Shown in pieces: positions 1 through 64,000 of a DNA stretch of 64,000 nt. Both the position numbers and the translations under genes were made by a program. The DNA is from Desulfosudis oleivorans. GTDB lineage: Bacteria > Desulfobacterota > Desulfobacteria > Desulfobacterales > SURF-7. The stretch's first letter is position 1. Every line of letters starts with the position of its first letter. The stretch covers positions 35,196 to 99,195 of the forward strand of contig DYJC01000018.1 in assembly GCA_020723305.1 (NCBI GenBank), read 5' to 3'. The notes below the pieces were generated by a model. That model saw nothing but the letters and a program-made list of their open reading frames with translations, did no database searches and had not been told where the DNA came from.

Positions 1-2
1 GC

Positions 3-859
3 GAGGATTCCATTCTTGAATTGAAAACAGTTGAATTCACCGGAAATAAGGTTTCAGGGCTGCGAAGGATGAAAGGATGATTCGTTTTGACGAGCAGCCT
101 ATGCCAGGAACCACGATCAACAATCTCAACCCAAAATTGTGGAGTCGCTTCAGAACGACCATTTCACCAAAAGATGATTTGGAATTTCTGGAAAAAATGA
201 AACTGGTTGTCAAAGATGAAGATGGTGTAACAAGGCCGACGGTCAGTGGTATTCTGATGGCCTGTGACACACCGGAATCCTTCATGAACAGCGCCTATAT
301 TCAAGCCGTCTGTTATCGAGGAACCGAGCGGAATGGCGCTTACCAGCTTGATGCGAAAGATATTACCGGCCCGTTGGATATTCAGATCCGGGATGCCTGC
401 AAGTTTGTTGATCGGAATATGCGTGTCTATGCCATCAAGGCCCCGAACCGGATCGAGACGCCTCAATTTTCACTGAATGCAGTCTTTGAAGCTGTTGTAA
501 ATGCGGTAGCACATCGGGATTATTCTGTCTACGGCTCAAAAATTCGCTTGCACCAGTTCGCGGACAGACTTGAAATCTTTTCCCCGGGCTCAATCCCCAA
601 TACAATGACGGTCGACAGTTTGTCGGAGCGGCAATCCGCCAGAAATGAACTCATCACTTCCTTGTTGGCCCGCTGTTCCATGAATATCGATGTCATCGGC
701 AGTCAGCGAAATTATATCATGGACAAACGGGGAGAAGGAGTGCCGATTATCCTGACCGAAAGCAAAACCCTCTCCGGAAAAATGCCGGTATACCGCCTGT
801 TCGATGATGCGGAATTAATGCTGACGATTTTTGCTGCTGAACCACCGAATGGAGAGTAG
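3..859 (+). pseudogene. AlbA_2 (Schlafen-type)/HATPase_c_4 ATP-binding protein, internally deleted
   Basis: Two reading frames of one gene are visible. From base 3 the frame reads EDSILELKTVEFTGNKVSG and then a stop at 78; this is the start of an AlbA_2 domain, whose family members begin E-D-x-x-x-E-L-K with a conserved K-V-S-G. The second frame, open from 77, starts MIRFDEQPMPGT, which in intact homologues lies well over a hundred residues further on. It continues through the HATPase_c_4 region, including the N-box FEAVVNAVAHRDYS and the GEGVP motif, to a normal stop. The AlbA_2 core between these blocks is therefore missing and the frame is shifted. The C-terminal 260 codons are open but probably not a working protein alone. 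Intact relatives are putative DNA/RNA-binding regulators common in defence islands. The gene begins upstream of the window. Confidence 0.7.
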
Positions 860-1077
860 CTGCTTGGCAACCAAGTCGTTTTATCAGTTCTCTGCTGCAT
901 AGGAAGAAAGAAGTTGTTGCATTTCCTGTATTCTTTTCTCGCAAGGCTTTTCAACTATATTTCCTTTATTATTAATTAGTTATATTTTATTATATTTGTC
1001 GCGTGTCGTATTGACTAACGATATATCATTTGATATATCGTGAATTTAGAAATAGTTATTTCAAACAGGAATTTTTA
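860..1077. other. AT-rich intergenic region with promoter of the defence operon
   Basis: Very AT-rich stretch between the pseudogene and the SNF2 gene. Apart from the promoter and palindrome at 1011-1040 I see no gene in it. Confidence 0.5.
1011..1040 (+). promoter_or_regulatory. Promoter with overlapping palindromic operator of the defence operon
   Basis: TTGACT at 1011-1016 is followed after 17 bases by TATATC at 1034-1039, a plausible sigma-70 promoter. A perfect inverted repeat (arms CGATATATCA and TGATATATCG, two-base centre) covers 1019-1040, spanning the spacer and the -10. The first protein of the operon has an N-terminal Xre-type HTH, so autorepression at this site is the natural inference. 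An in-frame TTG at 1030 lies inside the operator and is not a sensible start codon. Confidence 0.65.
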
Positions 1078-4000
1078 ATGAACCCAAAACCTTCCAAGGA
1101 TTATGCAACACAGATCAAACGACTTCGTGAAAGGATTGGATTAACACAGCTTAATCTTGCTGATCGCCTCGGGGTATCGTTTCCCACTGTAAACCGATGG
1201 GAGAATGCAAAATCCAAACCGTCCAAGCTCTCATGGAATCGATTACTGGAACTGGCCGGTGAAATTGGTCTTGATGCTCAAGTCGCTGAACCGGAACCGC
1301 CGCCTTATGGTGGCTCTCCACCAGTACCTGATTTTACTGCGAATCCCGATATTGTCAGGGCTCTTGTTGAGGGAGAACGACTGTCTTTTGGACATTTGGC
1401 GAATCCAGCTTTTGCTACTGAAATAGCAAGTATCGACCCTTTACCCCACCAGAGGATAGCAGTCTATGATCATATGCTTAAGCAGGCGCGGTTGCGATTT
1501 TTGCTGGCAGATGATGCTGGTGCCGGTAAAACGATTATGACGGGTCTTTATATTCGCGAGATGCTTTCGCGGCGCTTGTTAAAACGCGTGCTGATCATTT
1601 CACCTGCAGGCCTTGTCGGTAATTGGCAGCAAGAATTGCAATTACTATTCAGTTTGCCATTCAGCATTGTCAGTGGAAGTGATGCAAAAAATGAAAATCC
1701 TTTTATCGGACTCCACAGTGATAAAATTATTATTAGTGTGGATACATTGGCTGGGGAAAGGGTTTTCGCCAGAATTGCAGAAGAGAGCGTTGAACCTTAT
1801 GAATTGGTTGTTTTCGACGAGGCGCATAAGTTATCTTGTGATCGCGGGGCTGATTACCGCATTCGAAAAACAGGGCGATACAAACTCGCTGAAGCTTTAG
1901 CCGGCGCTCAAAATCGTGAAAATGGATGGTATTTACCCTGGCATGCACATCACCTGCTCCTGCTAACGGCAACACCACACATGGGAAAGGATTATCCCTA
2001 TTTTGCACTTTGGCGATTGCTTGAGCCTGAGGTGCTTACAACCCCGGAAGCTTTCGAACAATTTCCAGCCGAACAACGCTGTAATTTTTTCATCCGTCGA
2101 ACCAAAGAGGAAATGGTTCGTCTTGACGGAAATCCCCTTTACCCGAAGCGATTTTCGGATACACTAGGATTTTCATTATCACAAGGAGATATCAGTGAGC
2201 AAAGGCTTTACGATGAAACCACGGAATATCTCCGCTGCGTATATAATCGCGCCAAGATGCTCAATCAGTCTGCAGCCCGCCTGGTCATGGGTGTATTCCA
2301 GCGCCGTCTGGCCAGTTCTACATATGCTTTACTTTGCTCTTTTGAACGGAGAATTGAAAAGCTTAATAAGATCGTAGATGATGTTCAGTCAGGTCATTTA
2401 ACAATTGAACAGTTGATAACAATGCAACGAAGAATGAAAGAAGAAGATGATGTTTTTGAGTCAAAATCTGCGGATGAAGAAAGCGCTGAAGATGGCGTTG
2501 AAGAAAACGAGATTGCAGAAGAAAAATTGCTTCAAGGTGTTATCGCAGCTTCATTGGCAGACCTTATAGCTGAGAGGGAACAAGTCCAATCGTTAAAACA
2601 CCTTGCCGATCAAGTATACCGGAATGGTGGTGAGTCAAAGTTTGAAAAACTGCGTGAACTTATTTCTTTGGAAAAATATTCCCATGAGAAATTTCTTATT
2701 TTTACAGAGCATCGTGACACCCTTGAGTATCTTGTTCGTCGGTTGAACGGTTTTGGGTTTACCGGCCAAATCGCTCAAATTCATGGAGGCATGCATTACA
2801 AGGAGCGGCAGGAGCAGATCGAATGTTTCCGAAAAACAGCTTCAGAGAGAGGCGCACGCTTCATGATTTGTACCGACGCCGCGGCTGAAGGGGTTAATCT
2901 CCAGTTCTGCTGGATCATGATCAATTACGATGTGCCATGGAACCCTGCTCGTCTTGAACAGCGTATGGGACGTATTCATCGCTACGGTCAGAAACATGAT
3001 CCTGTAATCATCCTTAATCTTGTGGCACCTGCAACAAGAGAAGGGCGGGTTCTCAAAACCCTACTGGACAAGCTCGAAAAAATTCGTGAGCAGCTCAAAT
3101 CCGATAAGGTTTTTGATAGTATCGGCAGGATATTCAGCGAAGTTTCCATTAAATCATATATGGAAAGGATTGTTTCCGGTGATGATGTTAATCAAATTGC
3201 AAGGGATTTAGAAGGTCGTCTGACAAAAGAGCAAGTTAAAGCGATTCAGGAGCAGGAACGTCGTGTTTTCGGAGATGGCGGTGATGTGAAAAAGGAACTG
3301 CCCCGGTTGAGGGAAAGCATTGAACAGGAGATTTATTTTCGGTTGTTGCCTGGCTATGTGCGTAAATTTATTTCATCAACCGTGCCGTTGGTGGGTATCA
3401 AAGTTGAGGGGGATCTCGGGGGATTTTTTAACTTCCGTTCTGCACAAAAAGGCGCCATCGATCCATTGCTCAGTGCCTTAGACACATATCCGTCATCACA
3501 ATCTAAACGATTATCCATTTTACGCCCTGATGATCGACAATATTGTGTCTGGATGCATCCCGGCGAGCCTGTGTTCGAAAGTTTCCGTGAGGTGGTTCGG
3601 CAGAAACTTGGCAAAGCAGCCTTGCATGGAGCGGTTTTTGTGGATCCCACAGCGGAAAAACCATATTTATTTCATTTAGCTCGTGTATCGGTGATCCGTA
3701 AGTCTGACCCGGAAGTTCCCGAGTTGATTCATGAAGAAACGGTGGAATGTCGCCTGGTGGGTGCAAAGCAGACAGGAAGCACGGAAATCAGTACTTGCCC
3801 AGTCGAACACTTACTGTTGTTACGAGGCGGTCAAGGGTTGCCATCCAAGGCGCAGAGTATGGCTGTTGAAGCATGTCGGTTGCGTGATCAGGCCCGGGCA
3901 TACTTTTCAGAGCGCGTTTGTCGTTCATTGGCAGTGGAGTGCCGTGAGAGGCGAATGGCTTCTCTTCCGGAGCGCGAATCTTTTATTCGTCGCGGATATG

Positions 4001-4689
4001 ATTTCCAGGAAGCCGAGTTGGCAAATGCAAGAGCCAAAGTGGCCCAGAAAGCAAGGTCGGGTAACAAACGGGCTGTTGCAGAACTGTCACATATTAAAAA
4101 TCAGCAACGTGAACTATGTAACCGTCTTGAAAAGGCCATTACTGTCATCCGCCGTGAGCCGGAACTCTTAGTGCCTGGAGATGTAGATTTCATCGCCCAT
4201 GCTCTGGTCGTCCCTTCTACCGATCCAACTGAACTGGAATGGCGGGATGCCAATGTGGAACAGGTCGCGATGGACCTGGCCAAGGCTTTTGAAGAAGCTG
4301 AAGGTGCTTCGGTCAAGTTTGTTCATACCCCTAAACTCGCTCGAGCCGCCAGCTTGCCGGATCATCCTGGTTTTGATATTTTGAGTCTTCGATCGGAAAA
4401 TCATCAGCGATGTATTGAGGTAAAAGGTCGAGCAGGCTCGGGCGATATAGAGGTTACCGATAACGAATGGGCACGAGCCTGTAATTTGCGAGACGAATAT
4501 TGGCTTTATGTCGTCTATCATTGTGAAACATCAACGCCGCAGTTGGTGAGGGTACAGGACCCTTTCGGTAGCCTTTTGGTCCGACCTTTCAGCAAAAATC
4601 AAGAAGTGGAGCGTATTATTCAGGGCACGGCAGTGTCGAGTGGCGTGCGTATAGGCCATGCCAGGATCATGGAAGTCGGAAAGATATGA
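1078..4689 (+). CDS. Xre-HTH / SNF2-family helicase / DUF3883 fusion protein
   Basis: A 1203-residue protein. Residues about 7-60 form an Xre-type helix-turn-helix (LTQLNLADRLGVSFPTVNRW). The SNF2 helicase core follows: motif I DDAGAGKT at 145-152, DEAH at 247-250, LLLTATPH, and the C-terminal motor with the arginine-finger stretch QRMGRIHRYGQ near 627-640. The C-terminus is a DUF3883 domain, a PD-(D/E)xK-like fold, with E1114-V-K1116, so a nuclease role is possible but unproven. The ATG at 1078 is chosen because CAGGAA lies seven bases upstream; an in-frame TTG at 1030 sits inside the operator. It leads a five-gene cluster with a DNA methyltransferase and a DUF499 ATPase. SNF2 proteins in such clusters (compare DrmD of DISARM) are thought to translocate on invading DNA; the fused HTH suggests it also regulates its own operon. 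Confidence 0.85.
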   Translation: MNPKPSKDYATQIKRLRERIGLTQLNLADRLGVSFPTVNRWENAKSKPSKLSWNRLLELAGEIGLDAQVAEPEPPPYGGSPPVPDFTANPDIVRALVEGERLSFGHLANPAFATEIASIDPLPHQRIAVYDHMLKQARLRFLLADDAGAGKTIMTGLYIREMLSRRLLKRVLIISPAGLVGNWQQELQLLFSLPFSIVSGSDAKNENPFIGLHSDKIIISVDTLAGERVFARIAEESVEPYELVVFDEAHKLSCDRGADYRIRKTGRYKLAEALAGAQNRENGWYLPWHAHHLLLLTATPHMGKDYPYFALWRLLEPEVLTTPEAFEQFPAEQRCNFFIRRTKEEMVRLDGNPLYPKRFSDTLGFSLSQGDISEQRLYDETTEYLRCVYNRAKMLNQSAARLVMGVFQRRLASSTYALLCSFERRIEKLNKIVDDVQSGHLTIEQLITMQRRMKEEDDVFESKSADEESAEDGVEENEIAEEKLLQGVIAASLADLIAEREQVQSLKHLADQVYRNGGESKFEKLRELISLEKYSHEKFLIFTEHRDTLEYLVRRLNGFGFTGQIAQIHGGMHYKERQEQIECFRKTASERGARFMICTDAAAEGVNLQFCWIMINYDVPWNPARLEQRMGRIHRYGQKHDPVIILNLVAPATREGRVLKTLLDKLEKIREQLKSDKVFDSIGRIFSEVSIKSYMERIVSGDDVNQIARDLEGRLTKEQVKAIQEQERRVFGDGGDVKKELPRLRESIEQEIYFRLLPGYVRKFISSTVPLVGIKVEGDLGGFFNFRSAQKGAIDPLLSALDTYPSSQSKRLSILRPDDRQYCVWMHPGEPVFESFREVVRQKLGKAALHGAVFVDPTAEKPYLFHLARVSVIRKSDPEVPELIHEETVECRLVGAKQTGSTEISTCPVEHLLLLRGGQGLPSKAQSMAVEACRLRDQARAYFSERVCRSLAVECRERRMASLPERESFIRRGYDFQEAELANARAKVAQKARSGNKRAVAELSHIKNQQRELCNRLEKAITVIRREPELLVPGDVDFIAHALVVPSTDPTELEWRDANVEQVAMDLAKAFEEAEGASVKFVHTPKLARAASLPDHPGFDILSLRSENHQRCIEVKGRAGSGDIEVTDNEWARACNLRDEYWLYVVYHCETSTPQLVRVQDPFGSLLVRPFSKNQEVERIIQGTAVSSGVRIGHARIMEVGKI

Positions 4690-4735
4690 ATGAAGTGTGA
4701 TGCCATGAAAATATTTATCAATATGGGAGGTCTCC

Positions 4736-6016
4736 ATGGCCAAGATTGAAGGCTTTCGAATTCGAAATTTCAGGGCTTTAAAAGATGTTACCATTGGAAA
4801 ACTTTGGAGCCTGCAACAGGCTCAGCAGCTTACCCCGCTGACGGCTGTAATCGGAAAAAACGGTTCTGGGAAAAGCACCCTTTTTGATGCGTTTGGATTT
4901 CTATCTGATTGCCTGAAATCGGGTGTTGAAGAGGCCTGCGACCTTCGGGGGCGTGGCGGTTTTGACCGCATTCGTTCACAGGGGCAGGACGGCCCAATAG
5001 AATTTGAAGTGTACTACCGGGAACAAGGCAATGCCCGACCGATCACTTACGAATTATCCATTGGCTTGGACCCCTCTGGAAGACCGCATGTGCAGAAGGA
5101 ACGTTTGCGTCAAAGAAGGAGGGGGCAAAACCACGGCAGGCCTTTTTTTTTTCTTGTATTAAACGAGGGAAAGGGCGTCGTCTGGAAAGGAGAAACCGAG
5201 GGGAGCCAGATTCATGAGGACAAGGTGCAGTTGGACCTGTTTAAACTAATCGAATCCATTCGTAAAGAAGAGACAAGGGAAACCGAGTTGGTTGAGCTTG
5301 AAGACAATCGAAAACTTGGTATTGCAACACTAGGCTCTTTGAAGCAGCATCCTCGAATATCAGCCTTCAGACAATTCATTGAAGGATGGTATTTGAGTTA
5401 TTTCACACCGGATGCAGCCCGGAGCCTTCCGTTGGCCGGTCCTCAAAAGCATCTGAACATCCATGGTGATAATCTGAGCAATGTGGTTCAGTTTATGGAA
5501 AGGGAGCATCCCAAACGTTTCAAATCGATTTTAGACCGTATTGCCCAAAAAATTCCCGGTATGAACAAAATAGATACCGCTAAAACCCCGGATGGCAGAC
5601 TGCTTCTTCGGTTTAACGACAGGGGTTTTACGGACCCATTTTATTCACAGCAGATGTCGGACGGAACATTAAAAGTATTCGCCTATCTTTTGCTGTTGGA
5701 AGATCCGTTCCCACCACCTTTTTTATGCATTGAAGAGCCTGAAAACGGTCTATATCATAAATTGTTAGAATCACTGGCAGATGAATTTCGTAGCCATGCA
5801 ACAGGGAAAAAGGGTGGTTCACAGGTGTTTATCACCACCCATCAACCGTATTTTGTAGATGCAATGGAGCCGGAAGAAGTTTGGGTTCTGGAAAAAGGAG
5901 AAGACGGGTTTTCATCGATCAGACACGCCAGTGATGAACAGATCGTAAAAAATATGGTTGCGGAAGGTCTGCCGCTTGGCAGCCTCTGGTATAGTGACTA
6001 CCTGGACGCGAGGTGA
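4736..6016 (+). CDS. AAA family ATPase (AAA_21/RecF-OLD-like)
   Basis: A 426-residue SMC/RecF/OLD-like ATPase without a long coiled coil. It opens with the typical IEGFRIRNFRALKDV strand, has Walker A GKNGSGKST at 40-48, a signature-like QQMSDGTLK segment, Walker B FLCIEEPENGL and a His switch ITTHQPYFVDA. No TOPRIM nuclease domain is present in the chain. A strong ribosome site GGGAGG precedes the ATG by six bases. The next gene, a DUF4276 protein, starts four bases after its stop; AAA_21 and DUF4276 proteins form a recurring gene pair resembling a split OLD nuclease, in which the DUF4276 partner may supply the TOPRIM-like active site. Inferred role: ATP-dependent sensor or nuclease partner in anti-phage defence. 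Confidence 0.85.
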   Translation: MAKIEGFRIRNFRALKDVTIGKLWSLQQAQQLTPLTAVIGKNGSGKSTLFDAFGFLSDCLKSGVEEACDLRGRGGFDRIRSQGQDGPIEFEVYYREQGNARPITYELSIGLDPSGRPHVQKERLRQRRRGQNHGRPFFFLVLNEGKGVVWKGETEGSQIHEDKVQLDLFKLIESIRKEETRETELVELEDNRKLGIATLGSLKQHPRISAFRQFIEGWYLSYFTPDAARSLPLAGPQKHLNIHGDNLSNVVQFMEREHPKRFKSILDRIAQKIPGMNKIDTAKTPDGRLLLRFNDRGFTDPFYSQQMSDGTLKVFAYLLLLEDPFPPPFLCIEEPENGLYHKLLESLADEFRSHATGKKGGSQVFITTHQPYFVDAMEPEEVWVLEKGEDGFSSIRHASDEQIVKNMVAEGLPLGSLWYSDYLDAR

Positions 6017-6020
6017 CCAA

Positions 6021-6683
6021 ATGCATTTTGAAATCCTCGTGGAAGATCGGTCCGGTAAAAAAGCACTAGACATTCTGCTTCCAAAAATTGTCGGTGGAAC
6101 CCATACCTTCAAGGTTCATCCATACAAGGGAATTGGGCGGATTCCCAAACACATGAGAGAAGCAAGGGATGCAAGTAAACGGATTCTGCTTGACAATCTT
6201 CCAAGGTTGCTAAAGGGGTATGGGAAAACTTTTGCAGGCTATCCGGAAGACTATCCGGCAGCAGTGATCTTGGTCTGTGATCTGGATGATCAATGTAAAA
6301 AAATGTTTAGGCAAGAGTTATTCAATATTCTTGAACAGTGCAATCCACAACCGAAGACCCGGTTCTGTATCGCTATCGAGGAAGGAGAAGCTTGGTTTTT
6401 AGGAGACCTGGATGCAGTGAAAAATGCTTATCCACAGGCAAAAAATCATATTCTCAACATGTACATAAATGACAGTATCTGCGGCACATGGGAAAAATTG
6501 GCGGATGCCGTTTATCCGGGTGGATCATCCGCATTGTCCGCCAGAGGATATCAGGCCATTGGTGCTGAAAAATCCATATGGGCTGAAAAAATTACACCTC
6601 AAATGGATATTTTAAAGAACAGGTCGCCCAGTTTTTGCTATTTCCGTGACAAGCTCAGACAATTGACAGGAGTACATAAATGA
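6021..6683 (+). CDS. DUF4276 family protein, partner of the AAA ATPase
   Basis: A 220-residue protein that starts MHFEILVEDRSGKKAL. The acidic E at the end of the first strand, the later VCDLDDQ and the IEEGEAWFLGD stretch are the conserved features of DUF4276, a TOPRIM-like family. The ATG at 6021 is preceded by AGGTGACC; the longer frame from 5958 overlaps the ATPase gene and adds residues with no family match. The stop overlaps the methyltransferase start (ATGA at 6680-6683), so the genes are translationally coupled. Likely function is nuclease or metal-dependent partner of the upstream ATPase; this is family-based inference. Confidence 0.8.
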   Translation: MHFEILVEDRSGKKALDILLPKIVGGTHTFKVHPYKGIGRIPKHMREARDASKRILLDNLPRLLKGYGKTFAGYPEDYPAAVILVCDLDDQCKKMFRQELFNILEQCNPQPKTRFCIAIEEGEAWFLGDLDAVKNAYPQAKNHILNMYINDSICGTWEKLADAVYPGGSSALSARGYQAIGAEKSIWAEKITPQMDILKNRSPSFCYFRDKLRQLTGVHK

Positions 6684-9600
6684 CCGATAAACCAAGGCTC
6701 ATCGAACGGGCCTTTCCCCTGAAGCAAACCTCTCTATCCTCGGTGCATGAGAAAAATGTACGTCATGGGCATATATCCACACTGCATATCTGGCCGGCCA
6801 GGCGGCCATTGGCTGCATGTCGGGCAGCTCTTCTGGCAACGCTGCTGCCGGATCCAGGAACGAATGAAGAACGACAAAAACTTTGTGAACGGATTGGTGG
6901 CAAGGTTGTGGAGAAAATTGAGCGAAAAAAAATGCCCAACGGAAGCATTATCGAACGCGTGAAAGAAGAAACACAAGGGGGGGTACTTCGGTGGATCGGC
7001 ACAGAGCCCAAATCCGGCGGTCGAAAGAAGATTGAGGAACATCAGCAGGATATGGCATTCCGTGAAAGCGAGTTGGCCTGGTTTCGGGAAGAGATTAAAA
7101 AGGCTTATGGCGGACGGGCACCACGCGTGCTTGATCCCTTTGCCGGGGGTGGCGCCATACCGCTTGAAGCCATGCGTCTGGGATGTCAAGCGACAGCCGT
7201 TGATATCAACCCGGTTGCCTGGTTTATCCTCAAATGCACCCTTGAGTACCCGCAGAAACTGGCAGGTAAAACCCACCCCCTGCCTGAATTTATCATAGAA
7301 GATGAAGATTTCATGGAGTCGTTTTACAAGGCCCACCCCCATCTGATTGGACGTACCATCAAAACGATGCGGCAGAAAGCTGATCCCCAGCGCGGCTTAT
7401 GGGATAAGGAGGATTCGGGTCGGATTCCCAGGGCGGATCTTGCCTGGCATGTCCGGGCATGGGGGCGCTGGGTCCTGAATCAGGCCCGCAAGGAGCTGGC
7501 ACCGTTTTATCCTACCTATGCTGATTTCGAACCTATTGACTTCAGGCGTCTTAAACCTTATGAAAAACAGCCCATGCATCTGGTGCCGTTCAAAGCGGAT
7601 GGTACGCCGGACATTGATGCCTTAAATAAGGAATTTTCAGAAAGGTATCTGAAGGATAAAGGCAATCCCCGCTGGGTGGCCAAACCGACGGTGGCCTATC
7701 TCTGGGCACGGACTGTAATCTGCAAGAACTGCCGGGCTACCGTACCGCTTTTAAAAACAAGGTGGCTTTGTAAAAAAGACCGCAAGCGGGTGCTGTTGGA
7801 CATGGATGTTGTCACAGAGGCTACAGACAGAATTGAAAAAGGTAAACAGGAAAAAAAGGTGGTGCATCCCGGGACGAAAAAAGTTGTTTTCGGTATTCAG
7901 TATGATGTTCCGGTAAAAGGCGGTAATCCGGCCCAGAGGCGGGAGCATGATAAGCGGATTGGTGAAGGAACCATGTCACGGGCCGGTTCCAAATGTCCAT
8001 GTTGTGGAACGATAATGACGTTAGAGGATATTCGCATTGAGGGGCAATCTAAACGAATAAATTCAGTATCCACCGTTGTTGTAGTTGATGGACAACAAGG
8101 TAAGGAATATCGTCCTTGGGCATCGGAAGAACAAGAAGCAAGTCTTTTAGCTCAATCAAATATTGATGCGGCATTTTCCGAAGCCAATCATGGGCCAATT
8201 TTTGAGTCATTGAATCCAGCTAGTACTCGTTCAATTTCGTGTCATCTTTATGGCATAAATTATTTTTCTGATTTTTTTACCTATCGTCAGCATTTATCGC
8301 TTGGGACATTTCTTTCAGTTGTAAATCGGTGCAAAGATCAAATTTTAAAATATAACTATAACAATGACTATATTGAGGCGATTCACGCATACCAGGCGGT
8401 TGCAATTGATAGACTCGTTGATTACTCCAATTCGTTTTGCAGTTGGCATATTAGTGGAGAAAAGATGAGAAATTTATTAGGAAGATTCTCGCTTCCGATG
8501 GTGTGGGATTACTGTGAGCTTTGTCCCATCAGTGATACTACTGGTGGCGTTTCTGGAGCTATTGAATGGATTTTCCTCGCGTTACAGCATTTTTTAACTG
8601 CTGAAAAGTCTGCACCAAATAGTTCTGTTGAGAATGAATCTGCAACAAAACTCAAATCCAATATGGCGGCAAACCAATTTGATCTTATAATAACCGATCC
8701 ACCCTATTATGAAGCAGTATCTTACGCTGATTTGTCAGAGCTATTCTACATAACACTACGAAGAATTATAGATGCGGAACCATTTTCTCATATATCAATA
8801 CAAAAAGATCTTGAGGCGGTACAACACATACATAGTTCTAAAGATAGGAAAGAGGAAAAAGCAAGGTATGAGTTATTAATGACGGAAGCCTTTCAAAAGG
8901 CCTGGCAGAATCTTTCAGAAAATGGTCGATTTGTAGTCGTATTTGCTCATAAACATCCTGATGCATGGGAAACATTGGTATCAGCCATGATCCAGGCAGG
9001 TTTTGTTGTGTGTGCTAGCTGGCCCATTCAGACAGAAATGGCGAATCGAACGCGAGGTCTTTCCGCTGCTGCATTGGCTTCCTCTGTCTGGCTGGTCTGC
9101 AAGAAGCGTCCAATAAATGCTAAACCAGGGTGGGATAATAAGGTTCTGGAGGAGATGCGCACAAAAATTTCCGAGCGTTTGCGCGATTACTGGGATGCGG
9201 GAATTCGGGGGCCCGATTTTGTGTGGGCGGCGACGGGACCGGCATTGGAAGCTTACAGCAAACACCCTATTGTTAAAAAAGCCAATACGCCGGGCGAGGT
9301 GATGTCTGTGGGCGAGTTTTTAACCCATGTCCGGCGGATGGTTGTGGACTTTGTGGTTGGTCAGGTACTTACCGGTGAAAAAGGGGGAGCGGATATGGCT
9401 GCTGCGGATCGCATGGATTCGCCTACAGCCTATTACCTTCTTCATCGCCATGATTTTGGGCTCGATGAAGCCCCGGCCGGAGCCTGTATTCTTTATGCAA
9501 CAGCTTGTGGTCTGTCGGATCGGGATCTGGAATCAGCCTGGGACTTGGTATTACATAAGGGGAGTGCCGCACAAAAGCAGGATGAAGAGGAGGATTTTGA

Positions 9601-9994
9601 TCCGGACGCTGAGCTGGAGTCAGAAGAAATCGGTGATTCAGGAAGCAAGATCAAGCTGAAAACATGGGTACAGCGGAAACGTCACACCATGGGGTATGAA
9701 GCCCCCAGCGGACGACCGGTTCCGCTGATAGACCGGGTCCATCGCATGATGCATTTATGGCGGGCAGGAGATGTCCATAGTGTGGATGAGTATTTGGATG
9801 ATAACGGCCTCCGGCGCCAGGAGCTGTTTAAACGACTGTTGCAGTCATTGATCGAACTTTCCAACAGCGGCAGTGATGAACGATCCCTACTGGAAAGTCT
9901 GAGCAATCATATTCAGGCCAAAGGGGCTAAGGTTGACAGTTCTCAAAAATCGCTTTTTGCCACAGAGGGGACAGAAAATTCAGAGAAGGAGTGA
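6680..9994 (+). CDS. DUF1156-domain DNA methyltransferase (putative N6-adenine)
   Basis: An 1104-residue protein whose first 70 residues match DUF1156 (IERAFPLKQTS, then the HIWPARRPLAACRAALLATLL stretch). The SAM site is LDPFAGGGAIPLEA near 151-164 and the catalytic motif TDPPYYEAVSYAD starts near 672, so it should methylate adenine (or cytosine N4). Two Cys clusters between them (CKNCRATVPLLKTRWLC; CPCCGTIM) look like zinc ribbons. From roughly 8050 to 8990 the DNA becomes much more AT-rich than either end of the gene although the frame stays open, suggesting a recombined specificity segment. In the operon it would mark self DNA while the SNF2, DUF499 and AAA/DUF4276 proteins act on unmodified DNA; this division of labour is inferred from related modification-based defence systems. 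Confidence 0.88.
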   Translation: MTDKPRLIERAFPLKQTSLSSVHEKNVRHGHISTLHIWPARRPLAACRAALLATLLPDPGTNEERQKLCERIGGKVVEKIERKKMPNGSIIERVKEETQGGVLRWIGTEPKSGGRKKIEEHQQDMAFRESELAWFREEIKKAYGGRAPRVLDPFAGGGAIPLEAMRLGCQATAVDINPVAWFILKCTLEYPQKLAGKTHPLPEFIIEDEDFMESFYKAHPHLIGRTIKTMRQKADPQRGLWDKEDSGRIPRADLAWHVRAWGRWVLNQARKELAPFYPTYADFEPIDFRRLKPYEKQPMHLVPFKADGTPDIDALNKEFSERYLKDKGNPRWVAKPTVAYLWARTVICKNCRATVPLLKTRWLCKKDRKRVLLDMDVVTEATDRIEKGKQEKKVVHPGTKKVVFGIQYDVPVKGGNPAQRREHDKRIGEGTMSRAGSKCPCCGTIMTLEDIRIEGQSKRINSVSTVVVVDGQQGKEYRPWASEEQEASLLAQSNIDAAFSEANHGPIFESLNPASTRSISCHLYGINYFSDFFTYRQHLSLGTFLSVVNRCKDQILKYNYNNDYIEAIHAYQAVAIDRLVDYSNSFCSWHISGEKMRNLLGRFSLPMVWDYCELCPISDTTGGVSGAIEWIFLALQHFLTAEKSAPNSSVENESATKLKSNMAANQFDLIITDPPYYEAVSYADLSELFYITLRRIIDAEPFSHISIQKDLEAVQHIHSSKDRKEEKARYELLMTEAFQKAWQNLSENGRFVVVFAHKHPDAWETLVSAMIQAGFVVCASWPIQTEMANRTRGLSAAALASSVWLVCKKRPINAKPGWDNKVLEEMRTKISERLRDYWDAGIRGPDFVWAATGPALEAYSKHPIVKKANTPGEVMSVGEFLTHVRRMVVDFVVGQVLTGEKGGADMAAADRMDSPTAYYLLHRHDFGLDEAPAGACILYATACGLSDRDLESAWDLVLHKGSAAQKQDEEEDFDPDAELESEEIGDSGSKIKLKTWVQRKRHTMGYEAPSGRPVPLIDRVHRMMHLWRAGDVHSVDEYLDDNGLRRQELFKRLLQSLIELSNSGSDERSLLESLSNHIQAKGAKVDSSQKSLFATEGTENSEKE

Positions 9995-9999
9995 ATATC

Positions 10000-12900
10000 A
10001 TGGCAAAGAATCCATGGAAAAGTTGGCATGATGTTGTGACATTGCGCGACGACCTCAAATCCGGCGAATTGCCGTTGCACATGTTTGCCGCTGATCTCTA
10101 TGATGTCGCAATGCAGCGTGGGGAACGGCCGGTTTATGAAAATCCGGAACAGTTTTTTGCCTTGACCTATCCGACCTATAATTTGCGTCAACTCGTTCGC
10201 GACGTAGCCCTCCGTGTAGCTGGAAAAAATGACAAGGCGGTTCGTCAGCTTGAATTAACCTATGGCGGTGGCAAGACACATACCTTGATTACGCTTCGGC
10301 ACCTGATGAGTGATCCGGAAAATCTTCCGTCTCTGACAGCGGTTGATGAATTTAAGGCTCATATCGGCCAGGACTTTCCCAAAGCGCGAATTGCCTGTAT
10401 CTGTTTTGATTACCTGGACATTGAAAAAGGAATGAAGATTTCGGCACCGGATGGTACAACAAGAACGCTTAAGCAGCCCTGGAGCGTTTTGGCGTATCAG
10501 ATCGCCGGTGATAAAGGCCTTCAATTGCTTCATCCGGATAACCTGGCCGAGGAGAGGGAATCAGCACCGGCTACCAATCTGCTGACCGATTTGCTGAAAT
10601 TACCCCTAAAAGAAGGGCTTGGGATTCTTGTGCTCATTGATGAGGTATTGATGTATGTCCGGGAAAAAGTAGCCTCGGATGCCAAATGGAATGACCGGAT
10701 CATCAATTTTTTTCAGTACCTGACCCAGGCCGCGACCAAGGTGGATCGATGTTGCATCGTGGCATCTTTGCTTGCAAGTGATCCGTTGAAAACAGATGTT
10801 TTCGGTCGGAAACTTCAGGGTGAACTGTATGATATTTTTCAGCGTCAGCGTGAAGAAGCGGTGGAACCGGTTGTGAAAGAAGACGTAGCAGAGGTCCTTC
10901 GTCGCCGTTTTTTTACTCCGGAATCGATCAGGGATCGTGATGCCTTTCGGCCCCATGTTCAAGCCGCCCTCAAGGGCCTGTTTGATTTGGACGAACAGAC
11001 CCAGAGGCAGGGGGCGGATGCTGAGGCTCGTTTTCTTCGCAGTTTTCCTTTTCATCCGGATCTGACAGAGGTGTTTTATACCAAATGGACTCAACTGGAT
11101 CGATTTCAAAAAACAAGGGGAGTGTTGCGAGCGTTTGCATTGGCGCTACGTGAAGCGGAAAAATGGGATAACAGTCCTTTAATCGGTCCTTGTGTGTTTT
11201 TAAACCAACCGGCCAAGGAGGGCTTGTCAGAGGTTTTGCGCGAGTTGGTTACTGTCGTGGATACAGAAGAACATGAGGGTAAACGACAGGCTTGGACTGG
11301 AATTATTGAAGGCGAACTGGGACGAGCGAGGGAGATTCAGCGGGATTCCGTTGGATTGCGTTTTCGGGAAGTAGAACAGACGGTCATTGCAACATTTCTT
11401 CATTCGCAGCCTATTGGTCAGAGCGTTAAAACCCGAGATTTAATGGTTTTAATCGCTCCAAATCGTCCGGATAAAATCGAGCTGGAAAAAGGATTGTTTC
11501 GCTGGTCGCAGGTCAGCTTCTGGTTGGATGATCAATATACTGCAGATAGCAGCAGTGAGTTGCCGGGAACATGGCGTCTGGGCAACCGTCCGAACCTCAC
11601 CCAAATGCATGCCGTGGCAGTAAACCGTGTTTCCGATGATGTGGTTCGTGCCCGGCTGCTGGATGAGATTGGAAGGACCAAGACTTTGTCTGCTGGTGCC
11701 AATGCATTTGGTGTTCGCGTCCATACATTGCCAGCCAAACCTCGAGACATTGAAGACGATGGTCTTTTTCACTATGGTATTCTTGGGCCAAGTGGTGCAA
11801 GCGACTCTGGTACGCCAAGCCCGAATGCTGTGCGATATCTGGAAGAAACCACCGGGCCTGAAAAACCCCGAGTTTATCGAAATTCCTTAATGCTTCTGGC
11901 TCCTTCCAAAGATGGGCTTGAAGTTGCTTCTGCAAGTGTCCGGGAATATCTGGCTTGGGAACAGGTGGGCGTTACCCTTCGGGAACAGCAAAAAGATGGT
12001 AATTTAGATGTGGCACGTATGCAGACACTTGCCATCAACCTTGACAAAGCAAAAGGTCGCATACCGGAAGCCATACGGCAGGCTTACTGTACGGTTGTAA
12101 CCATATCGGATAAAAATGAAGTGCAGGCATTCAAGATTAACGTGTCAGAGGAGACCCATTTTACCATCATCAAAAATGATGCACGTTCCAGAGTCCAGGA
12201 TTCTTCGATTGCAGCAGATGCCCTGTTGCCGGATGGCCCTTATAATTTATGGCGGGAGGGTGAAACAAGCAGACGCGTAAAAGACCTATCCGGTTCTTTT
12301 GCACAATTGCCCCACTTACCCAAAATGCTGAAAGCCCAGGCGATCATCGATACTTTGGCGGAAGGTTGTGAAATGGGGGCATTTGTATTGCGCTTGCCGC
12401 GTCCGGATGGTTCAGTCCGGACATGGTGGTTTTCAAGACCGGATGAAACTGCAATGAATGATCCGTCTCTTGAAATCGTTTTGTCTGAGGCGGCTGAGCT
12501 GCAAGAAATATCACCCTCACTGCTTATTCCGGAGCAACTGCCTGATTTGTGGCAAAATGATGCTATAACCGTTCAGGCAGTAATTGATTTTTTTAATGGA
12601 TCAAATGTCGTTCAGATTCAACGTGATGGGTATATGGAACCGCTACCGGTTCCCAAGGCATCAATAGAAGTTGTCAAACGAGCGGTCAGTCAGTCTGTCG
12701 AGTCTGGCTTGCTTTGGCTGACCAGTGGCCCGGCCAGCATCCTGGCAGAACCAATTCCTGCGGGAGTAATAACCGAACATGCATTGATTCAGAAGCCCCC
12801 AGTTCAGATTATGGCCGCTGAGATACTTCCGGAGACTTTACCCCAAGCATGGATAAATGAAACAGCATCCGCGCTTTCCATTGCCACTGCGCTATCTCAA

Positions 12901-13332
12901 AGATCCGGCAGGACGTTGCCTTGGAAAACCGTTCAAGATGTTGTGACGGCTTCTCTTCATGCACGGTTCACTAAACTTGATCCAAAATCCGAAAAATGGC
13001 CTTGTGAGTTTCCGGCTGCACAAGGAGTAATACTTAAGGTTTCTTCTGATTCTGAAGCAAATAGTGCTAACGAGTTCAAACCAGTTTATGGTGGAATGCG
13101 ATTAAATGCGAAAATGTTTGTTGCTCAAAGTGAATTAAAGCCATCAGAGATTCAAGACTTGGGAGACATTATTCCCAAACTGCTTGAGATTAAAAATAAG
13201 GCAAATATCCCTTTGGTATTTCGTTTTCAGATCGAACTGGGAAATGTTGAAACACAGCCGGATGAGGAAACTGTGAAATCGATGAATTCATTGCTAAGAG
13301 ATATTAAAAAGGGTTTTCAATTTGAGAAATGA
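10000..13332 (+). CDS. DUF499-domain ATPase
   Basis: A 1110-residue P-loop protein. DUF499 features are clear: KNPWKSWHDVVTLRDDL at the start, Walker A YGGGKTHTL at 88-96 and Walker B GILVLIDEV at 208-216. DUF499 proteins recur next to DUF1156 methyltransferases in defence islands and are comparable in size and place to the large ATPases of BREX (BrxC-like), though this similarity is functional inference. The ATG at 10000 is taken because GGAG ends nine bases upstream; a GTG at 9991 overlaps the previous stop. The last part, from about 13030, is more AT-rich than the rest. It is the final gene of the operon; the next gene is on the other strand. Confidence 0.85.
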   Translation: MAKNPWKSWHDVVTLRDDLKSGELPLHMFAADLYDVAMQRGERPVYENPEQFFALTYPTYNLRQLVRDVALRVAGKNDKAVRQLELTYGGGKTHTLITLRHLMSDPENLPSLTAVDEFKAHIGQDFPKARIACICFDYLDIEKGMKISAPDGTTRTLKQPWSVLAYQIAGDKGLQLLHPDNLAEERESAPATNLLTDLLKLPLKEGLGILVLIDEVLMYVREKVASDAKWNDRIINFFQYLTQAATKVDRCCIVASLLASDPLKTDVFGRKLQGELYDIFQRQREEAVEPVVKEDVAEVLRRRFFTPESIRDRDAFRPHVQAALKGLFDLDEQTQRQGADAEARFLRSFPFHPDLTEVFYTKWTQLDRFQKTRGVLRAFALALREAEKWDNSPLIGPCVFLNQPAKEGLSEVLRELVTVVDTEEHEGKRQAWTGIIEGELGRAREIQRDSVGLRFREVEQTVIATFLHSQPIGQSVKTRDLMVLIAPNRPDKIELEKGLFRWSQVSFWLDDQYTADSSSELPGTWRLGNRPNLTQMHAVAVNRVSDDVVRARLLDEIGRTKTLSAGANAFGVRVHTLPAKPRDIEDDGLFHYGILGPSGASDSGTPSPNAVRYLEETTGPEKPRVYRNSLMLLAPSKDGLEVASASVREYLAWEQVGVTLREQQKDGNLDVARMQTLAINLDKAKGRIPEAIRQAYCTVVTISDKNEVQAFKINVSEETHFTIIKNDARSRVQDSSIAADALLPDGPYNLWREGETSRRVKDLSGSFAQLPHLPKMLKAQAIIDTLAEGCEMGAFVLRLPRPDGSVRTWWFSRPDETAMNDPSLEIVLSEAAELQEISPSLLIPEQLPDLWQNDAITVQAVIDFFNGSNVVQIQRDGYMEPLPVPKASIEVVKRAVSQSVESGLLWLTSGPASILAEPIPAGVITEHALIQKPPVQIMAAEILPETLPQAWINETASALSIATALSQRSGRTLPWKTVQDVVTASLHARFTKLDPKSEKWPCEFPAAQGVILKVSSDSEANSANEFKPVYGGMRLNAKMFVAQSELKPSEIQDLGDIIPKLLEIKNKANIPLVFRFQIELGNVETQPDEETVKSMNSLLRDIKKGFQFEK

Positions 13333-13369
13333 AATAGGTAAAATATCAAATAGATTTCCCTTCTTCTTT

Positions 13370-14221
13370 TCAGAATTCCACAACCGGCATCAACGGAATC
13401 TCCGGATAGATCTGCCCATGACAGGGCGGCATGGAGTTGTACACCCAGTTGATATCAACGCTGCCGACTTCCGTAAAACGGGAGGTTGAAAATCCATTGA
13501 AGGTTCCCCGGATCAGGACATCCTCCATTTTCATGGTGAGTCCGAAAACAGCCACATGGGCTCCTTTAGGAATGGTTTTCAGTTCCTTCCGGTAGGCAAG
13601 GGAGGAAAACGCAAGCCTTCTGCTGTCGGCTGCCTGACATTGCAGAACCGGAACGATCAACGGGAAACCGTCATCGCTAATCCATGCGATGAATTTCAAG
13701 GCATCCAGGCGGTTGAAAATTCCTTCTGCAAATGGTTTGAGAATCCTGTCCTGGATAGCGGTTTTTACACCGCTCTTGGCCCATTTGGTCATAAGAGAAG
13801 ATAATACAATGCTGCCAAGCGGCAATCCTTCCTGACCGTATGTTTCCACAAGGTCGAAGAAGTGAACGGTGTGAATGCCGAAATAGGCATTATACCGGAA
13901 CATGGTCAGATTGTTGTAGGCCTCAAATTCAGGGCCTTCTTTTTTCAGGTGCGTCCATCTTGCCTTTCCGCGCCAGACCTTGCGATCCAGGGTCATGATC
14001 AGAAAACCGATCTGGTTGTTCTTCTGAATGTATTCCTTGCTTTTTCCCTTGCAGAACTCTCCAATGGTTACAACGGTTGAGGTTGCGGCCTGAATGGATG
14101 TGATCAAAGAGACATGGGGAAGTCCTTCCGGGGTGACAGAGGCGACAATACCGATTTTTTCTTCAGGTTTAAATGCCTTGATTTCATCTTCCGTGAATTG
14201 TTTTTTGGTGTCGGATATCAT
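13370..14221 (-). CDS. Pyridoxamine 5'-phosphate oxidase-like flavin-binding protein
   Basis: A 283-residue protein. Residues 20-80 (EKIGIVASVTPEGLPHVSLITSIQAA and following) have the split-barrel pattern of PNPOx/flavin-reductase-like proteins that bind FMN or F420-type cofactors. The second half is less typical. The start at 14221 is set by AAGGAGAG six bases upstream; it begins only ten bases after the stop of the activase gene, so it is the last gene of the glycyl-radical operon. It may be a reductase or sensor serving the radical enzyme system, but no direct evidence of its reaction is visible. Confidence 0.6.
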   Translation of the reverse strand: MISDTKKQFTEDEIKAFKPEEKIGIVASVTPEGLPHVSLITSIQAATSTVVTIGEFCKGKSKEYIQKNNQIGFLIMTLDRKVWRGKARWTHLKKEGPEFEAYNNLTMFRYNAYFGIHTVHFFDLVETYGQEGLPLGSIVLSSLMTKWAKSGVKTAIQDRILKPFAEGIFNRLDALKFIAWISDDGFPLIVPVLQCQAADSRRLAFSSLAYRKELKTIPKGAHVAVFGLTMKMEDVLIRGTFNGFSTSRFTEVGSVDINWVYNSMPPCHGQIYPEIPLMPVVEF

Positions 14222-14231
14222 GGGTCTCTCC

Positions 14232-15233
14232 TTATTCATTAGCGGCGGATTGTTTTTCCGTAACTTTTTTTTCTTCCAGACGGGTTGAACCAGTCCATGC
14301 AACAATCTCCGGATTTACGCCTGATTCTCTTGCGATCCTTGCAAACTGATCCATGGATTCTTTTGTCAGCAGCAATTCATCCTGCAATATCCATTTTTCT
14401 CCCAGCCGGAAGTATTTATCCTTACAAAGATTGTTAAAGGCACAAAGCTCCCATCGATCCACAATGTTGGGAAGGTTTTTGGCAATAAAGTCTCCGATTT
14501 TTGAAACATTCTCCTCACGGGCCGTCATTCCGGGAATCATGGGGGTTCTGATCCAGAGAGCCGCCGGGTAAATATGACTTCTGATGTATTCTGCCGTATA
14601 CAGAAGGTTTTCAAGAATCCTGCCATTGTATTCTCCGGTGAACTGTTTATGTTTTTCGGTATCCATCTCCTTTAGATCAAACAGTACCATGGAGGAGTAG
14701 GGAAGGAGTTGTTCCAGCATCCGGGTTGCATATAATCCGCAGGTGTCAAGGGCGGTATGGATTCCCCTTTCCCGAAGGGATTTCAGAAACATCCCGACAA
14801 ACGCTGCCTGCATTCCGGGCTCTCCTCCGGATACAGTGATGCCGCCTTTGGATTTTTCAAAATAAGCCTTGTCCTTTACTACCTCGTTGGTCAGGTCGTC
14901 AAGACTCCACTTTTTTCCCAGAAGCTCCATGGCGGTTGAGGGGCACTCTTTTGCACAGAGTCCGCATCCATTGCAGGCGGACCGGTTGATTTCCATACCT
15001 GCTTCCGTGAGAGAAAGCGAATGGGATTGGCATACTGCTATACAGGTTTTGCATCCCAGGCACCTTGAACCGATCCAGTGAACCTGGGGCTGCATGGAGA
15101 TGCTTTCGGGGTTATGGCACCATTTGCATTTCAGGCCGCATCCTTTAAAAAATACGGTTGTGCGGATGCCTGGGCCGTCTTCCGTAGACATCCGCTGGAT
15201 TTCAAGGATTCTGGCCGTTGGTTTAGAATCCAT
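14232..15233 (-). CDS. Glycyl radical enzyme activase (radical SAM, PFL-activase family)
   Basis: A 333-residue radical SAM protein that makes the glycyl radical on its partner. The start IQRMSTEDGPGIRTTVFFKGC is typical of this family. The SAM [4Fe-4S] cysteines are C32, C36 and C39 (CxxxCxxC). Two extra ferredoxin-type clusters follow, C58/61/64/68 and C87/90/93/97, the arrangement seen in activases of larger glycyl radical enzymes (glycerol, choline, benzylsuccinate and related types) rather than the short PFL activase. SGGEPGMQ is the SAM-binding GGE motif. It overlaps the end of the radical enzyme gene by 11 bases, so the pair is translationally coupled. Confidence 0.93.
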   Translation of the reverse strand: MDSKPTARILEIQRMSTEDGPGIRTTVFFKGCGLKCKWCHNPESISMQPQVHWIGSRCLGCKTCIAVCQSHSLSLTEAGMEINRSACNGCGLCAKECPSTAMELLGKKWSLDDLTNEVVKDKAYFEKSKGGITVSGGEPGMQAAFVGMFLKSLRERGIHTALDTCGLYATRMLEQLLPYSSMVLFDLKEMDTEKHKQFTGEYNGRILENLLYTAEYIRSHIYPAALWIRTPMIPGMTAREENVSKIGDFIAKNLPNIVDRWELCAFNNLCKDKYFRLGEKWILQDELLLTKESMDQFARIARESGVNPEIVAWTGSTRLEEKKVTEKQSAANE

Positions 15234-17736
15234 TGTGGCTGACCCTCTGGATCACTTCATTTTGAAGCTCCCGGCCTACGGTGGTAAAGTAGGCGTTGTA
15301 GCCGGTGATCCGTACAAGCAGGTGCCGGTAATCCTGTGGATTCTTCTGGGCATCGATCAGCACTTTTGGATCCAGGATATTGACCTGAAGGGCCGTGCCT
15401 CCGTTTTCCGTATATCCCCTCAGAAAAGCTTTGAATTTGTCCCGATGTTCCGGATCCCGGATAATCGACGGGTTGAATGTAATGGTATGACTGGCACCAT
15501 TCGGAAGATGATTCACATAGTCTTCCCAGAATCCGGCTGTTTTGGATTTGCCGCCCAGTGCTTTTCCAACGGAATTGGCATTGGCGGTCGGCCCATGGAT
15601 ATCCGCACCATTGGAAGGGCAGATCGCGTTGGAGAGAAACTGCCCTTTCCGGCGGCCATCTGCGCTTGCTGCCATAACATATCCATCGCCTGCCCAGTAG
15701 TTCCAGCTCAGCATGCCGGGCCTGAATTTCCGTCCGGTTGAGCGTGTGGTATGCTTCCAGGTCTCCTCGCACCAGAGTTCCATCACCTGCGTTGCCATCC
15801 GGTCGGCTTCGTCGTCGTCCCTTCCGTACTTGGGGGCTTTGTTTTTGGCTATGGCCTGGAGGATTTCATGCCCCTGCCAGTTGTCTTTAAGCGCCTGTAT
15901 CAGTTCAGACATGGTGCATTTCTTTTCGTCAAACACCAGGTATTTGATGGCCAGCAGCGAATCCACTGTGGTTGCATACGTGACCGCTTCAATGGTGGTA
16001 TAGCTGATTTCCGCCCCTCCCTGGGTGACATCCAGACCTTTTTCCGCGCATCCTTTTACAAGGCAGGACAGATAGGGCGTATTGAAATACTCTTTCCGTA
16101 TCGATTCGGAGCGTTCATACAGATCCACACATTTCCGGATGATATACCGGACTTGGGCCTCAAATGCTTTCCAGAATTCCGGCCAGGTCTGAAAACCCGT
16201 GGCATCCCCTGTAACCGGGCCGTCCTGGGTGATTTTTTCCACTTTTCCGGTCATGGGATTCCGGTAGGGAAGAAGATCTTTTCCGCCGGTCATGGCCAGT
16301 TCCACTGCTTTTAAAAGATTCAGGTTGTTGTCAACCGTTCCGGACCGGTCATTCCCGACCATGGTGTTTTCAAGGCATCCCACCGGCGCATAGTTGAAAA
16401 CATTCTCCTCGTTGATGAGATGGCTGATTCCGGACATTTTTGCCTCCAGCATCATGCCGGCCATGGATCGTTCGTCAAAGTTGAGCAGAAAGGGAGCGCC
16501 CTGACTTGAAGAGATCATATCCGTGACTTTATCCAGGAGTGGTTCCGGTGAATTGCGATGCAGCCGGACATTGGGCTTGGGCTCTAATATTGGAGTCATT
16601 TCATCGATCACTTCCAGGAAGGCATAGGTCAGGTCATTGGTCAGATCTTTTCCGCCCTTGCCCATGCCGGAAAGGGTGATGAGCTGACCGAATCCGGCCG
16701 TAATCCCCTGGTTGCCGTTCCGGATCATGGCATCGTAAGCCGTGTTGCAATGGATCCAGAAACATTTCAGAATCTCTTTTCCAAATTCCCGATTCATTCC
16801 CATGTTCAGGGAATGCTCCCAGAAGGGCAGGAGATACTGGTCGATTCTCCCGAAAGAGATTCCAGGCCCCGGGTAATTCTCATCACTCATGATCAGCATG
16901 TGGGTGATCCAGAGAGCCTGAACCGCTTCCCAGAAGGTTTTCGGGGGTTCCCAGGGAACACGATCCAGATTTTGCGCCATCTGCATGAGTTCTTCCTTCC
17001 GGATCGGGTCTGTTCCCGGTTTGGCCAGATTCCGGCACAATTTTGCATAGGCAGCTGAAAAATCTCTCGGCATGGTAGATGCTGTGATCATGGCGCGCAA
17101 CTGAGATCCTTTTGTTCCGGATTTTTCAGCTTGGTTCAACTGATTGTACTTCCGGGTAAGATCTTCATGGATACCTTTCCACCCAATCTGCAAAGCTCTT
17201 TCATGACCGGGAATCAGGTGACCGCTTGTGGCACCGGAATTGCCGTAACCATGATCATGGAACCATTTCATCGCAGCCCTGGCGCCCTGTTTTCCGGCTG
17301 TCAGTTTATCGTATTGTTTCTGCTCTTCCCGGTTCAGACAAAGGGAAGTCTGGACATTGAACCGTCCGCCGGCGATCAGGTCTCCGGGAAGGATCTCTTT
17401 GGGAACATGGCTCACCATGGTTTCCTTGACAAACCACGCTCTTCTTTCCGGCAGGCTCCAGGACCAGAAATTCTTATCCAGATCAACCGGCCTTGCTGCC
17501 TGGCGATAGGAACTCACCATGGTCTGCATCAGCATATAGGTTTCCGGAACAATATAAAATGTCATCTCATTGAACTGGATATCCCAGGGGGTTCCGGTAG
17601 ACCATGCAGTGTATTCATTGTTCCAGGCCCGCTCGGTTCCCTTGAAGTAGTAGTCTCTGAGCCAGGAGATTCTGCTGGAAAGGCTTTTGGGCTTTTTGAT
17701 CTCTGGAATTTCTTTTTGAAGCGCTGGTAAGGTCAT
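15223..17736 (-). CDS. Glycyl radical enzyme (PFL-like) of unassigned substrate
   Basis: An 837-residue enzyme of the pyruvate formate-lyase superfamily. The radical-bearing glycine is G812 in RITGYNAYF and the active-site thiyl cysteine is C454 in NYAPVGCLEN. Having Glu two residues after the Cys (GCxE) puts it with the dehydratase/lyase/decarboxylase types rather than PFL (Cys-Cys) or benzylsuccinate synthase. Residues around the substrate pocket do not let me assign glycerol, choline, isethionate, hydroxyproline or arylacetate with confidence; the spacing from Cys to Gly (358) is longer than I recall for isethionate lyase. The gene starts ten bases after the FadR-type regulator and is followed by its activase. 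It would work only under anoxic conditions. Confidence 0.92.
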   Translation of the reverse strand: MTLPALQKEIPEIKKPKSLSSRISWLRDYYFKGTERAWNNEYTAWSTGTPWDIQFNEMTFYIVPETYMLMQTMVSSYRQAARPVDLDKNFWSWSLPERRAWFVKETMVSHVPKEILPGDLIAGGRFNVQTSLCLNREEQKQYDKLTAGKQGARAAMKWFHDHGYGNSGATSGHLIPGHERALQIGWKGIHEDLTRKYNQLNQAEKSGTKGSQLRAMITASTMPRDFSAAYAKLCRNLAKPGTDPIRKEELMQMAQNLDRVPWEPPKTFWEAVQALWITHMLIMSDENYPGPGISFGRIDQYLLPFWEHSLNMGMNREFGKEILKCFWIHCNTAYDAMIRNGNQGITAGFGQLITLSGMGKGGKDLTNDLTYAFLEVIDEMTPILEPKPNVRLHRNSPEPLLDKVTDMISSSQGAPFLLNFDERSMAGMMLEAKMSGISHLINEENVFNYAPVGCLENTMVGNDRSGTVDNNLNLLKAVELAMTGGKDLLPYRNPMTGKVEKITQDGPVTGDATGFQTWPEFWKAFEAQVRYIIRKCVDLYERSESIRKEYFNTPYLSCLVKGCAEKGLDVTQGGAEISYTTIEAVTYATTVDSLLAIKYLVFDEKKCTMSELIQALKDNWQGHEILQAIAKNKAPKYGRDDDEADRMATQVMELWCEETWKHTTRSTGRKFRPGMLSWNYWAGDGYVMAASADGRRKGQFLSNAICPSNGADIHGPTANANSVGKALGGKSKTAGFWEDYVNHLPNGASHTITFNPSIIRDPEHRDKFKAFLRGYTENGGTALQVNILDPKVLIDAQKNPQDYRHLLVRITGYNAYFTTVGRELQNEVIQRVSHNGF

Positions 17737-17746
17737 GGTGGTCTCC

Positions 17747-18469
17747 TTATTTGTTTATGAGTTCTTTCAGGATTTTTTCGCCATGGGCAAGCAGACGGGT
17801 CATCACATGCACAGCATCGTCCTCACTCTTTTTTTCAATGGCGGTTGCCAGTTGATGGTGAAACTCAAGAACGGCTGGAATCACGGAAGGCAGGCTGAAA
17901 AACAATCCGGTAAGATTGGTGTAAACCTGTTTGAAAGAGTTCAGGAGAAGGGGATAGCTCGGATTGTCGGTTAAAATGGCAAGAAGCAGGTGAAATTGAA
18001 AATCCAGTTCGGTCAGAAGGGATATGTTATTCCGGGCAGCGTCCTGTTCCTGAAGAACAAGCTGATTCAGTTCTCCTGCCTGTTCGTCTGTACGGTTTTT
18101 TGCCGCCAGTCTTGCATTTTCGGTTTCAAACAGAATCCGCATATCCAGCAGCCCTTCCAGAAGCTTTGGCTCCAGTTTTCCGTCATGATAGTTGACCAGG
18201 GAGTTCAATAGGGCAAGAGAACCTTCTTTTCTGTAATCATTGACAACCGAGCCAATCCTGGGCTTCAGGGAAACCAGCCCCTTGGCGGCGATGTCCACAA
18301 GCGCTTCGTGGACAACCGGCCTGCTGACACCAAGCTGCATGGCCAGTTCTCTTTCCGAGGGAAGTTTCTGCCCCGGAGACAATTTTCCGGAGATGATCAA
18401 CTCTTCAAAACGGGTAACGCACACATCTTTTAATGAATCGGTTTTCACCGGCTTTAATCTGGGTATCAT
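17747..18469 (-). CDS. FadR-subfamily GntR transcriptional regulator
   Basis: A 240-residue regulator. The winged helix LSPGQKLPSERELAMQLGVSRPVVHEAL is classical GntR, and the all-helical C-terminal domain (FCD) has the metal/ligand-binding pattern seen in the FadR branch, with D..H and two later histidines (LEFHHQLA; LLAHGEK). The start at 18469 follows AAAGGAAAA; a longer frame to 18529 would run through the promoter. It is the first gene of the operon with the radical enzyme, activase and flavin protein, and probably responds to the substrate or product of that enzyme. Confidence 0.9.
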   Translation of the reverse strand: MIPRLKPVKTDSLKDVCVTRFEELIISGKLSPGQKLPSERELAMQLGVSRPVVHEALVDIAAKGLVSLKPRIGSVVNDYRKEGSLALLNSLVNYHDGKLEPKLLEGLLDMRILFETENARLAAKNRTDEQAGELNQLVLQEQDAARNNISLLTELDFQFHLLLAILTDNPSYPLLLNSFKQVYTNLTGLFFSLPSVIPAVLEFHHQLATAIEKKSEDDAVHVMTRLLAHGEKILKELINK

Positions 18470-18490
18470 CAGTTTTCCTTTTCTGGCTGG

Positions 18491-18529
18491 TGGTATTACC
18501 AGGCTACCGTATCCCCATACCTCTGTCAA
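18491..18529 (-). promoter_or_regulatory. Promoter and GntR-type operator of the glycyl-radical operon
   Basis: On the minus strand TTGACA lies at 18529-18524 and a weak -10 (TAGCCT) after 17 bases. Immediately next to it, 18491-18501 reads TGGTATTACCA, a palindrome of the form TGGT-N3-ACCA, which is the classical FadR-family operator. It lies about 20 bases upstream of the regulator's start codon, so the regulator probably controls its own operon. Confidence 0.6.
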
Positions 18530-18621
18530 GTAGAAAATGAAACATATTGACCATCCATCCGGAAGAGACTATAGAAATGGTGTCGATGGTTCTATAACAT
18601 CCTAACCCAGTATGCGAATTC

Positions 18622-19719
18622 ATGATCCGGTTGAAATACATACCCTTTTTTATAATGATGGCAATTATCTGCATGAATTGTTTTGTTTCCTGCTCTACCA
18701 TCAATCTGAAGCCATACTATACGGATCTTTTTAATCATTATGATGATCCGGAAACCTATTTTTTTTCATCTGTCTCCAAAAATGACATCATCCAGGTCAT
18801 GCGCATGATTGAAGAGAACATCGTACCCATCAATACAACCGATCCTTATGGACAGACTGCGGTTATCCTGGCAGCACAAAAGGGACATCTGGGAATGGTG
18901 GAATATCTGATTCAGCAAAAGACAGATCTGAATATCATGGATGAAAACGGGTCTACCGCCCTGATGGCCGCTATCCAGAACGGGTGTATGGATATTGCGG
19001 TACTGCTTGTCAACCAGGGAGCGGGAATCAATACAAAAGACCTTTCCGGGAATTTCCCATTACAGACAGCAATCATAAACGATGAAGCTGAATTTGTTAT
19101 CTTTTTACTGGAACGGGGTGCGGAGTTGAATATGCACGATGGAGACGGAAACTCTCCCCTGATGCTGGCCATCCGATACAACAATAGGGTGATTGCGAGT
19201 CATCTCCTATCCAAAAATTGCAATCTCCGGAGTACAAACGCTGCCGGAGAAACTGCGCTTCACCTTGCCTTGCAATACAACAACGATGAAATTGCCGGAT
19301 CATTGATTGAACATGGGGCGGATCTGAATCAAAAAGATGGCAGTGGTTCTACTCCGCTGATGCTTGCCGTGGATTATTATGCAATTGAGATGATCAGACT
19401 GATGCTGGACAGGAGCGTAGATTTGGATATCCGGAATCATCTTGGCGAAACCGCTTTAATAAAAGCGTTTATGAACGGGTATATGGAAATCATACCCATT
19501 CTGCTGGAGAAAAATCCCAATCTGGATATCCGTGACAACCAGGGATTTACCATTTTAATGAGAGCCGCATATGACGGCTATATTGATATTGTACAAAACC
19601 TTGTTCAAAAAGGTGCGGATCAGACCATACGGAATTTTGAAGGAAAAACCGCCCTGGACCTGGCACGGGAGCGCCGGTATGAAAATATTGCTGAATTTCT
19701 TAAGAATGCATCCAGATAG
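18622..19719 (+). CDS. Ankyrin-repeat lipoprotein-like protein
   Basis: A 365-residue protein with an N-terminal export signal (FFIMMAIICMNCFVSC, the last Cys in a weak lipobox context) followed by about eight tandem ankyrin repeats of 33 residues, recognisable by repeats of G-x-T-A-L-x-x-A and L-x-x-x-G-A-D/N. Ankyrin arrays bind other proteins; exported bacterial ones are often envelope or immunity factors. Its end overlaps the start of the hydrolase gene by 14 bases, so the two are probably co-translated and may act together. No strong ribosome site is seen at the ATG, so the exact start is not certain. Confidence 0.8.
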   Translation: MIRLKYIPFFIMMAIICMNCFVSCSTINLKPYYTDLFNHYDDPETYFFSSVSKNDIIQVMRMIEENIVPINTTDPYGQTAVILAAQKGHLGMVEYLIQQKTDLNIMDENGSTALMAAIQNGCMDIAVLLVNQGAGINTKDLSGNFPLQTAIINDEAEFVIFLLERGAELNMHDGDGNSPLMLAIRYNNRVIASHLLSKNCNLRSTNAAGETALHLALQYNNDEIAGSLIEHGADLNQKDGSGSTPLMLAVDYYAIEMIRLMLDRSVDLDIRNHLGETALIKAFMNGYMEIIPILLEKNPNLDIRDNQGFTILMRAAYDGYIDIVQNLVQKGADQTIRNFEGKTALDLARERRYENIAEFLKNASR

Positions 19720-21004
19720 TCATTCATGGAACTGCCGGAAGCGGAGCCGGAAGATTCAGATTCTTTTGATTCTTCTCACTGTATTTTCGATGTGTGCATG
19801 CGGGTTTTTCCATATTCAGCAGCGGGACAGCGCTGTTTCGGAAAATCCCGTAAGAGAAGAGGGGGAGACTGCCGGCACGATTTACAATTCAGCTCTTCTC
19901 ATGGGAGAGGTCATCAGCAGAGAGGACTATGATTACCCGGTAATGGTGGTTGCATACCCGCTTTCTTTTTCCAGCGATCCTGTTCAGGATTATATCATTC
20001 TGGATCATGCAGCTCCTTTTACGATGTATGTTCCGGAAGGGAAGTATCGGCTGTATGTCATCAGCGACAGCAACAATGACACTTTTTTTGAAGGTTCGGA
20101 AGTCTCCGGCATCTTCAACAACGGAGAAGAGCTTCTGATCCGAAAGGGAGAGGTCAGAAAGGGTCTTCGTATAGTAACCGATATCAAGGCAGCTCAAAAG
20201 ATTCCTTTTCCCCGTGAATTTTCATTCCGGGATGATATCAATGCCATAACCTATCTGGGAAGGAACGGCCAGGTTCGAAAGATCTACGATGAGATGTTTT
20301 CATTGAAAAATGCAGAGGCCGGATTGTGGAAGCCTTCCTCCTTTATGAAGGCCTATGGGGCCAATATCTATTTTATGGAAAAATATGATCCAAAAAAAAT
20401 ACCGGTCTTATTTGTTCACGGAACAGAGGGAAGTCCTCAGAACTGGGTGTTCTACTGGATTCGCCTGGACCGGAAGCGATATCAGCCCTGGTTTTTTTAC
20501 TATCCGGCTGGTATGCACCTTTCCCTTGCTTCCCGGATACTGCATGAAAACCTGATCTCCCTGAAGCAGCAATATGGCTTTGACGGAATCGCGCTGGCAG
20601 CACACAGTATCGGCGGATTTGTCACAAGAGCGATGTTGATCGACCCGGAATTCAGGAAAGATCTGTCTTTTGTAAAACTATATATTACCTTTGCCACACC
20701 CTGGTCCGGGTTTGATTCGGCAGACACCGCTGTTCGTTATTCTTTTAAAAAATTGCCGACCTGGTTTGATGTGGGTACAAGAAGTGCTTTTGGCAAGCGA
20801 ATCATGAGGGCAAGACTTCCCGAATCAATAAACTATTACCTGTTTTACGGGAAGCAGGACAAGATCGCACAGGGAAAAGCAATCGATGATCGTGCATTTG
20901 CAGAGGCAAAGGCGCACTTTGCATTTGATTGCGACCATGAGACGATTTTATCGGATCGGAAGGTTTTTGATCAATTTGATCGGATATTGGAACAGGAGCT
21001 TTAA
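19706..21004 (+). CDS. Exported alpha/beta-hydrolase (lipase/esterase-like)
   Basis: A 432-residue protein when started at 19706. The N-terminus has a basic stretch and a hydrophobic segment ending CAC, a possible lipoprotein signal. The alpha/beta-hydrolase core is clear: oxyanion region LFVHGTEGSP, nucleophile elbow AHSIGG with S301, an acid in the YGKQDKIA loop, and a likely catalytic histidine in DCDHETI. The middle domain (residues about 60-190) resembles beta-sandwich modules preceding such hydrolases. It overlaps the ankyrin gene upstream. Substrate unknown; membrane lipids or esters are plausible. The start is uncertain because no good ribosome site is present. Confidence 0.78.
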   Translation: MHPDSHSWNCRKRSRKIQILLILLTVFSMCACGFFHIQQRDSAVSENPVREEGETAGTIYNSALLMGEVISREDYDYPVMVVAYPLSFSSDPVQDYIILDHAAPFTMYVPEGKYRLYVISDSNNDTFFEGSEVSGIFNNGEELLIRKGEVRKGLRIVTDIKAAQKIPFPREFSFRDDINAITYLGRNGQVRKIYDEMFSLKNAEAGLWKPSSFMKAYGANIYFMEKYDPKKIPVLFVHGTEGSPQNWVFYWIRLDRKRYQPWFFYYPAGMHLSLASRILHENLISLKQQYGFDGIALAAHSIGGFVTRAMLIDPEFRKDLSFVKLYITFATPWSGFDSADTAVRYSFKKLPTWFDVGTRSAFGKRIMRARLPESINYYLFYGKQDKIAQGKAIDDRAFAEAKAHFAFDCDHETILSDRKVFDQFDRILEQEL

Positions 21005-21055
21005 GATAAAGCCACAACAGATGAAACGAATGATCAAGATCATGGAGACGCTGTC

Positions 21056-24000
21056 ATGAAAAACAATCAAAAAAAAGAGATCATCCGGGAAGCCATTGTT
21101 TTGGCAACAAAATGGCAGGAAAGAGCCAACTCGCTTCTGACCGCAGAGGAAAGAGGAATTCAGGAACAGATGATGAGGCTCTTGACTCATCCCCTGGACA
21201 AGGTGATTCTGACAAAGATGATTGACCAGAGTTTCCGTTCGGAAAATACCCATCGTGTTGCAGACCAGATCAATTATCTTCTTCGAAACAGCGGTGTTCC
21301 GGAATTTTTTTCATCTGTGGAAAAGCTTCTGGTTCAGATGTTTCTCAGCGTAGGACGGCACATTCCAAACCTTGCAGTTCCCAAGATGATCGACAAGATG
21401 CGGCATGACAGCAGCCGCGCCATTATCCCGGGAGAGCCGGATGTGCTGCATGAGCATCTTCGGAAACGCAAACAGCAGGGTGTCCGGATGAACATCAACC
21501 ATCTTGGGGAAGCGGTTCTGGGAGAAGCCGAGGCAAAATATCGTCTGGAAACCTATGTTCAGGATTTGCAGAACCCTGAGATCGAGTATATCTCCGTTAA
21601 AATCTCCACGATCTATTCCCAGATTCATGCCCTGGCATTTGAGCACACCATCTCCATACTGAAAGAAAGACTGTCTCTTTTATACCGGACGGCTGCAAAA
21701 AACAGGTTTGTGAGAAAAGACGGGACAGAAGTTCCGAAATTTGTGAACCTGGATATGGAAGAGTACCGGGATCTTGCGATTACGGCTAAAGCATTTACCG
21801 AAACACTGGATCAACCGGAGTTTAAAAATCATTCCGCAGGAATTGTGCTCCAGGCTTATCTGCCGGACTCTTTCCCCATGCAGAAACAGTTGACCCATTG
21901 GGCCATGCATCGGGTTCAACAGGGCGGAAGTCCGATCAAAATCCGTATTGTAAAAGGAGCCAATATGGAGATGGAGATGGTGGAATCCGCCCTTCAGAAC
22001 TGGCCGCTTGCCACCTATGACCAAAAGCTTCATGTGGATGCAAATTATAAAAGGATGGTAGCATATGGCATGGAATTGGATCATATCCGGGCTGTACATC
22101 TGGGCATTGCTTCCCATAACCTGTTTGAACTTGCCTATGCCTGCAAGGTTGCGGAAAAAAATGGAGTGAGAGAATATTTATCCTTTGAAATGCTGGAAGG
22201 CATGGCAGACCATATAAGGCGCGCCATTTGTGAAACCGGGGAAGAGATGGTTCTGTATGCTCCGGTTGCAACCAGAGAGCAGTTTATCAGCGCTATAGCC
22301 TATTTGGTCCGGAGACTGGATGAAAACACGGCGGAAGAGAATTTTCTGAGATATTCTCCAAGTTTGAAACCCGGATCAGAGGAGTGGCGGTTTCTGGAAA
22401 AACAGTTTGTGGAATCCTGTGAAGCCATAAATGAAGCGCTAATGGGACCGAACCGGATCCAGAACCGGAAAACGGAAATCTTTTCTTCCACAATCGGGAC
22501 TTTTTATCAGCACCATTTTGTGAACGAACCGGATACGGACTGGTGTATGCCTGGAAACCGGGAATGGGCCAATGAGATCCGGGATCAATGGAAAAAAAAC
22601 CCGGAAGATACTCCTCTTGCAATCCCCGTGGTTGTGGGAGGGGAGGAGATCTTTACGGATCGGGATATCCGGGAGTGTATAGACCCTTCCCAGCTTCCGG
22701 AAAAAATCTGTGTTGCCGGATTTGCACTTGCCGGAATTCAGGATGCGGAGAAAGCAATTGCAACAGCAAAAAATGATCCGGATCACTGGAGGGATTTTAC
22801 CCAAAAGGAAAGGCATGAAATTCTTTCCAGGGTGGCCATGAGACTCCGGGAATCAAGGAAAGATCTGATCGGTGCTGCCATGGCCGGCACCGGAAAAATA
22901 ATCATGGAAGCGGATGCGGAGGTTTCCGAGGCGATTGATTTTGCGGAATACTACCCCTTTTCCGCAGAAACCTTTTCCAGGCTGGAAGGAGTGGAATGCC
23001 GGGGAAAAGGAGTCAACCTGGTGTTGTCTCCCTGGAATTTTCCCATTGCCATTCCCTGTGGAGGGATTATTGCCGGTCTGGCTGCGGGGAATACAGTTAT
23101 TTTCAAACCTTCTTCGGAAGCGGTTTTGCCCGCGTGGATACTATGCGGGTGTTTCTGGAAAGCAGGCATTTCAAGGAATACACTTCAGTTCCTTCCCTGT
23201 TCCGGTTCAGAGGCCGGGGCAAGACTCACCCGGCATCCGGATATACAGACTGTGATATTGACCGGTGGAACCGAAACCGGTCTCCGGATTTTGAAACACC
23301 GCCCGAACCTGGATCTGGCTGCTGAAACCGGAGGGAAAAATGCCACCATTGTCACCGCCATGTCGGACCGGGATCAGGCCATTAAAAACTTAGTTTATTC
23401 GGCCTTTGGCAACTGCGGGCAGAAGTGCTCCGCCACCTCTCTGCTGATTCTGGAGAAGGAGGTCTATGAAGATGATTCATTTGGAAAACAACTGGCAGAC
23501 GCCGTAAGAAGCTATCATGTCGGATCAGTCTGGGATTTCAAGAATAAGATCGGCCCGCTGATCCATAGGCCTGGAGAAGATCTTTACAATGCATTGACCC
23601 GGCTGGAAGAAGGAGAACGCTGGCTGCTTTCGCCTGCGAACATTCTGAACAACCCGCTGATGTGGACGCCCGGAATTAAATGGGGAGTGAAGCCTGGTTC
23701 ATACACCCACCATACGGAATTTTTCGGGCCGGTACTTGGGGTGATGTGCGCGGAAGATCTGGATCAGGCGATCACACTGGTCAATCAGACTGGATATGGC
23801 CTGACCTCCGGTCTGGAAAGCCTGGATCAACGGGAGCATGAGATTTGGAAATCCAGGATCGAGGCTGGAAATCTGTATATCAACCGGGGAACCACCGGTG
23901 CCATTGTTCTTCGGCAGCCGTTTGGCGGAATGAAAAAGTCAGCTCTCGGTGCCGGGATCAAGGCAGGAGGACCCAACTATGTATCCCAGTTCATGGATTT

Positions 24001-24664
24001 CCAGGAAACCGGGAATCCCCGGATCGGAGCCATCCGGGGGGAATACCTATTGCAGCGCCTGGCCAACTCGTGGCAGCGGGAAACTTCCTGGGGTAAATTT
24101 CCGGATTTGAAAGAGGATCTTCAAAAAACAGCTATGGCCATAGAAAGCTATCTGTACTGGATGGAAGAGGAGTTTGCCCAGGTCAAGGATTATTTTCATC
24201 TTAGGGGGCAGGATAACCAGGTAAAATATCTGCCGGTCGGCACCGTGATGGTAAGGCTGAACGAAAAGGATTCCCTGTTTGATACATTAGCCCGGATTGC
24301 TGCGGTTCAGATCAGCGGCTGTAAATTGATGATCAGCATCCCTACAGGTATGAGCAACTCCGTGACCTGTTTTTTGAACAATCATGAAGGCAGAAAGCTG
24401 ACCGGGGATAAACCGTTCATGTACCAAACAGATCAGGATGTGGCGGATTCCATGCATAGAGTTCATCGGATTCGATACGCAGCACCGGAGCGTGTTCCGG
24501 AAATTGTTTTTCAGGCAGCGGCAAAGACCGGTTTTTACATAACCCGGAGGCCGGTTCTGATGGAGGGAAGGATCGAAATGCTCCACTACTTCAGGGAACA
24601 GAGCATCTGCGACAACTATCACCGGTATGGCAATCTGGGAGAGCGGGCAGTTCTGAATACGTAA
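21056..24664 (+). CDS. putA: Bifunctional proline dehydrogenase / glutamate-semialdehyde dehydrogenase
   Basis: A 1202-residue enzyme that oxidises proline to glutamate in two steps. The N-terminal half is the FAD-dependent PRODH barrel (RIVKGANMEME, then YEL..R-type stretches). The C-terminal half is an aldehyde dehydrogenase with catalytic C791 in GQKCSA, the general base in AAETGGKN, and NAD-binding LSPWNFP. There is no N-terminal ribbon-helix-helix, so it is a non-regulatory PutA. Downstream of the ALDH core there are about 200 extra residues, as in longer PutA forms. It allows proline to be used as carbon, nitrogen and electron source. It stands alone, 51 bases after the hydrolase gene. 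Confidence 0.95.
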   Translation: MKNNQKKEIIREAIVLATKWQERANSLLTAEERGIQEQMMRLLTHPLDKVILTKMIDQSFRSENTHRVADQINYLLRNSGVPEFFSSVEKLLVQMFLSVGRHIPNLAVPKMIDKMRHDSSRAIIPGEPDVLHEHLRKRKQQGVRMNINHLGEAVLGEAEAKYRLETYVQDLQNPEIEYISVKISTIYSQIHALAFEHTISILKERLSLLYRTAAKNRFVRKDGTEVPKFVNLDMEEYRDLAITAKAFTETLDQPEFKNHSAGIVLQAYLPDSFPMQKQLTHWAMHRVQQGGSPIKIRIVKGANMEMEMVESALQNWPLATYDQKLHVDANYKRMVAYGMELDHIRAVHLGIASHNLFELAYACKVAEKNGVREYLSFEMLEGMADHIRRAICETGEEMVLYAPVATREQFISAIAYLVRRLDENTAEENFLRYSPSLKPGSEEWRFLEKQFVESCEAINEALMGPNRIQNRKTEIFSSTIGTFYQHHFVNEPDTDWCMPGNREWANEIRDQWKKNPEDTPLAIPVVVGGEEIFTDRDIRECIDPSQLPEKICVAGFALAGIQDAEKAIATAKNDPDHWRDFTQKERHEILSRVAMRLRESRKDLIGAAMAGTGKIIMEADAEVSEAIDFAEYYPFSAETFSRLEGVECRGKGVNLVLSPWNFPIAIPCGGIIAGLAAGNTVIFKPSSEAVLPAWILCGCFWKAGISRNTLQFLPCSGSEAGARLTRHPDIQTVILTGGTETGLRILKHRPNLDLAAETGGKNATIVTAMSDRDQAIKNLVYSAFGNCGQKCSATSLLILEKEVYEDDSFGKQLADAVRSYHVGSVWDFKNKIGPLIHRPGEDLYNALTRLEEGERWLLSPANILNNPLMWTPGIKWGVKPGSYTHHTEFFGPVLGVMCAEDLDQAITLVNQTGYGLTSGLESLDQREHEIWKSRIEAGNLYINRGTTGAIVLRQPFGGMKKSALGAGIKAGGPNYVSQFMDFQETGNPRIGAIRGEYLLQRLANSWQRETSWGKFPDLKEDLQKTAMAIESYLYWMEEEFAQVKDYFHLRGQDNQVKYLPVGTVMVRLNEKDSLFDTLARIAAVQISGCKLMISIPTGMSNSVTCFLNNHEGRKLTGDKPFMYQTDQDVADSMHRVHRIRYAAPERVPEIVFQAAAKTGFYITRRPVLMEGRIEMLHYFREQSICDNYHRYGNLGERAVLNT

Positions 24665-24691
24665 ATATTGGCGACTAATAATCCTGATTTT

Positions 24692-24718
24692 TCGTCATGC
24701 CGGTGGAAACCGGCATCC
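24692..24718. repeat. Hairpin repeat (CGTCA-stem-loop-CC type), copy 1
   Basis: ATGCCGG at 24697-24703 pairs with CCGGCAT at 24710-24716 around a TGGAAA loop, preceded by CGTC and followed by CC. The same layout occurs at 26308-26333. These resemble short dispersed intergenic repeats common in Deltaproteobacteria. It may also act as putA's terminator but lacks a T-run. Confidence 0.6.
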
Positions 24719-24792
24719 AGAATACTTTGCCGATACTGATTTTATCCCCCTATAATTGCGCTATATAAAAAAATACATAGAAAAAAAACAGT

Positions 24793-24827
24793 TTGACAAT
24801 ATATCATATCTGACATAATATCTGCTT
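24793..24827 (+). promoter_or_regulatory. Strong promoter of the first toxin-antitoxin pair (leaderless)
   Basis: TTGACA at 24793-24798, 17-base spacer, TAATAT at 24816-24821. Only six bases separate the -10 from the ATG at 24828 and there is no ribosome site, so the transcript probably begins at the start codon. Two direct copies of ATATCTG (24806-24812 and 24818-24824) overlap the -10 and may be antitoxin half-sites. Confidence 0.7.
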
Positions 24828-25178
24828 ATGAGTCCTTATGATAAACCACTGGTGTGGATGCATGGAGAAATTTTAACGCCGCCGTTTTCTAAATCCGCCA
24901 GGATTGAAACTGGTTATTTGCTCCGGCAGTTACAGAAAGGGATCGTTTTATCACTCCCCCAGTCCAGACCGATGCCTTCTATCGGGACAGGTTGTCATGA
25001 GTTGAGGATAAACGATGAAAGTATTACCTGGCGCATAATATATAAAATCTATTCAGATGCTATACTAATCCTTGAAGTTTTCGATAAAAAAACAAACAAA
25101 ACCCCGACATCAGTCATCGATATATGTAAACAAAGAATCAGGCGTTTTGATATAGATGTCAAAAAAGGGAATCGATAA
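24828..25178 (+). CDS. HigB/Gp49-like toxin of a type II toxin-antitoxin pair
   Basis: A 116-residue RelE-fold protein of the Gp49/HigB type, with the pattern GHELRIND...WRIIYKIYSDAILILEVFDKKT near the centre, typical of mRNA-cleaving toxins. It precedes its antitoxin, the HigBA order, with three bases between them. Transcription probably starts at the ATG itself. The basic tail (KQRIRRFDIDVKKGNR) fits ribosome binding. Confidence 0.85.
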   Translation: MSPYDKPLVWMHGEILTPPFSKSARIETGYLLRQLQKGIVLSLPQSRPMPSIGTGCHELRINDESITWRIIYKIYSDAILILEVFDKKTNKTPTSVIDICKQRIRRFDIDVKKGNR

Positions 25179-25181
25179 AAA

Positions 25182-25490
25182 ATGAAAAATACTAAAAAGA
25201 AAATTTTGAAATCAAAAGGTTATACAATAGGATCAGCCGAAGATTTCTTGGGGCTTAGCAAAGAAGAATCGGAATACATTGAACTGAAGCTGGCACTCAG
25301 TGGGGTGCTGGCTGAACAGCGCAAACGAAAAAATCTAACTCAAAGCCAGTTGGCAAAACTACTGAAATCCAGCCAGTCCCGTGTTGCCAAAATGGAAAGC
25401 GGCGATCCGACGGTATCATTGGATTTGTTGATTAAATCGTTGTTTGCTATTGGGGCGACAAAGAAGAGTATCGCAAAAGCATTCCATTGA
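25182..25490 (+). CDS. HigA-like HTH antitoxin
   Basis: A 102-residue protein with an Xre HTH (KNLTQSQLAKLLKSSQSRVAKMESG) in the second half and a helical N-terminal part that would wrap the toxin. It follows the toxin by three bases. It should neutralise the toxin and repress the shared promoter at 24793. Confidence 0.85.
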   Translation: MKNTKKKILKSKGYTIGSAEDFLGLSKEESEYIELKLALSGVLAEQRKRKNLTQSQLAKLLKSSQSRVAKMESGDPTVSLDLLIKSLFAIGATKKSIAKAFH

Positions 25491-25546
25491 ATCCAATTGA
25501 GAGAACACCAACAGGCGAGGAGCCGAACGCACCGAACATCGATGAA

Positions 25547-25852
25547 TCAGACAAATGCCTCAAGCCCCTTTCTTTCGATGATATCCAATAATTTTTTGGA
25601 TGCGCCGGTTGGCCGTTTATTCCCCTGTTCCCATTTTTGCACTGTAGACGGACTGATATTGAATATGGATGCTAGTGCGGCTTGACTCAATCTGAGTTTT
25701 TTCCGAATGGAAATGATTCTTTCCGGCGAATACTCTTTTACTTCCGGCAGGCATAAGCCCTGAATGTTTTTCATGGTAACCTCATCAATGATACCGCCTT
25801 TATGAAGGTCGGTCACGGTGTTGATGATGGATTTTGAAATTGTATTTCTCAT
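25547..25852 (-). CDS. HTH antitoxin (NadS/HigA-like)
   Basis: A 101-residue Xre-type protein. The HTH is KLRLSQAALASIFNISPSTVQKWEQG, and the N-terminus (DLHKGGIIDEVTMKNI) matches the NadS-type antitoxins that pair with RelE-like toxins. Its start overlaps the toxin stop by four bases (ATGA). Its end lies 56 bases from the end of the oppositely oriented first pair. Confidence 0.82.
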   Translation of the reverse strand: MRNTISKSIINTVTDLHKGGIIDEVTMKNIQGLCLPEVKEYSPERIISIRKKLRLSQAALASIFNISPSTVQKWEQGNKRPTGASKKLLDIIERKGLEAFV

Positions 25853-26217
25853 GGTTTCACCTCGATAAAATTTCCGTTCTTTATGGCTATTTCCAGTTTT
25901 TCATTTGAAATTGAGAATAAAACCTTTGCCAATTCTTTGAAAGCCCGAAGCTCCTTGGAAGACAGATTTGATTTTTCATTCTTGGCAAATCCATGAATAA
26001 AAAATGCCCGGTCAGAAAAGTTATAGCAAATAATTGTTCTTCCGCTGCCGCTTTTTCCTCTGCCCTGGAAACGAATACGTTTTTTGATTATATTACCACC
26101 CAGGTCTGCTTCAAAAATACTATTTTCAACCTCGTTCAACGCATTTAAAAGTTCAGAATTTGGTATGTTTTGTTTTTGCGCCCATTTTGCAAAATGTTTG
26201 GTCATCAGTTTTTTCAT
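25849..26217 (-). CDS. RelE/HigB-type toxin
   Basis: A 122-residue RelE-like toxin when started at 26217; the sequence FAKWAQKQNIPNSELLNALNEVENS, then RIRFQGRGKSGSGRTIICYN and FFIHGFAKNEKSNL is typical of the family whose toxins are encoded before a NadS-like antitoxin. A longer frame to 26271 would include the promoter; the geometry of that promoter supports 26217. The two genes overlap by four bases. The family cleaves mRNA at the ribosome. Confidence 0.82.
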   Translation of the reverse strand: MKKLMTKHFAKWAQKQNIPNSELLNALNEVENSIFEADLGGNIIKKRIRFQGRGKSGSGRTIICYNFSDRAFFIHGFAKNEKSNLSSKELRAFKELAKVLFSISNEKLEIAIKNGNFIEVKP

Positions 26218-26253
26218 GTTATTCAATATAGCACTAAGTGATATAGTTTTCAA
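26218..26253 (-). promoter_or_regulatory. Promoter and operator of the second toxin-antitoxin pair (leaderless)
   Basis: On the minus strand TTGAAA (26253-26248), 17-base spacer, TATATT (26230-26225), then seven bases to the ATG at 26217 with no ribosome site. The palindrome CACTAAGTG at 26232-26240 sits in the spacer and is a good candidate operator for the antitoxin. Confidence 0.65.
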
Positions 26254-26271
26254 TGGGAAAAAAAAACACAC

Positions 26272-26560
26272 TTTTTAATCAAGTTGTATCTGAATAAAAG
26301 CATTTCCGTCACTCCGGGCAATAGCCGGAGTCCGATGTATTATGAAATGAATATGTTGGGCCTTTTTATGAAGAATTGATCTGGATAAGAAGATTGGGAT
26401 GAGGGGACACAGGTTTGTCTTCTATACTGATGACTTTTTCATTCTTGTGAAAAGTCTCCGGGCAGAAGTTAGAGTGTTCCGAAGTATCTATTGGTTTTTC
26501 AACCGCAGGCTAAAATTCGATCTGTTCTTTAAGATTCAAGATCCCGATATTTTCTGACTA
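26272..26560. other. Intergenic region with hairpin repeat, no gene recognised
   Basis: No open frame with family resemblance is seen. It holds the hairpin repeat at 26308-26333 and otherwise AT-rich sequence. Confidence 0.5.
26308..26333. repeat. Hairpin repeat (CGTCA-stem-loop-CC type), copy 2
   Basis: ACTCCGG at 26311-26317 pairs with CCGGAGT at 26325-26331 around a seven-base loop, preceded by CGTC and followed by CC, as in the copy at 24692. The two copies bracket the double toxin-antitoxin block. Confidence 0.55.
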
Positions 26561-27097
26561 TTAAAATTCATTGGGAAGCACTCCATCTTTTTGCAATTTT
26601 TCTAACTTCTCTTTGAGCAATTGCTCATATTTGGATGATGAGAGTCCATTCACCAGTTCAACTTCTCTTTGCCGGCCTTTTTGTATAACTATTGGTAGTT
26701 TTAACAATGTTTTTTTACCAGTATCGGTCTTATAAAAGGCTATTATGTCGTTCAGTTCCTTCAAAGTGAATTCTTCTGAATATAGAGTTGCATAAACATT
26801 CTTCAGTTGTTTTTGGGTTTCCAGATCATTAAAATATGCATCCAAAACCTCCTTAATAACACCTACCAATATTTCGCTATATTTTTTTGTTTTTGGATTG
26901 CTTTCGTAACGTTCTTTCGCTGGCAATATTCCAAAATATATAAACTGCTGATAAACGGCTTCCTTATTAAATGTCATTTCAACCAGTTTCAGAGCCGTTG
27001 TAAAGCGGGTTTCCTTTTCCGTAGCGCCTGAATTACTATTCAGAGACGAAACAAAAACTATCATGATAACAAGAAAACAAGAAGACCTTTTAATCAT
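26561..27097 (-). CDS. Exported DUF2059 protein
   Basis: A 178-residue protein with a signal peptide (basic start, then FLVIMIVFVSSLNSNSGA). The C-terminal half carries the DUF2059 pattern FTLKELNDIIAFYKTDTGKKTLLKLP. Function of the family is unknown; members are small periplasmic helical proteins. The start at 27097 is favoured because GAGG lies just upstream; a GTG six bases earlier would overlap that site. It stands alone between the toxin-antitoxin block and a PIN protein. Confidence 0.8.
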   Translation of the reverse strand: MIKRSSCFLVIMIVFVSSLNSNSGATEKETRFTTALKLVEMTFNKEAVYQQFIYFGILPAKERYESNPKTKKYSEILVGVIKEVLDAYFNDLETQKQLKNVYATLYSEEFTLKELNDIIAFYKTDTGKKTLLKLPIVIQKGRQREVELVNGLSSSKYEQLLKEKLEKLQKDGVLPNEF

Positions 27098-27222
27098 TAC
27101 CACCTCATAGTATAGCCATTTTTAATTTTTTTACCGATAATGATGGAGTTGAGACTTGGGAAACACACCAGCGTTTTGCCGTCGATTCTCTATCAACATG
27201 TTTGGTCATGTAAAAACATCCA

Positions 27223-27999
27223 TCAAAGATCGGTCACGGAACAATTCTCAAACTCTCCATTTATGATCTGCTGACCGAAGTTGATGCAGTGCGCAATTGC
27301 TTCTTCCTTTGTCTTAAAGGTATTAGCAGCACTGAAATTTCGAATATTAACAGAACTGCCAGTGTCACGCCATATGCTTATATTGACTTTAAATTCTCCG
27401 GAATCAGTCAATTTATATGGTGCAGCTTGAATTCTGTAACCCTTATAGAACACAGAATCAATCTTAGCCTCTTGGGGCTTTTTAGTCATAGAGGGCTTTT
27501 CCAATGAACGACCCTTTGTTTGATTGTCCTGTATCTCTAACAAGTATTGTTTCACAATGCTCAAGAATTCACTTGGTGTGAGGACGACGACATTACAGCT
27601 CGAACGCAAATTAGCTGCCCGGCTCAATAAGCGAAAATCAGTCGTAATGAAGTATGAGCCGTATTTCTGAGCTTCAAAAATGTGCCTTGCATCTTGGAGA
27701 ATACTTTCTACCTTGCCGTTTCCAGCCAGAATCGTCTCGATTTTTCGAAGTAGTTTGTTTTCGTTATCGGTCAACGAAACGGCTATCGTGTAAATTAAAT
27801 TCGAGGCTTCTCGTTTAACCCAGGCCGGAGTGTTGGGATGCTTTATCTCTTTCTGAGTTGAATGTGCGATTTGGATTAGTAGCTTTCCGTCTTCGCAAAG
27901 TCCGAATATTTCATTGGAAGCATCATCCTCAGGTTTATATTTGGGGTCGAATGCGCAGGAGTCAATAAAACAGTTGCAGATAAGAGGATTTATAGTCAT
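27223..27999 (-). CDS. PIN-like nuclease fused to a CV_2116-like domain
   Basis: A 258-residue protein. Residues 10-150 have PIN-type spacing of acidic residues: FIDSCAFD at the start, DARHIFEAQ and TTDFRLLSR later, as in VapC-like ribonucleases. Residues about 185-250 (YKGYRIQAAPYKLTDSGEF, then FSAANTFKTKEEAIAHCINFG) match a small domain found alone in many proteobacterial proteins of unknown function (CV_2116-like). No antitoxin gene is seen beside it. The combination suggests an RNase whose partner specificity is set by the C-terminal domain, but this is inference. Confidence 0.65.
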   Translation of the reverse strand: MTINPLICNCFIDSCAFDPKYKPEDDASNEIFGLCEDGKLLIQIAHSTQKEIKHPNTPAWVKREASNLIYTIAVSLTDNENKLLRKIETILAGNGKVESILQDARHIFEAQKYGSYFITTDFRLLSRAANLRSSCNVVVLTPSEFLSIVKQYLLEIQDNQTKGRSLEKPSMTKKPQEAKIDSVFYKGYRIQAAPYKLTDSGEFKVNISIWRDTGSSVNIRNFSAANTFKTKEEAIAHCINFGQQIINGEFENCSVTDL

Positions 28000-28092
28000 T
28001 TATGAGTCTCTATCCTATTGGGACTGAACCGTTTATTCACAGGTCAAATTTCCCCTAATATTAAATAATTTCATTTTTTCGTAACAAGTTGT

Positions 28093-28122
28093 TTGAAAAA
28101 AGTGAAATGTTTCGTATATAAT
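28093..28122 (+). promoter_or_regulatory. Promoter upstream of the integrase remnant
   Basis: TTGAAA at 28093-28098 and TATAAT at 28117-28122 with an 18-base spacer, about 70 bases upstream of the truncated integrase start. It may still be active. Confidence 0.5.
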
Positions 28123-28193
28123 AAAACCCAGTTAACAAAAAATCAACCCCTGCTAACGATTAAGATTTACAACAGAATCATTTTTTAGATCTC

Positions 28194-28262
28194 ATGTCAA
28201 CACAAAATGACCGGAAACTGCTGGATGAAGTCCGTGAAATCATGCGGTTTAGGAATTCATGA
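28194..28262 (+). pseudogene. N-terminal remnant of an integron-type tyrosine recombinase
   Basis: Twenty-two codons reading MSTQNDRKLLDEVREIMRFR and then a stop. The K-L-L-D-E/Q-V-R-E-x-M-R block is how integron integrases (IntI type) begin their SAM-like core-binding domain. After it the similarity ends abruptly and no catalytic R-H-R-Y region follows, so only the first helix remains. It suggests that an integron or related element once stood here. Confidence 0.55.
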
Positions 28263-28436
28263 ATTCAGGGAACAACCATATTTAATTATTGGTAACATGT
28301 GAAAGATAAACAGGATGTTTCATGAATTGCTTCAGCACGGAAAACAAATTCAAAAGGGGCGCAGATCGGTCTTGATTCCGTCAAGCCCAATCCAGCACCC
28401 CTGTTGTATCCAAACAACATTTAACCCAAAACTGCC

Positions 28437-30398
28437 TTATTCCGGTTCTCCGGTCGCAACCGGCCTGCCGGAAGGATTCTGTATCCAGCCGTCTGTGCTT
28501 CCGGGAATGGCGGGATCTTTCACATAAGAAGGATCTTCAATATATTCGGTACTCCAGCCTTCCCATCCGTCTGAGTAATTGCGCACATTGTCAAAACCCA
28601 TCAGATAGGCATGGAGGAGGCTCAGACTGGAGCGGTAGCCGCTGCCGCAGTAAAAGATCACTTCCTTGTCAAAGGTATTGCTTCCTGCGGTGGATGTAAT
28701 ACCCAGGTCTTCCCACATGGTGCGGACTTCCGTATAGCTCCTTATGGTATTGTCCGCATCCAGATATTCCCGGTCGGGGTTATCGGCATTATAGGCATAC
28801 ACCGCGCCCGGAATCCGTCCTTTTTGCACAAGATAGCTGTAACCGCTGACCTTTCCGATATATTCATCCCGGGTCCGGACATCAGCCGGCAGGGTGTCTG
28901 AAGTATTATAGTTGGCCGTAACATAATCTGTCGTAGCAATATATTCCGGATGAAGCGTTCCGTCATAGGTTACCGGGACCGGTTCGTTAATGGCGGGTTC
29001 AGCTTGTCCGCCCGCTGCAATCCATGCATCAAATCCGCCGTTTAATACCCGAACATCCTCCACCCCTGCATATTTTAATATCCACCATAACCGGGTGGCG
29101 AAAATCGGATTGTTGCTGTATACCACTACCGTGGTATCTGCGGTGATTCCCATGGAGCCTAAAGCAGCTTTCAGCTCATCCTCCGGAAGGAGAAACCATC
29201 GGGGGAATCCGTTTTCATAAACATCGGAATTGGAGTGGATGGCTCCAGGAATGTGGCCGGTCAGGTAGGAGTTGTCCGCCCATCCCTTTTCCATATCCTC
29301 GAAACTTCCCCACTGGGTTTCAAAAATCAGATAGTTGTGATCCCGGCCATAGGGATAATCAGGTGGTGCATCCGAAGTACTTCCGGGAGCATGATAATCG
29401 ATCAGCTTCTTGACCCAACCGGCATAAACCAGTTCATCGTAGCGGGCCATTTTTTCCATAGGCAGACTGCTGTCTGCTGCCCATTCCCACATGGAGCCGT
29501 CATAATTGGAGATTACCTTATACCCCATGAGTTTTAATGCAAAGTAAACAAAACCGCTTCGGATTCCTGCCGTGCAGTAAGATGTTACCTCCTTATCGGT
29601 AGTGATTCCTTTGGATTCCAGAAGTTCTTTCATCCGGCTGTACTCCAGAATGGTTTTGTCTTCGGCGTTGTAAAACCATTCATAGGGGATCTGAACAGCA
29701 CCGGTCATATGACCGCCTCTGGCTTCTCCATACAACTGCCATCCATTGTATTCTTCATCGGTTCGGGAATCTATGACTGCAAAATCTTTGCTTCCCAGCC
29801 GGCTGCGGATATAATCGCTTGATGGATTCAGGTCTGCTTTGGTTTCTGCTGTAAATACGGCAGGATCTATAGTTGTTTCGGAAGGACCGGATTCGGTATC
29901 CTTGCCGTCAGCTACCCATTTGTCCCAGCCTCCATTCAGTATCTGGATATTCGGGCACCCCAGATAATCCAGCATCCAGAACATTCTCCCGGCCGATCCC
30001 CAGGATGCCAGTGTGTCATCGTAGATCAGAAAATTCATGGTGCGGGTAATCCCGAGATTGCCTAAAATTGTTTCGATTTCCGCAACCGTTTTTAATTTTC
30101 CCTCGGGGAAATTACAGAAGATCTGCCAGGAGATATTGACGGCTCCCGGAATATGGCCGGCTTCAAATGCGGTTTGTGACCGGGTGTCAATGATCAGGGT
30201 GTCATGTTCATCGGTAGCAAGATCTCTGTTTGAGATCTGATCTTCCAGTTCATCAGCAGACATGAGCAGATTGATGTTGGGGTAGGTATTCGTTGGAGTC
30301 TCATTTTTGCTTTCACTGGAATCCCCGCACCCCATAAGGCCAGTCAGAACGATTATGGCTAATAGCCAAATCGCAGGTTTTACTTTTTTTATTGCCAT
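28437..30398 (-). CDS. Four-domain rhodanese (sulfurtransferase) lipoprotein
   Basis: A 653-residue exported protein. The signal ends LTGLMGC, a lipobox, so it is probably anchored in the envelope. Four rhodanese domains are arranged as two tandem pairs. The first and third have no cysteine at the active loop (FLIYDDTLASW; VVVYSNNPIFA); the second and fourth keep it: C275 in SYCTAGIRSG and C584 in FYCGSGYRSS. This is the inactive-active arrangement of thiosulfate sulfurtransferases, duplicated. The start at 30398 is chosen because GGAGAAG lies nine bases upstream. Likely role: periplasmic sulfane-sulfur transfer in sulfur metabolism or detoxification. Confidence 0.88.
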   Translation of the reverse strand: MAIKKVKPAIWLLAIIVLTGLMGCGDSSESKNETPTNTYPNINLLMSADELEDQISNRDLATDEHDTLIIDTRSQTAFEAGHIPGAVNISWQIFCNFPEGKLKTVAEIETILGNLGITRTMNFLIYDDTLASWGSAGRMFWMLDYLGCPNIQILNGGWDKWVADGKDTESGPSETTIDPAVFTAETKADLNPSSDYIRSRLGSKDFAVIDSRTDEEYNGWQLYGEARGGHMTGAVQIPYEWFYNAEDKTILEYSRMKELLESKGITTDKEVTSYCTAGIRSGFVYFALKLMGYKVISNYDGSMWEWAADSSLPMEKMARYDELVYAGWVKKLIDYHAPGSTSDAPPDYPYGRDHNYLIFETQWGSFEDMEKGWADNSYLTGHIPGAIHSNSDVYENGFPRWFLLPEDELKAALGSMGITADTTVVVYSNNPIFATRLWWILKYAGVEDVRVLNGGFDAWIAAGGQAEPAINEPVPVTYDGTLHPEYIATTDYVTANYNTSDTLPADVRTRDEYIGKVSGYSYLVQKGRIPGAVYAYNADNPDREYLDADNTIRSYTEVRTMWEDLGITSTAGSNTFDKEVIFYCGSGYRSSLSLLHAYLMGFDNVRNYSDGWEGWSTEYIEDPSYVKDPAIPGSTDGWIQNPSGRPVATGEPE

Positions 30399-30542
30399 TT
30401 CATTCTTCTCCATTTTTTAAATCTATCGGCATTTTCAGTATGGTTTTATTGCAAACGATCTGTAACAAGAATCCTGAATTACCTTGGAGAATATGGAAAA
30501 GCAAATTGATTATATTTATCTGATTGGAGTGTAGTATTGGTA

Positions 30543-31415
30543 TTATCGATAAGGGCCATAATACCGCCGGTATATCCGGGAGGTGTCCGGCTTTTTCCGG
30601 AGGCGGCGAACCAGGTAGATCGCCACATTTTTGATTACCCATCCAGCGTTTCGATATCCCGTTTGCTCCCATCGCCTTGTGGATGCCAGGGCATTTCCAA
30701 AAAGGTATGTCCGGCGTCCCAGCTGATGGAGCCGGATTGAAAATTCAACATCTTCCATGATCGGCATATCGGGAAACAGGTTATGGGAAACCACGGGAGA
30801 TCTTCTAAAAAACTGCACCTGATCCCCGAAGCTGATTTTTAAAAAAGCAGCCCGGAAAGAATTGGCCAGCTCGATGAACCGGAACCGGAGCAGAGAAGAG
30901 TCAAGCCGGCAGCCGATGGCTCCGCCCACGATGTCTGGACAGCGATTTAAGACGGCGATCACGCGATCAATTTCATTTTCCGGTAGGATGGTATCAGCAT
31001 GAACTACTGCCACCACGTCCCCGGATGCCTCGTTAATACCTGCTTTTATCTGGCCGCCTCGACCGCCGCCGCTTTCAATCGACCGGTCATGGATCAGTAC
31101 GCTGGCGCCGGCCTTTCGTGCCAGAGATTGGGTCTGGTCATGGGAAGCGGCGTCCACTACAATAACCTCGCACACATGGGGATTGCGGGCAATGGAGCGT
31201 ATGCAGCGGACAATATGATGCTCTTCATTTCGGGTAGGAATGACGATGGAAACCGTTCGGCAGCGGGTTGCTGGTCTGGTTTTTCGGGTGTCAATCCATG
31301 TCCTGAGAGTTTCCCAGGCGATCAAAAACAGGAAGGGCAGCTGGACAGAAATTTTCGCCCATGCCGGAAACCCTTGGCCGATGGTAGTGATGGTGAAATC
31401 AGGTTTTTTTTTCAT
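30543..31415 (-). CDS. Family 2 glycosyltransferase (TIGR04283-like)
   Basis: A 290-residue GT-A enzyme. TVSIVIPTRNEEHHIVRCIRSI begins the nucleotide-sugar fold; VVDAASHDQT and the VVHADTILP segment provide the DxD-type acidic residues; MEDVEFSIRLHQLGR is the catalytic ED region. The GGGRGGQIKAGINEASGD stretch is typical of the small TIGR04283 family. The first 50 residues include a hydrophobic segment before the fold. It is divergent from the polytopic transferase gene at 31629 and may share a pathway with it. Confidence 0.82.
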   Translation of the reverse strand: MKKKPDFTITTIGQGFPAWAKISVQLPFLFLIAWETLRTWIDTRKTRPATRCRTVSIVIPTRNEEHHIVRCIRSIARNPHVCEVIVVDAASHDQTQSLARKAGASVLIHDRSIESGGGRGGQIKAGINEASGDVVAVVHADTILPENEIDRVIAVLNRCPDIVGGAIGCRLDSSLLRFRFIELANSFRAAFLKISFGDQVQFFRRSPVVSHNLFPDMPIMEDVEFSIRLHQLGRRTYLFGNALASTRRWEQTGYRNAGWVIKNVAIYLVRRLRKKPDTSRIYRRYYGPYR

Positions 31416-31628
31416 TCAAAAACTTTCGGAAAAAACCGGCTGTTTGATTCAGGCGGCTGCTGGTTTATATATTTTTTCAACACAATCTCATGTTATAAGG
31501 AAAATGTCCAATGGATCGTATCTTATTTTTATTTACTTTTTATCACGATTGTCCATAAATGGAAACATTGTTACCATGAATAGAAAAGAGATTAATAATA
31601 TGCATATGCCCTCAGGAAAGACAACAAC

Positions 31629-33044
31629 ATGACGAAACCTATGGCAAGGTTCGAGAATAAAATGATCATCATTGGCTTGCCGCTGATGATCTTCATCATC
31701 TATTTCATGATGTTCCGTCTGCCGGATCTGCGTCTTTCCGTTCCGGAATGTATCAGCGGGTGTGCCTTGATCACCATCCTGCTTGCACTGGGATTCTATA
31801 AAGGAATAGAGGGATCAGTTGACTGGTCCTTCCGATTCATCATCAGTATGGGTGCGGTTATCCGGGTTTTGTTTCTGATGCGGCCTCCGGAATTATCGGA
31901 TGATATTTACCGCTACCTTTTTGATGGACAGGTGCTGCTTTCCGGGCACAACCCTTATCATTCCGCTCCCCTGGATACACTGTCCGCCTATCCGTCGTTT
32001 TCCGGACTGGTAGCCCTGATCAATCATTCGGATCTTCCGACCATTTATCCGCCGGCCGCACAGTTGGTTTTTGCCGCAGGTGCTTTTCTGGGTGGAGTCT
32101 TTGGCATGAAGCTTTTGCTGGTGGTTCTGGATCTTTTATCCTGTGTTCTGATGGCGCGGATACTGCACAAGTTTGGCCGCCCGCAATCCTGTCTTATCCT
32201 ATATGCCTGGCATCCCCTGCCTGTGATGGAAATCGGAGGGTCCGGTCACATTGACAGTGCCGTGATTTTTTTTACCTTCATGAGTCTGTTTCTTTTAGTG
32301 AGGTCCACATTCACGACAGGAGGATTTAATATCAAATGGCTTTCCCTTTACGGATGGATTGCCGGTTTTTTTTTGGCCGCAGCGGTATTGACCAAATGGC
32401 TTCCTTTAATGTTCCTGCCGGTAGCGGCCCTGTTGAACGGTTCGGGTAACCGAAGGCCGGCGGCATGTGGATTCATGTTGGGCGGGATAGCCATGCTGGG
32501 GATTTTCTGGCCGGAGGTTCAAAACGGGTTTCACACCCTGTCCATATATGTTGCCAACTGGGAATTTTCAGGATTTGCTTTCCGGATGCTCCGAGCTGTT
32601 TCAGGTTCCGGCGGGATTGCGCGTCTGGTTCCGGCTGTGTTATTCACACTGGTTGCGGGAATAATATATTTCAGATGCTACAGGGCCATCGGCGGTTTCC
32701 GGCAAGGGAAAACCATTGGAGACGGTCTTCTGATTTTTGAGGCAGTTTACGGGGTTGTGATCGCCTTTCTGGTTTTGACGCCGACCCTGCATCCCTGGTA
32801 TGCCTTGTATCTTGCCGCGCTCCTTCCGTTTGCCGGAGGAGCTGCAGGCATGGTGCTTTCCTGGTCGGTTTTTTTGAGTTACCGGGTCATGATACTATAT
32901 GGGATGACCGGTCAATGGATTGAAAACGATTTTTTCCCGATGCTCCTGATGGCCGGGCCAATGGCCGCGTGGATACTTACGGCCATAAGCCGGTATAAAC
33001 CTGGAAAATTTCGAGAAAAGTCTTTGAATCATTTCCCCGGCTGA
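31629..33044 (+). CDS. Polytopic GT-C glycosyltransferase (GT87/mannosyltransferase-like)
   Basis: A 471-residue integral membrane protein with about eleven predicted hydrophobic segments. The motif PPELSDDIYRYLFDGQVLL followed by GHNPY is the acidic first-loop signature of lipid-sugar-dependent GT-C enzymes, and WHPLPVMEIGGSGHID is the second conserved loop. Such enzymes use polyprenyl-phosphate sugars at the outer face of the membrane. GGAAAG precedes the ATG. Its end overlaps the convergent outer-membrane protein gene by 16 bases. Confidence 0.78.
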   Translation: MTKPMARFENKMIIIGLPLMIFIIYFMMFRLPDLRLSVPECISGCALITILLALGFYKGIEGSVDWSFRFIISMGAVIRVLFLMRPPELSDDIYRYLFDGQVLLSGHNPYHSAPLDTLSAYPSFSGLVALINHSDLPTIYPPAAQLVFAAGAFLGGVFGMKLLLVVLDLLSCVLMARILHKFGRPQSCLILYAWHPLPVMEIGGSGHIDSAVIFFTFMSLFLLVRSTFTTGGFNIKWLSLYGWIAGFFLAAAVLTKWLPLMFLPVAALLNGSGNRRPAACGFMLGGIAMLGIFWPEVQNGFHTLSIYVANWEFSGFAFRMLRAVSGSGGIARLVPAVLFTLVAGIIYFRCYRAIGGFRQGKTIGDGLLIFEAVYGVVIAFLVLTPTLHPWYALYLAALLPFAGGAAGMVLSWSVFLSYRVMILYGMTGQWIENDFFPMLLMAGPMAAWILTAISRYKPGKFREKSLNHFPG

Positions 33045-33874
33045 AATGAAACAGCAACAGTCCAGGTCGTGCCTTTGGCCGTGTTTTCTCCCCACAGGGC
33101 CGGGGTGTATCCCAGTTCCAGACCCAGAGCCTCTGTAATATGGTATCCCAGCGTCAGGTCTAGTTTGGCAAGATCATATTCCAGTGTGCTGGTTGGGTTT
33201 CCCTGGTCGTCGGTGAGATCATCGGCGTTGCCTATGCTCACCAGCGCATCCAGTTTGGCCCGAGTGTAAAAATTTTTCCCCAGTTCCGAACCAATTTCCA
33301 GCAGATAGCGGAATTCGTCTGAAGGTTCCTTGTCTCGCAGACGGTAACCAGCCTCCAGATTCATATAACCGGGGAACAAGGGCCACAGAGACCGGCCGAA
33401 AAGCAGGCGCGTTTCATAGTCATACTGGCCGTTGCCCAGGGGAAGGGTGTCATTTTCATCATAGAGCTCCGGAATTTTTACCAATCCCTGAATGGAAAAG
33501 ATGCCGATGTTGCTGGTGTGCAGGCGATATCGTGCCCCCAGATCCACATCTCCCAGGCCATAGGTGCCGTGTTTATAATCATCGTCTTCCCGCTCGATCA
33601 TCTTGTAATACACCGAGGCCAGAATTGTGAGTTCATCCAGGATGCCGTATTCCATGTAATAATTCAGGTTGAAATCCGTAAACTCGCCGATAGAGTCCAT
33701 GGAACGGGAGTCGCCGTCTGCGTTATATTCCTTATCGGCATTGTAATAGTTGACCGCTGCCCGGTGGTAGCTTTTCCCTTTTTCCTGAGTCCAGGCACCG
33801 GCACAGGCCGGCCCGGCGGTCATAAAAACCAGACAGACAGCCATAACGGACGGCAATAAATTATCTTTTTTCAT
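33029..33874 (-). CDS. Outer-membrane beta-barrel protein
   Basis: A 281-residue protein with a signal peptide (MKKDNLLPSVMAVCLVFMTAGPACAG). The mature part has alternating strands with aromatic residues, for example YYMEYGILDELTILASVYYKM and GYRLRDKEPSDEFRYLLEIG, ending TWTVAVSFQPGK, as in OMPs of the transporter/DUF-type barrels. The start at 33874 follows AGGAG by six bases. Substrate unknown. It lies between two glycosyltransferase genes and could export or receive their product. Confidence 0.75.
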   Translation of the reverse strand: MKKDNLLPSVMAVCLVFMTAGPACAGAWTQEKGKSYHRAAVNYYNADKEYNADGDSRSMDSIGEFTDFNLNYYMEYGILDELTILASVYYKMIEREDDDYKHGTYGLGDVDLGARYRLHTSNIGIFSIQGLVKIPELYDENDTLPLGNGQYDYETRLLFGRSLWPLFPGYMNLEAGYRLRDKEPSDEFRYLLEIGSELGKNFYTRAKLDALVSIGNADDLTDDQGNPTSTLEYDLAKLDLTLGYHITEALGLELGYTPALWGENTAKGTTWTVAVSFQPGK

Positions 33875-33997
33875 AAAATCTCCTAACATCATATGTTGGA
33901 AAAGAGTGCATAGTTACAATAAAAAATCTAAATCCGTCCAATTGTTAGTTTTGATATATTTTTCAGGATGAATTGAAAAAAACTATAAAACATTGAA

Positions 33998-35545
33998 ATG
34001 TTGCAGTTTGAAAATGGGTATGCTAAGCCCTCGCCCATGCATACGGAAGTCCTCAATTTACTCACGGTGGTTCATTTTCTGTCCTTGGCAGGGCTGGCGG
34101 TTTACGGTCTGCACCGGATCTGGATGATCTATTGTTGGCGAAATAATCCGGTTGATCTGCCGGTTCCGGCGGACTGGCGGAAAGAGAGTGTGCCGCGGGT
34201 CACGATTCAGATCCCTTTGTACAATGAGCCGCGGGTGGCTGGTCGCATAATTGATGCCGTGGCTGCTGTGGACTGGCCGGTAGAAAAACTCCAGATCCAG
34301 GTGCTGGATGATTCTGATGACGAAACCCGGGCTATTACGGCAGAGCGTGAAAAGTACTGGGTTTCGAAGGGCCGAGTCATCACCGTGATTCGCCGGAACA
34401 GCCGGAAAGGATTCAAAGCCGGAGCGCTGGCTGCCGGGCTGGAACGGGCAACAGGGGATTTTATCGCTGTGTTTGATGCGGATTTTGTGCCGAAGCCGGA
34501 TTTTCTCAGGAAGACCATACCCTATTTTGCTGAAGAAGGGGTGGGCATGGTTCAGACCCGGTGGGGGTTTCTAAACGCGGGCTATTCCTGGCTGACCCGT
34601 CTTCAGGCTTTGCTGCTTTCCGCCCATTTCGGCGTTGAACATACAGTGAGATGCGGCCGGGGACTTTTTTTTAATTTTAACGGAACTGCCGGGATCTGGC
34701 GAAAATCCGCCATAACATCTGCCGGCGGGTGGCAGTCCGACACCGTCACTGAGGATCTGGATCTGAGTTACCGGGCCCAGCTTGCCGGTTGGCGATTTGT
34801 TTATCTTCATGATGTGGAAGTGCCTTCGGAATTGCCGGTGAATCTGTCTGATTTTCGCTGCCAGCAGGAACGATGGAGCAAGGGAGCCATTCAGACTGCC
34901 CGGAAACTTCTGCCCCGTGTATTGGCCGCACCTGTTCCTTTTGCTGTGAAGGTGGAGACGGTAGCCCATCTTCTGGCGAACTGTTGCTGGGTCTTCGGAT
35001 TTCTGGCCATGCTGACGCTCTATCCGGTGTTGATCAATCGGATAGACATCGGGGTGTATCAGATGCTCTGGATTGATCTGCCCCTGTTTTTCCTCACAGG
35101 AGGTGCAGTCCTAACCTATTATCTGCTATACGGATATAAATCCGGGCTGAAACACTCTCTTTTTGTTTTACCCCTGCTGCCGGCGGTCAGTATCGGCCTT
35201 GCGCCTTTTTTTTCCCTTGCAGTGCTCAAAGGAATATTCCGGAAAGGTGGGATGTTTTCCCGCACGCCTAAGTTCGGCATTCTGAACAACTGGTGGGACA
35301 AATCAATTCACACAACGGTTTCCCGGCAAACCATTTGGAATCTTCTGATCAATCTGGTGCTGTTTGTTTACATGCTGATGCCGGTCTTTTTTTCCCTGAT
35401 CCAGGGAACCTGGCCGGCCCTGCCTTTTTTATGCCTGTTTCCGGCGGGATTTCTGCTGATCATTGCCTGTGATTTTCAAGAGTGCCTTGCCGTGGAGTTG
35501 AAAAAATTTCGTAGTAGAGCCAATTTCAAAAGTCTCTTGTTGTAG
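33998..35545 (+). CDS. Cellulose-synthase-like family 2 glycosyltransferase
   Basis: A 515-residue membrane processive transferase. Catalytic residues are all visible: VLDDSDDET, VFDADFVPKP, TVTEDLDLSYRA and QQERWSKGAIQT (the D, DxD, TED, QxxRW set). One membrane segment precedes the catalytic domain and four to five follow. The type resembles CslA/glucomannan-synthase-like bacterial enzymes without a PilZ domain. The ATG at 34037 is an alternative start. The last residues (SRANFKSLLL) are encoded inside a fold-back repeat beginning at 35517, so the natural C-terminus has been replaced. Confidence 0.88.
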   Translation: MLQFENGYAKPSPMHTEVLNLLTVVHFLSLAGLAVYGLHRIWMIYCWRNNPVDLPVPADWRKESVPRVTIQIPLYNEPRVAGRIIDAVAAVDWPVEKLQIQVLDDSDDETRAITAEREKYWVSKGRVITVIRRNSRKGFKAGALAAGLERATGDFIAVFDADFVPKPDFLRKTIPYFAEEGVGMVQTRWGFLNAGYSWLTRLQALLLSAHFGVEHTVRCGRGLFFNFNGTAGIWRKSAITSAGGWQSDTVTEDLDLSYRAQLAGWRFVYLHDVEVPSELPVNLSDFRCQQERWSKGAIQTARKLLPRVLAAPVPFAVKVETVAHLLANCCWVFGFLAMLTLYPVLINRIDIGVYQMLWIDLPLFFLTGGAVLTYYLLYGYKSGLKHSLFVLPLLPAVSIGLAPFFSLAVLKGIFRKGGMFSRTPKFGILNNWWDKSIHTTVSRQTIWNLLINLVLFVYMLMPVFFSLIQGTWPALPFLCLFPAGFLLIIACDFQECLAVELKKFRSRANFKSLLL

Positions 35546-35638
35546 TTCCGGCGAAAACTAAAATCCAGTATTTTCGGCTCTTTTCTGAGCACTGACTTTC
35601 GCCGGTGTGACGCTTTATAGTAGTTTTGAAATTGGCTC
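35517..35638. repeat. 122-bp fold-back (MITE-like) element
   Basis: GAGCCAATTTCAAAA at 35517-35531 is repeated in inverse at 35624-35638, and a second nested pair, CCGGCGAAA at 35548-35556 with TTTCGCCGG at 35597-35605, lies inside. The whole can fold into one long hairpin. It ends the upstream gene's reading frame. Its inner sequence (CCGGCGAAA then ATCCAG) resembles the short hairpin repeats near 24.7 kb. Confidence 0.65.
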
Positions 35639-35797
35639 AGTAGTTTATGAATTTGTAAATCAGTTTATTGATCCGCTCATCTTCGTATTTCAATTCCTTG
35701 ACACAAAATCATATTTCAAATATAGAAAGACACTTGAAAAGCGAGTTATTATCATTTTTGGTTATTTATGGTTACTATTTGAAATTCTGATAAGGTT
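35639..35797. other. AT-rich region upstream of the TonB receptor
   Basis: No gene recognised; it probably contains the promoter of the uptake cluster. No riboswitch fold (cobalamin type) could be recognised by eye. Confidence 0.4.
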
Positions 35798-35818
35798 TTG
35801 AAAGATTTTCGTCTGATA

Positions 35819-37918
35819 ATGCATATAAAATGTCATAGGGTAAATAAACGAACATTCTTGTTGATATGCCTTATTCAGGCATTTTTCCCCATACATGGGT
35901 TTTCAGGTACTGAAAAAACCGATACCAGGGATACGGAAGTATATACGTTAGGCGAGGTTGTGGTTACTGGTAAAAAAGAGGGGGTGGAATCTGTCGGGAC
36001 GGTTCATAAAATTACACAGGAGGAAATCAGTATATCCGGCGCCAGAAACCTCAATGAAGCGATTGATCTGCTTCCTGGTGTGAATATCATGACCGGCGGG
36101 GATGCGGTTCCCAGGATTGATATCCGGGGATTCCGGCCGCGCCATAATATTATTTTATTGAACGGCATCCCCATAAATTCGACCTATGACCAGCAGTTTA
36201 ACCCTTCGATTATACCCGTGGAAAATATCGCTGAGATCAAGATGACATCCGGTCCTAGCTCGGTTCTGTATGGTCAGGGAGGGCTTGGCGGGGTGATCAA
36301 TATCATCACCAAAAAAGGCACCGAAGGCATCAAAGGCATGGCTGGAGCGGAAGCCGGTACTGGTAAGTCGCACATGGAAAAAGTTAATCTCTCGGGCCGG
36401 GATGGAAAAGTCAATTTTTTTTCCAGCGCCAGTTACAGCCGGCGGGATTCATATCCGCTGTCCCGTGATTTTAAAGACACCTCACTGGAAGGAGGGAGTG
36501 GCCGGGACAACAGCGACAAGGAAACCGGCGCTTTTTTTACCAATCTGGGGTTTGATCCGAATGATAATCTAAGTCTGGGCCTGACAATCAACTATCTTTT
36601 CGGAGAATACGGGATTCCGGTGGTGGCTTATGATTCCGCAACCGATATTTTTGCGGCAAACAAAAGATTCAGCCGGATTGAAAATTACAATGGCTGCTCT
36701 TTGCAGGCAGCTTCCGAATATTTTCATCCCAATTCCGATTTTAATATCCGGGGATGGATCTTTTTCAATCAAATGGATGAGGAAAACAACCGGTATGGTG
36801 ATAATCAGTATCACTCTTTTACCTCGGATCCGAGTATTGTTACGTACCGGCTTGAGAATGGAACAAAGGTAACCGGATTCACACTTCAGCCCCAATACGA
36901 TTTTGGAAAAATCGGAATGCTTACTGCGGGGCTTACCGCTGAACTTGACCGATGGGAAAGCAAAGGGACAGCCTGGAACAGATGGTCTTCGGAATGGCCG
37001 CCCGGATATGTGGCAGACGAAGTAGATGACAGCAAGGAAATATCCATATATTCGGCCAAAATGGAATATGAATGGATGATGTTTGCCGACCTGGGGTTTA
37101 CCATCGGATATGCGAATCATTATCAGAAGCGGCATGATCATTCCGATTATGAGGACATCAATAACCCGGGCCGGATATTGTCTCTGGATCAGGATACAAA
37201 GAGCGATTACAGCGTATTGGTTGGCAGCTATTATGACATGACGGTACACACCCGTTTAAAGGCTGCTTTTCAAAGAAACATCCGGTTTCCTTCCATCCGA
37301 CAGTTGTATGACGTGGATTCAGGGAATCCGGCTTTGACAACCGAGCGGGTTTATCATTATTCAGCAGGGATCGAACAGAAACTGCCGAAAGAAATTCGCC
37401 TGACACTGGATGGATTCCACTCGATTGCAAGGGATTTCATTGAAAAAGATTCCCGAAGGAGCGACCGGTTTGAAAATTTTGATCAATATCTGTTTACCGG
37501 CGCAGAACTGGCAACGGAGATAAACACCTTTGACAATTATACCCTTAGGACTTGCTACTCTTATCTTCACACAAAAGACAAAACCGGTTCGGGCAGGAAG
37601 GAGCTTCAGTATCGTCCGATGCATCGGGTAACTGTGGAAAACAAATATACTTTTCCATGGGGTCTGATTCCCTATGCTTCTTTTGTTTACGTGGGTGACC
37701 AGTACTATTATTCAAAAGGGGGGAATCCCTGGGAGCCTCCTCTCCAGGCAAAGCTGGACGATTACCTGGTGGTCAACCTGAAGCTGAACTACAAATTCAG
37801 GGATCAATATACGGTTTATGTGGGTGCGGATAATATTTTTGATGAAAATTATGAACAGAGTTATGGCTACCCCTTGTCCGGGCGAACTATTTACGTGGGA
37901 GCTGAAATGCGTTTTTAA
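35819..37918 (+). CDS. TonB-dependent outer-membrane receptor
   Basis: A 699-residue receptor from the ATG at 35819 (a TTG at 35798 is the alternative). It has a signal peptide ending near FFPIHGFSG, a TonB-box-like ETEV-type segment before VYTLGEVVVTG, the plug domain (ISISGARNLNEAIDLLPGVNI, IDIRGFRPRHNIILLNGIPI, PSSVLYGQGGLGGVINIITKKG) and a 22-strand barrel ending in YVGAEMRF with the terminal aromatic. It leads the cluster with an ABC importer of the FecBCD/BtuFCD type, so the substrate is probably a metal chelate, haem or corrinoid. Confidence 0.92.
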   Translation: MHIKCHRVNKRTFLLICLIQAFFPIHGFSGTEKTDTRDTEVYTLGEVVVTGKKEGVESVGTVHKITQEEISISGARNLNEAIDLLPGVNIMTGGDAVPRIDIRGFRPRHNIILLNGIPINSTYDQQFNPSIIPVENIAEIKMTSGPSSVLYGQGGLGGVINIITKKGTEGIKGMAGAEAGTGKSHMEKVNLSGRDGKVNFFSSASYSRRDSYPLSRDFKDTSLEGGSGRDNSDKETGAFFTNLGFDPNDNLSLGLTINYLFGEYGIPVVAYDSATDIFAANKRFSRIENYNGCSLQAASEYFHPNSDFNIRGWIFFNQMDEENNRYGDNQYHSFTSDPSIVTYRLENGTKVTGFTLQPQYDFGKIGMLTAGLTAELDRWESKGTAWNRWSSEWPPGYVADEVDDSKEISIYSAKMEYEWMMFADLGFTIGYANHYQKRHDHSDYEDINNPGRILSLDQDTKSDYSVLVGSYYDMTVHTRLKAAFQRNIRFPSIRQLYDVDSGNPALTTERVYHYSAGIEQKLPKEIRLTLDGFHSIARDFIEKDSRRSDRFENFDQYLFTGAELATEINTFDNYTLRTCYSYLHTKDKTGSGRKELQYRPMHRVTVENKYTFPWGLIPYASFVYVGDQYYYSKGGNPWEPPLQAKLDDYLVVNLKLNYKFRDQYTVYVGADNIFDENYEQSYGYPLSGRTIYVGAEMRF

Positions 37919-37962
37919 GCATCGTGAAGTCGGACTTTTTTAATGGTTCAAGGATATGTGTT

Positions 37963-38841
37963 ATGAAAAAGTGTTTTATGATCTTACTGATTGTTGCCTT
38001 TTGTTTTGGGACAATGGGCATCCGTCATTCCTTTGCTGCGTATACGATTACCTTTGACGAGGAAATCGCCACAGACAATGGGGATCCGATCGGTGACCAA
38101 TATGATCATCTCGGTATCCATTTTCTAACGGATACGGCAACGCTTACTGATCCGACAATTCAATTCTACGGAAGCACCATTTTGCCTGCCGGAAGCAACA
38201 ACGCGATTTTCTGGTATCCGGTTGCGCCTGCGGATTACCCCTATCCGACAACACAGTATATGGCCCTGGAAAAGCCTGTAGGAGAAGAAGCCATTACGGG
38301 AGTGGCACTGCAGTTTGATTCTTTATGCACCAAAATGGAGTTCAATTACCGAAGACCCGGAAGCAATGACACGACTGCGGATATAACGATTTCATTTTTT
38401 GATACAACCAAAAGCAAAACGCCTTTTTTGACGGAACAGATAACCGCCTATGTTTTTACACCTTCTGCGGAAGACCCGGACGGTGACGGATGGAAGGATT
38501 ATGCTTCAAACCTCCAGGTGCCCTTTAACCTGGTAACACTTTCCGGAAACAAGAAGTTTGCCATGGATAATCTTTCCATTACGGCTGGGCCGGAAAATAA
38601 CGAGGATGATCCCGATAATCCAGACGGCGATGAACAAGTCGATGAACCCGATGAAGGCACGGATGTCACCCCTCCTGCGGACACCAATTCAGAAGAACAA
38701 ACAGACACAACCAATGGCGAAGATACCGGCTCCGGAAATGAAGATGAAGAAGGACAAACCAGTGAGCCTGCTGAAACAACAGGTGATTCAGCATGGGGTG
38801 ATGGCGGTGGCGGATGCTTTATCTCAGGTATTTCTTTTTAA
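37963..38841 (+). CDS. Exported protein with C-terminal CFI-box sorting motif
   Basis: A 292-residue protein with a signal peptide ending HSFAAYT. Residues about 28-200 form a beta-sandwich-like domain (YTITFDEEI, later KKFAMDNLSI), followed by an acidic, low-complexity linker rich in D, E, T and P, and a C-terminus GGGGCFISGISF. A Gly-rich run plus CFI at the end is a known envelope-sorting signal (CFI-box-CTERM). The start at 37963 follows AAGGATA. The folded domain is a paralogue of the PEP-CTERM protein at 42805. It lies between the receptor and importer genes and may bind the ligand at the surface. Confidence 0.75.
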   Translation: MKKCFMILLIVAFCFGTMGIRHSFAAYTITFDEEIATDNGDPIGDQYDHLGIHFLTDTATLTDPTIQFYGSTILPAGSNNAIFWYPVAPADYPYPTTQYMALEKPVGEEAITGVALQFDSLCTKMEFNYRRPGSNDTTADITISFFDTTKSKTPFLTEQITAYVFTPSAEDPDGDGWKDYASNLQVPFNLVTLSGNKKFAMDNLSITAGPENNEDDPDNPDGDEQVDEPDEGTDVTPPADTNSEEQTDTTNGEDTGSGNEDEEGQTSEPAETTGDSAWGDGGGGCFISGISF

Positions 38842-38908
38842 TGTTTAAAGGTTCTCAGAATCTGCAGGCTGATTTCTGCGGTTGCAGGAATCCGGATCTG
38901 GTTTACCC

Positions 38909-39913
38909 ATGAAACGTGTGTCCCTGTATGCAGCCGTTTGCCTTGCCCCCATCATCTGTATTTTCCTGTCCCTCTGTATGGGCCGCTATCCTCTTGGCCT
39001 GTCCGATGTGATGAATGCCCTTGGCAACGTGCCCTTATGGACAGACAACTCATCATTTGGAATCAATCATACAATCATATGGGAAATACGGTTGCCCAGG
39101 GCGATTTTGGGGGCCATGGTCGGGGCATGTCTCGCGGTCAGCGGGGTAGCATTTCAGGGCCTTTTCCGGAATCCCCTGGTCAGTTCCGGAATTTTAGGGG
39201 TCAGCTCCGGTGCGGGGTTTGGAGCGGCTCTGGCCATACTGCTGTTCAACACCGTGGCAGCCGCATATCCCTTTGCACTGGTTTTCGGGATGCTGGCCGT
39301 GGTATGCAGCTATCTTATCGGACGGCTGTACCGCACCACATCTGCGATCATGCTTGTCCTGGGAGGAGTTATCGTATCCTCTGTATTTGCCGCCTTATTA
39401 TCCTTTGTCAAATATGTCGCTGACCCGTATGAACAGTTGCCAGCCATTGTTTTCTGGCTGATGGGCAGCCTCGCGTCCGCCCGTTATTCGGATATTCTAA
39501 TCGCAGGCATTCCCATGTCTATCGGCGTTATCGGATTATTGGCCATCCGCTGGCAGATCAATGTGCTTTCCATGGGGGATCGCGAAGCACAAGCGCTGGG
39601 CATCCATACCAGCCTGAGCAAAGGCATCGTGATTTTCTGCGCGACTCTTGCCACAGCCGGAGCCGTGTGTGTCAGTGGTGTCATCGGCTGGATCGGTCTG
39701 GTCATTCCCCACATCGGAAGAATGCTGATCGGCAACGACAACCGGATACTTATACCGGTCAGCCTGTCACTGGGCGCGTGTTTCCTGATTCTTGTGGACA
39801 TTCTGAGCCGGATAATCACCGGGGCTGAAATTCCACTGGGGATTTTGACAGCCTTGGTGGGAGGGCCTTTTTTTGTTTATCTGTTGAAAAAAACAAAAGG
39901 GGGTGACTGGTAA
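38909..39913 (+). CDS. FecCD/BtuC-type ABC importer permease
   Basis: A 334-residue permease with about nine or ten membrane segments and the family signatures LPRAILGAMVGACLAVSGVAFQGLFRNPL near the start, then VSGVIGWIGLVIPHIGRMLIG and GAEIPLGILTALVGGPFF near the end. These are FecCD features, specific for siderophores, haem or cobalamin. A TTG at 38882 is a possible upstream start. Its stop overlaps the ATPase start by one base. Confidence 0.92.
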   Translation: MKRVSLYAAVCLAPIICIFLSLCMGRYPLGLSDVMNALGNVPLWTDNSSFGINHTIIWEIRLPRAILGAMVGACLAVSGVAFQGLFRNPLVSSGILGVSSGAGFGAALAILLFNTVAAAYPFALVFGMLAVVCSYLIGRLYRTTSAIMLVLGGVIVSSVFAALLSFVKYVADPYEQLPAIVFWLMGSLASARYSDILIAGIPMSIGVIGLLAIRWQINVLSMGDREAQALGIHTSLSKGIVIFCATLATAGAVCVSGVIGWIGLVIPHIGRMLIGNDNRILIPVSLSLGACFLILVDILSRIITGAEIPLGILTALVGGPFFVYLLKKTKGGDW

Positions 39914-40734
39914 TGTCACTTGTCACTATCCGGGATGCCTCATTTTCATATGAAACAAAACAGATCTTCAGCCGGATCAGTTTCAGCGTTGAAAAAGGTG
40001 AAATTTTCTGCCTGATCGGTCCAAACGGATGCGGGAAGACAACCCTGCTGGATTGCGTGCTTGGATTTCATCATTTTCATTCGGGAAAGTTTCAGCTCAT
40101 GGGGAAAGATGCTGCTGGTTTCCGGCCCGGGCGGGTTGCCCGCTTGATTGCCTATGTCCCGCAAATTCATGAGCGGACTTTTCCCTACCTGGTGCGGGAG
40201 ATCGTCACTATGGGAAGATCAGCCCATCTTGGATTTTTTGAATCTCCATCCAGAAAAGATAGAACCATGGCCGAAGAAGCCCTGGAACGGATCGGCATCC
40301 GGCATCTGAGTAGTTGTCCTTACACACAGCTCAGCGGAGGAGAATTGCAGCTTGTGATGATCGCCCGCGCCCTGGTTCAGGAAACACCGGTAATCATCAT
40401 GGATGAACCAACCGCCCATCTGGATTTCCGGTATGAACTGGTTATCATGGAAGTGATTACAGAGCTTGTCAAGGAGAGGGGGCTGTCTGTTATCATGGCG
40501 ACTCATTTTCCGAATCATGCCTTTTATTTTCAAAGCAAACAGATTCAAACATCCATTGCCCTGTTCAATAACGGAAGATTCCTGGCGGCCGGTGAGCCGG
40601 AATCCATTATGGATGAAAACAGCCTTCGAGAACTCTATGGTATTCATGCTGATATTATTTCTCTGACGGATGCAGATGGAAAAACAATGAAACATATTAT
40701 TCCGGTAAGTACAATAAAAGATATGGACGCGTGA
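39913..40734 (+). CDS. ABC importer ATPase (FecE/BtuD type)
   Basis: A 273-residue ATPase. Walker A GPNGCGKTT at 36-44, signature LSGGE at 140-144, Walker B with D164-E165 in VIIMDEPTAHLD, and H-loop MATHF. The order fits the FecE/BtuD group serving metal-chelate importers. Co-transcribed with the permease and binding protein. Confidence 0.93.
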   Translation: MSLVTIRDASFSYETKQIFSRISFSVEKGEIFCLIGPNGCGKTTLLDCVLGFHHFHSGKFQLMGKDAAGFRPGRVARLIAYVPQIHERTFPYLVREIVTMGRSAHLGFFESPSRKDRTMAEEALERIGIRHLSSCPYTQLSGGELQLVMIARALVQETPVIIMDEPTAHLDFRYELVIMEVITELVKERGLSVIMATHFPNHAFYFQSKQIQTSIALFNNGRFLAAGEPESIMDENSLRELYGIHADIISLTDADGKTMKHIIPVSTIKDMDA

Positions 40735-40737
40735 GCA

Positions 40738-41883
40738 ATGAAGATTATTACCCGAAAACATAAACATATATGGCAAGGATTGATTTCGGGCATTATTGCC
40801 TTTTCCATTTCATTGGCAAATCCTTCCGGGGTACTTGCTGTTGAAGCCGGAAATAGCGTTGTGGACGCGCTGGGGCGTCGTGTGGATATTCCGGATACGG
40901 TTGAGCGGATCGGCTGTATGTACGCATTTACCGGCCATGTTGTCGCCATGCTTGGAAAGGCGGATAAAATTGTTGCGGTATCAAACGGGCTCAAACGGGA
41001 TATCCTGCTCACCAGTATGTTTCCTGCCATCCAAAGAGCGGTTGTTCCGAAATTTCAGGGAGCTGTTAATATCGAGGAGCTCACCGGCGCAGCACCGGAC
41101 ATTGTTTTTATTCAGGCTCAGACTGGCCGGGATTCAGCCATGGCGGACAAAATGAAAGCCTGCGGTTTGACCTGGATTGCTGTTGATTTCAATAATATGG
41201 CTCAGCAGCGGGAAGTGATTGGAATGATCGGCAAGGTCATTGGTGCAACGGAAAAAGCCGATGAATATAACCGCTATTACATCCGTTGTATTGAACAGAT
41301 CCAAAATAAGATTGAAGCGGAAATACCTGCCCGGAGCCGTCTTCGGGTATATCATTCAACGGTTGAGCCGAACCGGACATCATTAAAAAACAGCCTCTCT
41401 TCCGACTGGATCAATGCTGCGGGCGTGATCAACGTCACCTCACAGGAATCCACCGGTCTGTTGAACGTAAATGATCAGGCCGGCATGGAACAGATTCTTT
41501 TATGGAATCCGGATATCATTCTGGCAAATGAACCGGGTGTGGCCGATATTATCCGGAAAAATCCCCAATGGTCACCCATAACAGCCGTAAAGAATGACCG
41601 TGTCTACCAGTTGCCCATCGGTATTTCCCGGTGGGGGCATCCCGGTTCCCTGGAAACGCCTCTTGCCATTCTCTGGACGGCAAAAACAGTTTATCCTGAA
41701 AAATTTCAACATATCGACATGCGGCACCAACTCAGGCATTTTTATAAACTTTTTTTCAATTATGATCTTTCCGACAACATGATCACACAGATTCTCAGCG
41801 GCAAGGGAATGCGTCTAAAGAAAAGCGGGAAAAAAGAGAAGAAGGAGAAGGGACAAGAAGATGGATATTCTGATATGCATTGA
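40738..41883 (+). CDS. Periplasmic binding protein of the metal-chelate importer
   Basis: A 381-residue protein with an export signal (GLISGIIAFSISLANPSGVLAVEA) and the TroA/BtuF-like fold: DALGRRVDIPDTVERI, EELTGAAPDIVFIQ, the long central helix, and GISRWGHPGSLETPLAILW. The C-terminus is an unusual lysine-rich tail (KSGKKEKKEKGQ) that overlaps the next gene. It delivers the ligand to the FecCD permease. Confidence 0.88.
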   Translation: MKIITRKHKHIWQGLISGIIAFSISLANPSGVLAVEAGNSVVDALGRRVDIPDTVERIGCMYAFTGHVVAMLGKADKIVAVSNGLKRDILLTSMFPAIQRAVVPKFQGAVNIEELTGAAPDIVFIQAQTGRDSAMADKMKACGLTWIAVDFNNMAQQREVIGMIGKVIGATEKADEYNRYYIRCIEQIQNKIEAEIPARSRLRVYHSTVEPNRTSLKNSLSSDWINAAGVINVTSQESTGLLNVNDQAGMEQILLWNPDIILANEPGVADIIRKNPQWSPITAVKNDRVYQLPIGISRWGHPGSLETPLAILWTAKTVYPEKFQHIDMRHQLRHFYKLFFNYDLSDNMITQILSGKGMRLKKSGKKEKKEKGQEDGYSDMH

Positions 41884-42607
41884 TGATACGGATCAAAAAG
41901 ACGGCCCCGGCACCGGACATCTGGCGCAGGCTCTTTGTGAAGAAATCGAACAAAGAAGATGGGGAACCTGTTCCGCCATTTCCAGGCATCAGCTTTTTGT
42001 TCATCCGGATATTCCCTACACTTCACATAACAGCTCCCTCTGCTTTGAAGCCGGCATTCAGGAGGACAGGTTGATGGAACTTATCGGGTTCAGCGGAAAG
42101 TATCTTCGGGAAAAAAGCGCTCCAGGTTCTGATCCCGGGCTTTGCGTGGCTGTTGTCGAACAGATATTGAACAGGGATAAACTGACCGGATTCGGGCATA
42201 AGGCTAAACAGGCAATTCTCACAAAAGAGGATGCCTATGAACTGGCCGGAGAATTGAACATCCATCTTTCAGAGCATGGAGGCACGGGGCAGGGTGTTGT
42301 AGGTGCGCTTGCCGGAATTGGATTGCGGCTGAGCGGAAATGACGGCCGGTTCAGGGGATGGTACCATTTTGGCAGAGAAGGTGAATCCATCGGCGTAAAG
42401 GTTCTCAGGACACACCGCTTTATTGATGCAGTAAGAAGCGAAACAGGCGAAATCCTGACAGATGATACAACTGTTTTCTTTGGTGGAGATGAACAGAAAA
42501 CCGTGCTGCAGGATGGGAAACAGGTGCTGCTGGTGAAAAAGATGCTGCAAGGTGAAAGGGTTTTAGACTGGACAACCCTGACAAAGCAGGAGGTGAAAAA
42601 ATACTGA
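41861..42607 (+). CDS. TiaS-like agmatine-binding-domain protein
   Basis: A 248-residue cytoplasmic protein. It begins MDILICIDDTDQKDGPGTGH, the IDDTD motif of TiaS, the archaeal enzyme that attaches agmatine to C34 of tRNA-Ile2, and later has GGTGQGVVGALAGIGLRLSG, also a TiaS-type motif. The rest of TiaS (the zinc ribbon and OB part) is missing. As bacteria use TilS lysidine synthase at this position, it must do something else, perhaps ATP-dependent phosphorylation or modification of a small ligand. It overlaps the binding-protein gene by 23 bases and so belongs to the uptake operon. Confidence 0.75.
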   Translation: MDILICIDDTDQKDGPGTGHLAQALCEEIEQRRWGTCSAISRHQLFVHPDIPYTSHNSSLCFEAGIQEDRLMELIGFSGKYLREKSAPGSDPGLCVAVVEQILNRDKLTGFGHKAKQAILTKEDAYELAGELNIHLSEHGGTGQGVVGALAGIGLRLSGNDGRFRGWYHFGREGESIGVKVLRTHRFIDAVRSETGEILTDDTTVFFGGDEQKTVLQDGKQVLLVKKMLQGERVLDWTTLTKQEVKKY

Positions 42608-42708
42608 CACTGCTTTCGGGTTGTTATTCAGGAGCAGCTTGATGAGGTATCATCTGGATATCGAAGTGTTTATATGCGGCTGTGTTTTTATGTGGTAGTG
42701 CTTCATAT

Positions 42709-42779
42709 GTGGGAGCGGCATCCTGCCGCGATATTTGTACTCTGAATAACCCTATTTCGCGGCTGGAAGCCGCTCCCAC
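42709..42779. repeat. Paired REP-like palindrome (BIME)
   Basis: GTGGGAGCGGC at 42709-42719 pairs with GCCGCTCCCAC at 42769-42779. Each arm is itself a REP unit of the form GTGGGAGCGGC-(4-5)-GCCGCG, arranged tail to tail. It resembles REP elements mobilised by TnpA-REP (RAYT) transposases. Only this copy is seen in the window. Confidence 0.7.
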
Positions 42780-42804
42780 ACACATAAATTTGGGATGGAA
42801 TTTT

Positions 42805-43389
42805 TTATCCGTTGCGTTTCGAAGTCCGGATGAGCATAATCAAACCGCTGGCCAGAAGCCATAGCGAAGCCGGAATCGGAACCATATTCACTTCCAAGTT
42901 ATCCATAACGAACTTGTTTCCGCAGGCCAGGATGATCTGGTTGAAATTGCCATACTCGCCATTGTAGGTGTAGTGTTCCCAGTCTGGCCCGTCCCATCCG
43001 ATTCTGCCATAATTGTGTACCAGATCAGTACCATTATATAATGCAAGTGTAATGTCACCGGCTGAGGCAGGACGCCGGAAGTCGATGGAGAAATAGTCAG
43101 CTATCGTGGACAATATGATTACACCATTGGTGGGTTTGGTATCATACTGAAGAATTTTAGGTGTCGCAGCATCAAATGGAGGGAATGGGTTGCTGAAAGC
43201 AGACCCTACTGTAATGGAATTTGATCCGCTCCAGTTGATGCCCTGAGAAGAGTATTGCGTGGAAATGGTTTCTCCTATCTCTATTCCCGGCTCATCAAAG
43301 GTGATTGTAACCAATGCAGCCTGCGCAGACAAGGATGTCCCAAACAGGATTGCTGTAATAGCCAGTAAAAAAACAACCATTTTTTTCAT
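42805..43389 (-). CDS. PEP-CTERM-type exported protein
   Basis: A 194-residue protein with a signal peptide (MVVFLLAITAILFGTSLSAQA) and a C-terminal VPIPASLWLLASGLIMLIRTSKRNG region: PEP-like motif, hydrophobic helix, basic end. This is the exosortase sorting signal. The body (VTITFDEPG..., NKFVMDNLEV) is paralogous to the CFI-box protein at 37963. Exported proteins of this type accompany exopolysaccharide systems. Near its start, CATTGC at 43416 pairs with GCAATG at 43424, a possible operator. Confidence 0.82.
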   Translation of the reverse strand: MKKMVVFLLAITAILFGTSLSAQAALVTITFDEPGIEIGETISTQYSSQGINWSGSNSITVGSAFSNPFPPFDAATPKILQYDTKPTNGVIILSTIADYFSIDFRRPASAGDITLALYNGTDLVHNYGRIGWDGPDWEHYTYNGEYGNFNQIILACGNKFVMDNLEVNMVPIPASLWLLASGLIMLIRTSKRNG

Positions 43390-43730
43390 AATGTAACTCT
43401 CCTCAAATATAAAGGCATTGCTTGCAATGTTTGAACGCAGAACTATCTCCGGATATCAGAATATTTTTTACCCATACATAATCTGGTTATATAAAGTCAA
43501 TTCTAAAATGATTTTGAATAAAAAAAAGAAAAAAATGGCATATAAATAACAAAAAACAACGAATAATTACAATTGATATTCAGTTTTGCAGGCGTAATGA
43601 AACAATGAAATAGTATTCAGATGTCCATCCCCCTTTTCTTTTCTGATTGAATAAAATCTGAACATGCCTACTATCTTTACATGAATCGTAAAAGATATAT
43701 GTCTTGTCCAAAAAGGCCAGGAGGAATATC
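43390..43730. other. Intergenic AT-rich region between the PEP-CTERM gene and uvsE
   Basis: About 340 bases with no recognised gene. It should hold divergent promoters; a CATTGC-TT-GCAATG palindrome lies at 43416-43429. No RNA gene seen. Confidence 0.45.
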
Positions 43731-43940
43731 ATGAACAATCGGGATTTGATGAAGTTTGCGGAGTATTCATATGATACGTTTCGGGTTATGCTGCATATTC
43801 AAAAAAGAGCCGATCCGTTTCCGGAGGACAACGGCAAAACAAATATCCGGTCTGCCGGAAGATGCTCGCTTACGGCTTCTTTCCGGCATATGTCTTCACA
43901 ATGCCGGAAGTCTGTTTTCGGCGCTGGGTTATTGCCGTGA
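43731..43940 (+). CDS. Possible leader ORF upstream of uvsE (uncertain)
   Basis: A strong ribosome site, AGGAGG at 43719-43724, lies six bases before an ATG at 43731 that opens a 69-residue frame (MNNRDLMKFAEYSYDTFRV...). It overlaps the start of uvsE in another frame. It may act as a translated leader coupled to uvsE or be noncoding. No family recognised. Confidence 0.25.
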   Translation: MNNRDLMKFAEYSYDTFRVMLHIQKRADPFPEDNGKTNIRSAGRCSLTASFRHMSSQCRKSVFGAGLLP

Positions 43941-44664
43941 AAACGGTATTTTTTCATTCCGGATCAACAGTCAGATTCTGCCGTTGAAAACCCATCCGGA
44001 ATGGGGTTACCGGATGGAAGATCTTCCGGATGGTGAGGTGATTGTCAGCCGGTTTCAGGAGGCTGGAAAATATTGCCGGGAAAACAACATCCGTACCACG
44101 TTTCATCCGGATCAGTTCATTGTTCTGTCTTCTCCCAGACCAGAGGTGGTGAAAAGCTCAATCCGCGATCTGGCATACCAAGCCGAGGTGGCGGAATGGG
44201 TCAACGCAGATGTGATCAACATCCATGCAGGAGGAGCGTACGATAATAAAGAAAAAGCGCTGAACCGGTTCAAAGAAACGGTTGACCAGCTTCCTATCTC
44301 CATCCGCAAAAGACTGACCCTGGAAAATGACGACCGGTTGTACTCTCCAAAGGATCTGTTGCCTGTATGCAGTGAGATGGAGATTCCTCTTGCATATGAT
44401 GTCCATCATCACCGCTGCAATCCCGATGGCGAGTCAGAGGAAAAAATAACAGAATTTGCGATGGATACCTGGAATCGGGAACCTCTGTTTCATATTTCCA
44501 GTCCTCTGAACGGGTGGGCGGGGAAGGATATCCGGAAGCATCATGATTATGTGAACCGAAAGGATGTTCCGAAATCATGGCTGAACCTGGATATCACGAT
44601 TGAAGTGGAAGCAAAAGAAAAGGAACTGGCCGTTCTTCAATTGAAACATGACTTGGGATTATAA
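43771..44664 (+). CDS. uvsE: UV damage endonuclease UvsE
   Basis: A 297-residue TIM-barrel endonuclease. MIRFGLCCIFKKEPIRFR is the family start; NIHAGGAY, LENDDRLYSPKDLL and VHHHRCNPDG contain metal-binding His, Glu and Asp residues. The enzyme cuts DNA 5' of UV photoproducts and needs no ATP. The start at 43771 fits the family and has GGAG eight bases upstream; a longer frame is open upstream. It stands before the sbtA promoter. Confidence 0.92.
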   Translation: MIRFGLCCIFKKEPIRFRRTTAKQISGLPEDARLRLLSGICLHNAGSLFSALGYCRENGIFSFRINSQILPLKTHPEWGYRMEDLPDGEVIVSRFQEAGKYCRENNIRTTFHPDQFIVLSSPRPEVVKSSIRDLAYQAEVAEWVNADVINIHAGGAYDNKEKALNRFKETVDQLPISIRKRLTLENDDRLYSPKDLLPVCSEMEIPLAYDVHHHRCNPDGESEEKITEFAMDTWNREPLFHISSPLNGWAGKDIRKHHDYVNRKDVPKSWLNLDITIEVEAKEKELAVLQLKHDLGL

Positions 44665-44878
44665 CGGATCAGTTTACCAATAAAAAACAGGATAAAAAAA
44701 ACAGGATTGACGGTTATGGCCCGGTTTGATATCAATAATTTCAATCTGAAGAGACGAAACAATAGAAAAAATCTATACCTCGAACAAAAATGACCTCGAA
44801 TAAAATTGTTGTTTCGTTTTCTAAACCCCGGCCCAGGGGGGAATAAGTTTCTTACCTTTAACCTGATAGGAGATCATT
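44665..44878. other. 5' leader of sbtA with promoter and long inverted repeat
   Basis: ACGAAACAA at 44754-44762 is complementary to TTGTTTCGT at 44809-44817, extendable by wobble pairs, so the mRNA upstream of sbtA can form a long hairpin with a 46-base loop. CCCC (44825) and GGGG further on make a second short hairpin just before the ribosome site. Confidence 0.45.
44707..44735 (+). promoter_or_regulatory. Putative promoter of sbtA
   Basis: TTGACG at 44707-44712, 17 bases, then TATCAA at 44730-44735. The long leader hairpin begins a few bases after the inferred transcription start. Confidence 0.4.
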
Positions 44879-45106
44879 ATGGATGGTAAAGATTTAAAAA
44901 AGATCCTTGCAGGTTTCTGCGTTGCCGGCCTGATTACAGGATCTGCATTTGTTCTGGATGGCTGCTCATCCGGTAACAGTGCCTGAAGCGGCGACAAAAA
45001 GGGAGCAGGTAGTTCCCAAAGCGGTTGAAGTGGCAGTCATTCCGGTGCCGGTGGCACTGACGAGGATGTAAAAAAAGAAAAACCCGCGAAAAGCGGCTGA
45101 AACTAG
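44879..45106 (+). CDS. sbtA: SbtA-family seleno-RiPP precursor with three UGA selenocysteines
   Basis: A 75-residue precursor if UGA is read as selenocysteine (U). ATG 44879 follows AGGAG by six bases. The leader, MDGKDLKKILAGFCVAGLIT and on to GSAFVLDGCSSGNSA, has basic residues then a hydrophobic stretch. The core has U36 in SAUSG, U50 in SGUSG and U74 in SGUN, at 44984, 45026 and 45098, before the TAG at 45104. The U/SG repeats and Gly/Ser-rich spacers match the SbtA family of thio(seleno)RiPP precursors, recalled from NCBI family naming. A hairpin with G-U in its apical loop follows each UGA at almost the same distance, as expected for bacterial SECIS. SbtM, the radical SAM maturase, is next. 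Without Sec, reading stops after residue 35. It could instead end at the third UGA, but the third hairpin argues against it. Confidence 0.85.
45001..45017 (+). ncRNA. SECIS-like hairpin after the first UGA of sbtA
   Basis: GGGAGC at 45001-45006 pairs with GTTCCC at 45012-45017 (one G-U pair); the loop is AGGTA, beginning 21 bases after the UGA at 44984-44986. The E. coli fdhF SECIS has loop AGGUCU about 18 bases after its UGA. Confidence 0.7.
45044..45058 (+). ncRNA. SECIS-like hairpin after the second UGA of sbtA
   Basis: GTGCC at 45045-45049 pairs with GGCAC at 45053-45057, extended by a G-U pair; loop GGT starts 22 bases after the UGA at 45026-45028. Confidence 0.6.
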
Positions 45107-45113
45107 CCGGTTC

Positions 45114-45130
45114 ACACGCAGTCTGCGTGT
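45114..45130 (+). ncRNA. SECIS-like hairpin after the third UGA of sbtA
   Basis: ACACGCA at 45114-45120 pairs perfectly with TGCGTGT at 45124-45130; loop GTC begins 21 bases after the UGA at 45098-45100. It lies beyond the TAG at 45104, so it cannot be a coding constraint. It lacks a T-run and so is not a typical terminator. Confidence 0.6.
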
Positions 45131-45185
45131 ATGGTTTCAGACCAGATGAAGGTAAACGTACATTTCCATTTTTCATTGAGACATT

Positions 45186-46787
45186 GTGACCTGTATCAGC
45201 AGTGAAAGATTTCAATCTGTCTTCTCCACATGCCGCCGCATCCTTGGCAAGAAAACCTGGGACAGGGTGCTGGCGGCACTGGATCATGATGCTGAACCGC
45301 AAACACTTCCGGATGTGCTGGTTTCTCTGAAGACAGAGCATCATCTTCCTGATTATATTGATGATCTTGCCCGTCTGGAATGGATCTATCACCAGATCAA
45401 AACAGAGAATGTATATCCGGTAGAATCACCTGAAAAAACTGCGATCAATCCAACCCTCTCCCTTGTTCCGGTTTCCTGGAAGAATATTGCTGCTATGTTG
45501 GCAGGCCTTTCTAAGGCTGACGGCCCCCAGCCGGAAGCATCTCCAGCTCATGTCATTGTCTGGCGTCATCCGGAAACAAATGAAATTCATATCCGGGAAG
45601 CCCTTGATATCGATCTTCTGGCTTTGAAGATTGTTGTCGAAGAGATCGATCCGCAGGAAGCAGCGAAAACAGGAGGGACAACTGTCGGGGCTATACAGAA
45701 TGCATTGAAAAGAGCGGTTTCACAGGGCATTCTTGTTTCGCCGCCATCCCGGATCAGAAGAGATGCTCCTGCTTTGTTGCAATCTCCAAAAATATGTAAA
45801 GCATTTGAATCCGCAGATATTTTTACGCTCCAATGGCATGTCACCCAGGCTTGCGATCTTCATTGCCGGCACTGTTATGACCGCAGTGACCGGGAACCGA
45901 TGGCATATGAAACGGCCCTTTCCATCCTCGATGATTTTTATGCATTTTGCTGCCGGATGAATGTAAGAGGGCAGGTGACCTTTACCGGAGGGAATCCGCT
46001 GTTATATCCGGATTTTTTGAAACTGTATCATGCCGCGTCTGATAAGGGTTTTGGAGTAGCCATACTGGGCAACCCCACTTCCGAGGCCCAGATGGAAAGG
46101 CTTTTTGAAAAAACAAAGCCTCTTTTTTTTCAGATCAGTCTGGAAGGCCTGGAGAAACACAATGATTATATGCGGGGAGACGGTCATTTTCAGCGTTCTC
46201 TTCTCTTTCTGGAGCAACTCAGAAAGATGGGGATTTACAGCATGGTCATGCTTACCCTGACCCGTGAAAATCTAAATCAGGTTCTTCCCCTGGGAGAATT
46301 ACTCCGGGACCGAGCGGATTATTTTACCTTCAACCGTCTTTCCACGGTGGGAGAGGGTAAACGCCTTCTGATGCCTCAAAAAGAAAAATGGATCGCTTTT
46401 TTACGTGACTATGAAGAAGCGGCAGGGAAAAATCCGATACTGGGTCTGAAGGACAATCTGATCAATATCATACGGAGAGAAAAAGAGATCGAGTTTTTTG
46501 GCGGATGCACAGGGTATGGATGTGGTGCGGCATTTAATTTTGTATCATTGCTTCCGGACGGCGAGGTACATGCCTGCAGGAAGTTCCCTTCGCCAATCGG
46601 CAATATCCGGCAAACATCTCTTTTGGATATTTATCATTCCGACCTTGCCGGAAAATATCGGAATGGAAGCGAGGCATGTCAGCGCTGCAACCTGAATCCG
46701 GTCTGCAGGGGCTGCCTTGCGATCATCCACAGCCATGGCCTGAATGTTTTCAAGGATAAAGATCCTTTCTGTTTTTTTCCCGGTTAA
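45186..46787 (+). CDS. sbtM: Radical SAM/SPASM peptide maturase SbtM
   Basis: A 533-residue radical SAM enzyme. The SAM cluster cysteines are C223, C227 and C230 in TQACDLHCRHCYDRS. The C-terminal SPASM/Twitch domain has GGCTGYGCGAAFNF, VHACRKFPSPIGNI and ACQRCNLNPVCRGC, giving enough Cys for two auxiliary [4Fe-4S] clusters. A ~200-residue N-terminal helical domain, with GKKTWDRVLAALDHDAEPQT at the start, would recognise the leader. It is the maturase of the thio(seleno)RiPP family, expected to act on U/C-Gly sites of SbtA. GTG 45186 is the first start after an in-frame stop and has only a weak GAG site upstream. The chemistry of the mature product is unknown. Confidence 0.88.
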   Translation: MTCISSERFQSVFSTCRRILGKKTWDRVLAALDHDAEPQTLPDVLVSLKTEHHLPDYIDDLARLEWIYHQIKTENVYPVESPEKTAINPTLSLVPVSWKNIAAMLAGLSKADGPQPEASPAHVIVWRHPETNEIHIREALDIDLLALKIVVEEIDPQEAAKTGGTTVGAIQNALKRAVSQGILVSPPSRIRRDAPALLQSPKICKAFESADIFTLQWHVTQACDLHCRHCYDRSDREPMAYETALSILDDFYAFCCRMNVRGQVTFTGGNPLLYPDFLKLYHAASDKGFGVAILGNPTSEAQMERLFEKTKPLFFQISLEGLEKHNDYMRGDGHFQRSLLFLEQLRKMGIYSMVMLTLTRENLNQVLPLGELLRDRADYFTFNRLSTVGEGKRLLMPQKEKWIAFLRDYEEAAGKNPILGLKDNLINIIRREKEIEFFGGCTGYGCGAAFNFVSLLPDGEVHACRKFPSPIGNIRQTSLLDIYHSDLAGKYRNGSEACQRCNLNPVCRGCLAIIHSHGLNVFKDKDPFCFFPG

Positions 46788-46974
46788 AAGTTTTGATCGG
46801 CAGGTTTCTGCTGCCGGCATCATACCGGTATTTCAGAACTGCAAAATGGAATATCGTGGTAATTATGTTTTCAGGTTGCTGGATTGCTATGATCATTCCC
46901 AATAGGTTACGTACACGAATCAAATCATTGTGTTTACGAACAGGAATGAAAACCGGCCAGATATTCATTGGCAT
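46750..46974 (-). CDS. Small hypothetical protein
   Basis: An ORF of 74 codons from ATG 46974, preceded by AAAGGAG seven bases upstream, which is strong. The product (MPMNIWPVFIPVRKHNDLIRV... then IQQPENIITTIFHFAV) matches no family I know. It begins 19 bases after the sigma-factor gene ends, in the same orientation, and overlaps the 3' end of sbtM on the other strand. It may be co-expressed with the sigma factor. Confidence 0.35.
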   Translation of the reverse strand: MPMNIWPVFIPVRKHNDLIRVRNLLGMIIAIQQPENIITTIFHFAVLKYRYDAGSRNLPIKTFNREKNRKDLYP

Positions 46975-46993
46975 GGTTCTGCTCCTTTCATGA

Positions 46994-47554
46994 TTATGAT
47001 TTACTGTTTTCAACCGGTTCGCACACCAGAACGTTGCGGTCGTCCACTTCCATGCGGCAAGCCTTTTCCAATATGGTCTTGAACTGCTTTCGCGCCCGAT
47101 GCAGCCTGACCTTGGCATTTTCAGGGCTGATGCCCAGGATGTCCGCGATTTCCTGATGCCTGAATTCCATGATGTCATGCAGGATCAACGGCATCCTCAG
47201 TGTTTCCGGAAGTTCGAGCATCTGCTGCTGGACGCAGGCGCTCATTTCCTGCTGCTCCAGTTTTTTCTGGATGAACACGCCGTTGCTGCTTTGGCATTCC
47301 ATCTTTTCGGCCATCTCGGGCATGGGAGTTGGTGGATGTTTCCGATCCCTGAAGTGATCCTGACACAGATTATAGGCGATCCGAAACATCCACGACGGCA
47401 GTTTTTCAGCTTCTCTGACCTGATCCATATGTTTTTGGATACGGATAAAGGTCTCCTGTACCAGGTCGTCGGCCACCCATTCATTTTTGACCGTGGCCAA
47501 AATAAACTTCCTGATCTTATCGTAATATGGATGATATACATCCCAAAACGTCAT
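46994..47554 (-). CDS. ECF-type RNA polymerase sigma factor
   Basis: A 186-residue sigma factor of the ECF group: sigma-2 region ILATVKNEWVADDLVQETFIRI, SWMFRIAYNLCQDHFR, and sigma-4 region LPETLRMPLILHDIMEFRHQEIADILGISPENAKVRLHRARK. The C-terminus (CRMEVDDRNVLVCEP) has two Cys that could sense redox or metal. It lies 18 bases after an AhpD-like gene in the same operon. No anti-sigma gene is adjacent. It may control redox-stress genes, possibly including the cassette across the strand. Confidence 0.88.
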   Translation of the reverse strand: MTFWDVYHPYYDKIRKFILATVKNEWVADDLVQETFIRIQKHMDQVREAEKLPSWMFRIAYNLCQDHFRDRKHPPTPMPEMAEKMECQSSNGVFIQKKLEQQEMSACVQQQMLELPETLRMPLILHDIMEFRHQEIADILGISPENAKVRLHRARKQFKTILEKACRMEVDDRNVLVCEPVENSKS

Positions 47555-47572
47555 ACGCCACCTCGCTGCATT

Positions 47573-47842
47573 TCAAGCGCAGCATGATCCGGTGCCTGCG
47601 GCAATACAATCGCATGGGCCGGCATTCAGAGGTTCCTTCTCATCCAGTAATTCATTGACACAGGCTTTTATTGCATTATGGGCTCCTTGCTTTACCCGTT
47701 CCGCAAGCGCTACTGCCCCCTTGATTTCTTCATGCGTCAGCCCGGCTGCACAGGCTTTTTCGTAAAGATGCTCGAAACAGGGAATACAATTAGCGCCGAC
47801 GGCAGTACCGATACAGATGAGAATATCCATTTTTTGATTCAT
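47573..47842 (-). CDS. AhpD-like carboxymuconolactone-decarboxylase-family CxxC protein
   Basis: An 89-residue helical protein with the AhpD redox motif NCIPCFEHL at about 18-26, followed by AAGLTHEEIKGAVALAERVKQGAHNAIK. Family members are thiol-dependent peroxidase partners. The C-terminus is unusually Cys-rich (GPCDCIAAGTGSCCA). The start at 47842 is chosen by AAGGAGGAC six bases upstream. It is the first gene of the operon with the sigma factor. Confidence 0.82.
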   Translation of the reverse strand: MNQKMDILICIGTAVGANCIPCFEHLYEKACAAGLTHEEIKGAVALAERVKQGAHNAIKACVNELLDEKEPLNAGPCDCIAAGTGSCCA

Positions 47843-47962
47843 TGCTTTGTCCTCCTTGAAAGGTTGTTTATTCATAAGACGGACCAGGCAATAAAATGGT
47901 TACATCAAACAAGATCAATCGTTGCGATAGCGAGTCAGTATAGGAAGTGCGGCTATCAAAAA

Positions 47963-50026
47963 TCAGTTCAATGTATGATAATCGGAAGACGGAAGCTCTA
48001 TATGCTTCATTTTCCGGAAAAAGTGATTGTAGATCTTCATGGTTTTCTGAACCACGATCTCTTCTGCAAATTCATTGACCACAATTTCACGGTTTCTTTG
48101 CCCCATGCTGATTCTCTTTTCTTTGTGGATGGCCAGATGCTTTATTGCCTCAGCCAGGGCTTTTGAGTCATACGGTGGGATCAGAAATCCATTTTCATTA
48201 TTTCTCACGATTTCACGGCAACCCGGGACATCGGTTGCAACAACTGCGCGTCCGCATGAGGCTGCTTCCAGCAATACCTTAGGCAATCCTTCCCGGTAGG
48301 ATGGCAGAACAACAATATTGGCGTCGGCAAATATTTCCGGTATCTCATCACTGTGGTTTTTCCATTCAACAATCCCGTCCTGACTCCATTGTTCCAGAAC
48401 CTTTTTCGGAATGGACATTGGATTTTCAGGGTCTGGATCACCAATCAGTAAAAAACGATACTGCATGCCCTGTTCCCGGAGTTGCCTTGCTGCATCAATA
48501 TATTCGCCGATTCCTTTATCCCAGAGCATTCTGGAAGCCAGTACAATACAGGGGGCGCCATTTTTTTCCGGGGTATTTTTATATACGGACGTATCCACAC
48601 CCGAGCCCCGGATAATGACTGTTCTTTTTTTCTTCAATATTTTTGAATTGATAAAAAGGTTCAAATCATCCGGGTTTTGAAAAATCCCAATCGTGTTTTT
48701 GGGAAGAAAAGCGGTTTTATATGCGAGCTGGGCAAGCCTCCGGATCATGGATGATTTCTTTCCCTGGGCCACAAATATAAAACCAAGTCCGGCAATCGCA
48801 TTGACGATAAACGGAACTTTTGAGATCTTTGCTGCCCATGAACCATACAGCACCGGTTTAATGGCGACATGATGGACAATGTCCGGTTTTTCTCTTTTGT
48901 ATATTTTTACAATCTCTATAAATCCCTGCAATTCTTTGAACAGTTTTCTGCTCTTTCTTTCAAGGCTGATTGGAATCAGCCTGAATCCTTCCTGCTCAAT
49001 ACATTTTTTATGGTCATGAACCCTGGTGGCAATCAGTACTTCAAACCCAGAGTCCCTTGCAGCACGGGCCAACGGCAGCCGATGGGACCAGAAATACCAG
49101 TCTTCGGTGATTAAAAACAGAATTTTCGGTCTGGAACCGGGGCTTTTAGATTCAATTTTATCTTGTCGAAAGAGCAGGAGAAGGGATAACAGCAAAAGCC
49201 TTGAGGAGAGCCCCAGAAAAAGTGCCGGTTTCAAGACGATCGATGGCCATGCCTTATATTTTACAAAATACAGATAGCAGCTTTTATGAAATTCATACAT
49301 GGACTTGATCGGTCTTTTGTTGCTGCTTCCGCCAACATAATGAATCATCCGTATTTTAGGGTAGTATATAATTTTCCACCCTTTCAGCCACATACGTTTG
49401 CACCAGTCAACATCCTCCCAGTACATGTAGAACCTTTCATCCAGAAGGCCGACATCGAGCAGAGCTTCTCTTCGGATCACCATGCAGGCGCCGGATATCC
49501 AATCCACTTCAACCGGCAAGGTTCCGTTGATTTTTTTGGTGAGGATATTATTACGGGTAATCCAGTTATTGGGGAACCATTTGGACAAAAAAGAGGTTCT
49601 TCCAAAAAAACCGGAGAGCGGTGTTGGAAAAGCTCTGGCAGAACCCTGAATCGATCCGTCGTTATTAAATATTTTGGGCCCGACAATACCGATTTCCGGA
49701 TTTTCCTCCATATATTGAAGAGCGGTTTGAAAAAAACCTTTTTCGAGAATGGTATCCGGGTTGATAATCATGATATAGGGCGAGCTGCTCTTTTTAACTG
49801 CCTTGTTGATCGCTTTTGCAAAACCGATGTTCTGGGAATTTATCGTGAGCTGAACCTCTGGAAAACTTTTTAAAATTTCTTCAACGCCATCATTGGAAGC
49901 ATTATCCTGGATATAGATCCTTACAGGATTCCCATTCATGTCATTATATATGGATTTCAAGCTTTTGAGTAAAAAATTGGTGCTTTTATAGTTAACGATG
50001 ATAATGTCCAGAATACATTGATTCAT
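47963..50026 (-). CDS. Two-domain glycosyltransferase (GT2-GT4 fusion)
   Basis: A 687-residue fusion. Residues 1-230 form a GT2 transferase of the rhamnosyltransferase type (DIIIVNYKSTNFLLKSL, IIPDT-like MIINPDTIL, YWEDVDWCKR). A membrane-proximal helix follows near 275. Residues about 300-680 form a GT4 transferase (PKILFLITEDWYFWSHRL, then VVLPSYREGLPKVLLEAASCG with the E-x7-E motif). Two transfer reactions on one chain suggest consecutive sugars of a surface polysaccharide. No other genes of that pathway are next to it. Confidence 0.88.
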   Translation of the reverse strand: MNQCILDIIIVNYKSTNFLLKSLKSIYNDMNGNPVRIYIQDNASNDGVEEILKSFPEVQLTINSQNIGFAKAINKAVKKSSSPYIMIINPDTILEKGFFQTALQYMEENPEIGIVGPKIFNNDGSIQGSARAFPTPLSGFFGRTSFLSKWFPNNWITRNNILTKKINGTLPVEVDWISGACMVIRREALLDVGLLDERFYMYWEDVDWCKRMWLKGWKIIYYPKIRMIHYVGGSSNKRPIKSMYEFHKSCYLYFVKYKAWPSIVLKPALFLGLSSRLLLLSLLLLFRQDKIESKSPGSRPKILFLITEDWYFWSHRLPLARAARDSGFEVLIATRVHDHKKCIEQEGFRLIPISLERKSRKLFKELQGFIEIVKIYKREKPDIVHHVAIKPVLYGSWAAKISKVPFIVNAIAGLGFIFVAQGKKSSMIRRLAQLAYKTAFLPKNTIGIFQNPDDLNLFINSKILKKKRTVIIRGSGVDTSVYKNTPEKNGAPCIVLASRMLWDKGIGEYIDAARQLREQGMQYRFLLIGDPDPENPMSIPKKVLEQWSQDGIVEWKNHSDEIPEIFADANIVVLPSYREGLPKVLLEAASCGRAVVATDVPGCREIVRNNENGFLIPPYDSKALAEAIKHLAIHKEKRISMGQRNREIVVNEFAEEIVVQKTMKIYNHFFRKMKHIELPSSDYHTLN

Positions 50027-50196
50027 ATTTATTCACAGATCCAGTATGATTTCAAATTAGCGGTTATGATACCCGTAAGATCTTCTTTGATATATCACCT
50101 GTATAATGGAATCAATCATAAATTTCATATCTGATTCAAAGAAAAAAGGAGATAGTGCAGAATTTTTTTTAACGGGGGCATCTTCTATAATAGCCC

Positions 50197-50697
50197 CTAC
50201 TTGAGTTTTTCAGAGCATTGAGACAAACATGCCTTGCATTTTTTCCAGCCATCTGCATCGGGCTTACAGGAATGGATAAAGGCCTGCTTCCAGCCATCCC
50301 CTGTTCGAGGGCACTCATCAATGAATTTTATAAATTGAACGATCATCCCAAACGATTTTTTATCTAATGTATGTTCCATACGGCAAGCAGTTTCATCCGC
50401 TTGTTTTTCATCAATCTGCAAGACTCTTGAAAGAAAATCCTGAATTACCACATGCCGCATGTTCATCTCTTTGGCGATTGCCATGCCGCTTTCCGTCAGA
50501 GTGATATAACTGTATGGCTCGTAGTTGATTAATTTTTTTTCAGCGAGGTTTTTAAGCGCACTAGTCACTGAGCCGCTTTGGATTCCCATTTTTTCGGCAA
50601 TATCTTTGACCCTTGCGACTTTGTTTCCCTTTTCAAGTTCTAAAATAATTTCCAGGTAATCTTCAAGGCTTTCAGAGAGTTGTTTGTCTTGTGCCAT
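50197..50697 (-). CDS. DtxR/MntR-family metal-dependent repressor
   Basis: A 166-residue regulator. The winged helix (LSESLEDYLEIILELEKGNKVARVKDIAEKMGIQSGSVTSALKNL) and the dimerisation part with metal ligands (M, E, H and C in ETACRMEHTLDKKS) are typical. It is divergent from feoA, sharing an AT-rich 165-base region, so it probably represses feoAB when iron is plentiful. The C-terminus ends with extra cysteines (KKCKACLSQC). Confidence 0.9.
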   Translation of the reverse strand: MAQDKQLSESLEDYLEIILELEKGNKVARVKDIAEKMGIQSGSVTSALKNLAEKKLINYEPYSYITLTESGMAIAKEMNMRHVVIQDFLSRVLQIDEKQADETACRMEHTLDKKSFGMIVQFIKFIDECPRTGDGWKQAFIHSCKPDADGWKKCKACLSQCSEKLK

Positions 50698-50795
50698 TCC
50701 AATTTATCCTTAAATAAGTTATTTAATTAAAATTGATTAACATTTTCTTAAAAATCAAGTCAATACAAATAAAGTTATATTAAAATTAAAATTAA

Positions 50796-50824
50796 TTGAC
50801 ATTTAATAAATGTTTGGTTAATAT
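50796..50824 (+). promoter_or_regulatory. Promoter of the feo operon
   Basis: TTGACA at 50796-50801, 17-base spacer, TAATAT at 50819-50824. The spacer and flanks contain TTAAT/ATTAA half-sites suitable for the divergent DtxR-family protein, but I cannot assign an exact operator. Confidence 0.55.
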
Positions 50825-50862
50825 AACATTTATGAAAAACAATTAACTGAAATGGATAAATT

Positions 50863-51102
50863 ATGAATCGAATCAAAATGCGGGAAATGGATGACAATCA
50901 AAAAGGCGTTATATCTGCGATTAAGGTTGCCGGGGAACTGGGCAGAAGAATTCGAGATATGGGCCTGATTCCGGGAACTGAAATTAAAATTAAAGGGCGT
51001 GCGCCGCTTTACGATCCAATTGTTTTGCAGGTAAAAAAATACATTCTGGCTCTGCGTAATAGTGAGGCAGAGCATATCATGGTGGATGTGGATGAACAAT
51101 AA
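50863..51102 (+). CDS. feoA: Ferrous iron transport protein FeoA
   Basis: A 79-residue SH3-like protein with the FeoA core GELGRRIRDMGLIPGTEIKI and DPIVLQVKKYILALRNSEAEHI. It supports Fe2+ uptake by FeoB. Its end overlaps feoB by 11 bases. Confidence 0.93.
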   Translation: MNRIKMREMDDNQKGVISAIKVAGELGRRIRDMGLIPGTEIKIKGRAPLYDPIVLQVKKYILALRNSEAEHIMVDVDEQ

Positions 51103-53353
51103 CAGCACCGGCAAGATGCAGATGCAGGCAGACAAGCAGATAGCACTGGCTGGAAACCCCAACTCCGGCAAAACAACTTTATTTAATGAGTTAACAGGTT
51201 CACGTCAGCATGTGGGCAATTATCCTGGGATTACGGTTGAAAAAAAACAAGGAACCTGCATCCAGGATGGATACAAAATCAATATTGTTGATCTTCCGGG
51301 AATTTATTCCCTTTCTGCATATTCCATTGAAGAAGTTGTTGCCCGGGACTTTTTGATCAATGAAAAGCCCAACGCGGTGATTGATATCGTAGATGCTTCC
51401 AACTTGGAGCGAAACCTGTATCTGACAATTCAATTTTTGGAACTAGGTATTCCGCTTTGTATTGCTCTGAACATGATGGATGAAGCAGAAACACGCGGCA
51501 TGCGCATTGATGAAAAACGGCTCTCGAGGATTCTGGGTGTTGCAGTAATTCCCACGGTTGCACGCAGCGCCAAGGGCAAAGACCAGCTCATGGCTGCGGT
51601 TATGGAGATGATGAGCCACAACAAGGAATATACACCTCTTGAGATCTCGTATGGATCGGATGTGGATAGCGCTCTGCTGACCATGATAAAGGAGATAATC
51701 ACTGCTGATTTCCTGACTGAGCGATATGCTGCACGGTGGACAGCGCTTAAATATCTTGAAAATGACGCCCAAATGATCGCAGCCGGGCAAGAAAAGAATC
51801 CGGTTTTGTCTGCCCGGCTTTTAAAAATTCGCGAGAAGCTGGCCCGGCATCTGAAAGACACGCTGGATACCTATCCTGAAGCCATGATTGCCGATAGTCG
51901 CTATGGCTATATTAACGCCATTCTCAAACAAGGGGTCGTCCAATATTCTCACGATGAAAATAAACTATATCTATCTGATAAAATAGATAAATTTGTTATT
52001 CATCGTTTTTCAGGCCCGTTGATCATGACCGCTGTGCTCGTGGGACTATACCAGTTTACTTTTGCCTATAGTGAAGCCCCGATCAAATGGATAGAGGCTT
52101 TTTTTGAATGGGTTCATGCTATGGCTGCATCCGCTCTGCCACCTGGGCTTTTACAGTCCCTGGTGGTTTCCGGAATTATTGATGGCGTGGGCGGTGTATT
52201 GGGTTTTGTTCCGCTGATCATGTTTATGTTTTTGGGGATCTCTATCCTTGAAGATTCCGGATATATTGCCAGGGTCGCTTTTATGCTTGACCGGGTTTTC
52301 AGAATGTTCGGATTGCATGGCAATTCAGTCATGCCTTATATTGTATCCGGAGGAATTGCCGGGGGCTGCGCCGTACCTGGAGTTATGGCTGCGCGCACAC
52401 TGAAATCGCAAAAGGAACGTCTGGCTACGCTCTTGACCGTACCATTTATGAATTGCGGCGCCAAGCTGCCTGTATTTGCCATGCTGATTTCCGCTTTTTT
52501 CGTAAATCATAAAGCGCAAATCATGTTTGCGATTACGGCTATTTCCTGGGCAATGGCACTCCTGGCCGCCAAATTTCTGCGGCTCACCGTGATCAAAGGA
52601 GAATCCACTCCGTTTGTGATGGAGCTGCCGCCATACCGCTTGCCCACTGTAAAAGGATTATTCATCCATACATGGGAAAGAACCTGGCAGTATATCAAAA
52701 AAGCTGGAACCGTGATTTTGGGGATTTCAATCCTTGTATGGGCGATGATGACCTTTCCGCAATTGCCTGAGGAAAAAGAGCTGATGTTTGCGCAAGAGCA
52801 GCTTGCAATGCATTCAGCATATCCGGCTGCTGTAGCAAACGAATTGAGCATAAAAATTGATCAAAAAAAGCTCTCAAGCGCCGCGCAGGCATTAAAAAAA
52901 AAATTATCCCACATTGAGGGAAAAAGAGCCGAAGCTGCTTTACGGCACTCACTGGCCGGTCGTTTTGGGATTGCGATAGAGGGCATAAGCAAGTGGGCTG
53001 GATTTGACTGGCGCACCAATATCGCACTTGTGGGTGGTTTTGCAGCAAAAGAAGTAATTGTTTCAACCCTGGGGATCGCCTATTCTTTGGCAGACATTGA
53101 CACAGAAGCATTTGATTCCCTATCTGAAACCTTGGCGCATTCACCGAACTGGAATCCGCTGGCTGCTTTCAGTTTGATGCTTTTTGTTTTATTTTACGCA
53201 CCCTGTTTTATAACAGTGGTCACCATCGCGAGAGAATCAGGTTCATGGAAATGGGGATTTTTTTCCATGGTTTTTAATACGATTATTGCTTTTATGATCT
53301 CAGTGGTTGTTTTTCAGGCAGGGTCATTTCTGGGCATTGGCATAAGACCATAG
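51092..53353 (+). CDS. feoB: Ferrous iron transporter FeoB
   Basis: A 753-residue inner-membrane transporter. The N-terminal GTPase has G1 GNPNSGKTT at 21-29, DLPGIYSL (G3) and NMMDEA (G4); it is followed by the helical GDI part and two gate regions (CAVPGVMAARTLKS and NCGAKLPVFAML) in the channel, each with the conserved Cys. It imports Fe2+ and is typical of anaerobes. The start overlaps feoA by 11 bases, indicating coupling; an in-frame ATG at 51116 is an alternative. The long, soluble loop around 52800-52930 is lysine-rich. Confidence 0.95.
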   Translation: MNNNSTGKMQMQADKQIALAGNPNSGKTTLFNELTGSRQHVGNYPGITVEKKQGTCIQDGYKINIVDLPGIYSLSAYSIEEVVARDFLINEKPNAVIDIVDASNLERNLYLTIQFLELGIPLCIALNMMDEAETRGMRIDEKRLSRILGVAVIPTVARSAKGKDQLMAAVMEMMSHNKEYTPLEISYGSDVDSALLTMIKEIITADFLTERYAARWTALKYLENDAQMIAAGQEKNPVLSARLLKIREKLARHLKDTLDTYPEAMIADSRYGYINAILKQGVVQYSHDENKLYLSDKIDKFVIHRFSGPLIMTAVLVGLYQFTFAYSEAPIKWIEAFFEWVHAMAASALPPGLLQSLVVSGIIDGVGGVLGFVPLIMFMFLGISILEDSGYIARVAFMLDRVFRMFGLHGNSVMPYIVSGGIAGGCAVPGVMAARTLKSQKERLATLLTVPFMNCGAKLPVFAMLISAFFVNHKAQIMFAITAISWAMALLAAKFLRLTVIKGESTPFVMELPPYRLPTVKGLFIHTWERTWQYIKKAGTVILGISILVWAMMTFPQLPEEKELMFAQEQLAMHSAYPAAVANELSIKIDQKKLSSAAQALKKKLSHIEGKRAEAALRHSLAGRFGIAIEGISKWAGFDWRTNIALVGGFAAKEVIVSTLGIAYSLADIDTEAFDSLSETLAHSPNWNPLAAFSLMLFVLFYAPCFITVVTIARESGSWKWGFFSMVFNTIIAFMISVVVFQAGSFLGIGIRP

Positions 53354-53371
53354 AGGCCTGTGAGGTGTAAA

Positions 53372-53539
53372 ATGGATTTTTGGATTGTCACGATAATTGT
53401 GGCCATAGCAGCGGTGTACAGTGCCACAACCTTTTACAAAAAATTATCCGCAGCGGAAAAGGGCGGATGTGCAGATGATTGCGGCTGTGTATGCCAATCC
53501 TGTGATTTGTCAAAATATGATCCGCTTAAAAAGGATTGA
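53372..53539 (+). CDS. FeoB-associated Cys-rich membrane protein
   Basis: A 55-residue protein too short for standard ORF lists: one membrane helix (MDFWIVTIIVAIAAVYS) followed by a Cys cluster (GGCADDCGCVCQSC, five Cys). It is 18 bases after feoB, in the same operon. Small proteins like this recur behind feoB and are proposed to assist iron transfer (FeoC-like role). Confidence 0.85.
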   Translation: MDFWIVTIIVAIAAVYSATTFYKKLSAAEKGGCADDCGCVCQSCDLSKYDPLKKD

Positions 53540-53570
53540 GGGATAAAGGGAGAAGGTTTCGTTTTTATTG

Positions 53571-54902
53571 TCACGAGGTTTTTTGTCTTTTCAGTCGAGA
53601 CTGGATAATCAACGTCAGAATCATACCTGCCATCAGCAGAATGCCTGCAATGAAGAAGGAGGAGTTGTAAGATCCGCTCTTGGCAGTAAGCATTTGTGAA
53701 AGGCGGCTCATGATAAATCCGCCTACACCCCAGGCAGTGAATACAATACCGTAATTGATGCCAAAATTCTTGAGGCCCCACAGGCTTTTGGTGAACAGCG
53801 GGAAAAGGGAGAGATTTGAACCGTAATTAAATCCAATAAAAGTGGCCAGCAACGAAAGCAGCAGACCGCCGGCATTTTCAGAACTGACAATCGGTATCGC
53901 AGCAAACATTAAGATTGCCTGAAAAAGGAGCATGATCACCATGGTGATTGTCGGGCCGATTTTATCGGTCAGAATTCCCGCAATAATTCGGCCTCCGGCA
54001 TTTCCGATAGCCATGATCGCGACGACAAAAAAGGCATACTCTCCCATGCTTTTTTGGGCCATCCCGGCTACGCTGCCAATGACCATCAGTCCTGCACCTG
54101 CGCCTGCCAGATAAATCAGCCATAATATATAAAAATCAATGGTTTTTAATATCTGAGACGGCTTCATCTCCCTGCCGGTGGAAATGGATCGAAGTGCTGG
54201 GCTTCCGCTGTTGGATTCCGGAAAGCAGTCTGCAAGAAAGGAGTCAAATCGAAAGACATCTTCCAGTGGGACTTCTGCTGTTTTCGGCCGGGGTGGTTTA
54301 TACCCGGGAGGCGGGTTGACCAGCAGCAGCGAAGCGCTGCATACCACAAGGATAAATGCAATCCCAAAGAAAAGCATCGACTGCTGCAAACTCCATATGG
54401 ACAAAAGATATTTGGCCAGAGGCGCAATATAAACCGAGGCCAGGCCGAAACCCGAAACCACCAGTCCGGCGATTAACCCGGTTTTTTCAGGAGGAAACCA
54501 TTTCAGGGCCGGAGGTGTTGCGGATGAGTAGCCAAAGCCGATTCCAGTGCCTACCAGAACCCCAAAACCCATAATCCAGTTCCAATATACCATTGTCTGG
54601 GAAATCCAAATAAATCCGATGCCTACCATCAATCCGCCGATGAGAGCGGTAATTCGGGGCCCCAGTTTGTCCTGGCATTTTCCGGCAAGGATCATTGAAA
54701 ATGAAAAAACAAGGCAGCAGACAGCATAGGGATCATTGATCGCAGCCGGTTCCCAGTTAAAGGAGCCGGCGCCTCCCTGTTCAATGGAAGTTTTAATGGC
54801 GTTTTTAAAAATGCTCCAGGTGTAAAGAATTCCCAAGGCGAGATTGATCAAAATACCTGCGCCTGTAACGGTCCATCCCTTATTCTGCAATGATTTTGTC
54901 AT
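53571..54902 (-). CDS. OFA-family MFS transporter (oxalate/formate antiporter type)
   Basis: A 443-residue transporter with twelve membrane segments. N-terminal features ILINLALGILYTWSIFKNAI, GTGIGFGYSSATPPALKWFPPEKTGLIAGLVVSG and the GGRIIAGILTDKIGP loop are those of the OFA subfamily, which exchanges small carboxylates such as oxalate and formate. It is convergent with the feo operon. The substrate here is not assignable from sequence. Confidence 0.88.
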   Translation of the reverse strand: MTKSLQNKGWTVTGAGILINLALGILYTWSIFKNAIKTSIEQGGAGSFNWEPAAINDPYAVCCLVFSFSMILAGKCQDKLGPRITALIGGLMVGIGFIWISQTMVYWNWIMGFGVLVGTGIGFGYSSATPPALKWFPPEKTGLIAGLVVSGFGLASVYIAPLAKYLLSIWSLQQSMLFFGIAFILVVCSASLLLVNPPPGYKPPRPKTAEVPLEDVFRFDSFLADCFPESNSGSPALRSISTGREMKPSQILKTIDFYILWLIYLAGAGAGLMVIGSVAGMAQKSMGEYAFFVVAIMAIGNAGGRIIAGILTDKIGPTITMVIMLLFQAILMFAAIPIVSSENAGGLLLSLLATFIGFNYGSNLSLFPLFTKSLWGLKNFGINYGIVFTAWGVGGFIMSRLSQMLTAKSGSYNSSFFIAGILLMAGMILTLIIQSRLKRQKTS

Positions 54903-55192
54903 GGTCTTTTCCTTATTTTTTTTTGGAGATGAACATATAGAGATAGGGCTTGTGTGTCAACAGTGATATTTATGCAATGAAAAGTATGCTATTGACTTGC
55001 CATTCTTATTTTCCTATAAGTGATCGTAAGGGCTATCAGTTCTCATCCATCCTAAAACATTCGAACAATTCAGGTTTGTATTCAGCAAGATGGCCTTGGA
55101 TCATTGGTCATCGATGGCTTTTTGTGAGAAGATATTTTATTCGTCACGGAAAGTGTAAGCATATTTTTTTTCAACGTTTCGGGGAGGGGGCA
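54903..55192. other. Intergenic region with promoter and long 5' leader
   Basis: Holds the promoter at 54992 and about 165 bases of leader before the 55193 start; no other gene recognised. Confidence 0.45.
54992..55020 (+). promoter_or_regulatory. Promoter of the 55193 dehydrogenase gene
   Basis: TTGACT at 54992-54997 and TATAAG at 55015-55020 with a 17-base spacer. Confidence 0.6.
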
Positions 55193-57400
55193 ATGAAAAA
55201 AATAGTCAGTATCAGTCTTGGATCAAGTCAAGGGAACTATGAATTTTCCACCCAATTTTTGGGTGTGGACTTCCAGGTCCGACGATTCGGAACGGACGGC
55301 AATGTGGAGAAGGCCGCTGAACTGATGAAAGAGTGGGATAAAAAAGCTGACGTTATCGGGCTGGGGGATGTCAAATTTCCCTATTCCATTGGATCCAACC
55401 GAGTGGTTCGAAGAGACACGGAAACCCTGATCGATATCGGTAAAAATTTAAAAACGCCTGTCACCATTGGTACGGCTCTCCGGCGGGTGGCCTATGAATG
55501 GTCCTTGCGGCATGTCAACTATCAACTTGGCAAAGGCAATTATTTCAGCAATGCCCGGGTGTTGTTCATGTCGGGTATGTTCAGCTATCAGCTGTCGAAA
55601 GTGATGGCCGAGTATACACCCAATCTGGTTTTTGCCGACCCATTGATTGAAAAAGGGATTCCTATCCTGCTGAAATCCATAAGGGATCTTGATAGATATG
55701 CCCTGAGCGTTCATCAGGTCATGCAGTGGATTCCCTTAAAAGCCATCACCAGCAGGATCAGTCCCTTGCAGGGGATCGACAATTATCTGTTCCGGAAGGC
55801 TGTGAAGGCGGCCCAGGTCATTGTCATCCCTTATCAGGATTTTCATCAATACATTCAGAATTTTTTCGTAGACGAGCTGGGGGGCAAAATTGTCATCAGC
55901 TCTACAGTCTATGATGATCGGGTGCAATTGCTCAAAGAACGGGGTGTGGAAATCATCATCGATACCACGCCAAAAATTTTGAAGCAGGTCGTGGGTGTCA
56001 ATGTACTGGAAGCCATGATCATGACCGCATTGGATCGGCCCCTTGATGAAATCACGGATGATGATCTGCTGGAAATCGTGAGCGAACAGCGGATGGATCC
56101 CCGTGTGATTTATCCGTTTAGAAAGCAAAAACGAAAAACCCGTTTTGCTTTTGTCATTCATCCCCTCTCGCAGCATCATTTCATGAAAGTCAAACCTATT
56201 GAATTCATGTCCCGGTTTGCGCCTAAAAATTTTTTCAACTGGGTGGAAAAAGCCAGCGCGTATTTACCGCCTTTTGTATATTCCAAAGTAACGGGCATCC
56301 AGTCTCCTTGCGGCGTAGAAGCCGAAGGCTGGTTGATCACCATGGGCGGCACACCGAAGGAGATGCTATCCAAATCGCCGGAATTCACTTATCGTCAGAT
56401 CCTTCAGGCCGCCAAGATAGCAAAACGCCTTGGCGCGCAAATCATGGGTCTCGGCGCTTTCACCAAAATTGTCGGGGATGCCGGCGTGACGGTTTCCCGG
56501 AAGTCGGAAATCCCCATCACTACCGGGAATAGCTTGAGTGCGGCTGGTGCCATCTGGGCTGCAATTGAGGCGGTGAAACGCATGAAATTGATCAAGGTCA
56601 AAACCAAAAAAAACAGGATCCATGCCAAAGCCATGGTGGTAGGCGCTTCCGGTTCCATCGGCGCGGTGTGCTGCCGATTGCTGGCCCAGATGTTCGATGA
56701 GGTGGTGATGGTGGATATCCGGGATGCCCGTCTTCTGGCGTTGAAACAGATCATTCGTGAAGAGACACCCAATGCCAAAGTGGTTGTTTCGACCCGGGCG
56801 GATAAATACATCGCTGATATGGATGTGATCGTAACCACAACCTCGGCTGCTGGAAAAAGCGTGCTGGATATCATGAAGGTCAAGCCCGGATGCGTGATCA
56901 CGGACGTTGCCAGACCTCTGGATCTGTCGCCCGAAGAGGTGGAAAAGCGTCCGGATGTGCTGGTGATCGAGTCCGGGGAAATCGAGTTGCCCGGTAACCC
57001 GGAAATGAAGGATATCGGATTACCGCCGCGGGTTACTTACGCCTGCATGGCCGAAGTCATCGCCCTGGCGCTGGAAGGGCGTTTTGAAACCTATACCGTG
57101 GGCCGGGAGATCGAATGGCAGAAAGTCAATGACATCTATGACCTTGCCGGCAAACACGGCATGAAGCTGGCGGCCATTTCCGGGCATAATGGCGTTTTTT
57201 CCGATGAGGATATTGCCCAGGTGGCGAGTCTGGCTAGAAAGGCCCTGGCGATAAAACAGAAAAAACCGGTGCAGGTTATTCATTCCAAGAAAAAGAAACC
57301 TCTACTCAAACTCGTTGAAAAATCGAAACCACCTGCAAAGAAAAAGGTCGTGTTTGATCATTATGAGGAGCAACCTTTACCACGGGCGGCCATACATTAA
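55193..57400 (+). CDS. Large acyl-ACP-reductase-like dehydrogenase
   Basis: A 735-residue cytoplasmic protein. The C-terminal third has an NAD(P)-binding Rossmann motif GASGSIG at 484-490, followed by VVMVDIRDARLLALKQI and CVITDVARPLDLSPEEVE, similar to long-chain acyl-ACP reductase (AAR) and shikimate-dehydrogenase folds. The first 250 residues (VIGLGDVKFPYS..., MSGMFSYQLSKVMAEY) match a separate conserved domain I cannot name. The start at 55193 has a strong GGGGAGGGGG site; a longer frame from 54950 is open but would include the promoter. The end is basic (KKKVVFDHYEEQ). It is convergent with glnA, only six bases apart. Substrate unknown. Confidence 0.6.
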   Translation: MKKIVSISLGSSQGNYEFSTQFLGVDFQVRRFGTDGNVEKAAELMKEWDKKADVIGLGDVKFPYSIGSNRVVRRDTETLIDIGKNLKTPVTIGTALRRVAYEWSLRHVNYQLGKGNYFSNARVLFMSGMFSYQLSKVMAEYTPNLVFADPLIEKGIPILLKSIRDLDRYALSVHQVMQWIPLKAITSRISPLQGIDNYLFRKAVKAAQVIVIPYQDFHQYIQNFFVDELGGKIVISSTVYDDRVQLLKERGVEIIIDTTPKILKQVVGVNVLEAMIMTALDRPLDEITDDDLLEIVSEQRMDPRVIYPFRKQKRKTRFAFVIHPLSQHHFMKVKPIEFMSRFAPKNFFNWVEKASAYLPPFVYSKVTGIQSPCGVEAEGWLITMGGTPKEMLSKSPEFTYRQILQAAKIAKRLGAQIMGLGAFTKIVGDAGVTVSRKSEIPITTGNSLSAAGAIWAAIEAVKRMKLIKVKTKKNRIHAKAMVVGASGSIGAVCCRLLAQMFDEVVMVDIRDARLLALKQIIREETPNAKVVVSTRADKYIADMDVIVTTTSAAGKSVLDIMKVKPGCVITDVARPLDLSPEEVEKRPDVLVIESGEIELPGNPEMKDIGLPPRVTYACMAEVIALALEGRFETYTVGREIEWQKVNDIYDLAGKHGMKLAAISGHNGVFSDEDIAQVASLARKALAIKQKKPVQVIHSKKKKPLLKLVEKSKPPAKKKVVFDHYEEQPLPRAAIH

Positions 57401-57406
57401 AAAAAT

Positions 57407-58735
57407 TTACAGCTTGGGCAGATATCGATCGATTTCAAATTTGCTGACATGCATTCGATAGAGGTCCCATTCAATTTTTTTGTTTTCAATAAATTTTGAG
57501 TGAACGTGTTCACCCAGAATATTTTTAACCAGGTTGCTTTTTTCCGTGAGTTGGATTGCCGCATACAGGTTATCCGGCAAGTCTGTGATCCCATGTTTTT
57601 TCCGCTCTTGTGCTTTCATCTCATAGATGTCTTCTTCAACAGGTGCCGGAAGAGGATATTTATTTTCAATCCCTTTCAGGCCGGCCCCCAGCATGACCGA
57701 ATACGCCAGGTATGGATTGCAGGCAGGATCAGGAGAGCGGAATTCAATCCGGGTCGCTTTTTCCTTGCCTGGTTTGTACATGGGTACGCGAATCATCGCG
57801 GAACGATTTCGTCTGGCCCAGGATACATAAACAGGGGCCTCATATCCGGGGACAAGCCGTTTGTAGGAGTTGACCCATTGATTGGTGATCGCAGTGATCT
57901 CCGGTGCATGGCGCATCAATCCGGCGATGTAGTGTTTTGCTAGATCAGACAGATGATATGGATCAGCAGAATCGTGAAACGCATTCCGATCCCCTTCGAA
58001 AAGGGATTGATGAACATGCATCCCGCTGCCGTTTTCTCCCCCGATCGGTTTGGGCATGAACGTGGCGTAGCGGTCGTTTTGCCGGGCAATCTCTTTTACA
58101 ACAACGCGATAGGTCATGGTTTTATCCGCCATCAGCAGTCCTTCATCGTACCGGAGATCGATTTCATGCTGGCTCGGGGCAACCTCATGGTGGCTGTACT
58201 CAACCTGGATTCCCATGGCCTGGAGTGCAAATATGGTTTCCCGCTTTAGGGAGGCGCCCATGTCGATGGGACGGGAATCAAAATATCCTCCCTTATCCAG
58301 GGTTTTAGCCTCTGTATCATTATAGAAGTAGAAATATTCGAGCTCCGGGCCGATATAGTATGTATAGCCCAGATCCTTCACCTTCTTCAGCAGGCGTTTG
58401 AATACATACCGGGTATCACCCTCATACGGGCTTCCATCCGGATTGAGTATATCGCAGAATAGGCGGGCAACCGGTTTTTCACCACTCCGCCAGGGAACCA
58501 GTTGAAATGTTGTCGGGTCGGGTTTTGCGATCATATCGCTTTCTTCGATTCTGGCAAATCCTTCGATTGAGGAGCCGTCAAACCCCATACCCTCTGTCAG
58601 CCCTTCTTCCAGTTCGGATGGCGTAACGGAAAAGCTTTTCAGGAATCCGAGAACATCCGTGAACCAGAACTGGATAAAACTGACATTGTTTTCTTTGACA
58701 AACCGGAGAACCTCTTCTTCGTTTCTGCAAATCAT
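57407..58735 (-). CDS. glnA: Glutamine synthetase, type I
   Basis: A 442-residue enzyme making glutamine from glutamate, ammonia and ATP. Conserved elements: WFTDVLGFLKSFS, GFDGSSIEGFARI, the metal site EVAPSQHEIDL, NGSGMHVHQSL, and the C-terminal Glu-flap-like RIEFRSPDPACNPYLAYSVML. The tyrosine region near the end (LPDNLYAAI) lacks the adenylylation context of GSI-beta, so it resembles the shorter GSI-alpha. The start 58735 is chosen because GGAG lies upstream and family members begin so. It follows the PurF-like gene by 31 bases and is likely co-transcribed with it. Confidence 0.94.
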   Translation of the reverse strand: MICRNEEEVLRFVKENNVSFIQFWFTDVLGFLKSFSVTPSELEEGLTEGMGFDGSSIEGFARIEESDMIAKPDPTTFQLVPWRSGEKPVARLFCDILNPDGSPYEGDTRYVFKRLLKKVKDLGYTYYIGPELEYFYFYNDTEAKTLDKGGYFDSRPIDMGASLKRETIFALQAMGIQVEYSHHEVAPSQHEIDLRYDEGLLMADKTMTYRVVVKEIARQNDRYATFMPKPIGGENGSGMHVHQSLFEGDRNAFHDSADPYHLSDLAKHYIAGLMRHAPEITAITNQWVNSYKRLVPGYEAPVYVSWARRNRSAMIRVPMYKPGKEKATRIEFRSPDPACNPYLAYSVMLGAGLKGIENKYPLPAPVEEDIYEMKAQERKKHGITDLPDNLYAAIQLTEKSNLVKNILGEHVHSKFIENKKIEWDLYRMHVSKFEIDRYLPKL

Positions 58736-58766
58736 GGTGATCTCCTTTATTTTGAATAAAACTGGT

Positions 58767-60173
58767 TTAGAAATAACTGGAGCCATCCCAGCAGTGTGTA
58801 CACAATTTTTCTTTTGGAAGTCCAATGGCCTGGATCAGATCATCCATCCGCTGATACACCAGTGTTGTCAGAAGCAGTTTCTGCCGGATGTTATCAATCA
58901 TGGCCAGGTTTTTTTCAGAATTTGCGGTTGCATATATTTTCAGATCCTGATCTTCTTTTCCTTCGATCTCCTGAATGGCTTTCCGTCCTGCAAGATCCAG
59001 TGTGGAGCGGGAGGTGGAAAAATTTAAAAACTCACACGGATGGATCAGTGTCGGACAAGCCGGCCGCATGTGGACTTCCTTGACGCCATAGTCATACAGA
59101 AGCTGCACATTGTCTTTCAATTGTGTTCCCCGGACAATAGAATCTTCACAGAACAGAATTTTTTTCCCCTGAATCAGCGACCGGACCGGAATCAGCTTCA
59201 TCCGGGCAACCAGATCCCGAACCTGCTGGTTTTGAGGCATGAAACTGCGGGGCCAGGTTGGGGTATATTTTACAAAAGCGCGTTGATAGGGAAGTTTTCT
59301 TTCATTTGCATAGCCCAGCGCATGGCCGATACCGGAATCCGGGATTCCGGAAATAAAGTCCACTTCTACATTGTCATTTCTCGCAAGAGCTGCTCCGCAC
59401 CGGTAGCGAACCTGCTCGACACTGATTCCCTCATAAGAGGAAGCAGGATATCCATAGTAAACCCACAGGAACGAGCAGATCTGCATCTTTTCCCCAGGCG
59501 GTTTCAGTTGTTCATATCCCTTATCTGTTACTCTGATGATTTCACCCGGACCCAGTTCATATGCCGCCTCATATCCTAAATTCGGGAACGCACATGTTTC
59601 CGAAGATACTGCGTATCCGGCCTGCTTTTTTCCAAGGATAAGGGGAGTCCGGCCCAGCTTGTCCCGGGCTGCAATCAGGCTATCTTCGGTCATGATCAGC
59701 ATGGAGCAGGAGCCTTGAATCATCTCCTGGGCATACTGGATTCCGCCGGTAAAGGAGGATTCCTCGCAGATGAGGTTTGCCACCAGCTCTGTGGGATTGA
59801 TCCCTTGCGTGCTCAATTCGGAAAAATGACGTTTTTTTTGAAACGCTGTGGCTGCCAGGTCTTTCAGGTTATTGATTTTTGCAACCGTTACGATGGTAAA
59901 CCGCCCCAGATGCGAACTGATCACCATGGGTTGCGAATCGGTATCGCTGATGACGCCGATTCCAATAATACCGCCTTTGAGTCTTTGTAAATCCGATTCA
60001 AACTTGGTTCGAAAGTAGGTATTTTCAATATTGTGAATGGAACGTTCAAAAACTCCCGGACCTTTTACGGCCATGCCGCCCCGTCGCGTTCCCAGATGGG
60101 ATAAATAATCCGTTCCATAAAAAAGATCATACACACAATCTTCCTTCAGGGTACATCCAAATACACCGCCCAT
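58767..60173 (-). CDS. PurF (amidophosphoribosyltransferase) paralogue lacking the glutaminase nucleophile
   Basis: A 468-residue protein. The C-terminal PRTase domain is intact, with PRPP loop ILFCEDSIVRGTQL. The N-terminal Ntn-glutaminase domain is degenerate: canonical PurF begins (M)CGIFG with the catalytic N-terminal Cys, whereas this begins MGGVFGC, with Gly in its place. The HTRYST glutamine-binding motif is also absent (GIGVISDTDSQP instead), though ARDKLGRTPL and SSETCAF remain. So it probably cannot hydrolyse glutamine and may use free ammonia or act on another substrate. AAAGGAG before ATG 60173 sets the start. The gene lies just before glnA, and a link to ammonia supply is attractive. 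Confidence 0.85.
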   Translation of the reverse strand: MGGVFGCTLKEDCVYDLFYGTDYLSHLGTRRGGMAVKGPGVFERSIHNIENTYFRTKFESDLQRLKGGIIGIGVISDTDSQPMVISSHLGRFTIVTVAKINNLKDLAATAFQKKRHFSELSTQGINPTELVANLICEESSFTGGIQYAQEMIQGSCSMLIMTEDSLIAARDKLGRTPLILGKKQAGYAVSSETCAFPNLGYEAAYELGPGEIIRVTDKGYEQLKPPGEKMQICSFLWVYYGYPASSYEGISVEQVRYRCGAALARNDNVEVDFISGIPDSGIGHALGYANERKLPYQRAFVKYTPTWPRSFMPQNQQVRDLVARMKLIPVRSLIQGKKILFCEDSIVRGTQLKDNVQLLYDYGVKEVHMRPACPTLIHPCEFLNFSTSRSTLDLAGRKAIQEIEGKEDQDLKIYATANSEKNLAMIDNIRQKLLLTTLVYQRMDDLIQAIGLPKEKLCTHCWDGSSYF

Positions 60174-60380
60174 GCACTTACTCCTTTTTCCTGTTTTGAA
60201 ATCGGCAGAATTGTTCTGACTCAAACCAAATACGTTGTCAGGCATGGAAAATCAAGTTTAAATAATATAATGGATGAAAAATTAGTGATTATGAATCATG
60301 GGGCTTAGAAACGTGATTCCACGATCATTTTCGCTTTTTATGATCATTCTTATGACGCAGATCCGGGGAGATAACGGTTG
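60174..60380. other. Intergenic region between the PurF-like gene and the RelE toxin gene
   Basis: No gene or clear regulatory site recognised. Confidence 0.4.
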
Positions 60381-60668
60381 TCAAGGGTCAGTCTGCCGGA
60401 CCAGTTCCGTGATCACCTCATAGATATCCTTGCGGCGGCCAATGGCATAAATGATGATGGTTTTGTTTGGATCATCCACCTGATAGATTATTCTGTATCG
60501 TTTTATTCGTAATGATCTGAATTGAATCAGTTCATTTTGTAAGGATTTGCCAAGGTATGGAGTTTTGTAAAGCCCTTTCAGGGTTGTTTTTAGCTGTTTT
60601 TTGATGTCCGGATGAAGGCTGCTGAAGGTTTGAGCAGCGGTGGCGGTCAGTTTGACCTGGTACATCAA
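60381..60668 (-). CDS. RelE/ParE-family toxin
   Basis: A 95-residue RelE-type toxin: LHPDIKKQLKTTLKGLYKTPYLGKSLQ and the core RSLRIKRYRIIYQVDDPNKTIIIYAIGRRKDIYE, where the R-x-x-R-x-x-Y pattern is typical. The four-base overlap with the antitoxin stop shows co-translation. Confidence 0.88.
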   Translation of the reverse strand: MMYQVKLTATAAQTFSSLHPDIKKQLKTTLKGLYKTPYLGKSLQNELIQFRSLRIKRYRIIYQVDDPNKTIIIYAIGRRKDIYEVITELVRQTDP

Positions 60669-60928
60669 ACAAGATCCTCCAGATCAACAAGCGATTTTTT
60701 CTTACTTATTTCTTTTTGGGAGCATCGAATCTGTTTCATCATGTCCTGGTCTCCCAGAATGGTAATGGTCTCGAGCATTGTCTCGTATTGTTCCATGGAC
60801 ATGAGTACAGCCTTGGGCACGCCATTTTTGGTGATAGCGACTGTATTGTCTTTATCATCCAGCATACGGATCATGTCCAGTAGCATTGTTTTTGCTTTGG
60901 TGACGGAAATATAGCTGTCTATCTGCAT
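60665..60928 (-). CDS. Phd/YefM-family antitoxin
   Basis: An 87-residue antitoxin with the Phd fold: SYISVTKAKTMLLDMIRMLDDKDNTVAITKNGVPKAVLMSMEQYE. It overlaps the toxin gene by four bases and should repress the promoter at 60973. Confidence 0.88.
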   Translation of the reverse strand: MQIDSYISVTKAKTMLLDMIRMLDDKDNTVAITKNGVPKAVLMSMEQYETMLETITILGDQDMMKQIRCSQKEISKKKSLVDLEDLV

Positions 60929-60972
60929 GGAATTTCCCTCCTGTAGCGTGTAAAAATCCGGAAAGTAAGGTC

Positions 60973-61001
60973 ATAATAATGACTATAATAATGATTGTCA
61001 A
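60973..61001 (-). promoter_or_regulatory. Promoter and operator of the Phd/RelE pair
   Basis: On the minus strand TTGACA (61001-60996), 17-base spacer, TATTAT (60978-60973). Direct copies of TCATTATTAT cover the promoter, and GTCATAATAATGAC is a palindrome; these are likely antitoxin sites. Confidence 0.65.
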
Positions 61002-61013
61002 GTTCGGCAATCT

Positions 61014-61865
61014 TTATGGATAGTCATAAAACCCTTTTCCGGTCTTCCTTCCCAGCCATCCGGCTTCCACGTATTTGCGGAGAAGCGGGCAGGGACGGTA
61101 CTTGGAATCCTTGAAACCGTCGTATAGGGTTTCCATGATCGCAAGGCAGGTGTCGAGGCCGATCAGATCCGCCAGGGCCAGCGGCCCCATGGGATGATTC
61201 ATGCCAAGCTTCATGACCGTATCAATATCTTCTTTTCGCCCGACACTGTGATACAGGCAGAATACCGCTTCATTAATCATCGGCATCAGGATGCGGTTTG
61301 CAATGAATCCGGGAAAATCAGCCGCTTCAGCCGGGGTCTTTCCAAAGGCTTCACATAAATCCCATGTGGTCTTGAATGTTTCATCGGAGGTTGCAATTCC
61401 GCGAATGACTTCAACCAGCTTCATGACCGGCACGGGATTCATGAAATGCATGCCGATCACTTTTCCCGGACGTTTGGTCTGGGCGGCGATTCTACCAATG
61501 GGGATGGATGAGGTGTTGGTGGACAGGATGGCTTCGGGCTTGCAGGTCTGATCCAGTTTTCGGAAGATTCCGAATTTCAATTCCTCTTTTTCGGTTGCCG
61601 CCTCTACCAGGAAATCGGCAGATGCCATATCCTGCATATCCACGCTTTTCGTGATCCGGCTCAGGATTTCATTTTTTTTCTCCGGAGCGAGCTTGCCCTT
61701 ATCTACACTTCGCTGAAGATTTTTTTCAATGGTAGAGAACCCTTTTTCGACAAATTCAATTTTGATATCATTCATGATCACATTCAGGCCGCTGGATGCT
61801 GCGACCTGGGCAATACCATTTCCCATCTGTCCGGCCCCGATTACACCAAATATTTTTATCGTCAT
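61014..61865 (-). CDS. hbd: 3-hydroxybutyryl-CoA dehydrogenase
   Basis: A 283-residue enzyme with NAD-binding FGVIGAGQMGNGIAQ at the start, the SNTSSIPIGRIA stretch and GKTPAEAADFPGFIANRIL; HFMNPVPVMKLVEVI contains the catalytic His. It oxidises 3-hydroxybutyryl-CoA to acetoacetyl-CoA or the reverse. The second ATG (61865) fits GGAGG six bases upstream better than 61868. It follows the thiolase gene by 33 bases and forms a beta-oxidation-type pair with it. Confidence 0.93.
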   Translation of the reverse strand: MTIKIFGVIGAGQMGNGIAQVAASSGLNVIMNDIKIEFVEKGFSTIEKNLQRSVDKGKLAPEKKNEILSRITKSVDMQDMASADFLVEAATEKEELKFGIFRKLDQTCKPEAILSTNTSSIPIGRIAAQTKRPGKVIGMHFMNPVPVMKLVEVIRGIATSDETFKTTWDLCEAFGKTPAEAADFPGFIANRILMPMINEAVFCLYHSVGRKEDIDTVMKLGMNHPMGPLALADLIGLDTCLAIMETLYDGFKDSKYRPCPLLRKYVEAGWLGRKTGKGFYDYP

Positions 61866-61898
61866 CATTCACCTCCGCATACTGTATATGGAAACTGT

Positions 61899-63074
61899 TT
61901 ATCGTTTGACAATCAATGCAACTGCCTCTCCGCCACCCAGGCATAAAGAGGCCAGGCCGGTTTTTTTATCCTGCCGGATCATCTCATGTATCAATGTCAC
62001 CAGAACCCGGCAGCCGCTCGCGCCAATAGGATGGCCCAGTGCCACACTTCCGCCGTTTACATTGACCTTATTCGCATCCAGCTTCAGTTCCTTCAGCACG
62101 GAAACCGTTGAACCACTGAACGCCTCGTTGATCTCATACAGGTCAACATCGTCTTTCCCGATCCCTTCCTTTTTCAGACATTTCGGGACAGCCCATATGG
62201 GAGCCACCAGAACATATTTCATGTCGATTCCATAGGAAGCCTGCGCGCCGACGGTTGCCAGGATTTCACATCCGAGACTTTCGGCTTTTTCCCTGGACAT
62301 CAGCACGACAGCCGCAGCCCCATCGCTGATGATGGAGGCGTTGCCTGCTGTGCCGACGCCATCTTTTTTGAACGCGCTTTTCAATCCGGCCAGCGTCTCA
62401 TAACTGGTTTCGCTCGGGCATTCATCCTGTGAAAAAAAGGTTGTTTTTCCTTTTTTGCCTTTTATCTCCACCGGTATGATTTCATTTTTAAATCTTCCGG
62501 AACGGATGGCATCCATTGCGCGCCGATAGGATTCCGCTGCATAGCGATCCTGATCTTCACGGCTCACGTTGTATTTTTCCGAGCAGAGTTCATTGGACAT
62601 CCCCATGTGGAAATCGTTGACAATATCCCACAAGCCGTCATGAACCATATGATCCTGCAATTGTCCCGGCCCCATCCGGTAGCCGAACCGGCCTTTTTCA
62701 AGGTAGTAGGGGGCCATGGTCATGTTTTCCATGCCGCCGGCCACAACCACATCCGCATCGCCCACCTGAATGGCCTGAGCACCCAGCATGACTGCTTTTA
62801 ATGCAGAACCGCAAACCTTATTGACCGTAATACATTCCACTTCCCACGGCATTCCGGCCTTTACAGCCGCCTGTTTGGCCGGATTCTGGCCATATCCGCA
62901 GGGAAGCACCTGCCCCATGATCACTTCATTGACCTGAGCCATTGGTACATTGGCTTTTTTGAGAGCCTCACGGATGACCAGACCACCCAATTCGGTTGCA
63001 CCAATCTGTCCCAGGGTTCCGTTAAAGCTGCCCAAAGGGGTACGAACAGCACTGACAATCACGGCCTCTTTCAT
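61899..63074 (-). CDS. Acetyl-CoA acetyltransferase (thiolase)
   Basis: A 391-residue thiolase. Nucleophile C88 in NKVCGSALKAV, the GGMENMTMAPY loop, NVNGGSVALGHPIGASGCRV with catalytic His and Cys, and terminal LCLGGGEAVALIVKR. It condenses acetyl-CoA units or cleaves acetoacetyl-CoA. AAAGGAT precedes the ATG. Together with hbd it forms part of fatty-acid or butyrate-type metabolism. Confidence 0.94.
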   Translation of the reverse strand: MKEAVIVSAVRTPLGSFNGTLGQIGATELGGLVIREALKKANVPMAQVNEVIMGQVLPCGYGQNPAKQAAVKAGMPWEVECITVNKVCGSALKAVMLGAQAIQVGDADVVVAGGMENMTMAPYYLEKGRFGYRMGPGQLQDHMVHDGLWDIVNDFHMGMSNELCSEKYNVSREDQDRYAAESYRRAMDAIRSGRFKNEIIPVEIKGKKGKTTFFSQDECPSETSYETLAGLKSAFKKDGVGTAGNASIISDGAAAVVLMSREKAESLGCEILATVGAQASYGIDMKYVLVAPIWAVPKCLKKEGIGKDDVDLYEINEAFSGSTVSVLKELKLDANKVNVNGGSVALGHPIGASGCRVLVTLIHEMIRQDKKTGLASLCLGGGEAVALIVKR

Positions 63075-63329
63075 TTTCGTTTATCCTTTGTTTCAATGTT
63101 GTTAAACAAGTTATCTTTATCGTTCAGAAAGTTTGAGAGCTTTCTACCTATCACAAACAGCCGGAAAATTAAAACAGATTTATTTCGCGCAGGGCAGCGC
63201 GATATCCATCCAGTATCCAGCACCGCTCCAAAGGATTCTGTAACCGCCAATATTTTTTAGACGATGTTATGGTGACCTGGTTTGGAGATACAGAACATTT
63301 CATTTTTTTCAAACGTTCCTAAGAACACA
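63075..63329. other. Intergenic region, no gene recognised
   Basis: About 250 bases between the thiolase gene and the HTH promoter. It contains only short inverted repeats. Confidence 0.4.
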
Positions 63330-63367
63330 TTGACTTATCATATTTAATAAGTTATTAATATTAATAA
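63330..63367 (+). promoter_or_regulatory. Promoter with palindromic operator of the small HTH gene
   Basis: TTGACT at 63330-63335, 17 bases, TATTAA at 63353-63358. A perfect 16-base palindrome (TTATTAAT followed by ATTAATAA) at 63352-63367 overlaps the -10, so autorepression by the HTH protein is likely. Confidence 0.6.
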
Positions 63368-63423
63368 TGATTTCAGCTTATGTCATTGATATAACGCCAC
63401 ATAAATATTAAGGAGTTAAAATA

Positions 63424-63699
63424 ATGAAAATTATAAGATCGGATTTTAAACCGGCAAAACAGCATACGATTTTAACTACCGGGGAAGTGATTAAAATGTT
63501 ACGCGAATTAAAAGGATGGACTCAAGAGGAATTATCAAAATATTGTTCTATCAATGCAAAAAATATCAGTATGCTTGAAAACGATAAATTAGAAATAGGT
63601 AAGAAAAGGGCAGAGCAACTTGCCAAGGCATTTAATGTACATCCTGCTATAATTATGTTTCCCGAATACGAATCAAAAGAAATTCACAAAGTGGCATAA
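63424..63699 (+). CDS. Small Xre-family transcriptional regulator
   Basis: A 91-residue HTH protein: TGEVIKMLRELKGWTQEELSKYCSINAKNISMLENDK, then KRAEQLAKAFNVHPAIIMFPEYES. AAGGAG precedes the ATG. HTH antitoxins or phage regulators look like this, but no toxin gene is next to it inside the window. Confidence 0.85.
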   Translation: MKIIRSDFKPAKQHTILTTGEVIKMLRELKGWTQEELSKYCSINAKNISMLENDKLEIGKKRAEQLAKAFNVHPAIIMFPEYESKEIHKVA

Positions 63700-64000
63700 C
63701 CTTTCACTGGTGCGGATGCAAAAAGCCGCTCCGTGTAGTTCCGCTTTAGAGGGAAATAGGGGACAGCTTCATCTGACCTGCACTTTCACCGCCGGAACAG
63801 GAGGAACAGCCGGTACCGGCGCCTTCACCGTATTCCATTTGTAAAAGAAAAATCGAATGCTTTTCCTTAAACCGCACTTTTTCACCCCAAAAACATCACT
63901 CTAAGAGTAAAAAAACACCTTATTTTTTAATTGATTCATTGATTGCTGTTAGCCCTGCTGTGATTATGTCATAACACCTCCGGTGTAAAAATGTAAGGTA
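63700..64000. other. Right-edge region with weak coding traces
   Basis: On the minus strand a 30-codon ORF at 63838-63746 (MEYGEGAGTGCSSCSGG...) and the end of a frame at 64000-63920 (..YDIITAGLTAINESIKK*) are seen, but neither has a convincing ribosome site or family. The second could be the C-terminus of a gene that begins outside the window. Confidence 0.25.

Follow-up and report, generated by a model that had tools for sequence, protein, structure and literature searches.

Our analysis of a 64,000-nucleotide stretch of DNA (hereafter the window) identifies a short gene, sbtA, as a clear member of the known SbtA family of seleno-RiPP precursors, and supports its reading as a gene with three selenocysteine (Sec) codons and three SECIS hairpins, from which selenium in the peptide is predicted. 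The adjacent gene, sbtM, encodes a radical SAM/SPASM enzyme of the matching maturase family. We give about an even chance to the wider proposal that sbtA specifies a three-Sec RiPP precursor which SbtM would turn into a thio(seleno)oxazole peptide that is exported and binds soft metals, as an anaerobic counterpart of the copper-buffering captophorins. The features of the locus are collected in Table 1.

Table 1. Features of the sbtA-sbtM locus, given in positions of the window.
Feature	Position	Strand	Details
C-rich/G-rich dyad, CCCC-R-GGGG type	44832..44841	+	about 47 bases ahead of the sbtA start; fuller type TTC-N-CCCC-R-GGGG-N-GAA
AGGAG ribosome-binding site of sbtA	44868..44872	+	read in the sequence; GGAG conserved there in the alignment of the 14-member clade
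sbtA	44879..45106	+	75-residue precursor MDGKDLKK...SAUSG...SGUSG...KSGUN; TIGR04081 48.5 bits against a cut-off of 30.5, leader residues 1-26
Start and stop of sbtA	ATG 44879; TAG 45104-45106	+	read in the sequence
Putative leader, lipoprotein-signal-peptide-like	44879..44965	+	ends in lipobox-like L-D-G-C (44954-44965)
Sec codon 1 (U36)	44984..44986	+	in-frame TGA, context SAU
SECIS hairpin 1, GGGAGC-AGGTA-GTTCCC	45001..45017	+	-7.9 kcal/mol, spacing 20 nt; also encodes the GAGSS stretch
Sec codon 2 (U50)	45026..45028	+	in-frame TGA, context SGU
SECIS hairpin 2, CGGTGCC-GGT-GGCACTG	45043..45059	+	-9.1 kcal/mol, spacing 21 nt; also encodes the GAGGT stretch
Sec codon 3 (U74)	45098..45100	+	in-frame TGA, context SGU; one codon ahead of the TAG stop
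SECIS hairpin 3, ACACGCA-GTC-TGCGTGT	45114..45130	+	-8.0 kcal/mol, spacing 20 nt; non-coding, past the stop codon
sbtM, radical SAM/SPASM thio(seleno)oxazole maturase (family-based)	45186..46787	+	533 aa, GTG start assumed; TIGR04082 722 bits against a cut-off of 350
SbtM N-terminal part, about 188 residues	45186..45749	+	homologous to DUF2063-RRE partner proteins
SbtM radical SAM domain, residues 219-368	45840..46289	+	Pfam PF04055
SbtM SPASM domain, residues 446-510	46521..46715	+	Pfam PF13186

The earlier note on this DNA had proposed a gene of 75 codons with in-frame UGAs in SG-U or SA-U contexts, and both its coordinates and its codons proved correct. Its remark that standard gene calling misses the gene is probably right, because no plus-strand open reading frame of at least 60 aa is listed at the locus, and the TIGR04081 match, which lies above the cut-off, bears out its assignment to the SbtA family. 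Like the described SbtA/SbtM family (TIGR04081/TIGR04082), the pair combines a leader and a maturase that score above the cut-offs with Sec in the core, and the ring formed in vitro is known for a member of this family (PMC11002830). The catalogue entry for TIGR04081 gives two Sec (PMC13188914, Table 1), in contrast to the three of the window's sbtA. Three is the commonest number among the 83 SbtA peptides that we compared (38 of 83), at least one Sec being present in 74 of them, and the known prokaryotic selenoprotein families mostly contain one Sec, with two or three in a small subset (PMC13188914).

A genome without Sec machinery would have spoken against the earlier note, but this one (5.40 Mb in 47 contigs) encodes SelA (623 bits), SelB (382 bits), SelD (376 bits) and tRNA-Sec (73 bits), all above cut-off. 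The selD gene (L141, G000:C41:10371-11294) has one in-frame TGA, and SelD is therefore itself probably a selenoprotein here. SbtM occurs in 48 of the 389 genomes of the class. We considered co-occurrence of SbtM with selA as evidence and rejected it, selA being present in 359 of the 389; it is found in 47 of the 48 genomes with SbtM, and the one exception (G336, 67% complete) encodes an all-Cys precursor, a coincidence of absent selA and absent Sec that is suggestive only.

The three hairpins described in the earlier note, with loops AGGTA, GGT and GTC that start 21, 22 and 21 bases past their UGA, are all present as claimed, and each of them satisfies the published bacterial SECIS model, which asks for a loop of 3-9 nt, a G within the first two loop positions, a spacing of 16-37 nt and an energy of at most -7.5 kcal/mol (PMC13188914). 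A search with Rfam gave zero matches at the gathering score across the whole window and, for positions 44850-45200 with E as high as 5, five matches at chance level, none of them a SECIS. In so GC-rich a window an isolated hairpin of this type is no rarity: a similar one arose in 111, 286 and 306 of 2000 dinucleotide shuffles for the three hairpins, and 290 of the 2658 TGAs of the window also have one downstream. These frequencies lend something to the reading that the UGAs are ordinary stops, in which sbtA would be a pseudogene or encode a peptide of 35 residues, ending at 44986, with hairpins that arose by chance or belong to an antisense gene (44934-45392, minus strand); an open reading frame of 152 aa does overlap sbtA on that strand. 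The near-identical spacing, which had been taken to make chance unlikely, is a weak argument by itself, as in a single sequence the hairpins are only modestly unusual. The matter is settled by the hairpin counts across the family, which bear out the observation.

For these counts SbtM loci were taken from the 48 class genomes and from a search with an SbtM alignment as the query, which returned 363 relatives, the best 80 of which were kept as named loci (a single SbtM as query gave no relative). They yielded 83 distinct SbtA peptides, from 104 rows once L019 had been dropped as frame-shifted. The peptides contain 194 UGA and 58 core Cys codons, a tally that includes choices made by hand: six of them (L045, L053, L065, L092, L110 and L114) were assumed to end at their final UGA, and L071 and L077 were re-read. 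When a hairpin was defined by at least 5 pairs and a loop centre 19-29 nt from the UGA, we found one after 171 of the 194 UGAs, compared with 8 of the 58 core Cys codons; among UGA codons that terminate open reading frames longer than 200 aa, 25 of 188 have one. All 64 terminal UGAs (those within six codons of the stop) and 107 of the 130 internal ones are followed by a hairpin, whereas dinucleotide shuffles of the same family windows gave means of 6.6 and 12.3, respectively, and shifting the test window by 12 bases lowered the overall count to 13-16 of 194. The stricter published SECIS model (PMC13188914) is satisfied at 135 of the 194 UGAs, 4 of the 58 Cys codons and 12 of the 188 UGA stops. 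Energy z-scores in 48-nt windows were -1.32 for UGA, -0.19 for Cys and -0.51 for 200 sampled Gly/Ser/Ala codons, so that UGA and Cys separate only on average, and mean folding energy did not separate the UGAs from the sampled Gly/Ser/Ala codons. When the rule on where the loop may lie was loosened, a strong hairpin was found also at 184 of 400 Gly/Ser/Ala codons sampled from these peptides, because they are located around the same SECIS elements.

Two variations on this arrangement were seen among the relatives. One SbtA (L020:678-1325 in genome G166, the array being found also at L140:4675-5179) carries ten Sec codons in a 60-base tandem array of 8.5 copies with 91% matches, and nine of the ten have a hairpin at the usual distance. 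In the Nitrospirota loci L081, L089, L068 and L091, some internal Sec codons that lie 10-16 codons before another Sec are without a hairpin at that distance; here one SECIS may serve two UGAs, or there may be a second type of SECIS, marked by a recurring GGTGA[CT]GC stretch.

The third hairpin of the window is free of protein constraint because it lies beyond the stop codon. We aligned 31 of the 64 terminal hairpins, the window's genome included, in a hand-picked set that mostly has Sec close to the stop. In these 31 sequences 93.0% of cells pair (70.3% when shuffled), 57 cells are changed on both sides (18.6 when shuffled) and the covariation score is 0.633 (0.206 when shuffled), and none of 500 shuffles reached any of the three values, all of which were also lower in alignments that had been slid. 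A plain count of the pairs that change on both sides is not unusual (5, reached in 141 of 500 shuffles). Throughout the SbtA family the last SECIS stands at or beyond the stop, and in some relatives the stop codon is within the stem, while bacterial SECIS elements are described as placed within coding regions (PMC13188914). Besides its three Sec, the window's sbtA differs from the described SbtA family in a third SECIS past the stop codon; Lewis 2021 may already state these features. In 18 of the 83 peptides a UGA taken as the true stop is at most 3 codons from a UGA read as Sec.

The internal hairpins encode a repeat of the peptide core. A GAG[GS][ST]-like stretch follows 115 of 127 internal UGAs, compared with 3 of 41 Cys codons. 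For sampled Gly/Ser/Ala codons, many of which sit around the same stretches, the figure is 121 of 322, and the motif list behind all these counts was drawn up after the data had been seen. The most economical reading is that the GAG[GS] repeat reflects the SECIS RNA encoded by the same bases, with no peptide motif behind it. At the second Sec position, three relatives have SDSSND (L085, Desulfobacter latus), SDLSDD (L044) and SGCSGD (L046), Sec being lost or replaced by Cys, and the GAGGT-coding stretch is retained or nearly so, which looks like a relic SECIS. For annotation, these observations mean that a bacterial SECIS can sit at or past the stop codon, and that the GAG[GS] core repeat is best read as an RNA footprint.

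The protein sequence downstream of the first UGA points in the same direction as the RNA. Past this codon, pN/pS between the window and its relatives is 0.30 (L048), 0.23 (L049) and 0.24 (L050), and five other pairs gave 0.14, 0.28, 0.15, 0.39 and 0.75, the last of which (L085/L044) comes from four changes only; selection goes on past codon 35. Within the 14-member clade of the window, site 1 is UGA in 13 members and Cys in L062 (SACSG for SAUSG), site 2 is UGA in 13 and lost without Cys in L051, and site 3 is UGA in all 14, and in some relatives Cys alone occupies these positions of the SbtA core. The earlier note had named loss of the UGAs and hairpins without replacement by Cys as evidence against itself; this is not the general pattern, the UGAs being mostly kept or exchanged for Cys, but it does occur at site 2 in L051, L085 and L044. 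With UGA or Cys mostly kept, selection continuing past the UGA, covariation in a non-coding third hairpin and no single antisense frame consistently open in the 14-member clade, we regard the reading of the UGAs as ordinary stops as extremely improbable. By contrast, we believe it almost certain that SelB and Sec-tRNA would read each UGA of sbtA through its own hairpin, the third from the 3' untranslated region, a step that is backed comparatively by the hairpins, their covariation, the exchange of Sec and Cys, purifying selection and the presence of the machinery.

The start of sbtM lies 79 bases 3' of the sbtA stop, and its TIGR04082 score confirms the radical SAM/SPASM maturase of the SbtM family that had been recognized beside the precursor. 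The nearest named SbtM among the best 80 of 363 relatives is that of L048, from a Desulfobacteraceae bacterium (75% identity), and the named strains that carry the pair include Desulfospira joergensenii DSM 10085, Desulfosarcina alkanivorans PL12 and Desulfobacter latus AcRS2; our SbtM tree is a quick one with row L061 misframed, and was used only for nearest relatives and group counts. Radical SAM and SPASM domains are common to SbtM and the ACGX system (TIGR04340), its second-best NCBIfam match, and to the proteins of solved structure that come closest to full-length SbtM, namely SuiB, SkfB and the sactipeptide maturase of 5wgg/5why, which we take to be CteB.

Ahead of these domains, SbtM has an N-terminus that is, by sequence comparison, homologous to the DUF2063-RRE partner proteins accompanying MNIO enzymes. 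An hmmsearch of PDB sequences with a profile of this N-terminus gave two chance-level matches, with 3dee not among them. We also looked for standalone relatives in the protein database and rejected the 10 matches as pieces of SbtM, as a radical SAM domain is precomputed for three of them and no domain for the others. The link between SbtM and the DUF2063 partner module was not found in passages of PMC12452194, PMC12710340, PMC12538549 and PMC12668002, and the subscription literature, including Lewis 2021, may state it. From the homology it is probable that the N-terminal part, of about 188 residues, would hold the SbtA leader. The product and the chemistry were thought in the earlier note to be undetermined, which is wrong: SbtM forms thio(seleno)oxazole in vitro, acting on substrates with Cys or Sec, which lose four hydrogens, and the Cys product was shown by NMR to be a thiooxazole (Lewis 2021, as reviewed in PMC11002830). 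Going by this family member, the radical SAM/SPASM part would very probably oxidise the X-Sec units of the window's SbtA to seleno-oxazoles.

The partner module offers a lead to the biological role of the SbtA/SbtM family. Captophorins and bufferins, copper-binding 5-thiooxazole peptides that depend on an MNIO and a DUF2063-RRE partner (PME1), have in common with the SbtA/SbtM family a homologous partner module, signal-peptide-like leaders and a thiooxazole-type ring. They differ in that SbtM is a radical SAM/SPASM enzyme fused to the partner module and not an O2-using MNIO, and in that Sec replaces most Cys in SbtA. Radical SAM catalysis needs no O2. MNIO catalysis uses O2 (PMC12668002), captophorins bind copper (PMC12668002; PMC12538549), and the SbtM product shares an absorbance at about 302-305 nm with bufferins/captophorins, bulbicupramide and related thiooxazole peptides (PMC12668002; PMC12538549). 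A DUF2063 protein was found in none and an MNIO in one, by a partial match, of 147 genomes of the class, and the genome of the window has no MNIO (PF05114) at E <= 1e-10. The shared partner module, leaders and ring type, together with the near-absence of MNIO and DUF2063 in the class, suggest that SbtA/SbtM would take the captophorin role in anaerobes.

The leaders of the family would suit export. A hydrophobic core is present in 79 of 83 SbtA leaders, compared with 149 of 738 neighbouring open reading frames, and 52 of 83 leaders have a lipobox-like pattern. In L061, from the Delta 4 endosymbiont of Olavius algarvensis, a UGA stands at residue 29, in the place of the lipobox Cys, and is either Sec at the lipidation site or a sequence error. 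Bufferin precursors have Sec-dependent signal peptides (Sec here being the export route), and about 16% of Buf2 are predicted lipoproteins (PMC12452194). We examined gene neighbourhoods by clustering the open reading frames within 6 kb of SbtM in the best 80 of 363 loci, 46 of which have 3 kb on both sides. SbtM formed a cluster in 76 loci, the next cluster occurred in 27 (43 open reading frames, both strands) and an antisense-frame cluster in 11. The 15 of 43 members of the 27-locus cluster that were named by Pfam are a generic mixture of histidine kinases and GGDEF/EAL, HD and sigma-54 activator proteins. From each of several smaller clusters a single member was checked: it was an endonuclease/phosphatase for the cluster in 7 loci, an RNase H fold and an alpha/beta hydrolase for two clusters in 6 loci each, and an FMN reductase and a protein with no Pfam match for two clusters in 5 loci each. 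In these 80 loci, with neighbours partly named, no recurring exporter, protease or immunity gene was seen beside sbtA or sbtM. Because the leader is signal-peptide-like and an exporter or protease gene was not seen to recur, the product would on balance leave by general secretion and stay membrane-anchored or periplasmic.

The same neighbourhoods bear on two other views of the product. According to the first it is a secreted antimicrobial, with the rings as part of a warhead against other bacteria; TIGR04081 is indeed named 'Selenobacteriocin' in a 2026 inventory (PMC13188914, Table 1), and variation of the core between species would fit competition. We consider this quite unlikely, since genes for export, proteolysis or immunity were not seen to recur beside the pair in the 80 loci, where apart from SbtM a single cluster exceeds 11 loci and its members, as far as they were named, are generic signalling proteins, and since a constraint on RNA, and not on the peptide, accounts for the GAG[GS] repeats of the core. 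The second view holds that the product is a membrane-anchored redox or electron-transfer peptide that works by selenol/diselenide chemistry and has no role with metals. Sec is mostly used for redox chemistry (general knowledge, stated also in PMC13188914) and the lipobox-like leaders would put SbtA at the membrane, but the family maturase makes the chalcogen residue a heterocycle in vitro and so removes the usual free selenol pairing (PMC11002830), and a redox partner does not recur nearby, the FMN reductase cluster being confined to 5 of 80 loci; this view, too, appears unlikely to us.

Metal genes do lie close to sbtAM in the window, where within about 7 kb there is a FecCD/BtuD-type ABC importer upstream (38882-41883) and, downstream, a DtxR-type repressor (50197-50697) and FeoB (51062-53353). 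No such cluster of importer, DtxR and FeoB stands out among the loci of the relatives. Ahead of sbtA, the dyad of Table 1 recurs in 12 of the 14 clade members at a distance of 42-50 bases from the start, while the remaining two have CCCCGGGG. When a span of 250 bases is allowed, it occurs in 19 of 81 family genes, compared with 65 of 790 other open reading frames. The dyad could be an operator.

Returning to metal binding as the function of the SbtA/SbtM product, the last step would be the sequestration of Cu(I) or other soft metals by selenol-type rings, as in captophorins, which we put, by analogy only, just short of an even chance. We tentatively, and with somewhat less than even confidence, propose that SbtA/SbtM is a selenium-based, O2-independent branch of the captophorins: an ancestral DUF2063-RRE module would serve an MNIO in aerobes and a radical SAM/SPASM fusion in sulfate reducers and other anaerobes, both of which would produce thiooxazole-type rings on signal-peptide precursors and so provide a buffer for copper and other soft metals outside the cytoplasm, with selenium in place of sulfur in the ligand and up to ten Sec per peptide, nearly each with its own SECIS. 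The homology of the partner module turns the purpose of a selenium peptide into something that can be tested directly, as binding of Cu(I) or soft metals in the periplasm of an anaerobe. If the proposal is true, two unrelated catalysts, of which only one depends on O2, would carry out the same peptide modification with a recognition scaffold in common.
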